Positions 1 to 64,000 of a DNA stretch of 64,000 nucleotides are shown one piece after another (the first letter of the stretch is position 1; each line of letters opens with the position of its first letter). The stretch lies in assembly GCA_902589175.1 (NCBI GenBank), contig CACIRX010000004.1, forward strand, positions 24,369 to 88,368, given 5' to 3'. A program made the position numbers and the translations under genes. The DNA is from an uncultured Pelagibacteraceae bacterium (GTDB lineage Bacteria > Pseudomonadota > Alphaproteobacteria > Pelagibacterales > AG-422-B15). The notes below the pieces were generated by a model. It ran no database searches. It was not told the DNA's origin and saw only the letters and a program-made list of their open reading frames with translations.

Positions 1-1
1 T

Positions 2-670
2 GTTGACCGCTTAATAGAAGAGGGTTATTACGGTTTAAACGTTACAGTCCCCCTTAAAGAGGACGCATACAAATATTGTGACAACACATCCAGTGTTGCG
101 AGAGCTCTCAAAGCAGTTAACACACTCACAGCAAATAAAGATGGTGTTTATGGGGACAACACCGACCCCATTGGTTTTGAAAAATCAATTGCAAACAGGG
201 GTCTAAATAACAAGTTATGTTTGGTGCTTGGAGCTGGCGGATCAGCAAGGGCGGTTGTGTATGCGCTAACACACATGAAGTGTGAGATTGGTATTTATAA
301 TAGAACAAGAGAAAATGCAGAATCACTTTGCAGTGACCTTGGTGTAGAAGCAACAATTTTAACAGAAACAACACTTAGAGAGTTTGTCGGATCCTCACAA
401 TTAGTTGTCAACACAACAAGCTTAGGACAACAAGAGGGCGAAGAAAACAATTTAATAGACTTTAACAGCCTTAATTCATCTGCACATGTTTACGATCTTA
501 TATATAATCCAAGCAAGTCAACTTTTCTAAGACACGCTGAGAAAAACGGCTGCACAGTTCAAAATGGACTGGAGATGCTAATCCATCAAGCCGCCCAGTC
601 GTTCAATGTGTGGCACGATATAATGCCTGAAATTGATGATGACTTAATGAGCGTGTTGGGTGTTAACTAA
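2..670 (+). CDS. aroE: Shikimate dehydrogenase AroE (5' truncated by window edge)
   Basis: The frame is open upstream of the listed ATG at 221; it reads ...GLNVTVPLKE... and NTLT..GVYGDNTDPIGF, classic AroE motifs, then the GAGGSAR NADP loop. Confidence 0.93.
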   Translation, partial: VDRLIEEGYYGLNVTVPLKEDAYKYCDNTSSVARALKAVNTLTANKDGVYGDNTDPIGFEKSIANRGLNNKLCLVLGAGGSARAVVYALTHMKCEIGIYNRTRENAESLCSDLGVEATILTETTLREFVGSSQLVVNTTSLGQQEGEENNLIDFNSLNSSAHVYDLIYNPSKSTFLRHAEKNGCTVQNGLEMLIHQAAQSFNVWHDIMPEIDDDLMSVLGVN

Positions 671-1293
671 TGTTGTTAGTTGGTGTAACAGGATCTATTG
701 GAATGGGAAAATCCACTGTTGCTCAAATGTTTAAAGAGCACGGTTACGGTGTTTATAACGCTGACGATACAGTTCATTATATCTACGAAAATGATGAAGA
801 GATTATAGAAAAAGTAGAGAAAAAATTTCCAGGCTCAACAAAAAATGGTGTAGTAAACCGATTAACGCTAAGAGATATTCTAAATAAAGACCCTGATAAA
901 TTTAGAGATCTAGAACAGATTGTTCATCCTGCAACAAGGAAATACCAAATAATTTACATAAAAAAATTAATTGAAGAAGGAAAAATGGGCTGTGTTTTAG
1001 ATATCCCACTACTCTTTGAAACTGGAGGGGAAAAATATGTTGACGTTTCTCTTGTGGTTACAGCGTCTGAAGCAACACAACAATCCAGAGTGGTGCTGGA
1101 GAGAAAAGTGCCATTAGAGATTTTTAATGCTATTAAAGATCAACAAATGCCAGATAAAGACAAATTAAAAAAAGCAGATTACATCATTTCAACCGATAAC
1201 AATATTGAAGATACCAAATCAGAGGTAAAAGAAGTTGCTGCAAAAATTAAATTGATTAATCCAAAGGCGTGGAATACCTTCTTTAATCAATGA
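670..1293 (+). CDS. coaE: Dephospho-CoA kinase
   Basis: P-loop GVTGSIGMGKST, YNADDTVH; CoaE-length; follows aroE. Confidence 0.95.
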   Translation: MLLVGVTGSIGMGKSTVAQMFKEHGYGVYNADDTVHYIYENDEEIIEKVEKKFPGSTKNGVVNRLTLRDILNKDPDKFRDLEQIVHPATRKYQIIYIKKLIEEGKMGCVLDIPLLFETGGEKYVDVSLVVTASEATQQSRVVLERKVPLEIFNAIKDQQMPDKDKLKKADYIISTDNNIEDTKSEVKEVAAKIKLINPKAWNTFFNQ

Positions 1294-2000
1294 GACAAGT
1301 CGTTCTTGATACAGAAACCACCGGACTAAGGCCCTCAGAGGGTCATAGAGTCATTGAAATTGCTGCAATAGAGATAATTGATTATCTTCCCACTGGTAAA
1401 ACATACCAACAATATATTAACCCCCAGCGAGATGTGCCTGACTCATCATTTAAGGTGCATGGATTGAGCTACGAATTTTTAAAAGACAAACCTTTGTTTG
1501 AGCACATTGTATCAGAGTTCTTAGAGTTTTTAGGTACGGATCCAATTATAGCTCACAATGTTGACTTCGATGTTGGTTTCTTAAATTACGAGCTTAATAC
1601 TTGTGGTAAAGAATCTCTTAAAAATGATAAAATTGATACTGTCTCGATTGCTAGAGAAAAATTCCCTGGCCAGAGTGTTTCACTTGATGCGCTATGTAAA
1701 AGATTTGCAATTGATAACAAGCAGAGAGAAAAACATTCAGCTACAATTGACACTGAGCTCTTAGCCCGTGTGTACATAGAACTAATGGATGCTCGCGAAC
1801 TAAGCCTGGATTTAAGCATCAAGTCAGCAACAGCGAATTCTACCCCATCATTTGACACTCAAAAGATCAAGAACAGAAATTTAGTGTCTCGGATTTCTGA
1901 TCAAGAAAAAAAATTACATGAAGAATTTATTCAAACATTAGGCGAGCACTCTATCTGGAAAAAAATTAATCAATCTAAAAACAATCAAACGAGTGAATAA
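1290..2000 (+). CDS. dnaQ: DNA polymerase III epsilon subunit (3'-5' exonuclease)
   Basis: VLDTETTGL Exo I motif, HNVDFDVGFLN, HSATIDTELLA; ATGA overlap with coaE. Confidence 0.93.
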   Translation: MRQVVLDTETTGLRPSEGHRVIEIAAIEIIDYLPTGKTYQQYINPQRDVPDSSFKVHGLSYEFLKDKPLFEHIVSEFLEFLGTDPIIAHNVDFDVGFLNYELNTCGKESLKNDKIDTVSIAREKFPGQSVSLDALCKRFAIDNKQREKHSATIDTELLARVYIELMDARELSLDLSIKSATANSTPSFDTQKIKNRNLVSRISDQEKKLHEEFIQTLGEHSIWKKINQSKNNQTSE

Positions 2001-2805
2001 CAAAATTAATCATATTCCTAGCGATAACGGCAATTATCAAAAAGTACCTACGCCGGCTGCATCAGTATTGCTAATACGAGACACCAACCAGCGGATAGAA
2101 GTGTTTATGATTAAAAGATCCATGAAAACAAATTTTGGCGGTGTATGGGTATTTCCAGGGGGTAAAATTGATAATGAAGATATATCAAATAATAATTTAA
2201 AATACAGCCCTCATCTTGATGATGCCTTGGCATCCGAAAGGCTTGGTTTAAAAAAAAATGGCCTCTCATATTGGGTCGCATGTATCAGGGAGTGCTTTGA
2301 GGAAAGTGGAATTCTTCTTGCCAATAAAAAGGGAGTAAATTTAAAAAATACCATTCTCAACAAGGATGATCTAAAAATAATAGATCAATACAAAAGCAAA
2401 ATTTTAAAAGGTGAAAATATTTTTTATCAAATGATAGATACCTTAAATCTAGAATTAGCAACAAATGAACTTGCATATATTTCACACTGGGTTACTCCAA
2501 AAATAGAGAAAAGAAGATACAGTACTAGATTTTTTATAGCCCGTACGACTGATCAGGTGGCCGTACACGATGGAGTGGAGGGCGTTGAAAGCAAATGGAT
2601 TAATCCTGAAGAAGCCCTTCAAGAGTGTGAGTCTGGAAATTTTCCTATGATTATGCCAACAATAAAAAATCTTGAGATGATATGTGGTCACACTGATACA
2701 TCTGAGCTTTTGCTGAACATGAATAACAAAGATAAAAGTGATATACCTAATGTTGAGCCAGTTTTTGAAATTGTGGACGGTGAACCTAAGTTGATTCGCT
2801 ATTAG
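1993..2805 (+). CDS. NUDIX hydrolase family protein
   Basis: VFPGGKID ... ACIRECFEESGILL (NUDIX-box-like) within a 270 aa ORF. Confidence 0.8.
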   Translation: MNNKINHIPSDNGNYQKVPTPAASVLLIRDTNQRIEVFMIKRSMKTNFGGVWVFPGGKIDNEDISNNNLKYSPHLDDALASERLGLKKNGLSYWVACIRECFEESGILLANKKGVNLKNTILNKDDLKIIDQYKSKILKGENIFYQMIDTLNLELATNELAYISHWVTPKIEKRRYSTRFFIARTTDQVAVHDGVEGVESKWINPEEALQECESGNFPMIMPTIKNLEMICGHTDTSELLLNMNNKDKSDIPNVEPVFEIVDGEPKLIRY

Positions 2806-3224
2806 TTGTTACCTGTTTTCTTTTTATAAAGTTCAGCAAAGTTCACAGGGTCTAACATAAGTGGTGGTAAAGCACCATCAGCATGTAAGTCGTAAATAAT
2901 TCTTCTTGCAAATGGGAAAAGTTGTCTCGGACATTCTACTAGTAAGTAAGCTTCCTTAACATCGTCAGTAAGATTTTCAATTTCAAATATTCCAACGTAC
3001 TTTAGGTCAACAATATACAAACTCTGATCCGCGCGTGAAGTATTTACACTCACGTTCAGCTCGACTTCATAAATATTAGTATCTTTTCTATTTTGCGCTT
3101 TGACATCAACGTTTGCATTAATATTGGGTCGATCGCCACCTGGTTGAAATGATCCTGGTCCATTAGGATTTTCAAATGATAAGTCTCTAACAAATTGTGT
3201 GATAATTTTTGTTTTTACATCCAC
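2802..3224 (-). CDS. secB: Protein-export chaperone SecB
   Basis: FVRDLSFENPNGP, YIVDLKYVGIFEI, ECPRQLFPFARRIIYDL: SecB signatures. Confidence 0.95.
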   Translation of the reverse strand: MDVKTKIITQFVRDLSFENPNGPGSFQPGGDRPNINANVDVKAQNRKDTNIYEVELNVSVNTSRADQSLYIVDLKYVGIFEIENLTDDVKEAYLLVECPRQLFPFARRIIYDLHADGALPPLMLDPVNFAELYKKKTGNN

Positions 3225-3226
3225 TA

Positions 3227-3655
3227 TTATTTTTCCTCTTCATCAATATCAATGAATTCACCTTCTATGGTATTTTTATTTTGATTACTTTGCTTACCAT
3301 ATCTAGAAAGAATGTAACTTGCTACTAACTTTATGAAAATTATTCTAGTGAATGGTATCAATCCTAGAAAACCTAAAGCATCAGTAAAAAATCCAGGAGT
3401 AATTAAAAGAATACCAGAGATGAGGATGACTAGCCCTTCAAACATCGTCTGAACAGGTGTTTCTAAATTTTGCAATTGAAATGTTAACTTTTGAAATGTG
3501 CTTATTCCTTGCTGACGGACAAAAAATACACCCACAATTGCAGTGATGAATATAAGCATTATGGTGTAGAACGATCCAATAATGCTCCCAATTTCAATAA
3601 ATAAACTAATTTCAATGATTGGGATAAGTATAAAAAGTGCGATAAATAAAAACAA
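3227..3655 (-). CDS. fxsA: FxsA family membrane protein
   Basis: Hydrophobic; PIIEISLFIEIGSIIGS, LITPGFFTDALGFLGLIP; next to secB as is typical in Alphaproteobacteria. Confidence 0.88.
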   Translation of the reverse strand: MFLFIALFILIPIIEISLFIEIGSIIGSFYTIMLIFITAIVGVFFVRQQGISTFQKLTFQLQNLETPVQTMFEGLVILISGILLITPGFFTDALGFLGLIPFTRIIFIKLVASYILSRYGKQSNQNKNTIEGEFIDIDEEEK

Positions 3656-3722
3656 AATAAGTAAGTAATTGTTGAAAGTTTAGTTTAAATACCTAAATAA
3701 GGACTCTATAATATTTGATTAA

Positions 3723-4337
3723 ATGAGTGAAGCATTTCAATATATTGATATTCTAATCCTAGCAATAATAGCAGGAATAGTTCTTTTGCGCCTTAGAAGT
3801 GTTCTTGGAAGGCGAACTGGCCATGAAAAAACAGATAAAACTTCATATAACTATGAAACTCCTCAACAATCTTCAGAAGAAAAAGTTGTAGCTATTGAAC
3901 CAAAAGTTTCTTCAGGTTCAAGAGAAGACGGCTGGTTTGATAAAGATGATTTTTTACGCGGCGCATCAAATGCATATGAAACGATCGTCACAAATTTTGA
4001 AAATGGCAATAAAGATGCCCTTAAGCCTTTGCTATCTAATGAAGTATTAAATAGCTTTACGTCTGTAATAGATGAACGAAATAGCAAAAACGAAACTGTA
4101 GAATTTAATTTTATAGGTATAGAAAAATCTGAAATTGTTCACAAAGACCTGAAAAAAAATCCTATGGAAGTAACAGTGAGATTTATTTCAGAAATGATTA
4201 CATGTATCAAAAACAGTAAAGATGAAGTAATTTCAGGCAGTCTTAATCAGGTGCAAAAAATTACAGACGTTTGGACCTTTGAAAAAATAAAAGATAAAAA
4301 AACCTCTAATTGGTTATTAACAGCGACCTCTGATTAA
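3723..4337 (+). CDS. Tim44/TimA domain protein
   Basis: N-terminal TM segment then Tim44-like domain (NFENGNKDALKPLLSNEVLNSF, WTFEK); fxsA/secB neighbourhood. Confidence 0.85.
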   Translation: MSEAFQYIDILILAIIAGIVLLRLRSVLGRRTGHEKTDKTSYNYETPQQSSEEKVVAIEPKVSSGSREDGWFDKDDFLRGASNAYETIVTNFENGNKDALKPLLSNEVLNSFTSVIDERNSKNETVEFNFIGIEKSEIVHKDLKKNPMEVTVRFISEMITCIKNSKDEVISGSLNQVQKITDVWTFEKIKDKKTSNWLLTATSD

Positions 4338-4762
4338 TTAACCAAATACTTATTTAACTTTTCTTTTATATTATCTGGAATTTTAGAAGACTTCATACTT
4401 TCTTGATCTGTGTTAACCCAAGTAATAACTGCTTCATTTATAATTTCATCAGATCCAGATCTATAAATTTCTTGTGTAAAAGTCATACTCGAGTTTCCGA
4501 GTTTTTTTATCCCTGTGTAAACTTCGAGTTGATCATTTAATCTTGCAGGACTTTTAAAATTCATTTGCACACCAACTGTGTGAAAATCGTTATTAGTCTG
4601 TTTCACATATTCATCCTGATCAAAACAGTCTTCGAGCATTTCACTGAGAGAAATGTCAAAATATGTCAAATAATGTGAATTATAAACTATTCTCTGACAA
4701 TCAACTTCTGAGTAACGAACCTTTATCTTGTTTAAATGAGTTTTTTTTGTTTTCAGTGACAT
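4334..4762 (-). CDS. Acyl-CoA thioesterase, 4HBT/YbgC-like hotdog fold
   Basis: VRYSEVDCQRIVYNSHYLTYFD: 4HBT active-site motif. Confidence 0.82.
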   Translation of the reverse strand: MSLKTKKTHLNKIKVRYSEVDCQRIVYNSHYLTYFDISLSEMLEDCFDQDEYVKQTNNDFHTVGVQMNFKSPARLNDQLEVYTGIKKLGNSSMTFTQEIYRSGSDEIINEAVITWVNTDQESMKSSKIPDNIKEKLNKYLVN

Positions 4763-4767
4763 ATAAA

Positions 4768-6072
4768 TTAGAGAATAAACTTAGAAAGATCAGTATCTTT
4801 AGATAACTCATTCACATTATCTTTAACGTAGTTTGCATCAATTGTAATTTTTTCTCCACCTTTATCTGCTGCAGAGAAACTGATATCTTCTAACACTCTC
4901 TCAAGAATGGTATGCAAGCGACGAGCGCCAATATTTTCAATAGTTGAGTTTATATCCACAGCTAATGTTGCAATTGCATCGATTCCGTCCTCACTAAAGC
5001 TGATTTTTACATCTTCAGTACCCATAAGTGCCTCATACTGTTTTATCAGACTATATTTGGGTTCTGTTAGGATACGTTTAAAGTCCTCTTGTGAAAGTGC
5101 TTTGAGATTAACCCTTATTGGTAATCTGCCCTGTAATTCTGGCAATAGATCAGATGGTTTTGACAGTTGAAAGGCTCCAGAAGCTATAAAAAGTATGTGA
5201 TCAGTTTTGATTGTTCCGTGTTTAGTGTTAACCGTTGTTCCCTCAATTAAAGGTAACAAATCTCTTTGGACACCCTCCCTTGAAACATCACCACCAACCC
5301 TTTCACTTCTTGCGCAAACTTTGTCTATTTCATCAATAAATACAATTCCATTGTCTTCGACTGCTTTTTTTGCCTCATTCACAATGTGATCAGTATCAAT
5401 TAACTTATCTGACTCTTCATTTACCAAGATCTCATAAGAGTCGGCAACCGTTGTTTTCTTTTTTTTAGTTTTTGGCCCCATAGCTTTACCAAGCATGTCG
5501 TTTAGATTTATCATTCCTATACCAGCACCTTGTCCACCTTGAAGGTCAATTGTTGGAAATGATCCTGTATCTTGAACAGCTATTTCAATTTCTTTTTCAT
5601 TGAGTTCATTATTTCTAAGTTTTTTTCTGAAACTTTCTCTTGTAGTAGGCCCAGAACCTGGTCCAACTAAAGCGTCTAACACACGTTCTTCAGCAGCTAA
5701 TTGTGCTTTTGCCTTTACTTCTTTTCTCTTTATCTCACGAACCATTGTAATTGCTATTTCAATTAAATCACGAACAATGGACTCCACATCTCTACCTACA
5801 TACCCAACTTCTGTAAATTTTGTTGCTTCAACTTTTATAAACGGTGCTTGTGCTAATTTTGAGAGCCTTCTAGAAATTTCAGTTTTACCAATTCCAGTAG
5901 GACCAATCATTAAAATATTTTTTGGAAGAACCTCTTCTCTCATATCCTCTGGTAATTGCTGACGTCGCCAACGATTCCTTAATGCTATGGCTACAGATTT
6001 TTTTGCATCATCTTGGCCAATAATATATCTATCAAGTTCGGAAACAATTTCCCTTGGTGAAAATGCTTGCAT
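4768..6072 (-). CDS. hslU: ATP-dependent protease ATPase subunit HslU
   Basis: [61 protein letters not shown]. Confidence 0.97.
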
Positions 6073-6075
6073 TAC

Positions 6076-6627
6076 CTAATACTCAATTTTTTCAAGTGTA
6101 ACATTGCTGTTTGTGAAAACACAAATTTCGCCAGCAATTTTTAGTGACTTTAAAGCAATTTCTTCAGCGTTAAGATCAGTATCAATCAGCGCTTTAGCAG
6201 CAGATAGTGCATAATTACCACCGCTACCAATTCCAATAACTGACCCTTCAGGGTCTAACACATCACCCATTCCAGTAATTAGAAGTGATGTAGAAGAGTC
6301 TGCAACTGTCAGAAGTGCTTCTAGGCGTCTTAAATATTTGTCGGTGCGCCAATCTTTCGCCAGTTCAACACATGCTCTGGTAAGCTGTTTAGGATGCTTT
6401 TCTAGTTTCGCTTCCAGTCTTTCAAATAAAGTAAATGCATCTGCAGTTGCTCCGGCAAAACCAGCGATAACACTACCATCACCTATTTTTCTAACCTTTT
6501 GGGCAGTGCCTTTAATGACAGTATTTCCAAGACTAACTTGTCCGTCTCCGGCGACAACAACCTGATTGCCTTTTCTTACACTAATAATAGTAGTGCCGTG
6601 CCATGATTGACTTTGTTGATTTTCCAT
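6076..6627 (-). CDS. hslV: ATP-dependent protease proteolytic subunit HslV
   Basis: [11 protein letters not shown]...[29 protein letters not shown]. Confidence 0.97.
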
Positions 6628-6637
6628 GTTGAGTGTT

Positions 6638-6668
6638 ATGTGGCTATTTATTTATTAACTTCAACCCC
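6638..6668 (-). promoter_or_regulatory. Putative heat-shock (RpoH-type) promoter of hslV
   Basis: Minus strand reads GGGGTTG-N17-GCCACAT; same -35-like heptamer and same 17-bp spacing as the element upstream of dnaK. Confidence 0.5.
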
Positions 6669-6742
6669 TGACTTTTCACTAAAAATTACATTTTTTATAG
6701 ATAATTCAGTGATTTATTGATAGAAACCGACTGGATTTTGTT

Positions 6743-7342
6743 ATGAGAACAGCAGAGTATAAAAGAGACACGAAAGAAACCTCTATCTCTGTCGATATTA
6801 ATATCGACGGAACAGGTAAGTACGATATCAAGACTGGCATTGGATTTCTTGACCACATGCTTGAACAACTGTCAAAGCACTCACTGATTGATATGAAGAT
6901 AAAAGCAACAGGAGATACTCACATTGATTATCACCATACAACTGAGGATACAGGCATTGCAATTGGCGAATGTTTATCAAAAGCATTAGGTAATCGACAA
7001 GGTATTACACGTTATGCGCACTCATATATTCCCATGGATGAAACGTTATCAAGAGTTGCGCTTGATCTATCAAATAGACCTTATTTAATTTGGAAAGTAA
7101 AATTTAGTGCTCCAAAGATAACATCTTCTCAAGGTGACTTTGATACTGAATTATTTAAAGAATGGTTCCAAGCTTTTGCACAAGCAAGTGGAACAACATT
7201 ACATGTAGAAAATATTTATGGAGAAAACAACCATCATATAATTGAATCTTGTTTTAAGGCTTTGGCAAGAAGTTTAAGAAATGCTGTTGCGATTAACGAG
7301 CGAGAAGGAATGAACATTCCTTCTACCAAAGGACAACTTTAA
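6743..7342 (+). CDS. hisB: Imidazoleglycerol-phosphate dehydratase
   Basis: [43 protein letters not shown]. Confidence 0.97.
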
Positions 7343-7344
7343 TA

Positions 7345-7803
7345 ATGATTAAAGAAGGCCAAAAGCTACCTTCATTTAAACTTAAAAATCAGAAAGATGA
7401 AGAAGTTAAATTTCCTACAAAAGAGGACACGGTAATTTATTTTTATCCTAAAGCGGATACTCCAGGTTGTACAAAAGAGTCTTGTGATTTCCAAAGCAAT
7501 CTTAGAAAGTTAAACAATCTAAAGGTAAGAGTTTATGGTATATCCAAAGATACCGTTCAAAAACAAAATAAATTTGCTGAAAAATACAAATTAAAATTTG
7601 ATCTTCTTTCTGATGAGAGTGATAAAATCTGTGAAAAGTTTGGTGTATGGATTAAAAAAAGTATGTATGGCAGAACGTACAAGGGCATAGATAGATCTAC
7701 ATTTCTCATTATGAAAGGCAAGGTCGTAAAGGTTTGGAGAAAAGTGAAAGTAAATAATCATGTAGAGGAAGTTGTTGATACTATTAAACAAATGAATAAA
7801 TGA
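7345..7803 (+). CDS. bcp: Peroxiredoxin, Bcp/PrxQ type
   Basis: YFYPKADTPGCTKESCDFQ active site. Confidence 0.92.
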   Translation: MIKEGQKLPSFKLKNQKDEEVKFPTKEDTVIYFYPKADTPGCTKESCDFQSNLRKLNNLKVRVYGISKDTVQKQNKFAEKYKLKFDLLSDESDKICEKFGVWIKKSMYGRTYKGIDRSTFLIMKGKVVKVWRKVKVNNHVEEVVDTIKQMNK

Positions 7804-8438
7804 AGTTAGTAATTATCAACTACGGCTCAGGAAATTTACATTCAGTACACAAGGCATTTGAAGCCGTAAACAACAACTTAGAAAATCCATATGAAATTAT
7901 TGTTACAAACACACCATCTGGAATATTAAACGCCGATAAATTAGTTCTTCCTGGAGTTGGAGCTTTTCAAGACTGTAAGAACGCAATCCACAAAATAGAC
8001 GGTCTATTTGAAAGTCTTGAACAAATGGTAATTGGCGAAAAAAAAGCTTTTATGGGCATTTGTGTTGGAATGCAATTACTAGCAGAAAAATCTTTAGAAT
8101 TTGGTGAATGTGAGGGCTTTGGATGGATACCCGGAGAAGTAATCAAAATCGAGGCACCAGCTGAATATAAAATTCCACACATGGGATGGAATGAAGTCAC
8201 TTTTCACAATCATGAATTATTGAATAATATTTCACAAAATACTGATTTTTATTTTGTGCACAGTTACTACTTTAGAACTCAAAAAAATGAAAATTGTATT
8301 GCAACTACAAAATATCCAAATCCAATTACTGCAGCAGTACTCAAGGAAAATATTTTTGGGACACAATTTCATCCAGAAAAAAGTCATAATAACGGAAAAC
8401 AAATAATTACAAACTTTCTCGAGTGGGAACCTTCATGA
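7800..8438 (+). CDS. hisH: Imidazole glycerol phosphate synthase subunit HisH
   Basis: INYGSGNLHSV, LPGVGAFQDC, GICVGMQLL, GTQFHPEKS. Confidence 0.96.
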   Translation: MKLVIINYGSGNLHSVHKAFEAVNNNLENPYEIIVTNTPSGILNADKLVLPGVGAFQDCKNAIHKIDGLFESLEQMVIGEKKAFMGICVGMQLLAEKSLEFGECEGFGWIPGEVIKIEAPAEYKIPHMGWNEVTFHNHELLNNISQNTDFYFVHSYYFRTQKNENCIATTKYPNPITAAVLKENIFGTQFHPEKSHNNGKQIITNFLEWEPS

Positions 8439-9157
8439 TTTTATTTCCAGCAATTGATTTAAAAGACGGTAAATGTGTAAGATTAATACAAGGTGATTTT
8501 AAACAATCTACAACATACAATGAGTCACCGTTAGAACAGGCTAAAATTTTTGAAGACTCTGGAGTGGAATATTTGCATTGCGTTGACCTAGATGGTGCGC
8601 TTAAGGGCAATTTTGAAAATATTAAATCTATTGAGCAAATAAAAAAAAATACAAATCTTAAGATTCAGTTCGGTGGCGGAGTAAGGAATATAGAAAGAGT
8701 CGAAAGACTCATTAATATTGGTGTTAATAATGTTATTATTGGAACATCAGCTTTTGAAAATAAAACTTTTTTTGAGAAATCAGTGTGCAATTATCCTAAT
8801 AGAATTTCAATTGCCCTCGACATTAAGCAAAACCAAATTGCTACAAAAGGTTGGAAAGAGGTAAAAGATTTACAAATTTCTGATTTCTTAAAAAGTATAG
8901 AAGATCTTAATATTAACTCAATAATAATTACTGACGTTATGAGGGATGGTATGAAGCAAGGAATTAACTTTGAAATGCTGGAAAATGTAATGGTTCAAAC
9001 AAAAATTGACTGTGTTGCATCAGGCGGGGTATCAAATATCTCGGATCTAATTAACCTAAAGAAAAAAAATTACTCACAAATAAAAGGTGTAATTGTAGGT
9101 AAAGCAATTTATGACAAAAATATTGATATTGCTGAGGCATTAAAGATACTTAGATAG
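8423..9157 (+). CDS. hisA: HisA isomerase (start probably ATG at 8435)
   Basis: [38 protein letters not shown]. Confidence 0.95.
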
Positions 9158-9158
9158 A

Positions 9159-9917
9159 ATGCTAAAAAAAAGAATCATACCCTGTTTAGATGTTGATCGA
9201 GGGAGAGTTGTCAAAGGCGTCAATTTTGTTGACTTAATTGATGCTGGCGATCCTGTTGAACAAGCAAAAATCTATAATTCTGAGGGAGCTGATGAACTAT
9301 GCTTTCTAGATATAACTGCATCAAGTGACGATAGAGAAACCCTCTTTGAAGTTGTAAAAAAAACTGCTGAAAATTGCTTCATACCACTCACTGTAGGTGG
9401 AGGTGTCAGGACCATTGATGATATATCTCGTTTGCTTCACCATGGAGCAGATAAAGTGTCTATAAATACAGCTGCAGTTGAAAACATTGACCTGGTTGCA
9501 AAAGCGGCAAAGAAATATGGTTCCTCAACAATAGTTATAGCAGTAGATGCAAAAAAAAATGGAGATAAAAGTTGGAATATATTTACCCATGGTGGAAGAA
9601 AGCCTACAGATATTGATGCATTAGAATATTGCATTGAAGTAGCTAATTTAGGAGCTGGTGAGATATTATTAACTTCAATGGACAGAGATGGAACAAAAAT
9701 AGGATTTGACAATGAATTATTGAGCACTGTTTCATCCTCTATTGATATTCCTGTAATTGCTTCAGGTGGCGTTGGAAACCTTGAGCACTTTGTTGAAGGG
9801 GTATTAAAGGGGGGAGCTAGCGCTCTATTAGCTGCCTCTATTTTTCATTTCGGAGAATATAGTATTAAAGATGTAAAAACATATCTTGCTGAACAAAATA
9901 TAGCAGTTAGGATTTAA
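9159..9917 (+). CDS. hisF: Imidazole glycerol phosphate synthase subunit HisF
   Basis: [45 protein letters not shown]. Confidence 0.97.
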
Positions 9918-9919
9918 TT

Positions 9920-10207
9920 ATGAAAGGTTATTGGGTAGTAAAAGTCAATGTATTACATCCGGACAAGCAAAAATTATATGCAGAGTATGCAACTGAGGCG
10001 GTCAAAAAATACAATGGTAAATTTTTAGTACGGGGTGGTGAACAAACAACTACGGAAGGTAAAGAGTTTAAAAGAAACGTCATAGTTGAGTATGAGACAA
10101 TTGAAATAGCTAAACAGGCTTATAACTCAGAAGAATATCAAAATGCAAAAAAAATCTTGGGAGACGAAAAGGATAGAATTTTTGCAATTGTTGAGGGAGT
10201 GGAATGA
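9920..10207 (+). CDS. DUF1330 domain protein
   Basis: 95 aa; GYWVVKVNVLHPDK...YAEYATEAVKKYNGKFLVRGGE typical of DUF1330. Confidence 0.8.
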   Translation: MKGYWVVKVNVLHPDKQKLYAEYATEAVKKYNGKFLVRGGEQTTTEGKEFKRNVIVEYETIEIAKQAYNSEEYQNAKKILGDEKDRIFAIVEGVE

Positions 10208-10515
10208 GCAGTAAAAAAGTTGATGTATTAGCTCGGCTCTTTGATACAATTATTTCACATGCTAATGAAGACCCTTCAAAATCTTATACGGCAAAACTTA
10301 TATCAGAAGGTAAAAGTAAATGTATAGAAAAGTTAAAAGAGGAGTCACTTGAAACTGTGGAAGCTGCTGAAGAAGATAATGTAGAGCAAATAATTTATGA
10401 ATCGGCAGATCTTATTTATCATTTGTTAGTCATGTTGAAAAAATTTGATATTACTCCTGATCAAGTCTATGAAGAGTTAGAAAAAAGAGAGGGTAAAACA
10501 GGACTTAGAGATTAA
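10204..10515 (+). CDS. hisE: Phosphoribosyl-ATP pyrophosphatase
   Basis: SYTAKLISEGKSKCIEKLKEESLETVEAAEE..ESADLIYHLLVML. Confidence 0.95.
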   Translation: MSSKKVDVLARLFDTIISHANEDPSKSYTAKLISEGKSKCIEKLKEESLETVEAAEEDNVEQIIYESADLIYHLLVMLKKFDITPDQVYEELEKREGKTGLRD

Positions 10516-10904
10516 TGTCATATGATAAGGAAAATATTTTTGCTAAGATTTTAAGAGGTGAAATCCCTTGTGATAAAATTTATGAGGATGAATATGTCTT
10601 GTCATTCAAAGATATTCGTCCGCAAGCTCCCTCACATGCCTTAGTAATTCCAAAAGGGGAATACATAGACATAAATGATTTTAGTGCAAATGCTTCGGAC
10701 GAAGAAATAGTTGGTTTCAACCGGGCTATTTCAAACGTAGCAGATATGTTGGGTATAAGTGAAAAAGCTGGAGGAGGAGGATACAGACTCATCGCAAATG
10801 CCGGTAAGGATGCGCATCAAGAAGTACCTCACTTACACTTTCATTTGCTCGCGGGAAGACCATTGGGACCAATGGTATTTCCTGAAAAACCTGAATACGA
10901 ATAA
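10515..10904 (+). CDS. HIT family (histidine triad) protein
   Basis: FAKILRGEIPCDKIYEDEYVLSFKDI..., HLHFHLLAGR. Confidence 0.93.
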   Translation: MSYDKENIFAKILRGEIPCDKIYEDEYVLSFKDIRPQAPSHALVIPKGEYIDINDFSANASDEEIVGFNRAISNVADMLGISEKAGGGGYRLIANAGKDAHQEVPHLHFHLLAGRPLGPMVFPEKPEYE

Positions 10905-10909
10905 TCAAT

Positions 10910-11371
10910 ATGACTGAAAAAATCTCAGATGCTGAACTCATCAAGCTGTTTAATAAGAATAAATTATTCGATCTTTTTAATATGACTGTTCTTGAAGTTG
11001 ATACCACAGCTGGCAATATCAAAGTAGAGTTTGATATTGATAAAAAATATTGCAATCCTGCAGGTGACGTCCAAGGAGGTATTGTTAGTGGAATGGTAGA
11101 TGATGCAACTGCATTAGCTTTTATATTTCAAAATCATTTCAAAAAAAGACCACCAACAATAGAATTAAAAACAAATTTTTTATATCCAACTAAACCGGGG
11201 AAAGTTATTGGATATGGGCGAGTGGTGAAATCCGGAAAAAATATTGTATTCTTGGAGGGTAGATTGGAGCAAAATAATAGGACTGTTGTTACCTCAACAT
11301 CAACTTGTGTAAGTGTTGATATGCCTCAGGTTAATTTTAAAAAAATGATTGGAGATAATAATGAAAAATAA
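10910..11371 (+). CDS. PaaI-like thioesterase
   Basis: CNPAGDVQGGIVSGMVDDATALAF hotdog-thioesterase motif. Confidence 0.8.
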   Translation: MTEKISDAELIKLFNKNKLFDLFNMTVLEVDTTAGNIKVEFDIDKKYCNPAGDVQGGIVSGMVDDATALAFIFQNHFKKRPPTIELKTNFLYPTKPGKVIGYGRVVKSGKNIVFLEGRLEQNNRTVVTSTSTCVSVDMPQVNFKKMIGDNNEK

Positions 11372-12368
11372 ACAATGGATTTTAAAAAAATTTCCAGTTG
11401 GTGAAATTAGTGAAGGGGACTTAGTTTTGGAGGAAAATGAAGTTCCCAGTCTTTTAGATAGTCAAATTTTAATAAGAAACATATATCTCTCTTTAGATCC
11501 TGCAAACCGCGGATGGATGAGTGGACAAAAATCTTATGTTGATGCGATGCAAACTGGAGACACCATGAGAGGTGGTACAATAGGCATAATCGAAGAGAGT
11601 AAAAATGAAAAATTTAAAAAAGGTGAAATTGTGAACTGTATGGGTGGATGGCAGCAATACTGTGTAAGTGATGGGAAAGGAGTAAGACAAATTCCTCAAG
11701 GAACTGGTTTTCCTCTTGATTGTTACATGAGTATTTTAGGAATGACTGGCCTTACAGCTTACTTTGGTTTGCTTGATATTACTGATCCACAACCTGGCGA
11801 AACCTTAGTTGTTTCTGCAGCAGCTGGCGCCGTTGGGTCAATTGTATGTCAAATAGGAAAAATCAAAGGTTGCAGAGTAATTGGGATTGCAGGCTCAGAC
11901 ACAAAATGTAAATGGCTTGTAGATGAATTGGGGATTGATTCTGCTATTAATTATAAGTCTGAAAATCTTAGACAAAAATTAAAAGAAACTTGTCCTGATG
12001 GTATTGACATATATTTTGAAAATGTAGGTGGTAGTATTACTGAGGCAGTCTTAACTCGCATGAATATTAACGGTCGAATAAGCCTTTGTGGTCTGATTTC
12101 AGGATACAATGCCGAGTCAGTTGTACCAGGTCCAGCATGGGGAAATTTGCTAATAAAAAGAATAAAACTAAAAGGCTTTATTGTTTTTGACTATTTCAAA
12201 AGATATATGGAGGCATATCAAGATATAACTCAATGGCTCAAAGACGATAAAATCAAATACAAAAATCATATCATTCCAGGTATCGAAAATGCAGGTAGTG
12301 CAATAAAAAAATTATTTTCTGGTGAAAATGAGGGTAAATTAATAATTAAAATATCTGAACCAAACTAA
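11349..12368 (+). CDS. NADP-dependent oxidoreductase, MDR superfamily (CurA/leukotriene B4 dehydrogenase-like)
   Basis: LSLDPANRGWMS, LGMTGLTAYFGLLDI, VSAAAGAVGSIVCQIGKIKG, IDIYFENVGG; real start may be ATG at 11361. Confidence 0.88.
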   Translation: MEIIMKNKQWILKKFPVGEISEGDLVLEENEVPSLLDSQILIRNIYLSLDPANRGWMSGQKSYVDAMQTGDTMRGGTIGIIEESKNEKFKKGEIVNCMGGWQQYCVSDGKGVRQIPQGTGFPLDCYMSILGMTGLTAYFGLLDITDPQPGETLVVSAAAGAVGSIVCQIGKIKGCRVIGIAGSDTKCKWLVDELGIDSAINYKSENLRQKLKETCPDGIDIYFENVGGSITEAVLTRMNINGRISLCGLISGYNAESVVPGPAWGNLLIKRIKLKGFIVFDYFKRYMEAYQDITQWLKDDKIKYKNHIIPGIENAGSAIKKLFSGENEGKLIIKISEPN

Positions 12369-12377
12369 TATTTCATT

Positions 12378-13361
12378 ATGAAAAAAGTATTGATCTTTAG
12401 TAATGGAGAGCAAATAGGTGATGGAATATTAAAGCTTCAAATTGTAAATCAATTAAAAAACAGGTTTCCTGATTTTGAAATACATTGGATGACAGATAAG
12501 ATATATACTGAATACAATGCAAGGTTAAAAAAATATACGTCTGATTATATTGATAAAGTTTGGGAAAAAGCAAATCTTAACCCTTTCTTCTGGAAAAAAA
12601 TTTCGCCAATGTACGACTTAGAGTCTGAGAATTTTGATATAATTATTGACACCCAGAAGACCGTGATTAGAACAATGGCACTTCGTAGAATTAAAAATAA
12701 AAAATTTATATCATCCTCAGCTAACTGGTTTTTTTCTGATATCAGACCCAATAATATTTCTAAAAAAAGAAAATTTTATATTCAAAGCATAATTGAAATG
12801 CTTGATTTAGTCTCTAAGTTTAAAGACAGTAATAAAAGCCACATCACAATCCCAAAAGAAATTGTTAATGAATTAAAAAAAATATTTTCTGCAAACAAAA
12901 AATATTTAGGAATATCGCCCGGTTCTAATACCCCAAAAAGAATTTGGTCATTTGAAAACTATATGAATGTAGCAAAATATTTTGAAGATAAAGGGTTTAA
13001 TATTGTTTATTTTTTAGGTCCACAGGAAACGCATATGAAAAAAGAAATAATTAAACAAATAAAAAACCCAATATTTCCAGAAGAAACTTTGAAAAATTAT
13101 CTCGGATTAGAAGTAGTTATGGGTACTACAAAATTTCTTGATATAGCAATTGCAAATGATAGTGGAACAGGTCAAATGCTATCAACAAATTTATGTCCAT
13201 TATTAAAAATTTGTGGTCCGACAAGTGCTGTTAAGTTTTTAAACGATCAATTTGAAAATATTCATTTTATATCATCGGTAGATTTTGGAGGCAGTAATAT
13301 TAATTTGATATCGCCGAACGATGTTATTAATAAAGTAAATAAAATTTTACAATCATCCTGA
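12378..13361 (+). CDS. Glycosyltransferase family 9 (heptosyltransferase-like)
   Basis: GDGILKLQIVNQLKNRFPDFEIHWMTD, LGISPGSNTPKRIWSFENYMNVAKYF, IANDSGTGQMLSTNLCPLLKICGPT. Confidence 0.75.
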   Translation: MKKVLIFSNGEQIGDGILKLQIVNQLKNRFPDFEIHWMTDKIYTEYNARLKKYTSDYIDKVWEKANLNPFFWKKISPMYDLESENFDIIIDTQKTVIRTMALRRIKNKKFISSSANWFFSDIRPNNISKKRKFYIQSIIEMLDLVSKFKDSNKSHITIPKEIVNELKKIFSANKKYLGISPGSNTPKRIWSFENYMNVAKYFEDKGFNIVYFLGPQETHMKKEIIKQIKNPIFPEETLKNYLGLEVVMGTTKFLDIAIANDSGTGQMLSTNLCPLLKICGPTSAVKFLNDQFENIHFISSVDFGGSNINLISPNDVINKVNKILQSS

Positions 13362-14198
13362 TCGACTTTTGATTAACCGATCTAAAATTCTGTCAGGCAA
13401 TAACATAGGAAGAGTCCAGTACATCATTCTACTAGGTGTAATGGCATACCTTGTTTTTCTGTTTGGATTATGTAGCGCATTAAAAACTAATTTTCCCACT
13501 TCTTCAGCCGGATAGGCAATCTTCTTAGCGTTTTTCATTCTTTTAGGTATTCCTTTCACATCGTTTGCATAATCAGTTTTTTTGAGGCTTTGTATGAATT
13601 TTTTGTCAATTTTGTCAAAAATTTCGGTTTTTATTGGACCTGGTCCAATAACCACTACATCCACTCCGTACCTCATCAACTCTCTTCTTAAACTATGACT
13701 TAAGCCTTCCAATCCAAATTTAGATGCAGTATATGCTCCAACACCAGGCATACCAATTTTTCCAGAAATCGAACTTATATTGAAAATGACACCCTTCTTC
13801 GAACTATTATTTTTTTCTGCTCCACATAATGGTGCAAAATATTTTATGACTCTAAATGCGCCATTTAAATTAATATCAATTTGTTTTTCAAAATCTTTCA
13901 CTTTTTGATGCAATAGAGGGCCAGATATTGCTACACCTGCGTTATTGACCAAAGCAAGAAGGTTCGAATTTTTAAGATCCTTTTTCAAAAATGCGACTGC
14001 CTTTTTTAGCTGAGCTTCTTTTGTTACATCAAAGATTAAAGGTGTAAAATTATCTTTATAAATTTTTTTTAATCTGCTTGCATCTTTTGAATTACGAACA
14101 CTTCCATAAACATGAAAACCGTTTTTTACAAAATAACTGAGTGTTCCTAGTCCAATACCAGTAGAGACACCTGTGATCATAATAGATTTTTTACTCAT
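13353..14198 (-). CDS. Short-chain dehydrogenase/reductase (SDR)
   Basis: TGVSTGIGLG, NNAGVAISG, YTASKFGLEGLS. Confidence 0.88.
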   Translation of the reverse strand: MSKKSIMITGVSTGIGLGTLSYFVKNGFHVYGSVRNSKDASRLKKIYKDNFTPLIFDVTKEAQLKKAVAFLKKDLKNSNLLALVNNAGVAISGPLLHQKVKDFEKQIDINLNGAFRVIKYFAPLCGAEKNNSSKKGVIFNISSISGKIGMPGVGAYTASKFGLEGLSHSLRRELMRYGVDVVVIGPGPIKTEIFDKIDKKFIQSLKKTDYANDVKGIPKRMKNAKKIAYPAEEVGKLVFNALHNPNRKTRYAITPSRMMYWTLPMLLPDRILDRLIKSRSG

Positions 14199-15160
14199 AG
14201 TCTTGCCCCATAAATTTGAATTATTTTTGAGGCGAATATTACACCCTCATTTCCACATTGCTCTAAATTTTCACCATTAATGTATCCAAGTAAGAAGCCT
14301 GCAGCAAATAAATCTCCTGCCCCAGTAGTGTCGACTAAATTCTCAATTTGCTGAGCTTTTATATTAACACATTGATCTTTATGAACGATCATCGCACCTT
14401 TTTCACCAAGTGTGATAGCAAATATTTTATCATGCTGACTTATAATTTCGAGACAATCATCAAGACTATCCTTTTGATAAAGCGATTTAATTTCCTCTTC
14501 ATTTGCAAAAATTATATCAGCTTCATTATTAACTAGATTTAAAAAACTTTCTCTAAATCGTTCAATGCAAAAAACATCAGACACACTAAATGCAACTAAC
14601 CTGTTTGCCTCTTTAGAAATTTTTATTGCTTTTTTAATTGCATCTTGCGCATCATCAAGATCCCAAAGGTATCCTTCAAGATAAGTAATTTTTGACTGTG
14701 CTATAACATCTTCATTAATATCATTTGATTTTAGTTTTTGAGAAATTCCTAAGTATGTACTCATTGTTCGTTGTGCATCTGGCGTTACCATTACTAGACA
14801 TCTTCCAGTTTCACTTTCATCTGATCGGGCCTGATTTGCAAAAACAACTTTTTCTTTTTCAAGACCTCGAATGAACGAATTTCCAACTTCGTCTTTACCT
14901 ACTTTGCCGATGAAAGCAGATTTGATATTATTTTGAGCCAATGCAACGATAGAGTTTGCGACTGATCCTCCAGAGACATTAGCTTTTATCTCAATTTTGT
15001 TTGATAGGGATTTGATAGTATCTAAATCTACAAGTGACATAAGCCCTTTTCTTAGCTCTTGTTGATTTATAAATTCATCATTGACATCGGTGATTACATC
15101 TACGATTGCATTTCCTATACCAACAATGTCAAATTCTTGACTCACCATGTCTCCACCCAA
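14195..15160 (-). CDS. PfkB-family carbohydrate/adenosine kinase
   Basis: GIGNAIVDVI, NVSGGSVANSIVALAQ, VDTTGAGDLFAAGFLLGY. Confidence 0.87.
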   Translation of the reverse strand: MGGDMVSQEFDIVGIGNAIVDVITDVNDEFINQQELRKGLMSLVDLDTIKSLSNKIEIKANVSGGSVANSIVALAQNNIKSAFIGKVGKDEVGNSFIRGLEKEKVVFANQARSDESETGRCLVMVTPDAQRTMSTYLGISQKLKSNDINEDVIAQSKITYLEGYLWDLDDAQDAIKKAIKISKEANRLVAFSVSDVFCIERFRESFLNLVNNEADIIFANEEEIKSLYQKDSLDDCLEIISQHDKIFAITLGEKGAMIVHKDQCVNIKAQQIENLVDTTGAGDLFAAGFLLGYINGENLEQCGNEGVIFASKIIQIYGARL

Positions 15161-15894
15161 GGACGTAAATCTAACTCAAACGTCCACGCATTTTTTGGTT
15201 GATTATGTATCATCAAGTAGTTTTGCGCAATATCATCTGGCTTCATCAAACCATCAATTTTTTTCTTTTCTTTAACATACTCAGGAAAAAGCTTATTCAC
15301 CCACGGCGTATCAATTGCTCCGTCTACAATAACATGAGCGACATGAATACCTTTTGGCGCTAATTCTTTCGCCATACTTTGTGCCAAAGCTCTTTTCGCT
15401 TGTTTAGCACCGGAGAATGCAGCAAATCCTTCTTTACCTCTTATACTGGCCGTCGCGCCAGTAAATATGATTGTCCCTTTTTTTCTTGGTATCATTTTTC
15501 TTGTTACTTCTCTTCCCATTAAAAAAGCTCCAAAAGTCGCCATTTCCCATACTTTATAATATTTTTTTGAGGTTGTTTCTAAAATGTTGAAACGAATGTT
15601 GGCTCCAATGTTGTATACGGCCACATTAATTTCACCAATTTCTGTTTCAATCTTATTAATAAAGTTAATTACATCTTCTTCTTTTCTTGCGTCTAAACTA
15701 TATGCGAAACACTTTCCGCCGTTTTTTTCTATTTCTTCTTTAAGTGGCGATAATTGATCCCCGTTCCTTCTAGCAACTACAGTAATGAAGTTATTTTTTG
15801 CAAATACTCTCGCTACCGCAGAACCAAGGCTGTCACCCGCGCCGATAATGAGTGCTACTTCTTTATTAATCATAATGAATAAAGTTATCAGCAA
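15142..15894 (-). CDS. SDR family oxidoreductase (start probably the internal ATG at ~15873)
   Basis: ALIIGAGDSLGSAVAR, YNIGANIR, FSGAKQAKRALAQSMAKEL. Confidence 0.82.
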   Translation of the reverse strand: MLITLFIMINKEVALIIGAGDSLGSAVARVFAKNNFITVVARRNGDQLSPLKEEIEKNGGKCFAYSLDARKEEDVINFINKIETEIGEINVAVYNIGANIRFNILETTSKKYYKVWEMATFGAFLMGREVTRKMIPRKKGTIIFTGATASIRGKEGFAAFSGAKQAKRALAQSMAKELAPKGIHVAHVIVDGAIDTPWVNKLFPEYVKEKKKIDGLMKPDDIAQNYLMIHNQPKNAWTFELDLRPWVETW

Positions 15895-15932
15895 ACAATA
15901 GACAGTTAAAGGTGTTTTATTTTTATAACCAT

Positions 15933-16586
15933 TTATGCTTTTTTTGTTTTAATTGGCTTTTTTCTAGTTGGATAACAAGTTTTACATATTTTACACCCTA
16001 TTCCAAAACAACTTCGAGCTTCACAATATTCCCTTCCATAAAATATTATTTGTAAATGTAACTTGTTCCATAGTTTTTCAGGAAATATTTTTTTTAAATC
16101 ATGTTCAGTTTGCTTTACACTTTTACCATTTGTTAACCCCCATCTTTGGGCAAGTCGATGAATATGAGTATCAACAGGAAATGCTGGGTGACCAAAACCC
16201 TGTGACATTACAACACTAGCTGTTTTATGCCCTACTCCAGGAAGCGCCTCTAGATCTTCAAAGGTTTCTGGAACCTCACCACTATAATTTTTCATTAATA
16301 TTTTTGACAGCTTTGAGATGGCTTTTGATTTTTGTGGAGCAAGACCACAGGGTCTAACAATATTATAAATGGTTTTGACCGGCAGCTTCTCCATTTTCGC
16401 AGGATTATTTGCTTTCTTAAAAAGCAAAGGAGTTACTTCATTGACTCTTTTATCCGTACACTGCGCACTTAGAAGAACAGAAATTAATAATTCAAAATTA
16501 TTTTTATGATTTAGCGGAATTGGGGTTTCGGGATAAATTTTATTTAAAATACTAATAATTTTTTTTGCCTTATCAGCCTTTAACAT
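15933..16586 (-). CDS. nth: Endonuclease III
   Basis: LLSAQCTDKRVNEVTP, LPGVGHKTASVV, C-x6-C-x2-C-x5-C Fe-S cluster (CEARSCFGIGCKICKTC). Confidence 0.95.
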   Translation of the reverse strand: MLKADKAKKIISILNKIYPETPIPLNHKNNFELLISVLLSAQCTDKRVNEVTPLLFKKANNPAKMEKLPVKTIYNIVRPCGLAPQKSKAISKLSKILMKNYSGEVPETFEDLEALPGVGHKTASVVMSQGFGHPAFPVDTHIHRLAQRWGLTNGKSVKQTEHDLKKIFPEKLWNKLHLQIIFYGREYCEARSCFGIGCKICKTCYPTRKKPIKTKKA

Positions 16587-16603
16587 TATGGTTCTTTTCC
16601 AAC

Positions 16604-17413
16604 CTAATTTATATTTAGCACATCCGACATGTCAAATAGGCCAGGTTTTTTGTTTATGCCCCATTTCACAGCTTGTATTGCTCCGTTAGCAAAAATACCC
16701 CTATCTTTCGCCGTATGCTTGATAGTAATATTCTCATCCCTGCTTGAAAAAATAATTTCGTGATCACCAATTACTTCACCTTTGCGGAAGGATGAGACTA
16801 CAATTTTATCTTTAGTACTTTTAGCCTTTCTATTTAGACGAGAGATTTTTTTTATATTTTCAAATTTTTTATTTTTACCTTCTGCTGCAGCTTGCCCCAT
16901 CATTACTGCAGTGCCTGAAGGTGCATCAATCTTATGTCGATGATGTGTTTCGTTTATTATTGTGTCAAAATCATTTTTTAAACTTGAGGAACTTATTTTA
17001 ATTAATTTATTTATTAGGTTTATACCTAAACTCATATTACCTGATTTTATGATTGTTGCATGCTGCGCAGCGAGTTTAATTTTTTTTAATTGAGAGCTAT
17101 TAAAACCTGTAGTTCCAATTATATGTACTATTCTTGCTTGAGCTGCATATTTTGTATGTATCAAAGTTGCTTCAGGAGTTGTGAAGTCAATAACAGCGTC
17201 AGTTTTAGCAAATAATGGAATTATATTATCTGTGACTTTAATTTTTAATTTTTTCGTTTTGAGTAATCGACCTAAATCCTTGCCAATAGCTTTATGCCCA
17301 CTTCTCTCGGTTGCACCATACAAAACAAGTGATTTATCTTTCAAAACTCTTTTAGCGATTTGCATTCCCATGCGTCCGGTTACGCCAGTTATGACAATTT
17401 TTATTTTTTTCAT
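16604..17413 (-). CDS. dapB: 4-hydroxy-tetrahydrodipicolinate reductase
   Basis: GVTGRMGMQIAK, IIGTTGF, ETHHRHKIDAPSGTA. Confidence 0.95.
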   Translation of the reverse strand: MKKIKIVITGVTGRMGMQIAKRVLKDKSLVLYGATERSGHKAIGKDLGRLLKTKKLKIKVTDNIIPLFAKTDAVIDFTTPEATLIHTKYAAQARIVHIIGTTGFNSSQLKKIKLAAQHATIIKSGNMSLGINLINKLIKISSSSLKNDFDTIINETHHRHKIDAPSGTAVMMGQAAAEGKNKKFENIKKISRLNRKAKSTKDKIVVSSFRKGEVIGDHEIIFSSRDENITIKHTAKDRGIFANGAIQAVKWGINKKPGLFDMSDVLNIN

Positions 17414-17452
17414 TAATTTAGGATAATCGAAATAATTGAAAAAGTAAGTTTT

Positions 17453-18589
17453 TTAAGCTTTTGTTTTCCAAAAATCCTTAGCTTTTTTAAAAAATGCCGA
17501 TGCTAAAGGACTCTCATTTTGATCACGGGTTTCTTGAAAGGATTTCAATATTTCAATTTGCTTCTTACTTAAATTTACTGGTGTTTCAACTTTTGCTTGA
17601 ATGTACAAATCACCTAAATAACCGTTGCGAACATTAGGCATGCCTTTTGATTTTAATCTGAATTGATCACCAGATTGAGTACCTTGAGGAATTTTTAGTC
17701 TTGCTTTACCGCCATCTATTGTCGGTATGTCAATAGCGCCGCCAACAGCAGCATCGACCATAGATATTGGGACCTCAGCAAATAAATTTTCATTCTCACG
17801 AGCAAATATTTCGTGTTCATTTACATTTACAAATATATACAAGTCCCCCTGCTGTCCGCCGTTTAGACCCGCTTCGCCTTCTCCAGATAGTCTTATTCTA
17901 GAACCGTCATCAACGCCTTTTGGTATTTTTACCATCAAACTCTTTGTTTTCTGCGTTCTTCCAGATCCGTTACATGGTCTGCATGGATCTGAAATAGTTG
18001 AACCACTTCCCTGACAGGTTGGGCAAGTTTGTTGAATTGAAAAAAACCCCTGTTGCGAGCGAATCTGCCCTCTTCCTCCACATGACTGACAAGTTACTGG
18101 CTGACTTCCTTGAGATGCACCAGAACCTGAACAAGAGTCGCATTGAATTTGAGTTGGAATTTTTACTTTAAATTTTTTACCATTAAACGCTTCTTCAAGA
18201 CTAACAGTAATATCATATCTTAAGTCTGAGCCACGATTATTTGTTTTTCTTCTACGATTTCCTCCGCCACCAAAAAAGGATGAGTCTCCAAAAAAATCTT
18301 CAAAAATATCTTGGAAAGCTGATGAATTAAAATCAAAACCAAAACCACCCTGACCTGTATTACCATCCACCGCCGCATGACCAAACTGATCGTAAGCAGA
18401 ACGTTTTTCTTTATCGTGAAGTATAGCGTATGCTTCACTAGCTTCTTTGAATTTAACTTCTGCATCGGCATCACCCTGATTACGGTCAGGATGATATTTC
18501 ATTGCTAATTTTCTATAGGCTTTTTTTATTTCAGAATCATCAGCCGACTTGGAAACGCCAAGAACTTCATAATAGTCTCTTTTTGACAT
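17453..18589 (-). CDS. dnaJ: Chaperone DnaJ
   Basis: J-domain (HPDRNQGD), G/F region, four CxxCxGxG repeats. Confidence 0.97.
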
Positions 18590-18601
18590 AAGCTTACCCG
18601 C

Positions 18602-20527
18602 TTACGATTGCTTATTATCTTCTTTGACTTCCTCGAATTCAGCATCAACAACTTTCTCATTTTTCTGGTCAGATCCAACATCTGTATTGTCAGACTGCTC
18701 GTTTGGGTTAGGAGCATCTTGTTGTTGAGCCTTGTACATTGCTTCACCTAATTTCATAGATGATTGAGTTAATGCTTCAAGTCCACTTTTAATCTTGTCT
18801 GGGTCATCTGAAGCAACAGCTTCTTTTAAAGCCTTAATATCGTTTTCAATTGCGTTTTTTTCTTGCTCAGAGACCTTATCACCAAATTCTTTCAGATTTT
18901 TTTCTGCAGAGTGTATCATTGTGTCTGCTTGGTTTTTGACATCAACCCCTTCTCGCTTTTTCTTATCCGCTTCCGCGTTGGCTTCAGCTTCCTTGACCAT
19001 TTTGTCGATCTCTTCTTCACTCAAACCACCCGATGCTTGTATTTTAATTTGTTGTTCTTTTCCTGTGCCTTTATCTTTTGCAGACACATTTACAATTCCA
19101 TTAGCGTCAATATCAAATGTTACTTCAATTTGAGGAACACCCCTAGGCGCAGGTGGAATACCTACTAAGTCAAAGTTTCCAAGCAATTTATTATCTGCAG
19201 CCATTTCCCTCTCACCCTGGCATACTCGTATTGTTACAGCAGTTTGATTGTCATCAGCAGTTGAAAATACCTGACTTTTCTTTGTCGGAATTGTTGTATT
19301 TTTATCAATTAATTTTGTGAAAACACCTCCAAGTGTTTCAATACCAAGAGATAGAGGTGTAACATCAAGCAATAATACATCCTTAACATCACCTTGAAGA
19401 ATACCAGCTTGAATAGCTGCACCTTGTGCAACAACTTCATCTGGGTTCACTCCTTTATTCGGTTCTTTACCAAAAAAGTTTTTAACAGTTTCTATAACTT
19501 TTGGCATTCTTGTCATACCACCAACCAAGACTACCTCGTCAATTTCACCCGCACTCAATCCAGCATCCTTGAGAGCGGCATCACATGGTTTAATTGTTTT
19601 TTCAATTAAATCATCAACAAGTGTTTCAAGCTTTGCTCTTGTTACTTTAATATTTAAATGCTTGGGGCCTGATTGATCAGCCGTAATAAATGGTAAATTA
19701 ATTTCTGTTTGAGATGTTGAAGATAATTCAATCTTAGCCTTCTCAGCAGATTCTTTTAATCTTTGAAGAGCTAACTTATCTTGAGTAAGGTCAATATTAT
19801 TTTCTTTTTTAAATTCTTCAGCAAGATAATTTAAGAGACGAGTGTCAAAATCCTCACCGCCTAAAAACGTATCACCATTAGTTGATTTAACTTCAAAGAC
19901 TCCATCGCCAATTTCTAGAATTGAAATATCAAAAGTACCACCACCTAAATCATATACAGCAATTGTTTTGCCATCTTTCTTATCTAAACCATATGCTAAT
20001 GCAGCAGCAGTTGGCTCATTGACTATTCTTTCAACCTCAAGTCCAGCTATTTTACCAGCATCTTTAGTGGCTTGTCTTTGAGCATCGTTAAAGTAAGCAG
20101 GGACCGTGATGACTGCTTTATCAACTTTTTCTCCTAAATACCTTTCTGCATCTTCTTTTAATTTTTGAAGTACAAAAGCAGAAATTTGAGATGGTGAATA
20201 TTTTTCAGATCCTGACTCTACCCATGCGTCACCATTTTCAGATTTAATGATTTTAAAAGGCACCATGTCAGCATCTTTTTTGACCATTGGATCTTCGAAA
20301 GACCTGCCAATAAGTCTCTTAATCGCAAAAAATGTATTTTCAGGATTCGTTACGCCTTGCCTTTTTGCTGGTTGTCCAACTAACTTTTCTTCATCACTTC
20401 CAAAACTTATAATTGAGGGCGTAGTTCTAGATCCTTCAGCATTTTCAATAACCTTAGGGTCCTTACCATCCATTATTGAGATGCAACTATTTGTGGTCCC
20501 TAAATCTATTCCTATTACTTTTGCCAT
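18602..20527 (-). CDS. dnaK: Chaperone DnaK (Hsp70)
   Basis: [43 protein letters not shown]. Confidence 0.98.
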
Positions 20528-20555
20528 ATCCTTATTCTGAATTATTATTTATTCT

Positions 20556-20588
20556 ATATATGGGTAGTTGATTTTGCAGTACAACCCC
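20556..20588 (-). promoter_or_regulatory. Putative heat-shock (RpoH-type) promoter of dnaK
   Basis: Minus strand reads GGGGTTG-N17-CCCATAT, then AAGGAT Shine-Dalgarno-like sequence next to the dnaK ATG. Confidence 0.55.
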
Positions 20589-20650
20589 TTGCTTAAAAAA
20601 AGAGTAAAATGAGATTGTAAATTATTATTATACTATCCTATTGAATTTAT

Positions 20651-21202
20651 TTAACTTTTTTTCTTTACCACACCTACAAGCGCTGGTCTTAGAAGTCTAT
20701 CTCCAATTTTGTATCCCTCTTGAACAACTTCAGCAACAGTTCCTGCCTCTTGATCATCCTTTTCAACTTCATACATTGCTTGGTGTACATTTGGATCAAA
20801 TTGCTCACCCAGTGATTTAATTTGTTCAATCTTGAATCTTTCAAAAGTAGATATAATTTGTTTTTCGGTAAGCTCAATTCCCTCAAATAGTTGTAAAAGA
20901 CCGTCTGATTTCTCTTTTACTTCTTTAACTTTAACTGAAGCTATAGCTCTCTGGAGATTATCGAGAACTGATAGTATCTCTTTTGCGAAGTTTGAAATTA
21001 CGTAATTGCTTAAGTCCTCTTTTTCCCTGTCAAATCTTTTTCTTAGATTTTCATTTTCAGCTAGGCTGGTTAGAAGCTTACTTTCAAGCTCTTTAAGCTT
21101 ATCATCATTATCAGCACCTACTTTTTCTGTCTTTTCTTCAGAATTATTATCTACTTCGGTAGGCTTAGGATCTAAATTTTTTTTATTTTTATTTTTGGCC
21201 AT
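20651..21202 (-). CDS. grpE: Nucleotide exchange factor GrpE
   Basis: ENENLRKRFDREKEDLSNY, FDPNVHQAMYEVE, GYKIGDRLLRPALVGV. Confidence 0.95.
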   Translation of the reverse strand: MAKNKNKKNLDPKPTEVDNNSEEKTEKVGADNDDKLKELESKLLTSLAENENLRKRFDREKEDLSNYVISNFAKEILSVLDNLQRAIASVKVKEVKEKSDGLLQLFEGIELTEKQIISTFERFKIEQIKSLGEQFDPNVHQAMYEVEKDDQEAGTVAEVVQEGYKIGDRLLRPALVGVVKKKS

Positions 21203-21261
21203 ATCTAATTATGTAATGATCTATATTATTTTCGTCAATACATAGTATAATTTATCACTCA

Positions 21262-21975
21262 ATGAGAAATAATAGAAATATTAACCAACTAAGAGATATA
21301 GAAATAATTCCTAATTTTTCATACAATCCGGAAGGCTCATGTTTAATTAAATGTGGTAATACACATGTGATCTGCAGTGCATCACTTGATAGAAATTTAC
21401 CAAGATGGTTAAAAAATTCAGAGACTGGGTGGGTAACAGCAGAATATGGGATGATACCAAGATCAACTTCTGAGAGAATGTCTAGAGAAGCAGCTAAAGG
21501 CAAACAATCTGGTAGAACACAGGAAATCCAAAGACTAATTGGAAGATCATTAAGATCCATAGCTAATTTAGAAGATTTAAGAGAATTACAAATAATAATA
21601 GACTGTGATGTTATTCAAGCAGATGGTGGAACAAGAACCGCTTCAATTTCAGGTTCATTTATCGCACTTCAATTGTGCATAAATAATATGCTTAATAAAA
21701 AAATTATAAAAAGAAATCCAATAAGTGAATATGTTGCCGCAATCAGCTGTGGAATTATAAATGGTGAGCCTTATTTAGACTTAGATTTTGAGGAAGATCA
21801 AAATGCTGAAGTAGATGCAAACTTTGTAATAACAGAAAGTGGTAAGTTAGTTGAAGTACAAATGACTTCGGAAAAAAAACTTTGTGAGGAGAGGTCATTT
21901 AATGCAATGTTAGAACTTGCAAAATCAGGGATCTCTGAGATTATCCAAATGCAAAAACAAATCTTAAGTGATTAA
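21262..21975 (+). CDS. rph: Ribonuclease PH
   Basis: WVTAEYGMIPRSTSERMSRE, GRTQEIQRLIGRSLR, DCDVIQADGGTRTASI. Confidence 0.96.
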   Translation: MRNNRNINQLRDIEIIPNFSYNPEGSCLIKCGNTHVICSASLDRNLPRWLKNSETGWVTAEYGMIPRSTSERMSREAAKGKQSGRTQEIQRLIGRSLRSIANLEDLRELQIIIDCDVIQADGGTRTASISGSFIALQLCINNMLNKKIIKRNPISEYVAAISCGIINGEPYLDLDFEEDQNAEVDANFVITESGKLVEVQMTSEKKLCEERSFNAMLELAKSGISEIIQMQKQILSD

Positions 21976-22582
21976 AAATATAAAAGAAATAGTTATTGCC
22001 AGTCATAATGAAGGAAAGGTGAGAGAAATCAGATCTTTATTGAAGCCAATGGGATTCAAAATTTACTCTGCAAAAAAATTTTGTATCAATGAACCAATTG
22101 AAAACGGAAAAACTTTTAAAGAAAACTCTCTAATAAAATCAAAAAATGCAGCCAAAAAATCAGGCATTCCTGCCATAGCTGACGATAGTGGTCTTTGTAT
22201 TTTATCACTTGGTAATCAACCTGGAATATACTCAGCCAGATGGGCAGGCAAGGATAAAAATTTCGATACGGCAATTAGAAGAATACAAAAAAAAATTTAC
22301 ACAAATAATCTTACGAATAAAAGCTCTCGAAAAGCTTTTTTTTGTTGTGCTTTATCCATTTATTTTCCAGATAATAATTACAGAGTATTCGAAGGAAAAA
22401 AATATGGACATGTTCAATTTCCCCCTCTAGGTAAAAATGGCTTTGGATATGATCCTATATTTGTACCAATTGGTTATAAAAAAACATTTGGTGAAATGAA
22501 CTTCAATTATAAAGAGAGAATAAGTCACCGATCAATTGCGTTCAAAAAAATGAAAACGTATCTAGAAAAATTTAAAGATTAA
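21968..22582 (+). CDS. rdgB: RdgB/HAM1 non-canonical purine NTP pyrophosphatase
   Basis: ASHNEGKVREI, ADDSGLCILSLGNQPGIYSARWAG, GFGYDPIFVP; alternative start (GTG). Confidence 0.93.
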   Translation: MIKNIKEIVIASHNEGKVREIRSLLKPMGFKIYSAKKFCINEPIENGKTFKENSLIKSKNAAKKSGIPAIADDSGLCILSLGNQPGIYSARWAGKDKNFDTAIRRIQKKIYTNNLTNKSSRKAFFCCALSIYFPDNNYRVFEGKKYGHVQFPPLGKNGFGYDPIFVPIGYKKTFGEMNFNYKERISHRSIAFKKMKTYLEKFKD

Positions 22583-23874
22583 TTTAATAGAATGAATTTT
22601 TGATTCTTTATTTTATATATTTTTGGTTGACGTGAAACATTGCCATCTGAAGTTATTTTAAACCATCCATCTATGCCAATAAAACCTTTGGTATTATGTA
22701 GTTTGTTTGTTGTGAAATTGTTTTTGTCTTGATGAAGATTACTGATGAGTCCAACAATATCATAACTTAATGTCGCTAAAGGGTGTGGCTTAGAATTAAA
22801 AATTCCCAAATACATATCCTCAAATTTTCTCCGATTATCTATGTCAAGTGACGTGAAGTATCCATTTTCTAAACCTGGTTCCTTTAGTGCTAAATTTTTA
22901 GCCCATAATGAACTTCCGATATATTGTACTTTTTTAGGATCCACATCATAGTATGGAAGTATAGAGCTGAAGTTTGATACCTCTTGAAAATTTTGTGCAA
23001 AAATCATTAAGGCTTCAAAGCTTAATTCACCGTATGTATCTAATTTTTTTAACTTTTTCAATTCCTCTTTAGCCTTTTCAGAATTTTCTATCTCCAATTG
23101 TTGTATTCTTTTTTCTAAATTAGTTTTTCTTTCCTCAAAATTTGAAAGATTCTTCGAAACATTATAAAAATTTGGAAAGTTCGGATCATAGAAAGTAAAA
23201 ATAAACGATGATGAATTGTTTTTAGACTGAAATTTTTTAATTTCTCTTTCAACACGACTTCCAAATTGATTTCTTGGAATTAATACAGCATATTTTTTTA
23301 AATTACGTTTAATGGAATAGTCTAGTAACCCTTTTATTTCATCTTCTAACGTGAGCCCAAACACATATAATCTGTCGTCTTGTATTTCAGAATTATTAGA
23401 AAGTGCTATGATTGGTATAGCTTTATTTTTTGTAATCTCTCTAACCTGATTTACTTTATCTGAGAAAACCGGCCCAATAATTATATCTATATTACCTTCA
23501 AGTACTCTATATAATCGAGATAATAACTGCTCTTCATCACCTGTATCAATTATTGTAAATATGATTTTTTTGTTATTTTTTTTTTCAACTGCCAATTGTG
23601 CTGAGTTTAATAACGATTTACCTATCTGATAATGTTTACCGCTTAAAGGTAGCATTAAAACAATATTAAGAAATTTCTTTTGAGTAATATCCTTTTCTTC
23701 ATTTAATATCTGTATTGATAATGAATTATTATTATTTTTATTCTTATTATCTAATTTTATAGATTTATTATATGTGTTAGTTTCAATTTGGTAATTAGTT
23801 GGAGTTTCACAGCTAAGAAAGCTAATGAATGCAAAGAAAGCTATTAATAATATAACTTTTTTTTTGAGATACAT
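22579..23874 (-). CDS. LpoA-like penicillin-binding protein activator / periplasmic-binding-like lipoprotein
   Basis: Lipobox-like FLSC; VLMLPLSGKHYQIGKSLLNSAQLAVE, GPVFSDKVNQVREI; head-to-head with rsmI as in many proteobacteria. Confidence 0.75.
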   Translation of the reverse strand: MYLKKKVILLIAFFAFISFLSCETPTNYQIETNTYNKSIKLDNKNKNNNNSLSIQILNEEKDITQKKFLNIVLMLPLSGKHYQIGKSLLNSAQLAVEKKNNKKIIFTIIDTGDEEQLLSRLYRVLEGNIDIIIGPVFSDKVNQVREITKNKAIPIIALSNNSEIQDDRLYVFGLTLEDEIKGLLDYSIKRNLKKYAVLIPRNQFGSRVEREIKKFQSKNNSSSFIFTFYDPNFPNFYNVSKNLSNFEERKTNLEKRIQQLEIENSEKAKEELKKLKKLDTYGELSFEALMIFAQNFQEVSNFSSILPYYDVDPKKVQYIGSSLWAKNLALKEPGLENGYFTSLDIDNRRKFEDMYLGIFNSKPHPLATLSYDIVGLISNLHQDKNNFTTNKLHNTKGFIGIDGWFKITSDGNVSRQPKIYKIKNQKFILLN

Positions 23875-24762
23875 ATGACCATAAAATTAAATAATTATTA
23901 TATTAATGAATTATTAGAATACGAAAAGGTTCAAAATGGATTATACATTGTGGCTACTCCAATTGGTAATTTAGGTGATATTACCCTACGATCTCTTAAA
24001 ATTCTCTCTTGTGTTGATTTAATCTTATGTGAAGATACGCGCATTAGTAAGAAATTAATTAACAAATATGGTATTAAAACTCAACTAAAACCATTTCATA
24101 AGTTTAACTCAAAAAACTCTATTCCATTAGTAATAAAAAAATTACAAGCGGGATTATCAATTGCAATAATATCCGATGCTGGTACGCCAATAATTTCAGA
24201 CCCAGGTTCAGATCTCATAAAAATTTGTAACGAAAAAAAAATTAATGTATTTTCATTACCTGGCCCATCAGCGACCATATCAAGCTATGTTTTATCAAGT
24301 TTTGCTCAAACATCTTTCATGTTTAGAGGTTTTTTTCCAAGACATAAAAGAGAAGCCCTAAAAGAATTGGATTTGATAAAAAAACTTGAATGTACTGTAA
24401 TATTTTTTGAGTCACCTCAGCGAATTCTCAAAACACTTAATTTTATCAATTATCATTACGGTAGCTGCGAGATAACATTTGTAAGAGAATTATCCAAAAA
24501 AAATGAAGAAGTTATTAATTCAAATATTACAGCTGTTATTGAAAAATTGACGACTAGAAAAAAGATTTTAGGAGAAATAACATTCGTAGTTAAGCCTCTT
24601 TGTCATCGCAATGAAGGTAAAATTTCAAATGAAGAAATTTTAACACTATCTAATCAACTTATTGATGCAGGGCTCAATATCTCAAAAATTTCAAAAATTT
24701 TTTCAACTTACTTCAATCTTTCAAAAAGAGAGGTATATCAGTTACTAATAAAAAATAAGTAA
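23875..24762 (+). CDS. rsmI: 16S rRNA 2'-O-ribose C1402 methyltransferase RsmI
   Basis: GLYIVATPIGNLGDITLRSL, CEDTRISKKL, ISDAGTPIISDPGSDL, PGPSATISSYVLS. Confidence 0.95.
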   Translation: MTIKLNNYYINELLEYEKVQNGLYIVATPIGNLGDITLRSLKILSCVDLILCEDTRISKKLINKYGIKTQLKPFHKFNSKNSIPLVIKKLQAGLSIAIISDAGTPIISDPGSDLIKICNEKKINVFSLPGPSATISSYVLSSFAQTSFMFRGFFPRHKREALKELDLIKKLECTVIFFESPQRILKTLNFINYHYGSCEITFVRELSKKNEEVINSNITAVIEKLTTRKKILGEITFVVKPLCHRNEGKISNEEILTLSNQLIDAGLNISKISKIFSTYFNLSKREVYQLLIKNK

Positions 24763-24787
24763 TGATACCATTTTTGATATATAATAA

Positions 24788-25387
24788 TTGTTGATAATGA
24801 ATATTAAATTTGTTTTTACTTTAGTTTATATAATCCTTCCCTCTATCTTGATCGCTCACTGTGCACAAGTAGCAACCGGAACAGCTGTAAAGGTAGTTAC
24901 AGTCAATCAAGAAGCTAGATCAATTGGAGAGTTTGTTGATGATACAATTATAAAAACTTTAATAAAAAATATATATTTTGATCAAAATGAAAAACTATTT
25001 TTTAATATTGACGTTGAGGTGTCACAAGGAAGAGTGTTATTAACTGGGACAATAGAGAATATTGACCTTAAAATTGAAGCAACACGGATTGCTTGGGGAG
25101 TAAAAGGGGTACAAACTGTTATAAATGAAATTCAAATATCAAACTCAGATAATGTAATTAACTTTGCTGATGATCTTGTTATAAGCACAAAAGTAAAAGG
25201 AAAATTAATATTAAATGAAAAAATTAATTCATTAAATTATAGCATTGAGACAGTTAATAAGCTGGTCTACATTATAGGCATTGCTGAAAGTGAGGATGAA
25301 AAAAATTTAGTAATAAATATTGCGAGAGAAGTATATGGTGTTGAGGAAGTGATAGACTATATCTCAATTAAAGTAGACGAATTTTAA
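24788..25387 (+). CDS. BON-domain secreted protein/lipoprotein (start possibly ATG at 24797)
   Basis: Signal-like N terminus with IAHC; two BON repeats (GRVLLTGTIENIDLKIEATRIAWGVKGVQTVINEIQI ...). Confidence 0.8.
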   Translation: MLIMNIKFVFTLVYIILPSILIAHCAQVATGTAVKVVTVNQEARSIGEFVDDTIIKTLIKNIYFDQNEKLFFNIDVEVSQGRVLLTGTIENIDLKIEATRIAWGVKGVQTVINEIQISNSDNVINFADDLVISTKVKGKLILNEKINSLNYSIETVNKLVYIIGIAESEDEKNLVINIAREVYGVEEVIDYISIKVDEF

Positions 25388-25392
25388 TTTAA

Positions 25393-26322
25393 ATGAATAT
25401 AGGTTTTCAAATTGATGAAATTGATAGGCTCAATATTAAGACTGACAGTTCCTTACCGTTAATTTTAGAATCTCAAAAAAGAAAAAATAAAAATTTTTAT
25501 TTTTTGCCAAGTAGTCTAACGTATAAAAATAATCTGGTATACGCTCAGGCTAGAGAAATTTCTTTTAAAGACAATAAATTAAAAAATTATGTTATTGGTG
25601 ACCCAAAAAAAGTAAGGGTTAATAATTTTAATTATGTATTCATTCGACAGGATCCCCCTTATAATATGGAATATATTTCTTCTATGCATCTCTTAGAGCA
25701 AGTAAAAGGTCCTACTAAGTTTATCAATCATCCGAAAGGGATAAGAAACGCGCCAGAAAAAATCTCAATGCTATCCTATAAAAAAATAATTCCTCCAACA
25801 ATTATTACTAGAGAAAAAAAAGAAATAAATGATTTTATAAGACAAAATGGAAAGTGTGTAATTAAACCTCTATACGGTAATGGAGGTGAAAGTATATTTT
25901 TGCTTGATAAGAAGGATGAAAATTATAATCAAATCATTGAACGATTCATAGACCAGCTCAAAGAGCCATTTATAATTCAAAAATTTCTATCCGAAATAAA
26001 ACATGGAGATAAAAGAATAATTTTGGTCAATGGAGAACCAATTGCAGCTTTGAGAAGGATACCTAAGAGTAACGAAATACGGTCAAATATTCATGTAGGT
26101 GGTAACTGTGAAGCAGTCAAAATATCGCGACAAGATTTAAAAATTTGTGAAGAAATTAGGGGATTTTTAAAAGATGAGGGACTTTTTTTTGTAGGTATTG
26201 ATGTCATCGGAAAATATTTAACTGAAATTAATGTCACGTCACCAACTTGCATACAAGAAATCAAAAAACATCATAGCATTGATATATCAAAAATAATTTG
26301 GGATCAGCTTTTAGAAAGATAA
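25393..26322 (+). CDS. gshB: Glutathione synthetase
   Basis: FIRQDPPYNMEYI, KPLYGNGGESIF, GDKRIILVNGEPIAALRRIPK, INVTSPTCIQEI. Confidence 0.95.
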   Translation: MNIGFQIDEIDRLNIKTDSSLPLILESQKRKNKNFYFLPSSLTYKNNLVYAQAREISFKDNKLKNYVIGDPKKVRVNNFNYVFIRQDPPYNMEYISSMHLLEQVKGPTKFINHPKGIRNAPEKISMLSYKKIIPPTIITREKKEINDFIRQNGKCVIKPLYGNGGESIFLLDKKDENYNQIIERFIDQLKEPFIIQKFLSEIKHGDKRIILVNGEPIAALRRIPKSNEIRSNIHVGGNCEAVKISRQDLKICEEIRGFLKDEGLFFVGIDVIGKYLTEINVTSPTCIQEIKKHHSIDISKIIWDQLLER

Positions 26323-26332
26323 TTAACGTACC

Positions 26333-27295
26333 ATGAGCATACAATCAAAAATACTCAACTTCATGCTTAAAAAATATGTAAAAGATGTCCAGCCTCCTGT
26401 TGAACATAGATCTTATATCGAAGCAAGAAAAATGATGAACCAAGAAGGTTATACTGATCAAGATAATTCATTAGGATCCAAAATATTGCAAAAAATAATC
26501 TTTAATAGAACTAAATCGTCTATCGGTATTAATGAAATTAATTTAAACGGTATTAGAACTTTACATTTTATGAATGAAAACTCTGATAAAAAAAAATGTA
26601 TACTATATTTTCATGGTGGAGGATATGTTGCTGGGTCACCTGAAACGCACCAAAATATGCTTATATCACTTGCAAAGTTATCTTCAATTCAAATATTTGC
26701 TATTGATTATTCATTGTCGCCTGAAAGTAATTTTCCAAAGGCAATCAATGAGGCGATAAGCAGTTACAACGCCTTATTAGAAAAAGGATTTAAAAATGAA
26801 AATATATTTTTTGGTGGGGACTCTGCGGGGGGCAATCTAACATTAGTCAGTACACTAAAATTACAGGAACTAAGCCAAAAATTACCATCAAAAATTTTTT
26901 TACTATCACCTTGGACAGACTTAACTGGAGAGGGAAGAAGTATCAAAGAAAATTCAAAGTCAGATCCATATTTGTCATATGATAATTGGTTGAACACATC
27001 ACTCTCTATGCAGAAAACTGTCAGAGAATGGTACGCTCCAAATCAGAATTATAGAAATCCTCTTATATCACCGGTTTTTGCTAATTATTATAATTATCCA
27101 AAAACATTGATTCAAGTTAGTGACATTGAAATACTGTATAGCGACTCCTTAGATCTTGAGTCTAAAATAAAAGTTGGAAACAATGAAGTGAGACTCAGCG
27201 TTTACAAAAATTTACCTCATGTTTGGCAGATTTTTGGTTTTTTACCTGAAGCGAAGCAAGCGCTTAATGAGATCTCAAATTTTTTAAAAAATTAA
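26333..27295 (+). CDS. Alpha/beta hydrolase (HSL-type esterase)
   Basis: YFHGGGYVAGSPETH oxyanion-hole HGGG, GGDSAGGNL nucleophile elbow. Confidence 0.9.
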   Translation: MSIQSKILNFMLKKYVKDVQPPVEHRSYIEARKMMNQEGYTDQDNSLGSKILQKIIFNRTKSSIGINEINLNGIRTLHFMNENSDKKKCILYFHGGGYVAGSPETHQNMLISLAKLSSIQIFAIDYSLSPESNFPKAINEAISSYNALLEKGFKNENIFFGGDSAGGNLTLVSTLKLQELSQKLPSKIFLLSPWTDLTGEGRSIKENSKSDPYLSYDNWLNTSLSMQKTVREWYAPNQNYRNPLISPVFANYYNYPKTLIQVSDIEILYSDSLDLESKIKVGNNEVRLSVYKNLPHVWQIFGFLPEAKQALNEISNFLKN

Positions 27296-29559
27296 CTCTT
27301 AAATGCCGATAATGCAGCTAAGTTAACAATGTCTGCAACATTCGCGCCTAAAGGTGCAATTTGTATGCTTTCTTTAAAGCCAACTAAGTAGGGTCCAACA
27401 AGTGTGCCGCCACCCAACTCCTGAAGCATCTTTGTTGAAATGCTCGCACTGTGAATAGCTGGCATAATTAACAAGTTTGCAGGACCAGATAATTTACAAA
27501 ATGGATAAAGGTTCATTAAGTTTTCGTTCAAAGCAGTATTTGCCCCCATTTCTCCGTCATATTCGAAATCCAAATTTCTTTCATCAAGAATCTTCTTCGC
27601 ATCTCTCATATATACTGATCTCTCAGTAAATGGTTTTCCAAAATTTGAATATGATACTAGAGCAGCTCTTGGTTCAATGCCAAATATTTCTCTAACTACC
27701 TCAGCACTTTCTTGTGTGATATTTGCTAATTGAGAGGCATTGGGCATATCATGTACATTTGAGTCTGCAACAAAAATAGTTCTTCCATTACATAACATTA
27801 CTGTCATACCAAGAATGGTTTTGTTTGGTATTGGATCAAGTACATATTCAATACTCTCTAAAGAGGCTGCATAGCTTCTTGTTAAGCCACAAACCATTGC
27901 ATCGGCTTCTTTTAAAGAAACCATACATGCTGCGAAAACATTTCTTTCTCGATTTAAGAGATCTAAACAATCCTTTTTTAAAAATCCTTTTCTTTGTAAA
28001 CGATGATAGATGTGTTCAGCGTATCTATCATGTTCTGATTTATTTCTAGTGCTGTGTATTTCCATTTGATCAAAAAAATCTAAACCCATTTCCTGCATTT
28101 TGTTTTTTATGACATCATCTCTCCCAATTAAAATAGGAGTGCCCATTCTGTTATTAAGGAAAATTACAGCAGCCCTAATCATATCTTCCTCTTCTCCTTC
28201 AGTGAAAATAACTCTTTTGGGATTTTCTTTAACTTCTTGAAAAACTTTTTGAAGAAGGCCAGCTGATGGATTAAGTCTTGCGGATAATTCGTCTGAATAG
28301 TTTTCCATGTCTACTATTGCTTTTCTAGCGACACCAGTGTCCATAGCAGCCTTCGCAACTGCAGGAGGAACCTTACTGATTAGTCTTGGATCAAAGGGAG
28401 AAGGAATAATATAATCTGGTCCATATTGTGGTCTTTTACCTGGATATGCGTTTGCTACTTCGTCTGGCACATCTTCTTTTGCCAGGTCAGCAATGGATTT
28501 AGCCGCAGCTATCTTCATTTCAAGATTAATCGTTTTTGCCCTAACGTCTAGTGCACCCCTGAATATATAGGGAAATCCAAGTACATTGTTAACTTGATTA
28601 GGATAGTCAGACCTTCCGGTTGCAATAATAGCATCATCTCTACACTCTTTAATCTTTTCAGGTAATATCTCCGGCTCAGGATTTGCCATTGCAAAAATGA
28701 TTGGTTTTTCTGCCATAGATAAAACCATTTTTTGGGTAAGAATATTGCCAATTGAAAGTCCAAAAAAAATATCCGCACCTTCCAGAGCATCTTCTAGAGT
28801 TCTGCATTGTGTTTTTACAGCATGAGCAGATTTCCATTGATTCATGTTTTCTTTTCTTTCAGTGTGTATAACTCCTTTGGTATCGCATAGTATTGCATTT
28901 GCATTGGGCATGCCCATAGCTTTTAAAAGCTCCAGACAAGCAATACCTGCAGCACCCGCGCCATTTACGACAATTTTAACTTCATTAATTTTTTTTCCAG
29001 TAAGGTCTAGCGCATTAATAAGTGCAGCCGCAGATATAATTGCAGTACCATGTTGGTCATCATGGAAAATAGGTATGTCCATTATTTCTCTAAGTGTGTC
29101 TTCAATTATAAAACACTCAGGGGCTCTTATATCCTCAAGATTTATTCCACCAAAAGAAGGTCCTAAATACTTTACAGAATTAATAAATTTTTCAGCATCC
29201 TCAGTGTCAATTTCTAAATCAATTGAGTCAATGTCTGAAAATCTTTTAAATAAAACTGATTTACCCTCCATTACTGGTTTTGATGCATGTGCGCCTAAAT
29301 TACCAAGTCCTAATATTGCAGTTCCATTAGATATTACTGCGACTATATTCCCCTTACTTGTATAGTCATATACTGTACTTTTATCATCAGCAATGGCATT
29401 AACAGGAGCGGCAACTCCAGGCGAATAAGCCAGAGATAGATCTCTTTGAGTTTCAAGTGGTTTTGTTGCCTTAATTTCTATTTTACCTGGCTTACCTTGT
29501 GCATGAAACACCAACGCTTCTTTTTCACTAAAATGTTCTTCCCTATCTTTTTTTGTCAT
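27292..29559 (-). CDS. maeB: NADP-dependent malic enzyme fused to phosphotransacetylase-like domain
   Basis: LAYSPGVAAPV, FHDDQHGTAIISAAALINAL; C-terminal PTA-like domain; 755 aa. Confidence 0.95.
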   Translation of the reverse strand: MTKKDREEHFSEKEALVFHAQGKPGKIEIKATKPLETQRDLSLAYSPGVAAPVNAIADDKSTVYDYTSKGNIVAVISNGTAILGLGNLGAHASKPVMEGKSVLFKRFSDIDSIDLEIDTEDAEKFINSVKYLGPSFGGINLEDIRAPECFIIEDTLREIMDIPIFHDDQHGTAIISAAALINALDLTGKKINEVKIVVNGAGAAGIACLELLKAMGMPNANAILCDTKGVIHTERKENMNQWKSAHAVKTQCRTLEDALEGADIFFGLSIGNILTQKMVLSMAEKPIIFAMANPEPEILPEKIKECRDDAIIATGRSDYPNQVNNVLGFPYIFRGALDVRAKTINLEMKIAAAKSIADLAKEDVPDEVANAYPGKRPQYGPDYIIPSPFDPRLISKVPPAVAKAAMDTGVARKAIVDMENYSDELSARLNPSAGLLQKVFQEVKENPKRVIFTEGEEEDMIRAAVIFLNNRMGTPILIGRDDVIKNKMQEMGLDFFDQMEIHSTRNKSEHDRYAEHIYHRLQRKGFLKKDCLDLLNRERNVFAACMVSLKEADAMVCGLTRSYAASLESIEYVLDPIPNKTILGMTVMLCNGRTIFVADSNVHDMPNASQLANITQESAEVVREIFGIEPRAALVSYSNFGKPFTERSVYMRDAKKILDERNLDFEYDGEMGANTALNENLMNLYPFCKLSGPANLLIMPAIHSASISTKMLQELGGGTLVGPYLVGFKESIQIAPLGANVADIVNLAALSAFKS

Positions 29560-29684
29560 TTTTTCTTTTTTGGATTTTATATAGGTTTTTGCCTGCTTTT
29601 CAAATTCAAAAGATATATATTGAACAAACCTTTATTTATTTTTGGAGTTATTTAAAACAAAATAGATTAATAAACAATGTTTAT

Positions 29685-31223
29685 ATGAATGTTTTAAGGT
29701 CATCAGTTATTTATTCTTTTTTCACTTCAATAAGTAGAATTTTCGGTTTTTTAAGAGACATATTAATTGCTAATTTCTTAGGTACTGGACTGATAGCCGA
29801 TATTTTTTTTGTTGCTTTTAGGCTACCCAATACATTTAGAAGAATTTTTTCAGAAGGAGCATTAAACTCGGCATTTGTACCAATCTATACAAAGCTACTT
29901 AAAGATAAGTTAATAGACGAGTCAAGACAATTTGCTGGGAGTATTTTTTTAATTTTCTTAATTGTTTCTTCATTGGTGGTTTTAATAATTGAAATTTTTA
30001 TGCCATTTTTTATAACAATTTTAGCCCCAGGTTTCACTAACGATCATGATAAGTTTAATGAGTTAGTTAAAGTTGCAAGAATTATTTTTCCATTTCTGAT
30101 TTTAATTAGTATTTCATCAATCTGTTCATCTATTCTTAATTCGCATAATAAATTCGCTTTGTCAGCAGCTCTTCCTATTATATTGAATATTACACTGATT
30201 ATTTCACTAATCATTGCAGCTCATGTGAAAGCCGCATTTTTAACATTCTTATCTTGGAGTGTAGTCCTTGCTGGAATACTTCAAGTTATAATTCTTATAA
30301 TTGCTCTTTCAAGGGAAAAAATATATTTGTTCTTTACAGTGAAAATATATAACAGTTATATAAAACGTTTTTCAAAATTATTTTCAGCTAGTTTTTTTTC
30401 GTCTGGACTGTTGCAATTAAATATTTTAATTGGAACGATAATTGCTTCTTTTGAGAGTGGCGCAATTTCATATTTATATTATGCTGACCGAGTTTATCAA
30501 TTACCTCTTGCACTTGTCGGAATAGCTATTGGCATTGTATTACTGCCATCTATTTCAAGTAAAATAAGATCTGATACGCGTGAAACTATTCATCATTCAA
30601 TAGAACAAACTTTACTATACTCATTGTTATTTGCTGTTCCTGCATCGTTAGGAATTTATGTTCTATCAGACGAAATTGTAAGCGCGCTTTTTGAAAGAGG
30701 TGAATTTGACGAAAAATCATCCCTTTTTACATCTCAAGCTCTCAAATTTTATGCTTTAGGTCTTGTAGCATTTATTGTTATGAAAATTTATACACCAATA
30801 TTTTTTGCATATGAAAACGCAAAGCCTACTTTATACATTACTGCTATCAATTTAGCTATGAACACTTTATTTAGTATAGTCTTGTTCATTAACATAGGGT
30901 TTATCGGAATTCCAATAGCTACAAGTATATCAGCTTGGATAAGTGTTTTATTAATGAATTATTACTTAAAGATGTTCAATTATTATCAAATAAGCAGCAG
31001 AATTATCTTTCCTATCACAATAATAGCTATCAGCTCATTCTTTATGTACTTATATTTATTTTTTCTCAAAAAATATTCGGAGATATTTTTTAATTTATTG
31101 CAAGACCGTGAAATTATATTTCTTTTATTTTCAGTACTTTCTTCAATATTACTTTATTTTATTCTAATTTCATTTTACAAGCCGTTTAAATACTCTGAAA
31201 TTAAAAAGATTTTAAAAAAATGA
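29685..31223 (+). CDS. murJ: Lipid II flippase MurJ (ORF opens at 29553; ATG at 29685 likely real)
   Basis: Polytopic; SRIFGFLRDILIANFLGTG, RLPNTFRRIFSEGALNSAFVP. Confidence 0.93.
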   Translation: MNVLRSSVIYSFFTSISRIFGFLRDILIANFLGTGLIADIFFVAFRLPNTFRRIFSEGALNSAFVPIYTKLLKDKLIDESRQFAGSIFLIFLIVSSLVVLIIEIFMPFFITILAPGFTNDHDKFNELVKVARIIFPFLILISISSICSSILNSHNKFALSAALPIILNITLIISLIIAAHVKAAFLTFLSWSVVLAGILQVIILIIALSREKIYLFFTVKIYNSYIKRFSKLFSASFFSSGLLQLNILIGTIIASFESGAISYLYYADRVYQLPLALVGIAIGIVLLPSISSKIRSDTRETIHHSIEQTLLYSLLFAVPASLGIYVLSDEIVSALFERGEFDEKSSLFTSQALKFYALGLVAFIVMKIYTPIFFAYENAKPTLYITAINLAMNTLFSIVLFINIGFIGIPIATSISAWISVLLMNYYLKMFNYYQISSRIIFPITIIAISSFFMYLYLFFLKKYSEIFFNLLQDREIIFLLFSVLSSILLYFILISFYKPFKYSEIKKILKK

Positions 31224-32242
31224 ATGAGATTAAAAAAAATACCGTCTTATCTGGTGTGCAACCCTCAGGAAATCTTCATATAGGTAATTATCTTGGTGCA
31301 ATCAAGAATTTTGTAAGCATGCAAAGTGATTATAACTGTTTTTTTTGTATAGTTGATTTACATGCTATTACAGTAAAGCAAGATCCGAAGATACTTAAAA
31401 GAAATACCTTAGAAGTTGCAGCGTCCTACATTGCATCAGGTATTGATCCAAAAAAAAGTGTTGTATTTAATCAAAGCAGTGTATCCGCACATTCAGAGCT
31501 AGCATGGATATTTAATTGTGTAACAAGAATGGGTTGGTTAAATCGCATGACACAATTTAAAGACAAAGCTGGTAAAGATAAAGAGAATGCAAGCTCAGGT
31601 TTATTTATTTATCCAAATTTAATGGCTGCAGATATATTGGTTTATAAGGCAACACATGTTCCCGTAGGAAATGACCAAAAGCAGCATCTAGAACTTACGA
31701 GAGATATTGCGCAAAAATTTAATAGAGATTTTAATTGTGAAAACTTTTTTCCTATTCCTGAACCAATTATAGATAAGGATATATCAAGAATTATGTCTTT
31801 GAAAGATGGAGGACAAAAAATGAGTAAATCAGACCTATCAGAATATTCTCGCATAAGTCTTTTAGACGAGAGTGATGAGATTATAAAGAAGATCAAAAAA
31901 GCGAAAACAGCAGATACGGTTATGCCAGAAAAAATAGAGCAAATATTAAAATTAAGTGAAGTTAATAATTTGCTAAATATTTATGCAGGGTTTTCTGGAA
32001 TTGAAAAGGAAAAGTTGATTGCTCAATATAAAGGACAAAATTTTTCTAATTTTAAATCTGATTTATCTGACATACTTGTAGAGCAAATGAAACCTATAAC
32101 AGCAGAAATCAAAAAACTGATGCAGGATAAAGGCTATCTAATAGAGATTTTGTTAGAGGGTCAAAATAAAGCAAATGAAGTTGCTCAAAAAACGATTAAT
32201 GATGTATATGACATAGTAGGATTTCTAAGAAATGAAACATAG
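31220..32242 (+). CDS. trpS: Tryptophanyl-tRNA synthetase
   Basis: SGVQPSGNLHIGNYLGAI, PVGNDQKQHLELTRDIA, KMSKS. Confidence 0.97.
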   Translation: MNEIKKNTVLSGVQPSGNLHIGNYLGAIKNFVSMQSDYNCFFCIVDLHAITVKQDPKILKRNTLEVAASYIASGIDPKKSVVFNQSSVSAHSELAWIFNCVTRMGWLNRMTQFKDKAGKDKENASSGLFIYPNLMAADILVYKATHVPVGNDQKQHLELTRDIAQKFNRDFNCENFFPIPEPIIDKDISRIMSLKDGGQKMSKSDLSEYSRISLLDESDEIIKKIKKAKTADTVMPEKIEQILKLSEVNNLLNIYAGFSGIEKEKLIAQYKGQNFSNFKSDLSDILVEQMKPITAEIKKLMQDKGYLIEILLEGQNKANEVAQKTINDVYDIVGFLRNET

Positions 32243-32708
32243 ATCAAAATTTTTAGTTATAGTTGACGACTCTCAAGAGTTGGATGTAGCCATCAGGTTT
32301 GCTGCTAAGCGTGCTAGAAGTACCAAAGGTGGTGTAGTTTTATTGAACGTCATTGAACAATTTGATCCCCAGCAATGGCAGTCGATTGAAGACATAATCC
32401 TTCAGGAAGCTAGAGAAAAGGCACAAAAAAAACTTCAAAAATGGTCAAAAGTGATAAATGATCTTACAGGTGTCGTTCCTGAATTAATGGTTAAGGAGGG
32501 TGTCACAAGTGAAAAAATTATTGAGACACTCGAACAAGATGATGCTGTTAGATTTTTAGTTTTAGCTGCAGCAGAAGCAGATCAGCCAGGACCGCTTGTA
32601 TCGCTCTTAGCAGGACAAAAGTCTGGAAAATTACCTGTGCCTATCGTAATTATACCTCAAGGTCTCTCAGAAGATGTAATTGATGATTTAGCGTCAAGAT
32701 CAGATTAA
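32232..32708 (+). CDS. Universal stress protein family
   Basis: FLVIVDDSQELDVAIRFAAKRA..., C-terminal PVPIVIIPQG. Confidence 0.8.
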   Translation: MKHRSKFLVIVDDSQELDVAIRFAAKRARSTKGGVVLLNVIEQFDPQQWQSIEDIILQEAREKAQKKLQKWSKVINDLTGVVPELMVKEGVTSEKIIETLEQDDAVRFLVLAAAEADQPGPLVSLLAGQKSGKLPVPIVIIPQGLSEDVIDDLASRSD

Positions 32709-32795
32709 AAATCAATTTAATTTCAGTCACTTAATAAAAAACTACATCAAAACTTTAAAATTTTATGAATCTATCTATATAACTTTAGCTAGCTT

Positions 32796-33359
32796 ATGTT
32801 TATACAGACCGAATCAACACCTAATCCAAATTCATTGAAATTTATTCTTGGTGATCACATTCTTTGTGAAAGCCCTATCGAGTTTAATAAATCTCAAGAA
32901 AATACATACTCAGCATTAGCTGACGAGCTTTTTAAAATCAATGGCATTGATAATATATTGTTTAATAAGAATTGTATTTCAGTCAATAAAAATGAGTATT
33001 CTTGGGATCAACTTAAAGCCTCTATATTGCGCGTGATCTCAGATCATATAAATTCAGGACTTCCAGCTATTGAAAAACGAAACAATGATGCAAATGCACT
33101 AGATAAAATTCAATTTGATGATGAAGATGTGAAAGTAGTAAATATGATAAATGGCATTTTAACATCAAAGATCAGACCAGCAATTATGCAAGATGGTGGT
33201 GATGTAAATTTTGTTAAATATGAAGCTGGTACGGCTTATCTTTCTTTGAAAGGAAGTTGTGCAGGTTGTCCTAGTGCAACAGTTACATTAAAGAATGGTA
33301 TTGAGAATATGCTTAAGCACCACATACCTGAGCTGAAAAAAGTTGAGCAGGTATTTTAA
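32796..33359 (+). CDS. NfuA/NifU-type Fe-S scaffold
   Basis: MFIQTESTPNPNSLKFI, C-terminal RPAIMQDGGDVNFV...GSCAGCPSATVTLKNGIENML. Confidence 0.93.
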   Translation: MFIQTESTPNPNSLKFILGDHILCESPIEFNKSQENTYSALADELFKINGIDNILFNKNCISVNKNEYSWDQLKASILRVISDHINSGLPAIEKRNNDANALDKIQFDDEDVKVVNMINGILTSKIRPAIMQDGGDVNFVKYEAGTAYLSLKGSCAGCPSATVTLKNGIENMLKHHIPELKKVEQVF

Positions 33360-33374
33360 GAAGATGTATTTCGT

Positions 33375-34343
33375 ATGAATATTTTGATTACTCAAGATAA
33401 AAACATTAAATTTCTATTTCAGATATATTATTTTATTTTGTTACTTATTACATTAGCCGTTTTAACATCTTTGGTGTTCACACATAATTTTTATCAAAAG
33501 TCGACCATTAACAATATTACATCGGCAAATGACTTAGAAAAGGACATATCAGTTGCCTACATTAGTGATTTCAAATCAGCTAAATCTCTTGAGAAAAATA
33601 AGTATATTAAGAATATTGAGATTGATCAAGTAAGAGAAACTAAGATCATCCCTAAGATCTCAGTTGCTACACTTCCAAATGATCTCAAAAGTATTAAATC
33701 AGTAAAAACTAGAAAAGAATTATTTATCAAAATTACACTTCCTCTAATAGTTCAGGAAAACGAAAGACTTTTATTTTTAAATAAAAAAATAAAAATGATT
33801 AAAAGTAATATTGACCAAATAAAGCGAAAGGAAGCTGTATGGATAAGTGATTTAATGAAGGAATATAAGGCAGATACTTTAGATGCTTTATTAATAAAAG
33901 TTGACGAAATACCTGTATCACTTGCACTCGCCCAAGCCGTGATTGAAAGTGGATGGGGAACCTCAAGGTTCGCTTATGAAGGTAATGCACTTTTTGGACA
34001 GTATGTTTGGGGTAAAAACAATGACGGGATTATACCTAATGATAGAGATACAGATGCTAAATACAAGATAAAATCATTTAATAGTTTAAGTGAGTCTGTT
34101 GCATCTTATATGAAAAATTTAAATACAAATTTTCACTATAACGAATTTCGTTTAAATAGATTTGTTCTTAGATCAAACAAATTACCTTTACGAGGTACAT
34201 ACTTGGCAGAGTTTTTACTAAGCTATTCAATTGAAGATAACTATATAGATAAATTAAAAGATATTATTCAAATTAATAATCTCGAGGATTTTGAAAATTT
34301 AAGTTTAGATAGAGAATCTCCATTAATTACAGATATTATTTAA
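33375..34343 (+). CDS. Bax-like glucosaminidase domain protein, membrane-anchored
   Basis: N-terminal TM; SLALAQAVIESGWGTSRFAYEGNALFGQYVW. Confidence 0.82.
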   Translation: MNILITQDKNIKFLFQIYYFILLLITLAVLTSLVFTHNFYQKSTINNITSANDLEKDISVAYISDFKSAKSLEKNKYIKNIEIDQVRETKIIPKISVATLPNDLKSIKSVKTRKELFIKITLPLIVQENERLLFLNKKIKMIKSNIDQIKRKEAVWISDLMKEYKADTLDALLIKVDEIPVSLALAQAVIESGWGTSRFAYEGNALFGQYVWGKNNDGIIPNDRDTDAKYKIKSFNSLSESVASYMKNLNTNFHYNEFRLNRFVLRSNKLPLRGTYLAEFLLSYSIEDNYIDKLKDIIQINNLEDFENLSLDRESPLITDII

Positions 34344-35370
34344 CCAAAAACTGGTAACCAAACCAATACCATTTATCATTCACTTTAGTTGTACAATTTA
34401 ATCTGGCTCTGCCTTTTAAGTAAGCTTCATTTAATATAATTTGTACTCTATCTTTTTTTATATTTATTATTTCCTGCTTATCCCATTTTCCGCCAGGATT
34501 AGAAAAGCAATCAAGAGAATTGCCTTTTAAATTATTTAAAATACTAAATTCGATGGATGGTTTTTTGTCATCGATTAGAAACATATCACCTGGTAAAAAA
34601 TTCTTTATATTTAAAGAATAAGAATCAGCCGCAAATTTAAATCTATCTTTATTTCCAAATCTTTCATTAAGAGAAAACCTTGGTAAATAATATCTATCAT
34701 CAAAACTTGAAATAACCCCGGAATGTTGTCCAAATGCATGAGAAATATTAAATTCTTTAAGAATTCTTATTACTTCATTACTTGTCTCACCGTATGGATA
34801 TGCAAAAAGCTTTGGTATAAAGCCAATATTTTTAATCCAACTTTTGTGAGAATCTAAGATATCTTTTTTTATATCCAATGTCTTGTTTAATGGCATGTGT
34901 AAATGCGTAGATGTATGTTGACCAACACTTCCACCTTCATCAATAAATATTCTTATATCATCCCATGTCATATAACCTTTTGTTTTTTTATCAATTATGT
35001 CAGTAGATATAAATAACGTGACAGGTATTTTGTTATCTCTAAAAACTGGCCATGCAATTTCGTAAAACGAGCTGTAAGCATCATCAACAGAAAATGCCAC
35101 AGCTTTTTCATCTAAGGTGTCATCTCTCTCCAAAATCATGATTAATTCTTCTAACTCTAAGACTTTAATTTTATTACTTAAAATATATTCAATGTGTGAA
35201 TTAAATTGCTCCTCACTTACATTTGTTGAAGGATATTTGTCTTCTCCAAATCTATGGTACATAAACACCGACACGCCTGGCTCAGAAAATGCAGGTAAAG
35301 TATATGAAAAATAAATTACTAGAAATAGAAAATAACTTTTACTAAAATTAGTAAAAAAAAAATTATTCAT
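34336..35370 (-). CDS. Polysaccharide deacetylase with C-terminal extra domain, secreted
   Basis: Signal peptide; VFMYHRFGED, AFSVDDAYSSFYE, QHTSTHLHMPL; ~100 aa C-terminal extension. Confidence 0.85.
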   Translation of the reverse strand: MNNFFFTNFSKSYFLFLVIYFSYTLPAFSEPGVSVFMYHRFGEDKYPSTNVSEEQFNSHIEYILSNKIKVLELEELIMILERDDTLDEKAVAFSVDDAYSSFYEIAWPVFRDNKIPVTLFISTDIIDKKTKGYMTWDDIRIFIDEGGSVGQHTSTHLHMPLNKTLDIKKDILDSHKSWIKNIGFIPKLFAYPYGETSNEVIRILKEFNISHAFGQHSGVISSFDDRYYLPRFSLNERFGNKDRFKFAADSYSLNIKNFLPGDMFLIDDKKPSIEFSILNNLKGNSLDCFSNPGGKWDKQEIINIKKDRVQIILNEAYLKGRARLNCTTKVNDKWYWFGYQFLVK

Positions 35371-35411
35371 ATCACCTAATTTTTAGTCTATATGTAAAAA
35401 ATAGCAATAAT

Positions 35412-36035
35412 ATGTTTTTAATTTTAGATTTTACTCAAACATTTAAACTGGCAATTATAAAAAATGGGAATCTAATTCAAAAAGAATTAAATACAAAAAA
35501 AAATATTTCTGAAATACTAATTCTTGAGGTAGAAAAATTTATAAAAAAATCAAACGTCAATATCAAAGATCTCTCATCAATTTATATTATTACTGGACCC
35601 GGAAGTTTTACAGGCATTAGGTCAGCCCTAACTTTTGCGAAATCTCTCAAACTCACTATGAAATTAAATCTTTTTGGATTATCAAAATTTGAACTAATTA
35701 ATTATAAAATTAATATTAATAAATTTAATAAAAAAAGGCGTATTTTTTTATATTTTAAAGATAATCAATTTTTTTCGCAAGCATTCAAAGGTTTTAAATC
35801 TATTAGTGAGGCAAGGCTATACAATCTTGATGATGAAGACTTAAAATTCAATGATGAAACAACCTACATTTATGACAATATTCTATTTGAAAATTCGTTA
35901 AGAGGTGAAATTTTTCAAAAAAAAGCTAATTTTTTTTTAGTAGATTATAATTTAAACCAAATAAAAGAACTAACAGTAAATAATATGATTGAAAACAATG
36001 ACCCAAAACCGTTATATATAAGTAACTATTATTAA
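35412..36035 (+). CDS. tsaB: tRNA threonylcarbamoyladenosine biosynthesis protein TsaB
   Basis: IYIITGPGSFTGIRSALTFAKSL. Confidence 0.88.
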   Translation: MFLILDFTQTFKLAIIKNGNLIQKELNTKKNISEILILEVEKFIKKSNVNIKDLSSIYIITGPGSFTGIRSALTFAKSLKLTMKLNLFGLSKFELINYKININKFNKKRRIFLYFKDNQFFSQAFKGFKSISEARLYNLDDEDLKFNDETTYIYDNILFENSLRGEIFQKKANFFLVDYNLNQIKELTVNNMIENNDPKPLYISNYY

Positions 36036-36458
36036 GTGGTTATAATGATTGATGTAAAAAAGTTGTGTAAAGAAAAAGGCCTTAGAATGACCGAGCAGCG
36101 TAATATAATTGCTGATGTTATTACAGAAATGAGTGCTAACGGACATCCTGACGTAAACGAGATATTTTTAAACTCTAATGAAAAAGATAAAAATATAAGT
36201 ATTGCGACTGTTTACAGAACTGTAAAGTTGTTTGAGGAATATGGTGCAATTGAAAAACACGAATTTAAAGATGGACGGTCTAGATATGAAGCCATTGAAG
36301 ACAACCACCACGATCATTTAATAGATATCGAGTCAGGAGAAATCCATGAATTTACAAATGAAGAAATAGAGAATATTCAGCAAACAGTCGCTAATTCACT
36401 TGGTTATAAACTTGTTGATCATAGACTGGAATTATATGGAATTAAAATTAAAAAATAG
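36036..36458 (+). CDS. fur: Fur-family regulator (Fur/Mur); start probably ATG at 36045
   Basis: GLRMTEQRNIIADVI, ISIATVYRTVKLFEEYGAIEKHEF, DNHHDHLIDIESGEIHEF. Confidence 0.9.
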   Translation: MVIMIDVKKLCKEKGLRMTEQRNIIADVITEMSANGHPDVNEIFLNSNEKDKNISIATVYRTVKLFEEYGAIEKHEFKDGRSRYEAIEDNHHDHLIDIESGEIHEFTNEEIENIQQTVANSLGYKLVDHRLELYGIKIKK

Positions 36459-36463
36459 TTCCA

Positions 36464-37240
36464 ATGTCCATTCTCAGACTCATTCTAATCTTATTTTTTT
36501 TATTTCTAATAATTTCTATATCAATACCTATACAAATACTTTTTAACATTGCAGGCTTTAGATTAAAAAAACTCTATCCTTTGTTTTTTTATAAAATGAT
36601 AAAAGTAGTTATTGGGATTAATATTAATTTTGATAGAACAAAGCTCGTCAAACAAGGTAAAGGTGTATTATATATTGCAAACCATGTTTCTTGGTTTGAT
36701 ATCATTTGTTTAGGTACTTTACTTAATGCAAGATTCATTGCAAAAAAAGAAGTTTCTAAAATGGGAATCTTTGGTTTTTTAGCATCGATAAGTAATACTT
36801 TTTTTATAGATAATGAAAATAAAAACAAAATAATTGAATACAATCATTTCATTCAAAATAAACTTAAAAAAGGAGAAAATTTTATAATTTTTCCAGAAGG
36901 AACAACTTCTGACGGAAATGGCATTATAAACTTCAAATCTTCAATGTTGGAATGTGCATTTGACGATAGCATGCAAATAAATATTCAACCGATATCAATT
37001 TGTTATTCAAAGTTAAACAATATTCCTATGGGAATATATTCAAGACGTAATATAGCATGGGTTGGCGATACATCGATGGTAGCAGCTATGGCAAATTTTT
37101 TAAGATCTGGTAGGATTACAGTAGATATTGTTTTTCATGAGCTAATGAGTATTAAGAATTTCAGAAATAGAAAAGAATTGGCAAGCCATTGTGAATATCA
37201 AATATTAAGCGGAATCAATAAAACTTTAAAAATTAATTAA
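36464..37240 (+). CDS. 1-acyl-sn-glycerol-3-phosphate acyltransferase (PlsC-like)
   Basis: NHVSWFDIICLG (NHX4D), FPEGTTSDGNGI. Confidence 0.9.
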   Translation: MSILRLILILFFLFLIISISIPIQILFNIAGFRLKKLYPLFFYKMIKVVIGININFDRTKLVKQGKGVLYIANHVSWFDIICLGTLLNARFIAKKEVSKMGIFGFLASISNTFFIDNENKNKIIEYNHFIQNKLKKGENFIIFPEGTTSDGNGIINFKSSMLECAFDDSMQINIQPISICYSKLNNIPMGIYSRRNIAWVGDTSMVAAMANFLRSGRITVDIVFHELMSIKNFRNRKELASHCEYQILSGINKTLKIN

Positions 37241-37242
37241 AA

Positions 37243-38550
37243 ATGAGTTTTTCAACTTTTTTTGTAAAATCATACGGCTGTCAGATGAATATTTACGATA
37301 GTCAAAAAATTATATCAATATTGGAAAATAAAGGCATGAAACAAAATGAATATGCAGAAGATGCCGACTTAATTGTTTTCAATACATGCAATATAAGAGA
37401 TAAAGCTGCACATAAACTCTATTCAGATATTGGTAGAATTAATAAATTTAAAAAAGAAAAAACAATAGCCGTTGTTGGTTGTGTGGCTCAAGCTGAAAAT
37501 GTGGAGATGTTTAATAAAAATAAATCAATTGATATTATACTAGGACCGCAAAGTTATCATTTATTACCTCAAATGATTGAAGATATAAAAAGAAATCCTA
37601 AGCAGATTAATACTGAATTCATTGTTAATGAAAAGTTCGATTACTTAACTGAACAAAAAAGAAAACAAGGTATTTCTTCTTATATAACAATTCAAGAGGG
37701 TTGTGATAAATTTTGTTCATTTTGTGTTGTGCCTTATACAAGAGGACCTGAATATTCCCGCCCTTTAAAATCATTAATTCATGAAATAAATTCACTTGCT
37801 GAAAATGGTGCAAAAGAAATAGTTCTATTGGGTCAAAACGTAAATGCATACAGCCATTCTCATAATGGACGTAAAATAAATTTAGCGGATTTAATTGAAG
37901 AGATAAGTAAAAATGAAAATATTAAAAGAATAAGATATACAACTTCACATCCGATTAATATGACTGACGATTTAATTAATCTACATTCCACCAATAAAAA
38001 ACTTATGCCTTTTCTTCATTTGCCTGTTCAGTCAGGATCTTCAGAAGTTTTAAAAAAAATGAATAGAAAATATGACATAAATTTTTATATAAAGATTATT
38101 GAAAAGCTGAAAACTATTAATCCACAAATTGAAATATCATCAGATTTTATTATAGGCTACCCAGGTGAGAGCGAGCAAGATTTCAAAAAAACTCTCGATT
38201 TAGTTGATCAAATAAAATTTACTCAATCATACTCTTTTATTTATAGCTCAAGGCCTGGAACTAAGTCATCATTTGAAAATGATGAAACACCGCCAAATAT
38301 AAAAAAAGAAAGGCTATTTATTCTTCAAGAAAAATTGAAAGAAATACAGCTTAAATTTAATAAGAGTTTTTGCGGGAAAAATATTGATGTCTTAATAGAA
38401 AATCAAAGCATCAGTAATCCTGAGTATTTTTTTGGAAGAACTCCATTTATGCAATCGGTTTATATTAAGTCTCAAGAAATAAAGCCTGGTGAAGTTAAAA
38501 ATGTAAATATTTCAACTTGCAATCATAAGAACTTATATGCTAGTTGTTAG
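37243..38550 (+). CDS. miaB: tRNA-2-methylthio-N6-dimethylallyladenosine synthase
   Basis: KSYGCQMNIYDSQ, EGCDKFCSFCVVPYTRG radical-SAM CxxxCxxC, HLPVQSGSSEVLKKMNRKY. Confidence 0.97.
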   Translation: MSFSTFFVKSYGCQMNIYDSQKIISILENKGMKQNEYAEDADLIVFNTCNIRDKAAHKLYSDIGRINKFKKEKTIAVVGCVAQAENVEMFNKNKSIDIILGPQSYHLLPQMIEDIKRNPKQINTEFIVNEKFDYLTEQKRKQGISSYITIQEGCDKFCSFCVVPYTRGPEYSRPLKSLIHEINSLAENGAKEIVLLGQNVNAYSHSHNGRKINLADLIEEISKNENIKRIRYTTSHPINMTDDLINLHSTNKKLMPFLHLPVQSGSSEVLKKMNRKYDINFYIKIIEKLKTINPQIEISSDFIIGYPGESEQDFKKTLDLVDQIKFTQSYSFIYSSRPGTKSSFENDETPPNIKKERLFILQEKLKEIQLKFNKSFCGKNIDVLIENQSISNPEYFFGRTPFMQSVYIKSQEIKPGEVKNVNISTCNHKNLYASC

Positions 38551-38569
38551 ATTAGGGCATGAATAAAAT

Positions 38570-39586
38570 TTGAAAAATAAATTACCTAATAAGGTTTATA
38601 AACGCAATTCTATACAAGGTTTAAGTTCAACCACAATAAATATAGAAAACTCTGATGCATTGGATATATTCGGTATTAATAATGAAAATATAGATTTTTT
38701 TGAAAAAAAATTACCCTTAAAGATTTTTCAAAAAGGAAACCAGTTAGTAATTCAAGGTAATAAAAAAAATATAGATATTTTAAAAAGCGCGATAACCCAA
38801 ACAATTAATGAAAAACGGGTAAACAAAAAAAATGATATTAGCTACAATTCTATAAAAGAAAATTTAAGAATGCACATATCAAATGATATAAAAAATATAA
38901 ATATTACTAAAACAGCTAAGTTAGATGTTATTGGTAAAAGTAAACTACAAAATACATACTTAGAAATATTACAAAAAAATCAAATAGTATTTGCTGTTGG
39001 CCCAGCAGGTACAGGTAAGACATTTCTTGCAGTCGCAGCTGCTGTTTCTCAACTTTTAGAAAATAAGTTTGACCGTATTATACTATCTAGACCTGCGGTT
39101 GAGGCTGGAGAAAAATTGGGTTTTCTACCCGGAGACTTAAAAGAGAAAGTCGATCCATATTTGAGACCGTTGTATGACTCTCTGTATGATCTTATGCCAT
39201 CAGATATTGCACTAAGAAAAATCCAATCATCTGAAATTGAAATTGCTCCACTGGCATTTATGAGAGGTAGGACTCTTAATAATTCATTTGTAATATTAGA
39301 TGAGGCACAAAATGCAACACACAATCAAATTAAGATGTTTCTAACTAGATGTGGCAAAAACTCAAGAATGGTTGTAACTGGAGATCCCTCACAGACAGAT
39401 CTTAATAGAAGAAGCGACTCCGGCTTATTGAGATCAATCAAAATTTTGTCAGAAATTGAGGGTGTCTCAGTTATAAATTTTGGACAGAAGGACATAGTTC
39501 GAGACGAAATGGTTACAAAAATTATAAATGCTTATGATTCTTATGATGACCAGATCAAGGATCTCTTCGATCAAAAAAGTCAATAA
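38570..39586 (+). CDS. PhoH family ATPase
   Basis: AVGPAGTGKTFLAVA, RPAVEAGEKLGFLPGDL, VILDEAQNAT; TTG start. Confidence 0.93.
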   Translation: MKNKLPNKVYKRNSIQGLSSTTINIENSDALDIFGINNENIDFFEKKLPLKIFQKGNQLVIQGNKKNIDILKSAITQTINEKRVNKKNDISYNSIKENLRMHISNDIKNINITKTAKLDVIGKSKLQNTYLEILQKNQIVFAVGPAGTGKTFLAVAAAVSQLLENKFDRIILSRPAVEAGEKLGFLPGDLKEKVDPYLRPLYDSLYDLMPSDIALRKIQSSEIEIAPLAFMRGRTLNNSFVILDEAQNATHNQIKMFLTRCGKNSRMVVTGDPSQTDLNRRSDSGLLRSIKILSEIEGVSVINFGQKDIVRDEMVTKIINAYDSYDDQIKDLFDQKSQ

Positions 39587-40048
39587 ATGATACAAATTAA
39601 TTACAATGTTGATGAATCAGAATGGAGTAAAAATTTTCCACATTACAAAAAATGTATATCAAAAACAGTTAGTGAAACACTTGATGTCGTTGACACTGGT
39701 ATTACTCAAAATATTATGATTACTTTTTTCTTGACTTCAAATAAAAATATTAAGGAATTAAATCTTAAGTATAGAAAAAAAGATAAAGCTACAAATGTTT
39801 TATCATTTCCCATGCAATCATTTTATATGGATAATTATCTTTTAGGTGATATAGCACTAGCAAATCAAATTATATTAAAAGAGGCAATAGAACTCAAAAT
39901 AACAAAGTATGATTACTTATGTAAAATGACAATACATGGGATGCTCCATTTATTAGGGTACGATCACAAGACTGAAAAACAGTACAAACAGATGAAAAAA
40001 TTTGAAAATTTAATATATAACTCTTTGAAGCTAAAATATGATAAATAA
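39587..40048 (+). CDS. ybeY: Endoribonuclease YbeY
   Basis: YRKKDKATNVLSFP, LGDIALA, HGMLHLLGYDH zinc motif. Confidence 0.95.
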   Translation: MIQINYNVDESEWSKNFPHYKKCISKTVSETLDVVDTGITQNIMITFFLTSNKNIKELNLKYRKKDKATNVLSFPMQSFYMDNYLLGDIALANQIILKEAIELKITKYDYLCKMTIHGMLHLLGYDHKTEKQYKQMKKFENLIYNSLKLKYDK

Positions 40049-40874
40049 AATATTTAATAAAAATATTTTTACTAAGAAGTCTAACAATAATTCATTAAAG
40101 CAAAGTATTGAAACAGTATTAGATAGCGATCTTAAAGATACAGAAGGAATATCTAAGCACGAGAGATTAATGCTTTTAAATATTTTAAAAATAGATGGTA
40201 TTAGGTCCTCAGATATCATGATACCAAGAGCTGATATTGGTGCAGTTGAAATTAACGATAGTTTTGAAAAAGTACTTAATGTCTTTATAAAAGAAGCACA
40301 CTCGAGGGTACCAATTTATGAAAAAAACCTTGATAACGTTGTAGGAATGGTTCATATAAAAGATTTGGTTAATTTTCAAAATCAAAAAAAAGCTGATACT
40401 AATTTTCTCCAAGATTTGAAAAGGGATATCTTAGAAATACCTCCCTCAATGCCTGTTCTTGATTTACTTCTAAAAATGCAAATTACCAGACTTCACATGG
40501 GAATTGTTATTGATGAGTACGGCTGTACTGATGGACTGATTACAATTGAGGACGTAATAGAAGAAATTACCGGTGAAATTGAAGACGAACATGATCAGCA
40601 GAATTTGCCCATGTTAATTAAATCATCAAATAATATTTTTGAGGCAAGTGCAAGAGTTGAAATAGATGAGCTTCAAAAAGTAACTAATATAAATTTCCTC
40701 GACTCAAAGTTAAATGAGGATATTGATACGCTGGGTGGTTTAATTTTCTCAATTGCCGGTCGTGTGCCTCAGAGGGGAGAAATAATAAGGCATGACTCAG
40801 GAACAACTTTTGAAATAAGAGATGCAGATCCAATGAAAATAAAGTCTGTCAAAGTATCAACACCAAAAAAATAA
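40038..40874 (+). CDS. CBS-domain HlyC/CorC family transporter-associated protein
   Basis: SDIMIPRADIGAVE, HSRVPIYEKNLDNVVGMVHIKDL, IVIDEYGCTDGLITIEDVIEEI. Confidence 0.93.
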   Translation: MINKIFNKNIFTKKSNNNSLKQSIETVLDSDLKDTEGISKHERLMLLNILKIDGIRSSDIMIPRADIGAVEINDSFEKVLNVFIKEAHSRVPIYEKNLDNVVGMVHIKDLVNFQNQKKADTNFLQDLKRDILEIPPSMPVLDLLLKMQITRLHMGIVIDEYGCTDGLITIEDVIEEITGEIEDEHDQQNLPMLIKSSNNIFEASARVEIDELQKVTNINFLDSKLNEDIDTLGGLIFSIAGRVPQRGEIIRHDSGTTFEIRDADPMKIKSVKVSTPKK

Positions 40875-42301
40875 TGAACCTATTGGAATTTATTCCACCT
40901 AAAAATTATTATATATTTTTTCTTAATTTTGTATTGGGTTTGCTTTTAGCATTAAGTTTTGAGCCATTTAATGTTCCATTTTTGTCAGTGCTTGTGATTG
41001 GTGCTTATTTTTTAACAAATGACTATACGTTTCAAAAATCACAAAATCATTATAAAAATTTTTTCTACAACGGTTTGTTTTTTGGTTTTGGTTTTTTTAT
41101 ATTAAGTATGTACTGGGTTTCAAATTCAATACTAGAATTTGACATAAATCTATTCTATCTTGCTCCAATAATATTTATTTTTTTTCCACTCGCTTTATCT
41201 ATTTTTTTTGGACTAATGCAAATCGTAAATGCATTTTTCTGGAGTGAGTCTAATTCAAAGATATTTTATTTTAGCTCGGTATGGGTAATTTTTGAATTCT
41301 TGAGAAGCATATTATTTACAGGGCTGCCATGGAACCTAGTTGGTTATAGCTGGTCATGGTCAATAAGTTTTTCACAAACGGTTTCCGTTTTCGGTATTTA
41401 TGGTTTGGGATTATTAACCGTATTTAGTTCAGTGAGCATTTTTACATTTATATCAAATAGTAAAAATAAGTTTTATTTAGTTACAGCGATTGTAATCCTT
41501 ATCTCGTTATATTTGTATGGATTTTTTAGAGTAAATAATAACCAAATAGTCTATACACAAAATGAATTAAGAATAGTTCATACCTATTTAGATCAAAAAG
41601 AAAAGTGGTTAGAGAAATCTATTGAGCAAACTGCGGCTATCGGTTCAAATCATTTAATCACAGTATTTCCTGAAACATCATTTGGATTTAATAATGTTAT
41701 TCCAAAAAATTGGATTGCTGGATATATTAGAAAAGAACAAAATAGTTATTTTAACTCAGTCAGTTATAAGGGGTTTACTTACGATAAAAAAATTCTTGTA
41801 CCTTTTGGTGAATATTTTCCATTGTCCAATCTAATAAGTTTATTATTTCCTGAAAATATATTATTCAAAAATAATTTAACTAAAGGCAGTAATAATCAAG
41901 TGTTTACTGAAAACATATTACCTCTAATTTGCTATGAAGTGATCTTTCCAAGCTTTGTTCGTAACAATATAACTATGAATACCCAGCTTTTAGTCAATAT
42001 AAGTAATGATGGTTGGTTTGGAAATTTTAGTGGTCCAAGACAACATTTTGTTCATTCACAGTTTAGATCTATCGAGTTAGGTATTCCAATGGTTAGATCA
42101 TCAAATAAAGGTATTTCAGGAGTGATAAGTCCCATTGGTGAGGTTATAAGTGCCACAGATGCTGAGAAAACTACCTACTTAGATGTAAAAATCCCGAAAA
42201 AATTAAAATCAACAGTGTATAGGAAGTATGGAAATCTTTTTACATATTTTTTGATAGTTTTATTTTTTATAATTGGCTATGCTATCAGAACTAAAAACTA
42301 A
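40874..42301 (+). CDS. lnt: Apolipoprotein N-acyltransferase
   Basis: Polytopic N-terminal half; FTGLPWNLVGYSW, VFPETSFG, LICYEVIFPSFVRN, NISNDGWFGNFSGPRQHF. Confidence 0.94.
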   Translation: MNLLEFIPPKNYYIFFLNFVLGLLLALSFEPFNVPFLSVLVIGAYFLTNDYTFQKSQNHYKNFFYNGLFFGFGFFILSMYWVSNSILEFDINLFYLAPIIFIFFPLALSIFFGLMQIVNAFFWSESNSKIFYFSSVWVIFEFLRSILFTGLPWNLVGYSWSWSISFSQTVSVFGIYGLGLLTVFSSVSIFTFISNSKNKFYLVTAIVILISLYLYGFFRVNNNQIVYTQNELRIVHTYLDQKEKWLEKSIEQTAAIGSNHLITVFPETSFGFNNVIPKNWIAGYIRKEQNSYFNSVSYKGFTYDKKILVPFGEYFPLSNLISLLFPENILFKNNLTKGSNNQVFTENILPLICYEVIFPSFVRNNITMNTQLLVNISNDGWFGNFSGPRQHFVHSQFRSIELGIPMVRSSNKGISGVISPIGEVISATDAEKTTYLDVKIPKKLKSTVYRKYGNLFTYFLIVLFFIIGYAIRTKN

Positions 42302-42304
42302 AAT

Positions 42305-43465
42305 ATGAGCAAACACTATTTATTTACTAGCGAGTCAGTTTCAGAGGGTCATCCAGACAAAGTATGTGATATAATATCAGATTCAGTTGTTGATGATTTT
42401 CTATCGCAGGAAAATCCAGAAAATTCACGAGTTGCAATGGAAACCTTAGTTACAACTAATAAAGTTGTAATGGCAGGTGAGGTCAGAGGTCCAGAAAGTT
42501 ATAATTGTGATTATGAAACATTAGCTAGAAATGCAGTAAAGGAAATTGGCTATGAACAAGAGGGTTTTCATTGGAATAAATTCTCATTTGACTCCTCAGG
42601 AGTTCACAGTCAGTCCGCTGATATTGCTATGGGTGTTGATGCTTCAGGCAATAAAGACCAAGGAGCAGGTGACCAGGGAATTATGTTTGGTTACGCCTGC
42701 AAAGAAACGCCTAATCTAATGCCGGCACCAATATATTATTCACACAAAATTTTAGAAGATATGGCAATTAAGAGAAAAAAAGGAGATACTCCTGGTATTC
42801 AACCGGACTCAAAGAGTCAAGTTACTCTTCAATACATTAACGGCTCACCAGAAAAATGTACAAAAATTGTTGTTTCTACGCAGCATGATGAAAGTCTAGA
42901 CCAAAAAGGAGTGAGTGAGATAATTACACCAATTATAAAAAATATTATGCCAGATGAATGGATTAGTAATGAAACAGAAATATTGATAAATCCTACTGGT
43001 AAGTTTGTTATTGGTGGACCTGATGGAGACACGGGTTTAACCGGTAGAAAAATAATAGTCGATACTTATGGTGGAGCAGCCCCCCATGGTGGAGGAGCTT
43101 TTTCAGGAAAAGATCCAACCAAAGTTGATAGATCGGCGGCATACATAACTAGATACATTGCAAAAAATATTGTTGCAGCTGGCATAGCTGATAAGTGTAC
43201 TTTGCAACTATCTTATGCAATTGGCGTTGCCGATCCTCTCTCTATTTATGTTGATACTCATGGTACTTCTAAAATGTCAGATGATGACCTTATAAAAAAA
43301 ATTACAGAAAATATTGATCTAACTCCTAGAGGCATTAGAGATCATTTAAATTTACATAAGCCTATTTATAAAAAAAGTGCGGCATATGGACATTTTGGAA
43401 GAGACCCAGAAAGTGATGGCTCTTTTTCTTGGGAAAAATTAGATTTAGCAAAAAAACTCTCATAA
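42305..43465 (+). CDS. metK: S-adenosylmethionine synthetase
   Basis: [57 protein letters not shown]. Confidence 0.98.
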
Positions 43466-43468
43466 TCT

Positions 43469-44173
43469 TTGTTATTTTCTAAAAATTTACGATCTAAATA
43501 CTATTCTTATCAAGGAAGAAAAATATCAAAAAAAATATCTCAATCAAAAAAAAAATTAATTAATGATTTTTATGATCGATTTTCTTTTGATCAATCAATT
43601 ATTCAATACCACAACCAGAAAAATATAAAGCAAAAGCTTAAATTTCCAGATCAGTTTAAAAAAGTAAATATTGAGATTGGTTTTGGTAATGGTGAATTTT
43701 TAATTAAAAATGCAATTTCTAGTCCAAACGAATTGTTTATTGGAATTGAAGTTTATTTAAATGGAATTGCAAAAGTTCTAACTGAAATAATAAATTTAAA
43801 ACTGGATAATATAATTCTTAGTAATCTTAATAGTTTTTATTTTTTAGAAACTATTTCATGCAAATCAGTTGATAGAATATTTATAATTAATCCTGATCCT
43901 TGGACCAAGAAACGACACCATAAGAGAAGAGTAATGTCTTATGAAACAATAAAACTTTTAAAAAAGATTGTTAAATCAAAAAATTCTATCTTCATGACGA
44001 CAGACTCAGAAAGTTATATTAAAGATACTGAAAGGTTGTTAAATAAATACAAAGCATCTTTTGGAAGCTATAAAACATGTATACTGTCGGAGAATAATAA
44101 ACTATATGGAATTTCTAGATATCAACGAAAAGCAATTGAAAAAGAGGGAAAAATTTATCTATTAACACTATGA
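43469..44173 (+). CDS. trmB: tRNA (guanine-N7-)-methyltransferase
   Basis: IEIGFGNGEFLIKNA, INPDPWTKKRHHKRRV; TTG start. Confidence 0.93.
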   Translation: MLFSKNLRSKYYSYQGRKISKKISQSKKKLINDFYDRFSFDQSIIQYHNQKNIKQKLKFPDQFKKVNIEIGFGNGEFLIKNAISSPNELFIGIEVYLNGIAKVLTEIINLKLDNIILSNLNSFYFLETISCKSVDRIFIINPDPWTKKRHHKRRVMSYETIKLLKKIVKSKNSIFMTTDSESYIKDTERLLNKYKASFGSYKTCILSENNKLYGISRYQRKAIEKEGKIYLLTL

Positions 44174-44193
44174 AATTACCAGGTTTTACTTAC

Positions 44194-44222
44194 TTGATTT
44201 ATTGATATTAGAGGTGTATAGA
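44194..44222 (+). promoter_or_regulatory. Putative sigma70 promoter for the nusA-infB transcript
   Basis: TTGATT-N17-TATAGA between trmB and the hairpin at 44248. Confidence 0.4.
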
Positions 44223-44247
44223 ATTACTAAATTTTGCTAATTCAAAC

Positions 44248-44275
44248 AAAAGTGGGTTTAGCCCGCTTTTTTTTT
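44248..44275 (+). terminator. Intrinsic terminator/attenuator hairpin upstream of nusA (rimP-leader-like)
   Basis: AAAAGTGGG-tttag-CCCGCTTTT stem (9 pairs, one G-T) inside a run of 9 T. Confidence 0.75.
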
Positions 44276-44291
44276 ATGCTAAAGGATAAAT

Positions 44292-45827
44292 ATGGTAAGT
44301 GCTAACAAAATCGAAATATTAAGGATTGCTGAAACCGTTGCCCAAGAAAAAATGATAGATAAGTCAGTTGTCATTTCGGCATTAGAAGAGGCTATAGCAA
44401 AAGCAGCTAAAAGCAATTATGGAGAAGAGAATGAAGTAGTTGTAGAAATAAATCAAGATAATGGAGACATTTCAATATCTAGAAAAATGTTAGTAGTCGA
44501 TGACGTAAAAAATAAATTCTTAGAAATAACACTTAAGGCTGCAAAAAAGATAAATGGAGCTGCACAAATTGGTGATCAACTTTTAGACCCTCTGCCTCCC
44601 TTAGATTTCGGAAGAATAGCTGCCCAATCAGCTAAACAGGTAATTAATTCAAAAGTGCGTGAAGCTGAAAGGGAAAGACAATTTAACGAGTATAAAGATA
44701 GGGTTGGTGAAATTGTGAATGGAATTGTCAAAAGAACAGAATTTGGAAATATAATTTTAGATCTTGGAAAAGCAGAGGGTGTTGTAAGAAAAGATCAGAC
44801 AATACCGCGAGAAAATCTTCGCAACGGCGATAGAGTAAGGGCCTATATTTATGATGTTAGATCGGAGCTTAAAGGGCCGCAGATATTTTTATCTAGGTCA
44901 CACCCACAATTTATGGCAAAATTATTTACTCAAGAGGTACCTGAAATTTATGATGGGATTATCTCCATAAAAAGTGTTGCACGTGATCCAGGAAGTAGAG
45001 CAAAGATAGCTGTCTTTACGGAAGATGGATCAATAGATCCAGTCGGTGCATGTGTTGGAATGAGAGGTAGTAGAGTTCAGGCAGTAGTCAATGAATTACA
45101 GGGAGAAAAAATAGATATAATTAATTGGTCCGAGAATGTAGCAAATTTGGCTATAGCTTCATTATCTCCTGCTGAGGTTCTTAAGGTTGTGATTGATGAA
45201 GACCAAAATAAAATTGAGGTAGTTGTTTCTGAAGAGCATCTCAGTTTAGCTATAGGCAGAAGAGGGCAGAATGTTAAGCTCGCTACCGAACTGACTGGAT
45301 ACGAAATTGATATTTTAACTGAAGATGAAGAGTCATCTAAGCGTCAAGAGGATTTTGTTAATAAAACAGGTATTTTTATAAAATCACTGGATGTTGATGA
45401 AACACTTGCTCAGCTATTAGTCAGTGAGGGTTTTGCAAGCGTTGAAGAAGTTATTGAGACTGATCAATCTGAATTACTATCAATTGAAGGCTTTGATGAA
45501 GAAATAGTTACTGAGTTAATTGAAAGAGCAAAAAAATACATATCTAACAAGGAAAAAGAAAATCAATTAAAAATTGAGAATCTTAAAGTTTCCGAAGATC
45601 TAACTCAGTTTGAATTTCTCACGAAAGCTATGATAGTAAAACTAGCTGAAAACAATATAAAGACGTTAGACGATTTTGCTGGTTTAACAACAGATGACCT
45701 AATCGGTTACTTAGAGGTTAAGGGAGATAAAAATTCAAAGGTGTCTGGACTATTGGAAGAGTTTAATATTACAAGAGAAGAAGGTGATCAATTAATCATG
45801 GAGGCTAGAAAAATATGGCTTGATTAG
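44292..45827 (+). CDS. nusA: Transcription termination/antitermination factor NusA
   Basis: VARDPGSRAKIAVFTEDGSIDPVGACVGMRGSRVQAVVNELQGEKIDII; KH domains; C-terminal repeats. Confidence 0.97.
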   Translation: MVSANKIEILRIAETVAQEKMIDKSVVISALEEAIAKAAKSNYGEENEVVVEINQDNGDISISRKMLVVDDVKNKFLEITLKAAKKINGAAQIGDQLLDPLPPLDFGRIAAQSAKQVINSKVREAERERQFNEYKDRVGEIVNGIVKRTEFGNIILDLGKAEGVVRKDQTIPRENLRNGDRVRAYIYDVRSELKGPQIFLSRSHPQFMAKLFTQEVPEIYDGIISIKSVARDPGSRAKIAVFTEDGSIDPVGACVGMRGSRVQAVVNELQGEKIDIINWSENVANLAIASLSPAEVLKVVIDEDQNKIEVVVSEEHLSLAIGRRGQNVKLATELTGYEIDILTEDEESSKRQEDFVNKTGIFIKSLDVDETLAQLLVSEGFASVEEVIETDQSELLSIEGFDEEIVTELIERAKKYISNKEKENQLKIENLKVSEDLTQFEFLTKAMIVKLAENNIKTLDDFAGLTTDDLIGYLEVKGDKNSKVSGLLEEFNITREEGDQLIMEARKIWLD

Positions 45828-45848
45828 TCGTATGTGCAAGTTTTTATT

Positions 45849-48257
45849 ATGTCTGATAATAATGATAAAATAAAAAAGAAAAAAACTTTAAGTTTAAAAC
45901 TTGGTTCTAAACCTTTAATTGCCCCTAAGAGAAATATTGAGGTTGGTAAAACAGTTATTGTTGAAAAGAAAAGATATAAAAGAGGTCCACAATTTGAGAA
46001 TAATGAACAAAAATTTCAAAGTAATGAAGCAAATACTATTAATAAAATTGAGCAAGAAATTAATGATAAAAAAAATTACGAGAATAAATCTGGTGTCGTA
46101 CTTAAACCCCTATCAAAAGATGAACAAAAAAAGATTCTAAAAGCTGATAGTAAAAAAGAAAAAAAAGATGAAATAGAAAAGATTAGAGCGGGCAAAATAT
46201 CTGGTCAACAAGAAAAGTCTGATAGTTTTTCACCAAGTGATACCAGCCCTGAAATTCTTAATACTCCATATAAAGAAAGTAAAAAAGAGTCTGAAAAGAA
46301 AAAAACTTCTGAAACAACAATTGAAACTGAAGACAGAAAAAAAACTCAAAATACTTTTGGCCGAAAAAAAGTTAGAGAAAGAAAAGTTACCATTGTTACT
46401 GCCTTAAGTGATATTGACGAGAGAACTAGAAGCCTTGCAGCTTACAAAAGAGCCAAACAGAAAACAAAAAAAATACATACTGAACAAGAACCAGCGAAGA
46501 AAATTATTAGAGACGTGTATATCCCGGAATATATAACCGTAAAAGAATTAGCAAATCGAATGACAGAAAAATCAGGCGATTTAATAAAATCATTAATGAA
46601 AATGGGCATGATGGCAACAATAAATGAATCTATCGATGCAGACACTGCAGAGCTGTTAGTTACTGAGTTTGGACACAATTTTAAAAGAGAAAACATTGAA
46701 GATATTGAAAAGGACCTAATATCAAAAGATTCAAAAGCACAAAAAAATGATACTAGGTCGCCAATTGTTACAATTATGGGTCATGTAGACCATGGTAAGA
46801 CTTCTTTATTAGATAAGATAAGAAATACTAATGTTGTATCAGGTGAAAGTGGAGGTATTACTCAACATATTGGTGCTTATGAGGTAAAGCATAAAAATAA
46901 TAAAATTACTTTCATAGATACACCTGGGCATGCAGCATTTACAGATATGCGTGCAAGAGGTGCTAATGTAACAGACATTGTAGTTTTAATAGTAGCCGCT
47001 GATGACGGTGTCATGCCTCAAACAAAAGAGGCAATTTCTCACGCAAAGTCTGCAAAAGTTCCCATAATTGTTGCTATCAATAAATGTGATAAACCAGAGT
47101 CAAATCCACAGAAAATAAAGGAACAGCTTTTATCTGAAGACTTAATAGTTGAAGAGTTGTCTGGTGAGATTCAATCGGTTGAAGTTTCAGCTGAAACAGG
47201 AAGCAATATTGACAAATTGTTAGACTCTATTGTCTTACAGGCTGAACTATCAGAATTAAAAACAAATAATGAAACTTTTGCGGAGGCCACTGTAATTGAG
47301 GCAAATGTTGATAAAGGTAGAGGTCCTCTTTGTAATATCATTGTAACAAATGGCAAATTAAAAGTTGGCGACATAGCAGTTGCTGGAAGCGAATATGGAA
47401 AAGTAAGGGCCATACTTAATGACAAGGGTCAAAATTTAGTGGAAGCAGTTTCATCCATGCCTGTTCAAGTATTAGGTCTTAATGAGCCGCCAGAGGCCGG
47501 AGACAGCTTCGTAACTGTAGAGAGTGATGATAAAGCAAGAGAGTTATGTGAAATAAGAAGTCAAATTAAAAAGAACAAAATTTTACCAAAAAAGGTGAAA
47601 AATCTTGATAATGAATTGGCTTTCGGCTCTTTAGAAACAAATAAGGAAATACTAGAGGTTGTTATAAAAGCTGACACACGTGGCTCATCTGAGGCCATAA
47701 TTCATCAATTAGAAAATATAAAAAGTGAAAAAATAAGCATTAAAGTTATTCACTCAGGTGTTGGTTTTATTAATGAGAGTGACATTGCCCTTGCATCTGC
47801 TTCAAACGCATTACTATTATCATTTAACTCATCCACTACAAAAGAAGCTAAGACTAAAGCTAAGTTGAGCAATATTACGATTCAAAACTTTAATATAATT
47901 TATGAGCTCATTGAGTTTGTATCTGACTTTGCCAGTGGAAAGTTAAAACCGACTATTAAGGAAAATTTTATCGGGAAAGCAGAAGTATTACAGATATTTA
48001 AAGTTTCAAAAATTGGCGCAATTGCAGGTTGTAGAGTAATAGAGGGCTCAGTTAGTAAAAATTCTAAAGTCAAAGTAACAAGAAATGAAAAAATAATTTT
48101 TGATGGAGACATTCTTAGTCTTAAAAGAGAAAAAAATGAAGCCAATGAAGTAAAGTCCGGAACCGAGTGTGGAATTAGTGTTAAAGAATTTAATGAATTT
48201 GAGGTAGGGGATTTTATTGAAGCTTTTAGTGTTGAGGAAATTGCACAGACGTTGTGA
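45849..48257 (+). CDS. infB: Translation initiation factor IF-2 (ORF opens at 45834; ATG at 45849 likely)
   Basis: [37 protein letters not shown]; charged N-terminal region. Confidence 0.97.
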
Positions 48258-48643
48258 TTCTAAAAAGAAAAACTGAAAAAACGAGTAGATCACACAAAGT
48301 TTCTGAGATTATCAGAAAAGCTGTAAGTGAAGTTCTTGTTAGAAATGAAATGCCTCTTGATGCTCCGTTCAAGTTTCCAATAAGTGTAGTTAAAGTTGAA
48401 ATGAATTCAGATTTAAAAATTGCATATATCCACGTAATTACGCATGAAAAATTAGAAGATGATGAAATTATCTTAAAATTAAATTCTTGTAAGCATTATC
48501 TTTCAAGAGCAGTAACAAGTTTAATTAACTTAAAGTTCTCACCTAAACTTATTTTTAGAATTGATAGAAGTATCGATGAAATGAGCAATATTGAAAAAGT
48601 ACTTAGAAAAGAAAAAGTTCTAAATGATCTAAATAAAAATTAA
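48254..48643 (+). CDS. rbfA: Ribosome-binding factor A
   Basis: Position between infB and truB; RSHKVSEIIRKAVSEVLVR, ISVVKVEMNSDLKIAYIHV. Confidence 0.92.
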   Translation: MILKRKTEKTSRSHKVSEIIRKAVSEVLVRNEMPLDAPFKFPISVVKVEMNSDLKIAYIHVITHEKLEDDEIILKLNSCKHYLSRAVTSLINLKFSPKLIFRIDRSIDEMSNIEKVLRKEKVLNDLNKN

Positions 48644-48646
48644 TAC

Positions 48647-49519
48647 ATGAATGGCTGGATTTTTATAGATAAACCAAAAGATATAACTTCATTTAAAGTA
48701 ATACAAAGACTTAGAAAAATTCTAAATATTAAAAAGATTGGACACGCTGGAACTTTAGATCCGTTTGCTACAGGCATACTTGCAATTGCTGTTGGGGAAG
48801 CCACTAAAAGTATTCATTATTTTAATCAAAATAAAGTATATAAATTTAATGTAGTTTTTGGAGTGTCAAAAGATACTGACGATATAACTGGTAATACAAC
48901 TGACAAATCAGATATTATTCCAACTAAAGAAGCAATTGATCAATGTTCAAGGAAATTTATTGGTAATCATTCTCAAGTACCACCCCAATATTCTGCAGTA
49001 AAAGTTAACGGCAAAAGAGCCTACAAGCTAGCAAGAACTAACCAAGAATTTACAATTCAATCTAAAAATGTATTTATAAAAAGTTTAAAATGTTTAGAAT
49101 TTAAAAATAATTGCGAGTACTCCTTCATAATGGAATGTTCATCTGGTACTTACGTTAGATCAATTGCAAGAGATATTGGAAAAATGCTTGGAACATATGC
49201 CTATGTTTCTGAGTTAAGAAGAATAAAAATAGGTAAAATTGAGGAAAAAGATATTATTTTACTAGATAAATTTGAAGAATTAGTACATATTGGCGATCAT
49301 TTTGAAGCAATGCATTCAATTAGAGATGTACTGGACGACATCCCGGCAGTACTGATCGATCAAGAATTAAGCCTTAAATTTCGAAATGGTCTAAGCTTTG
49401 AATATTCTAATAAAAAATCTGAAAATGATTATTTATTAATTGAAACAGAAAAAAAATTTATTGGAATAGGTAAGTTTGTAGATGGAAAAATAAAGCCTGT
49501 AAGGGTGTTTAACTTGTAA
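48647..49519 (+). CDS. truB: tRNA pseudouridine-55 synthase
   Basis: [58 protein letters not shown]. Confidence 0.96.
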
Positions 49520-49527
49520 AAGGATAT

Positions 49528-49800
49528 GTGATGTCGATAAATAGAGAAAAAAAGAGTAAAATAATTGATGAACATGCGAGATCTGAAAAAGACACAGGGT
49601 CTCCAGAAGTTCAAATAGCAATACTTAGTGAGAGAATATCAAACCTAACAGAGCATTTTCAGTCTCATAAAAAAGATAACCACTCAAGAACTGGACTTAT
49701 GCGATTGATAAATCAAAGACGAAGTTTGCTGGCTTATTTAAAAAAAAGCAATAAAGATTCTTACGAGAAATTAATAGATAAACTCGGTATTAGAAAATAA
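49528..49800 (+). CDS. rpsO: Ribosomal protein S15 (start probably ATG at 49531)
   Basis: [52 protein letters not shown]. Confidence 0.97.
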
Positions 49801-49838
49801 AGCAATGATAATTAAAATTTTTAGAGGAATGAAAGAAT

Positions 49839-51908
49839 ATGACAAAAGTTATTTCAAGAGAAATGAATTGGGGAGACCAAGTATTAAAAATAGAAACAGG
49901 AAAGGTTGCTAAGCAGGCAACAGCATCAACCATAGTTAGTTATGGAGATACAGTTGTTATGGCTAATGTCGTAGCCGCTAAAACCGCAAAACCCGACATT
50001 GATTTTTTTCCATTAACTGTAAGTTACCAAGAAAAATTCTATGCTGCAGGTAAAATTCCAGGAGGTTTTTTTAAACGTGAAGGTAGACCTACTGAATTTG
50101 AAACCCTTACTTCAAGACTAATTGATAGGCCTATAAGACCATTATTTCCTGAGGGATTCAAAAACGAAACTCAAGTTATTTTAACTGTATTATCACACGA
50201 TTCAGAAACAAACCCCGACATAGTTGCAATGATAGCCGCTTCCAGTGCCTTGACATTATCCGGAATACCATTCATGGGACCAATTGGTGGATGTAGAGTT
50301 GGATATGACGGAAAAGATTACATATTAAATCCAAAAATTAACGAAGAAACTCAATTAGACCTTGTAGTATCTGGAACTCAAGATGCAGTCCTGATGGTAG
50401 AGTCTGAAGCTAAAGAACTTTCTGAGGAAATTATGTTGGGTGCAGTTAAATTTGGACACGAGTCGATGCAAGAAGTCATAAAAATCATTATCAATCTTGC
50501 TGAGGAGTGTGCTAGAGACCCATGGGAATTTGAATATAATGTTAATGATCAATTGATTAATGAGCTTAAAAGTGAATTCGAAGATAAAATCAAGAAAAGC
50601 TATTCAATTGTTGATAAGATGGAAAGACAAAACTCGTTAAGCGAGATCAAGTCTGCTGTAGAAGAAAAATACACCGACATTGAAGATGAAAATATTAACG
50701 AAGTAATGTCATATTTCAAAAAAATTGAAAAAGATGTGGTTAGATCTCAAATTTTGAATGATAAATCTAGAATTGATGGGCGTAAGCTTGATGAAGTAAG
50801 AAATATTTCTTCAGAAGTCTCATGGCTGCCCAGAACACATGGATCTTCTTTGTTTACTAGAGGTGAAACACAGGCAATAGTTGTTGCAACTTTAGGATTT
50901 GGAGAAGATGAGCAACGAATTGAGGCACTTCAAGGTTCTTATAAAGAAAATTTCATGCTTCATTATAATTTTCCTCCATATTCAGTTGGTGAGGTTGGAA
51001 GAATGGGTTCAGCAGGTAGAAGAGAAATTGGTCATGGTAAATTAGCTTGGAGAGCCCTTAAAGCAGTATTGCCTAATAAAGAGGATTTTGATTATACAAT
51101 CCGCTTAGTATCAGATATTACTGAATCAAATGGCTCATCATCGATGGCGACTGTTTGTGGATCTTCGCTTGCCCTAATGGATGCTGGAGTTCCCATTAAA
51201 AATTCAGTTTCTGGTATTGCAATGGGTTTAATTAAAGAGGGCGATGATTTTGCTGTATTATCTGATATCCTAGGTGATGAAGATCATTTAGGTGATATGG
51301 ATTTTAAAGTAGCAGGCACCAAAGACGGTGTTACATCATTGCAAATGGATATTAAAATCACTGGTATCACATATGAGATTATGGAAAAAGCTCTAGACCA
51401 AGCTAAAGGAGGAAGAGAATACATCTTAAATGAAATGAATAAAGCGTTAGACTCTCCAAGAACTGAGCTTGGACCTTACACACCAAGAGTTGAAATGATG
51501 AAAGTCAAAAGAGATAATATTGGTGAAATTATTGGCAAAGGTGGTGCAACCATAAAAGATATAATTGAGAAATCTGGAGCAAGAATTGATATTAGTGATA
51601 GTGGCAATGTAAAAATAGCTGGAACTAATAATGAATCAATTCAAGCTGCGATTGAATTAATAAACTCAATTATTAAAGAGCCTGAAGTTGGTCAGGTTTA
51701 TGAGGGTAAGGTTGTTAAAATTATGGAATTTGGCGCATTTGTCAATTTCTTTGGAAAAAGAGACGGGCTTGTTCATATTTCACAACTATCTGAAGAGAGA
51801 GTTGAGAAAGTTACTGACGTTGTAAGTGAAGGTGATATAGTGAAAGTCAAAGTAATCGGATTTGATAAAGGCAAGGTTAAATTATCAATAAAGGATGCTG
51901 AAATCTAA
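49839..51908 (+). CDS. pnp: Polynucleotide phosphorylase
   Basis: [52 protein letters not shown]-terminal S1 domain. Confidence 0.98.
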
Positions 51909-51923
51909 ACAAAGGTTTCATTA

Positions 51924-53375
51924 ATGGAATACATTAATACTTCAGAAGATAAACTTCATGAAGAATGTGGTGTATTTGGAATATTTGGAAGTCCAGACGC
52001 TTCCACTCTTACTGCCTTAGGATTGCATGCTCTGCAACATCGTGGTCAAGAAGGCGCTGGTATTGTTTCATTTGATGGAGAAAAGTTTCACGGTGTTAGA
52101 AGACCAGGACTTGTTGGGGATCACTTTAATAAACAAGAGGTGATAAATAGGTTGCAGGGCAGCAATGCAATTGGTCACGTTAGATATTCTACGACTGGCG
52201 ATTCAATTTTAAAAAATATTCAGCCGTTGTATGCAGATTTAATGTCAGGTGGCTTTGCATGTGCGCATAATGGAAATCTCACAAATGCTTCAGCTTTAAG
52301 AGAAAAACTTGTTAGTCGTGGATCAATTTTTCAATCTACATCTGATACTGAAACAATTTTGCAACTAGTAGCACAGTCTGAGAGAAAACAAATAGTTGAT
52401 AAACTTATAGATGCCTTATTTCAAATTCATGGAGCCTATTCACTTGTTATCCTCACAAATAAGAAACTTATTGGTGTAAGAGATCCTTATGGAATAAGGC
52501 CTTTAGTTCTTGGTGACCTTAATGGGGCCCCAGTTCTAGCTTCAGAAACATGTGCTCTTGATATTATTGGTGCAAAATTTGTAAGAGAAATTGAAAATGG
52601 AGAAATAATAATAATTTCAGAAAAAGGGATGGAAAGTATTAGACCTTTCCCAAAAGTTTCTGAAAGACCATGCATTTTTGAGAGAATCTATTTTTCTCGT
52701 CCAGACAGTATGCTGGGAGGAAACACAGTTTATACTTATAGAAAAAATCTTGGAATAGAATTAGCAAAAGAACATTATGTTGATGTAGATACAGTTGTAC
52801 CTGTTCCTGACTCGGGAGTTCCAGCTGCCCTTGGCTATGCACAGCAGTCAAGCATGCCATTTGAACTGGGTATAATTAGAAATCATTATGTTGGAAGAAC
52901 ATTTATTGAGCCATCCCAAAGTATTAGGCAATTTGGCGTTAAGCTTAAACATAACGCTAATGTATCCTACATTAAAAATAAAAAAATTGTTTTAATCGAT
53001 GACTCCATTGTAAGAGGAACTACAGCTAAAAAAATAATTAAAATGATTTACGACGCAGGTGCGAAAGAAGTACATTTAGGAATAGCATGCCCTCCGATAA
53101 AGCATCCTGATTTTTATGGTATAGATACTCCAGACTATAATGAACTTATCGCATCAAAAAATAGTATTGAAGAGATTAGTAAGACTATTGGATCTAAATC
53201 ATTATTTTTCTTATCATTAGAGGGTACTTATAGAGCTATGGGTTATAAAAATAGAAATCCTGACCAACCTCAATTTACTGATCATTGTTTTACAGGCGAG
53301 TATCCTACAAGTTTGATTGATCGCGAAAAAGGTAAAATATCAAAACAGTTCTCTCTTTTAACAGAAAAAAACTAA
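51924..53375 (+). CDS. purF: Amidophosphoribosyltransferase
   Basis: EECGVFGIFG, LHALQHRGQEGAGIVS, VLIDDSIVRGTTAKKI. Confidence 0.97.
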   Translation: MEYINTSEDKLHEECGVFGIFGSPDASTLTALGLHALQHRGQEGAGIVSFDGEKFHGVRRPGLVGDHFNKQEVINRLQGSNAIGHVRYSTTGDSILKNIQPLYADLMSGGFACAHNGNLTNASALREKLVSRGSIFQSTSDTETILQLVAQSERKQIVDKLIDALFQIHGAYSLVILTNKKLIGVRDPYGIRPLVLGDLNGAPVLASETCALDIIGAKFVREIENGEIIIISEKGMESIRPFPKVSERPCIFERIYFSRPDSMLGGNTVYTYRKNLGIELAKEHYVDVDTVVPVPDSGVPAALGYAQQSSMPFELGIIRNHYVGRTFIEPSQSIRQFGVKLKHNANVSYIKNKKIVLIDDSIVRGTTAKKIIKMIYDAGAKEVHLGIACPPIKHPDFYGIDTPDYNELIASKNSIEEISKTIGSKSLFFLSLEGTYRAMGYKNRNPDQPQFTDHCFTGEYPTSLIDREKGKISKQFSLLTEKN

Positions 53376-54151
53376 ATTTCTTTAGGAACACCTACAATAT
53401 TATAGCCACAGTCAACGTAATGTGTTTCACCTGTTACGCCGGAAGACAAATCACTGAGTAAGTACAGACCTGATTTTCCAACATCCTCTAAATCAATGTT
53501 TCTATTCATTAAAGAATTTTTCTCAGACCACTTCATCATGTCTTTGCCACCAGAAATACCAGCCATAGCAAGTGTTTTCATTGGTCCTGCTGATAATGCA
53601 TTGACCCTAATGTTTGAAGGGCCGAGATCAGCAGCTAAATATCTTACACTGGACTCAAGAGCAGCTTTTGCAACACCCATTACGTTGTAGTTCCGAATAT
53701 ATTTTTGAGATCCATCATAAGTAAGTGTTAGCAGTGAACCACCATTTTTCATTAGTTTTTCAGCTTCGTGAGCTACCTCTGTAAAAGAAAAACATGAAAT
53801 AAGCATAGTATTTGAAAAATTATTGCGTGATGTATTCAAATATTTTCCTTTTAATTCTTCTTTTTCAGAAAATGCTATTGAATGTAATACAAAGTCAATT
53901 TCGCCCCAATGTTTTCCAATTTCATCAAATGATTTTTTTACTGATCCTTCTTTTAATACGTCACATTCAATCAAAAAATTACTTTTAATTGAATTTGCCA
54001 AAGGCTTCACTCTTCGATGCAAGGACTCTCCTTGATAAGTAAAACAAAGCTCAGCGCCTTCATCAGATAATTTTTTTGAAATTCCCCAAGCAATAGAATG
54101 GTCATTAGCAACACCCATAACCACCCCTTTTTTTCCATGCAGTAAACTCAT
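53372..54151 (-). CDS. fabI: Enoyl-[acyl-carrier-protein] reductase FabI
   Basis: [56 protein letters not shown]. Confidence 0.96.
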
Positions 54152-55359
54152 CCTTCAAACCTCTTAAACACTAATGATGCATTTGTACCGCCAAATCCAA
54201 AGCTATTACTCATTGCGGTATCAATTTTTTCATCATGGCGTGAAGTTAGAATATTCATTCCAATTGCTTCTTCATCCAGCTCATCAATATTAGCAGACTC
54301 CGAAACAAAATTATTATTCATCATTAATAAAGTATAAATTGACTCATGAACACCAGCTGCGCCTAAAGAATGCCCACTTAAAGATTTTGTAGAACTGATA
54401 AGAGGTAAATCATCTTTAAATACTTTTTTTATTGCTTTTAATTCAGCAATATCACCTACAGGTGTTGATGTTCCGTGAGCATTAATGTAATCAATTTTTT
54501 CAATATCTTTTTTTGCCATCATCATGCATCTTTCAGCACCTTCTCCTGATGGCTGAACCATGTCATGACCATCTGATGTAGCTCCATAACCGACTATCTC
54601 CGCATATATTTTGGCATTTCTTTTTACCGCTGTTTCTAAATCTTCCAAAACGACTACCCCTCCTCCGCCAGCAATTACAAAACCATCACGATGTTTATCA
54701 AAAGCCCTGGAAGATTTTGAAGGTTGATCATTATATTTTGAAGATAAAGCGGGCATTGCATCAAAGAGTGCTGACAAAGTCCAATCTAATTCCTCACCAC
54801 CCCCAGCAAATATACGATCCTGTTTTCCCATTTGTATAATTTCAAAAGCATTACCTATACAATGAGCACTAGTAGAACACGCTGAACTTATTGAATAATT
54901 TATGCCTTTAATTTTAAAATAGGTCGATAAAGTTGCAGAGTTGGTACTGCACATGACTTTTGGAACGCTTGTAGGGCCAATTTTTTTTGGACCTTTTTCT
55001 CGAGTGATGTCAAACGCTCTTAGTAAGCTTTTAGTAGATGGTCCGCCTGATCCCATAATTAAACCTGTCATATTATTTGATATTTCATCTTCATTAAGTC
55101 CGGAGTCCTCAATGGCCTCATTCATAGCAATATAATTATAGCTCGCTCCATCTCCCATAAATCTGAGAAACTTTCTTTCTATAGTCTCTTCTAAATTGAG
55201 ATCTATTTGGCCACTTACCTGGCTTCTAAAACCCATTTCTTTTTGTGATTGGTCAAAAGAAATACCGGACGAAGCATTGTATAATGATGATTTTACTTCA
55301 TCCTTATTATTTCCAAGAGATGATACGATTCCAAGGCCTGTAATTACAACTCTTCTCAT
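54148..55359 (-). CDS. fabB: 3-oxoacyl-ACP synthase I
   Basis: [63 protein letters not shown]. Confidence 0.96.
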
Positions 55360-55859
55360 TATTTAATCAGTCCTACCTTTAATCCTTCGGCAGAGTATAT
55401 TTGCTTACCATCTACTTCTACCACTCCATCGCCTACTCCTACAATAACACCTCTTTTTATTATTTTTTTCATTTCAATTTTATATTCAACCAATTTTGAG
55501 TCCTTTAAAATTTCACCACCAAACTTTACGTTTCCTGAACCTAGCGCCCTACCGCGTCCAGGTTCACCAATCCATCCCAAATAGAAGCCAACTAATTGCC
55601 ACATTGCATCCAAGCCTAGACATCCTGGCATCACAGGATCCATTTCAAAATGACAATCGAAAAACCATAAGTCTGGTGTTACGTCCAATTGAGCAACAAT
55701 TTCACCTTTGCCGAATTTACCACCGCTATCATTAATTTTTGTTATTCTATCAAACATTAACATTGGGGGAAGTGGAAGCCGTGCATTTCCAATTCCAAAC
55801 ATTGTGCCGTGAGCGCAATCTAAAAGATCTTCTTTTGTAAAGCTTGATTTTTTTTCCAC
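55359..55859 (-). CDS. fabA: 3-hydroxydecanoyl-ACP dehydratase/isomerase
   Basis: [43 protein letters not shown]. Confidence 0.96.
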
Positions 55860-55900
55860 AAGGTTTATCTATCTTATTGTTTTATATGAAGTTTGTAAGA

Positions 55901-55930
55901 TTAATGTATTATTATTGTAAAATACATTAA
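55901..55930. repeat. Perfect inverted repeat between fabA and irr
   Basis: TTAATGTATT-N10-AATACATTAA (10-bp arms 55901-55910 and 55921-55930). Confidence 0.8.
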
Positions 55931-55950
55931 ATTTTAATAAAAATAAATTT

Positions 55951-56343
55951 ATGAAAGATATCAAGCATTTTTTGAGACAAAACTCGCTAAGACCAACTAA
56001 GCAAAGAGTGATTATAGCTAATTACTTATTTGACGGTGTAAACAAGCATGTAACAGCTGAAACTCTATCAAATAAACTATTGAAGATGAAAGCGGGGATA
56101 TCTCTTGCAACAATTTATAATACCCTTCACGACTTTTACGAAAAAGGTCTTTTAAAAAAATTAATGATTAATTCTGAACGTATTTATTTTGATACTAACA
56201 CTGAGCATCATCACCACTTTTATTCTAAAAAGGATCAAAAATTGATAGATATAAATGTAGACATGAAAGTAAATGGCATTCCAAAACCTCCAAAAAATAA
56301 AAAAATTAATAAGATAGAAGTTCTAGTTCATCTAGATAATTAA
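55951..56343 (+). CDS. irr: Irr iron-response transcriptional regulator (Fur superfamily)
   Basis: LRPTKQRVIIANYLF, ISLATIYNTLHDFYEKGLLKK, EHHHHFY histidine cluster; divergent from fabA as in Rhizobiales. Confidence 0.9.
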   Translation: MKDIKHFLRQNSLRPTKQRVIIANYLFDGVNKHVTAETLSNKLLKMKAGISLATIYNTLHDFYEKGLLKKLMINSERIYFDTNTEHHHHFYSKKDQKLIDINVDMKVNGIPKPPKNKKINKIEVLVHLDN

Positions 56344-56366
56344 TTGATAATAATTCTCAATATCAG

Positions 56367-56383
56367 TTTAGAATGATTCTAAT
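56367..56383. promoter_or_regulatory. Candidate Irr box (ICE) upstream of rubrerythrin
   Basis: TTTAGAATGATTCTAAT; perfect 15-bp dyad TTAGAAT-G-ATTCTAA; matches the ICE pattern TTTAGAA-N3-TTCTAAA except the last base. Confidence 0.65.
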
Positions 56384-56441
56384 GTATTGACTTTTTTTAA
56401 ATCGATCTTATCTTTTCTATATAATTATTAAGGAGAGATTA

Positions 56442-56861
56442 ATGACTGAATTAAAAGATAGTAAAACTTTGGATAACCTAAAAGCAGCATTTGCAGGTGA
56501 AAGCCAAGCAAATAGAAGATATTTATACTTTGCACAAAAAGCAGATGTAGAAGGCCACAATGATGTAGCGGCTGTATTTAGATCAACTGCCGAAGGTGAA
56601 ACAGGACACGCTCACGGACATTTAGAATTTATGGAAGAAGTAGGTGATCCTGCAACAGGAGAACCAATTGGTTCAACTGAAGATAATCTAAAAGCTGCTA
56701 TAGCTGGAGAAACTCATGAGTATACTGATATGTATCCAGGTATGGCAAAAACCGCAAGGGAAGAAGGTTTTGATGAAATAGCCGACTGGTTTGAAACGTT
56801 GGCTAAAGCTGAAAAATCTCACGCAGGTAAATTCCAAAAAACATTAGATTCAATCGATTAA
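56442..56861 (+). CDS. Rubrerythrin (erythrin-type; no C-terminal rubredoxin domain)
   Basis: [62 protein letters not shown]: duplicated E..ExxH diiron ligands; 139 aa; no CxxC. Confidence 0.93.
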
Positions 56862-56863
56862 TT

Positions 56864-56890
56864 AAAAAGGGGCTTAAACAGCCCCTTTTT
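56864..56890 (+). terminator. Intrinsic terminator after rubrerythrin
   Basis: AAAAAGGGGC-ttaaaca-GCCCCTTTTT perfect 10-bp stem. Confidence 0.85.
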
Positions 56891-56898
56891 ATTATATA

Positions 56899-58239
56899 AT
56901 GGATACAAAAAAAGAAGGCAGTTTAGCTGCACCTACACGAGATATAGTAGATTGGAACTCAGATGAATATCTGAACGAAAAAGCTTTAGACGCTGAGATG
57001 CGTCGACAGTTTGAAGTTTGTCATAGTTGTCGACGGTGTTTTAATCTCTGTGATAGTTTTCCGACATTATTTGATTTTATCGACGACTCTCCTAATGAGT
57101 CAGTTGATGATTTAACAAAAAAACATTTCGAGGATGTCACAGATAAATGCACATTATGTGATATGTGTTTTATGACTAAATGTCCTTACGTACCGCCCCA
57201 TGAATTTAATATCGATTTTCCTCATTTGATGCTCAGATACAGAACATATCAAGAAAATCAAAAAAAATTATCTAAAATTCCAAAAGAACTTGCAAAGGTA
57301 GATCGAAATGCGAGTCTCGCAAGACTGTCGCCTAGTATAGCTAATTGGTCATCTGATAAAAAGAATAAACTAACAAGAAGTTCGTTGGAACTTATTACAG
57401 GTATAGACAAAGATGCTGAATTACCTAAGTTCGAAAAAAAGTCATTTCATGATAACTTCAAAAATACATCCAATAAGCTAAATAAAAATGCTCCAGCTTA
57501 TGGAAGAAAGGTCGCAATTTATTCAACATGTTATGTTAACCATAATAATTCAAAAGTAGGAGTAGCAGCTAACAATGTTTTAAATTTTAATGGCGTGGAC
57601 ACAATATCAACTTACCCAGGTTGTTGTGGAATGCCACATCTTGAGCAAGCTCAGCTTGAAAAAGTAAAAATTCAATCGGAAAAAGTCTCAGAAGAACTAT
57701 GTAAACTTATTGATCAAGGTTATGACATAGTAACTCTCACAGCCAGCTGTGGATTAATGTTAAAATTTGAATGGCCATTAATTAACCCAGAAAATAAAAA
57801 TGTTAAACGGCTATCAAAGCATGTTTTCGACATTGATGAATATATTGTTGATATAGCTAAAAAAGAAGGACTTGTTGATGGTTTACAATCTTTTGATGAC
57901 GGAATTACTGTTCACAACGCTTGCCATGCTCGAGCACAAAATATGGGCAATAAAGCACTAGAAATGTTGAAAAAAATTCCCGAAACCAAAGTAGATGTCG
58001 TTGAAAAGTGCGCTGGACATGGAGGAACTTTTGGGGTTATGAAAAAAACAAGAAAGTCGGCAAATAAATACGGCAGGGCGACTGCTCGTCAAATCCGAAA
58101 CAAAAAAAACAAGTATATGGTCTCGGACTGCCCTCTTGCTTGTAAGCATTTAAATGAATTTTTAAATGAAGATAAAGATACAAAATATATTTCAATGCAC
58201 CCAATAGAAGTTATAGCAAAATCCTATAATTTAACTTGA
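56899..58239 (+). CDS. GlpC/HdrD-like 4Fe-4S + CCG-domain oxidoreductase (rubrerythrin-associated)
   Basis: Two ferredoxin-type motifs CHSCRRCFNLC and CTLCDMCFMTKCP; CCG-type motifs YPGCCGMPHLEQ and NACHARAQNMGN...EKCAGHGGTFG. Confidence 0.88.
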   Translation: MDTKKEGSLAAPTRDIVDWNSDEYLNEKALDAEMRRQFEVCHSCRRCFNLCDSFPTLFDFIDDSPNESVDDLTKKHFEDVTDKCTLCDMCFMTKCPYVPPHEFNIDFPHLMLRYRTYQENQKKLSKIPKELAKVDRNASLARLSPSIANWSSDKKNKLTRSSLELITGIDKDAELPKFEKKSFHDNFKNTSNKLNKNAPAYGRKVAIYSTCYVNHNNSKVGVAANNVLNFNGVDTISTYPGCCGMPHLEQAQLEKVKIQSEKVSEELCKLIDQGYDIVTLTASCGLMLKFEWPLINPENKNVKRLSKHVFDIDEYIVDIAKKEGLVDGLQSFDDGITVHNACHARAQNMGNKALEMLKKIPETKVDVVEKCAGHGGTFGVMKKTRKSANKYGRATARQIRNKKNKYMVSDCPLACKHLNEFLNEDKDTKYISMHPIEVIAKSYNLT

Positions 58240-58269
58240 TATTTAATGATTAATTATTAGGTAAGTGAT

Positions 58270-58863
58270 ATGCCAATTGAACAAAAAAAAATCGACTCAT
58301 CAGATTTACTAGACTTAAATACTTATTCAAAAGAGCGTAAGGCAATTCGAAAAGAAGTTGTTGCAATGAAAAAAAATAGACGAGTAGAGTTAGGACCACA
58401 TTCTACTTTCTACTTTGAAAATTTTTTTACAATGAAGGCTCAAATACAGGAAATGCTTTATATTGAAAAAGGTGGCGATGAGCAATTAAGAGATGAGTTA
58501 GAGGCATATAATCCACTAATACCAAATGGTTCAGAATTAGTTGCAACATTCATGTTTGAAATAGATAATCCAATAACTAGAAAAAAAGTTTTGTCTTCTC
58601 TAGGTAATGTAGAAAATAAGACATACATAAAGGTTAATGGAAATAAAATTTTTGCTGTGCCTGAAAATGACGTAGATCGTACAGACAATTCAGGAAAAAC
58701 ATCATCAGTTCATTTTCTGCACTTTAAATTTGAAGATCATCATATCAGAGATTTTAAAGATATGGATTGCACTGTTGAGATTGGAACCGACCACGAACAC
58801 TATCCACATATTTCTTTATTTACTAATGAGGTAAGGTCTGCACTAATAAAAGATTTTGATTAA
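58270..58863 (+). CDS. DUF3501 family protein
   Basis: Follows rubrerythrin/Fe-S protein; RKEVVAMKKNRRVELGPHSTFYFENFFTMKAQIQEMLYIEKGGDEQLRDELEAYNPLIPNG typical of DUF3501. Confidence 0.82.
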   Translation: MPIEQKKIDSSDLLDLNTYSKERKAIRKEVVAMKKNRRVELGPHSTFYFENFFTMKAQIQEMLYIEKGGDEQLRDELEAYNPLIPNGSELVATFMFEIDNPITRKKVLSSLGNVENKTYIKVNGNKIFAVPENDVDRTDNSGKTSSVHFLHFKFEDHHIRDFKDMDCTVEIGTDHEHYPHISLFTNEVRSALIKDFD

Positions 58864-59321
58864 TCTTTTCCAGTAGATCCAAATCCTCCATCTCCTCTTT
58901 TTGTTTGATCAAGATCTTGAACTTCTTTAAACGTTACCTGTATAGCGTTTGTGAAGACCATTTGAGCAATTCTATCTTTTGGATGAACAGTAAATTCATC
59001 TTTGCTTAAATTTATTAATACAACTTTAATTTCACCTCTATAATCACTGTCTATTGTTCCAGGAGTGTTTAATATTGTTATACCATGTTTAAATGCTAAA
59101 CCAGATCTTGGCCGAATCTGAGCCTCCAAACCTTTTGGCATTGCAATTGAAATTCCACATGGAATAATTTCTCTTTCCCATGGACGAATTTTAATTGAAT
59201 TTTCAATGGACGCACTTAAGTCAACTCCAGCAGCCTCATCGGTTTGATAATAAGGAACATCAAAATCCTTAAGCTTTGAAATTTTTTTTATATGTACTTC
59301 TGAGAAAGGTAGATTAGCCAA
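58860..59321 (-). CDS. dut: dUTPase
   Basis: YQTDEAAGVDLSA, RPRSGLAFKHGITILNTPGTIDSDYRGE, RGDGGFGSTGK. Confidence 0.97.
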   Translation of the reverse strand: MANLPFSEVHIKKISKLKDFDVPYYQTDEAAGVDLSASIENSIKIRPWEREIIPCGISIAMPKGLEAQIRPRSGLAFKHGITILNTPGTIDSDYRGEIKVVLINLSKDEFTVHPKDRIAQMVFTNAIQVTFKEVQDLDQTKRGDGGFGSTGKD

Positions 59322-59331
59322 ATCAATAATA

Positions 59332-60537
59332 TCAATTATTTAAGTGAAGAGAAATTTTTTGACACAGTTTCTTGGCTACTTCTTTTTTTGTCATCAATTC
59401 CCAGTTTTCAGAATATAGTTTTGACGTAAAGTATATTTTATTTGTATCCTGATTAAATATACTATTTTCTGAAACATTGTTGCCTAGAACCCAATCACAG
59501 CCTTTTTTATTTAATTTTTCATCAGAGTTTCTTTCAAGATTACTAGTCTCAGCTGCGAATCCTACTACCAGTTTTGGCCTTAGATGGTTTCTTTTACTTA
59601 GTCTTTCCAAAATATCTGGGTTTTCTTCTAAAATAATATTTTGACGTGATCCATCTTTCTTTATCTTTGTAATCTCTTTATTAGCAATCTTATAATCTGC
59701 TACGGCAGCGGCACATACTGCTATATCTGCTGGCAGTGAATTTTCGCATGCTTCTAACATTTGATCAGCTGAGTCCACTTTTATGACTTGTTCTACATTA
59801 GGCTCGGCTAAGCTCGTTGGGCCAGAAACTAAAGTTGTTTTTGCACCTAAGCTTTGTAATGTTTCTGCTATTGCATAGCCCTGTTTTCCAGAGGACTCAT
59901 TAGAGATAAATCTTACAGGGTCTATCATTTCTTTAGTAGGACCAGCAGTCACTAAAGCAGTTCGATTCACAAGAGGTTTATAATCAAGCGCATCAAAATA
60001 TTTTTTAATAAATTTTACGACTTCATTCGTTTCAGCCATGCGGCCTTCACCGTATTCACCACAAGCCATTTCACCGTTATCCGGGCCGATAAATTCGACA
60101 CCATCGTTTTTCAATGTCTCAACATTTCTTTGTGTAGAATTATTCAACCACATTCTTACATTCATTGCCGGTGCAATCAGTATTGGCTTGTTTGTAGCCA
60201 TGAGAACAGTAGATGCAAGATCATCAGCTACCCCGTAAGCCATTTTTGAAATCATATTTGCAGTCGCTGGAGCAACTAAAATAATATCTGACAATCTAGA
60301 AAGTTGAATGTGACCCATTTCATGCTCATCTGTTAAATTAAACAAATCAGTGTAAACTTTGTTTCCTGAGAGACTCTCAATAGATAAAGGTGTTACAAAT
60401 TCAGATCCAGATTTTGTTAAAATACATGTTACGTCTACGTTATTTTTCTTTAATTCACGTATTGTTTCTAGAGACTTATATGCAGCAATTCCTCCAGTAA
60501 TAATCAATAGAACTTTTTTATTTTGCATTTTGTACAC
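59332..60537 (-). CDS. coaBC: Bifunctional phosphopantothenoylcysteine decarboxylase/synthase
   Basis: ITGGIAAYKSLE, APAMNVRMW, TAGPTKEMIDPVRFISNESSGKQGYAIAE. Confidence 0.96.
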   Translation of the reverse strand: MYKMQNKKVLLIITGGIAAYKSLETIRELKKNNVDVTCILTKSGSEFVTPLSIESLSGNKVYTDLFNLTDEHEMGHIQLSRLSDIILVAPATANMISKMAYGVADDLASTVLMATNKPILIAPAMNVRMWLNNSTQRNVETLKNDGVEFIGPDNGEMACGEYGEGRMAETNEVVKFIKKYFDALDYKPLVNRTALVTAGPTKEMIDPVRFISNESSGKQGYAIAETLQSLGAKTTLVSGPTSLAEPNVEQVIKVDSADQMLEACENSLPADIAVCAAAVADYKIANKEITKIKKDGSRQNIILEENPDILERLSKRNHLRPKLVVGFAAETSNLERNSDEKLNKKGCDWVLGNNVSENSIFNQDTNKIYFTSKLYSENWELMTKKEVAKKLCQKISLHLNN

Positions 60538-60583
60538 GTATACTTTTTTGTTCTAAATGACTAGTAATAAACGAAAAATTTTT

Positions 60584-62119
60584 CTAAATGAATACAAAAG
60601 TAAGCATTATTCCAACTATAAGGGCTACACCGCCTATTACATATGAATTGCTAGCACTATTTTTTGGCGTTTTATCCTCTTCATTCTTTACAATCAAATC
60701 AAAGGCTTGATCAGCTCTTGAGATAAAGTCGGGAATGTCAGGAACTTTTCTTGCTATACTTTGTAATGCTTGTTGCGTTTGTTGAAGTCTATTTTTTATT
60801 CCTAACTCATCTTTTATCCAAGTTTCAATTTCAGGTTTCGATACTTCCCAAAAATTAATATCTGGATCCAACTTTCTGGCAACGCCCTCAACCGTTATCA
60901 TTGTTTTCTGTAAGAGCAAAAGTTGTGGTTGTAAAAACATATTAAATTGCTTTGTTATATCAAATAACTGGAGAAGCACATTTCCCATTGAAATATTTTT
61001 AGCTTTTTGATTTATGATTGGCTCCCCGATCGATCTCAAAGCTTGTGAAAAATCCTCTATAGATTGATTTTTGTCAATCAAGCTTGCTTCTTGATGAATT
61101 TTTGCAATATGTAAATAATCTTGTTTTATAAATCCATAAATAATTTCTGCTAAATAAGATCTATTTTTTTTATCCAATCTACCCATAATACCAAAATCAA
61201 CTGCTAAAAGTTTACCTTTTGGATTAAGGAATAAATTACCTTGATGAAGGTCGGCATGAAAATACCCATCTCTTATTGACTGTCTTAAAAAATTTATAAT
61301 CAGATTTTCAGCTGCCTGTTTTTTATTTACTTTTTTTTCGTTCAGCTCATCAATTTTATCTGCAGGAACACCAATAATTTTTTCCATCGTGAGTATTTTT
61401 TGAGTAACTTTATCCCAATAAACTTTTGGCACATAAAAACTCTCATCCATATTCGTATTCTCAGATAACTCTGAAGCAGCCGCAGCTTCATATCTTAAAT
61501 CCAGCTCAAACTTTATGACTTCTTTTGCTTTTTTTATTATAGAATTAGGCCTTAACCTTTGAAATTCAGTGAAATTTTCCATGAAAGTGGTAAGCCACTC
61601 AAGCCTTTCCATTTCTTGATTGATTATTTTTTCTATTTCTGGCCTTAGAACTTTAACTGCCACATCAATTTCTGTATTAGATGATTTTATTTTAGCAAAA
61701 TGCACTTGAGCAATTGAAGCTGCGGCAATTGGTTCGCTAAATTGTGAAAAAATACTATCAATACTTGTTCCAAACTCATCTTCAACAATTTCAATAGCTG
61801 TTTTTCTTGAAAAGGGTGGCAAATTATCTCTTAATAATGAGAGATCCTCTGCAATTGTATTGCCTACGATATCAGGCCTTGTAGATATTAACTGTCCAAG
61901 TTTAACAAATGAAGGACCAAGTTCGTTCAATGCTTGCGCAATTCTTAACCCGTCAGATTTATTCTTATGGTTTCTATCATAAGACACGCCTATAGAAATT
62001 AAATTAGTAAAAAAAATAAATAAAAATTTAAATCGTATATTTTTATTTATTAAGATTAATACATTGTACTTTTTTAGTACTCTAATCAGTTTGATCAAAA
62101 AAAGTAAATTACTGAGCAT
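60584..62119 (-). CDS. ubiB: UbiB ubiquinone biosynthesis kinase-like protein
   Basis: ELGPSFVKLGQLISTRPDIVG, AAASIAQVHFAK, DGYFHADLHQGNLF, C-terminal TM. Confidence 0.95.
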   Translation of the reverse strand: MLSNLLFLIKLIRVLKKYNVLILINKNIRFKFLFIFFTNLISIGVSYDRNHKNKSDGLRIAQALNELGPSFVKLGQLISTRPDIVGNTIAEDLSLLRDNLPPFSRKTAIEIVEDEFGTSIDSIFSQFSEPIAAASIAQVHFAKIKSSNTEIDVAVKVLRPEIEKIINQEMERLEWLTTFMENFTEFQRLRPNSIIKKAKEVIKFELDLRYEAAAASELSENTNMDESFYVPKVYWDKVTQKILTMEKIIGVPADKIDELNEKKVNKKQAAENLIINFLRQSIRDGYFHADLHQGNLFLNPKGKLLAVDFGIMGRLDKKNRSYLAEIIYGFIKQDYLHIAKIHQEASLIDKNQSIEDFSQALRSIGEPIINQKAKNISMGNVLLQLFDITKQFNMFLQPQLLLLQKTMITVEGVARKLDPDINFWEVSKPEIETWIKDELGIKNRLQQTQQALQSIARKVPDIPDFISRADQAFDLIVKNEEDKTPKNSASNSYVIGGVALIVGIMLTFVFI

Positions 62120-62798
62120 TTATAATTTTTGTGGCATTGTGTATGGCTACTATTCCATTAAAAATATTACGATAGTTTACATCTTTAAATTTTGTACCCT
62201 CAATTATTTTTTTAAAATTTTCTTGTGATGGGAAATTACTGATTGTTTTTGTCAAGTACTCATAAGGCTTTTCATCTCCAACAATAATTTTACCCATTAC
62301 TGGTATAATTGAAGAATAAAAATTATACACACTTGAAATTGTTTCATTCTCAGCTTTGGAAAATTCTAAGCAATAAAATTTTCCTCCAGGTTTTAACACT
62401 CTATATGCTTCATCCAATGATTTTTCAATATTAGAAAAATTTCTTACACCAAAGGATACTAGGTATGCATCAAATGTATTTTCTTTAAAAGGGAGATTTT
62501 CTGCAGGTGCAACAATCCATTCAATTTTATCTTTAAAGGTGTGATTTTTTTTTCCTTCTTCAACCATAAATTCATTAGGATCACACACAGTAGCCTTTCC
62601 TTTGCCTTTAACTCTTTTTAAAAATCGTCTTGCAACATCACCAGTTCCTCCGGCTACATCAATTATATGCATCTCCTTTTCCGGAGAAAGCCAATCTATT
62701 AGTAATTTTTTCCAATACCTATGTGCACCAAGTGACATAAAATCATTCATGATATCGTATTTGCTCGCAACTTTATCAAAAACTTCTTTTGTTTCCAT
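62109..62798 (-). CDS. ubiE: Demethylmenaquinone/ubiquinone methyltransferase UbiE
   Basis: FDKVASKYDIMNDFMSLGAHRYWK, DVAGGTGDVARRF, SFGVRNFSNIEKSLDEAYRVLKPGG. Confidence 0.96.
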   Translation of the reverse strand: METKEVFDKVASKYDIMNDFMSLGAHRYWKKLLIDWLSPEKEMHIIDVAGGTGDVARRFLKRVKGKGKATVCDPNEFMVEEGKKNHTFKDKIEWIVAPAENLPFKENTFDAYLVSFGVRNFSNIEKSLDEAYRVLKPGGKFYCLEFSKAENETISSVYNFYSSIIPVMGKIIVGDEKPYEYLTKTISNFPSQENFKKIIEGTKFKDVNYRNIFNGIVAIHNATKIINAQ

Positions 62799-62851
62799 AA
62801 TACGCTTATTTATTTAATATCTTATAAACTAAAAAAGTATAAATATAATAT

Positions 62852-63679
62852 ATGCCAGAGCTACCAGAAGTCCAAACAGTTGTAAATGGCATAAAAAGCA
62901 AAATTAATAAGCATAAAATTTTACGATTCAAGAAATATATAAGTAAATTAAGGTATCCTATCCAAAAAAATTTAGCCTCAGAAGTAGAGAGCTCTACAGT
63001 TACAACTGTTTATCGAAGAGCAAAATATATAATTATAAATTTATCAAATAACAGATCCTTAGTAATACACTTAGGCATGTCAGGAAGGATTATTATTGTA
63101 AAAAATAATAAAAAAAAATTTAAACACACACATTTCTCTATCTTATTTGACAAGAACTTAGTTTTTCAATTTATTGACCCACGAAGATTTGGATATATTT
63201 TCGTTACGGAAACGGCCTCATTAGAAAGCCATAGGTTTTTTGTGAACCTTGGAATTGAGCCCCTTATTAGACAATTTAATGATCGGTATCTTTTGAACGT
63301 AACGAAAAATAAAAAATCACCGATTAAAAATATAATTATGAATCAAAAATATATTGTTGGTGTTGGAAATATTTATGCTTCTGAAGCATTATTTATGTCA
63401 GGTATTCATCCATCCAGGTTAGGTGAAGATATTACAAAACGGGATTGTATAAAATTGGTACGCGCTATTAAAAGTGTACTAAAAAAATCTATAAAATTAG
63501 GCGGTTCAAGCATAAACGATCATAAGATGGTTTCTGGAAAGATGGGATATTTTCAAAATAAATTGTATGTTTATGGTAGGGAGGGATCAAAATGTGCAAA
63601 AAGGTCTTGTCAGTCGCCCATAATACGAATAGTAATATCGCAACGTTCATCATTTTATTGTTCTGAATGTCAAAAATAA
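62852..63679 (+). CDS. mutM: Formamidopyrimidine-DNA glycosylase
   Basis: MPELPEVQTVVNGI, HLGMSGRI, VGVGNIYASEALF, C-terminal zinc finger. Confidence 0.96.
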   Translation: MPELPEVQTVVNGIKSKINKHKILRFKKYISKLRYPIQKNLASEVESSTVTTVYRRAKYIIINLSNNRSLVIHLGMSGRIIIVKNNKKKFKHTHFSILFDKNLVFQFIDPRRFGYIFVTETASLESHRFFVNLGIEPLIRQFNDRYLLNVTKNKKSPIKNIIMNQKYIVGVGNIYASEALFMSGIHPSRLGEDITKRDCIKLVRAIKSVLKKSIKLGGSSINDHKMVSGKMGYFQNKLYVYGREGSKCAKRSCQSPIIRIVISQRSSFYCSECQK

Positions 63680-63695
63680 AAAAATATAGTTAATT

Positions 63696-63959
63696 ATGGC
63701 CAATACAAAATCTGCAAAAGGTAAAGTAAGAGAGATTTCAAAAAAAACAGACATTAATAAATCTGTTAGGAACAGATATCGTACCTATATTAAAAAAGTA
63801 GAACTAAATATTGTTAAAGGCAATAAAAATGAAGCTCAAGAGGCTCTAAAGCATGCAGAGTCAGAAATAATGTCAGCTGTTTCGAAAAAGATTGTTCACA
63901 AGAACACTGCCTCAAGAAAAATTTCACGTTTATCCAGCCAAATAAAATCTATCAAATAG
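63696..63959 (+). CDS. rpsT: Ribosomal protein S20
   Basis: MANTKSAKGKVREISKKTDINKSVRNRYRTYIKKVE; KKIVHKNTASRKISRLS. Confidence 0.95.
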   Translation: MANTKSAKGKVREISKKTDINKSVRNRYRTYIKKVELNIVKGNKNEAQEALKHAESEIMSAVSKKIVHKNTASRKISRLSSQIKSIK

Positions 63960-63984
63960 ATTCATTAAACTTTTTCCGTAGCTT

Positions 63985-64000
63985 ATGAAAAGCAGTGAAA
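63985..64000 (+). CDS. Possible start of dnaA (only five codons visible)
   Basis: ATG AAA AGC AGT GAA after mutM-rpsT, where dnaA follows in many Alphaproteobacteria; synteny only. Confidence 0.3.

Follow-up and report, generated by a model that had tools for sequence, protein, structure and literature searches.

A rimP-leader-type terminator hairpin precedes nusA directly in RimP-less Pelagibacterales

The window, as we call the whole 64-kb stretch of DNA analyzed here, carries the gene order metK (42305)–trmB–nusA–infB, with more translation genes beyond. The trmB gene (43469..44173, + strand), the upstream neighbour of nusA, encodes a tRNA (guanine-N7)-methyltransferase and was assigned by Pfam (Methyltransf_4, 7.6e-36). 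The nusA gene (44292..45827, + strand; Pfam NusA_N, S1 and KH) encodes a protein 74–93% identical to those of close relatives, in records named Pelagibacteraceae or Pelagibacterales, which assigns the window to SAR11 (Pelagibacterales). It is followed after about 6 bp (45827–45834) by infB (45834..48257, + strand), the next operon gene, which encodes IF-2 and was assigned from its translation and the standard gene order. The gap from the trmB stop (44173) to the nusA ATG (44292) is 118 bp and is too small for RimP, as the first-pass annotation of this DNA had stated, and nusA is the first gene 3′ of the attenuator described below, without rimP before it. In Alphaproteobacteria, ylxR usually lies between nusA and infB; there is none between them in the window, where ylxR, like rimP, is missing from its place.

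Within this gap, a sigma-70-type promoter, TTGATT-N17-TATAGA (44194..44222, + strand; TTGATT at 44194–44199 and TATAGA at 44217–44222), is followed by a short 5′ leader (44229..44247, + strand) and then by an intrinsic terminator of the rimP-leader type (about 44248..44275, + strand), AAAAGTGGGT-TTA-GCCCGCTTTT with nine T at 44267–44275. The sequence AAAGGA (44281..44286, + strand) is the probable nusA ribosome-binding site. The promoter was identified from its sequence and its conservation in relatives, and the terminator from its fold, a covariance model and its conservation. The hairpin, AAAAGTGGGTTTAGCCCGCTTTTTTTTT at 44248–44275, consists of ten pairs running into the nine T, with a folding energy of about -12 kcal/mol, and is the sole terminator-like site that a terminator scan found on the + strand between 40 and 52 kb. 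The pattern G[TC]GGG..CCC[AG]C-T occurs once in the 64 kb besides its own reverse complement, and when one strand of the window was shuffled 200 times, chance alone gave 22 matches. The form GTGGG..CCCnCTTT occurs a single time in the genome, the assembly of which is 78% complete.

The T run is exactly nine in 20 of the 20 leaders measured. Between the T tract and the nusA ATG there are 16 nt in the window and 12–26 nt in the relatives, which leaves no room for a promoter, and nusA must therefore be reached by read-through. As judged by duplex energies, the 5′ leader pairs with the 5′ arm of the hairpin no better than shuffled leaders do. Since no such pairing exceeds chance, the likely modulator is a protein and not an alternative fold of the RNA. 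In the window's genus, a fairly conserved TTGCTAAnTCAAACA element lies upstream of nusA where the leader starts (L031–L056); its pairing to the hairpin was not detected, and it is possibly a protein-binding site.

Taken by itself, the promoter is nothing unusual for AT-rich DNA: it lies below the cut-off of a generic scan, and promoter-like sites in that scan are fewer than in shuffles. In an alignment of 18 relatives, which represent several of the family's genera, the promoter blocks CTTGATTTAT and GTGTATA are nearly invariant, and the hairpin segments AAAGTGGG...CCC[AG]CTTTTTTTTTA show little or no variation, unlike the spacers. The promoter and the hairpin, both read from the letters in the first-pass annotation, are thus credible because they are conserved in relatives. 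The sequence places the probable start of nusA-leader transcription near 44229.

RimP is absent from the whole order. Neither RimP_N (PF02576; 0 of 149) nor RimP_C (PF17384; 0 of 116) was found in near-complete Pelagibacterales genomes, several of which are single-contig, and PF02576 has no match in the window's own assembly or among 53 genomes of its family. Across the class, the same search recovered RimP from 121 of 138 near-complete genomes, and 10 of the 14 control genomes also have it. Four RimP-less class members (G120, G129, G162 and G163) are also without a NusA_N match, despite an estimated completeness of 96–97%. A RimP too divergent for detection, or missing from the assemblies only, could be suspected from the 78% completeness of the window's assembly. 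Against this, both domain models are blank across so many near-complete genomes, the syntenic slot is closed, and the lone weak match to PF02576, in a less complete genome (G359, sub-threshold 20.1 bits), falls in a long protein that does not resemble RimP; we regard a hidden RimP as extremely improbable. The order-wide lack of both domains indicates loss rather than the relocation that had also been considered. On the NusA tree, Pelagibacterales form one clade (support 100/99), and this monophyly points to a single rimP loss, in the ancestor of the order or earlier. The loss preceded the radiation of the order and is not an assembly gap. A look for an intermediate in close relatives had been proposed as a further check; no rimP remnant was found.

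Is the hairpin as widespread as the loss? Among the genomes listed, 106 of 107 Pelagibacterales genomes carry it 37–50 nt before the NusA domain, and the exception (G210) has CGGG for TGGG in the same place. A SAR11 genome contains the simple hairpin pattern about once or twice. With the pairs counted from the GGG/CCC core, the stem is GGGC..GCCC in most of the order, and in Pelagibacteraceae it is mostly ATGGGC..GCCCAT, an exact GGGc..gCCC, as compared to GGGu..gCCC in the window. In the window's family, the loop has one base fewer. Between the two families, the outer G-C pair is replaced by A-U and the inner C-G pair by U-G, U-A or A-U, and the GGG/CCC core remains unchanged while these flanking pairs compensate.

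As a good intrinsic terminator located 3′ of trmB, the hairpin might be read as the mere terminator of an upstream metK-trmB operon, with nusA served by an unrelated promoter. The conserved promoter between trmB and the hairpin speaks against this, as does the lack of space for a promoter between the T tract and the ATG. Moreover, in two Pelagibacteraceae genera, g137 and g140 (L130, L152, L155–L157 and L159–L165), metK rather than trmB adjoins the nusA leader, and the distance from hairpin to nusA is unchanged. That the hairpin stays with nusA where trmB is missing argues against its being a terminator for metK-trmB. The same hairpin also precedes rimP elsewhere, as described next, and we consider the terminator reading, which the first-pass annotation had named as the alternative, very unlikely.

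In the best 30 RimP loci of the class, read on the coding strand, the strict pattern G[TC]GGG..CCC[AG]C followed by T is present upstream of rimP, within about 170 bp of the RimP domain, in 23, and 6 further loci have hairpin variants recognizable by eye. None of the 30 has the strict pattern in the stretch that runs from the beginning of the RimP domain to nusA, and in shuffled upstream regions it appears in 10 of 3000. Relatives of metK and trmB lie upstream in most of these loci, which indicates the ancestral order metK-trmB-leader-rimP-nusA, which needs only the deletion of rimP to become the SAR11 order. A covariance model (R1) built from 22 leaders before rimP in RimP-bearing Alphaproteobacteria, none of them SAR11, has its best match in the 64-kb window at 44247–44273 (23.7 bits, E = 6.5e-5). 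In the whole genome the nusA leader ranks third, and the score is supportive rather than decisive because two other terminators score slightly higher. These lie between amino-acid transporter genes and after proteorhodopsin, and have GGGCC stems, not GTGGG. Position and conservation, rather than the motif score, carry the case.

A strong hairpin, GGGGGCC-TCTT-GGCCCCC-T8, is located between amino-acid-binding protein and permease genes (L166 1457–1486; G000:C5:64456–64485), and is probably an intercistronic attenuator or an mRNA stabilizer.

Outside the order, the RimP-less G187 and G077 have GGTGGG-TTAT-CCC[AG]CC followed by T directly before nusA, and the RimP-less G109 has GGGCGGGG..CCCCGCTC-T4 in the same place. 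The inspected loci of G059/G174, G095, G071, G112 and G195, likewise RimP-less, have no such hairpin before nusA, and retention of the leader after rimP loss is therefore not a rule. On the NusA tree, the non-SAR11 RimP-less lineages are scattered with weak support, and several are long branches; they need several changes, of which the well-supported branches force only two. Independent retention of the leader may plausibly have occurred in these other lineages.

Taken together, we propose that the hairpin is an inherited rimP-leader attenuator, kept after the loss of rimP and now regulating nusA-infB, most likely by NusA feedback, with a probability of roughly 0.7. The promoter-hairpin-nusA order, its conservation, the loss of RimP and the identity of the hairpin with that before rimP elsewhere are seen directly. 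The proposal that rimP was deleted and its leader kept before nusA, made in the first-pass annotation, gains support from the order-wide absence of RimP and from this identity. The leader would have come from RimP-bearing Alphaproteobacteria, and the deletion of rimP, in or before the Pelagibacterales ancestor, would have placed it directly before nusA-infB. RNA polymerase would start about 20 nt before the hairpin and transcribe it at once, with two possible outcomes: a stop after the U tract, which would release an RNA of only about 45 nt, or read-through into nusA. Abundant NusA would most likely stimulate termination at the hairpin and thereby hold down its own level. Termination at the hairpin in the cell is predicted from the sequence, and autoregulation with NusA as effector is suggested by analogy with distant bacteria. 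In E. coli, NusA expression represses the operon (cited in PMC2965389), and in B. subtilis, nusA is controlled in its 5′ leader, where NusA stimulates termination (PMC12288461). Naville and Gautheret (2010) proposed RimP or, more likely, NusA as the effector of the leader and left the choice open (PMC2965389).

The main rival to NusA feedback also takes the hairpin as a rimP-leader-derived attenuator, and supposes that it acts independently of NusA, by fixed partial termination or through another factor such as NusG, Rho or the translation state. The hairpin with its nine T is strong on its own, antiterminator pairing is not visible, and NusA binding at the leader is putative, all of which would fit this rival. 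Conversely, the need for pairing would not by itself explain how far the GGG/CCC core is conserved across Alphaproteobacteria, and in B. subtilis the stimulation of leader termination by NusA is established. We therefore judge NusA-independent action unlikely, though it is the rival to be taken most seriously.

The retention of the leader without rimP suggests that the signal controls nusA rather than rimP. As SAR11 is without RimP, RimP cannot be the effector of the SAR11 leader, and retention after rimP loss thus argues against RimP as leader effector in Pelagibacterales. We tentatively suggest, at somewhat less than even odds, that the order-wide retention reflects a widespread, RimP-independent attenuator tied to nusA, with G187, G077 and G109 as independent repeats. 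In this order of very abundant marine bacteria, RimP drops out as effector while the leader is strictly conserved, which favours NusA, and the leader concerned is only about 60 nt long. In addition, the order-wide loss of a 30S maturation factor is documented in free-living, streamlined cells.

How does the window leader compare with known systems? Searches for papers that mention RimP along with SAR11 or Pelagibacter brought up none on leader retention. The first-pass annotation had linked the hairpin to the described rimP leader and treated that leader as alphaproteobacterial; the link to rimP stands, while the restriction does not, since the published description covers bacteria more widely, with Firmicutes and Gammaproteobacteria among them (PMC2965389). 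Its suggested check with the Rfam rimP model (RF01770) turned out negative: nothing reaches gathering in the window, and the site, at 14.7 bits where the gathering score is 47, is not a member. All Rfam models, at gathering and permissive thresholds, gave only chance-level matches in the window. RF01770 concerns the same operon and the same idea of a terminator before rimP, but its 102-position model passes the cut-off in only 1 of the 14 controls and is not representative of the generic leader.

The generic rimP leader is a short terminator with a GGGc(...)gCCC stem and a T stretch, located in the rimP-nusA-infB operon leader 4–130 nt from the gene start, with no visible antiterminator (PMC2965389). 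The window leader has the G-rich 5′ arm and C-rich 3′ arm (GGGu..gCCC, the inner C-G pair being U-G), nine T right after the stem at 16 nt from the gene, and antiterminator pairing no better than shuffled; it also matches the leaders before rimP in relatives by R1, though third genome-wide. The difference is in position: the generic leader precedes rimP as the first operon gene, while that of the window precedes nusA. By its sequence, the window leader is the generic rimP leader in a derived position, a derived variant rather than a standard member. The nusA operon leader of B. subtilis likewise uses an intrinsic terminator to control transcription into nusA (PMC12288461). There, ylxS (rimP) heads the operon and attenuation by NusA has been shown experimentally, whereas in the SAR11 operon, which is without rimP, the same mechanism is proposed.
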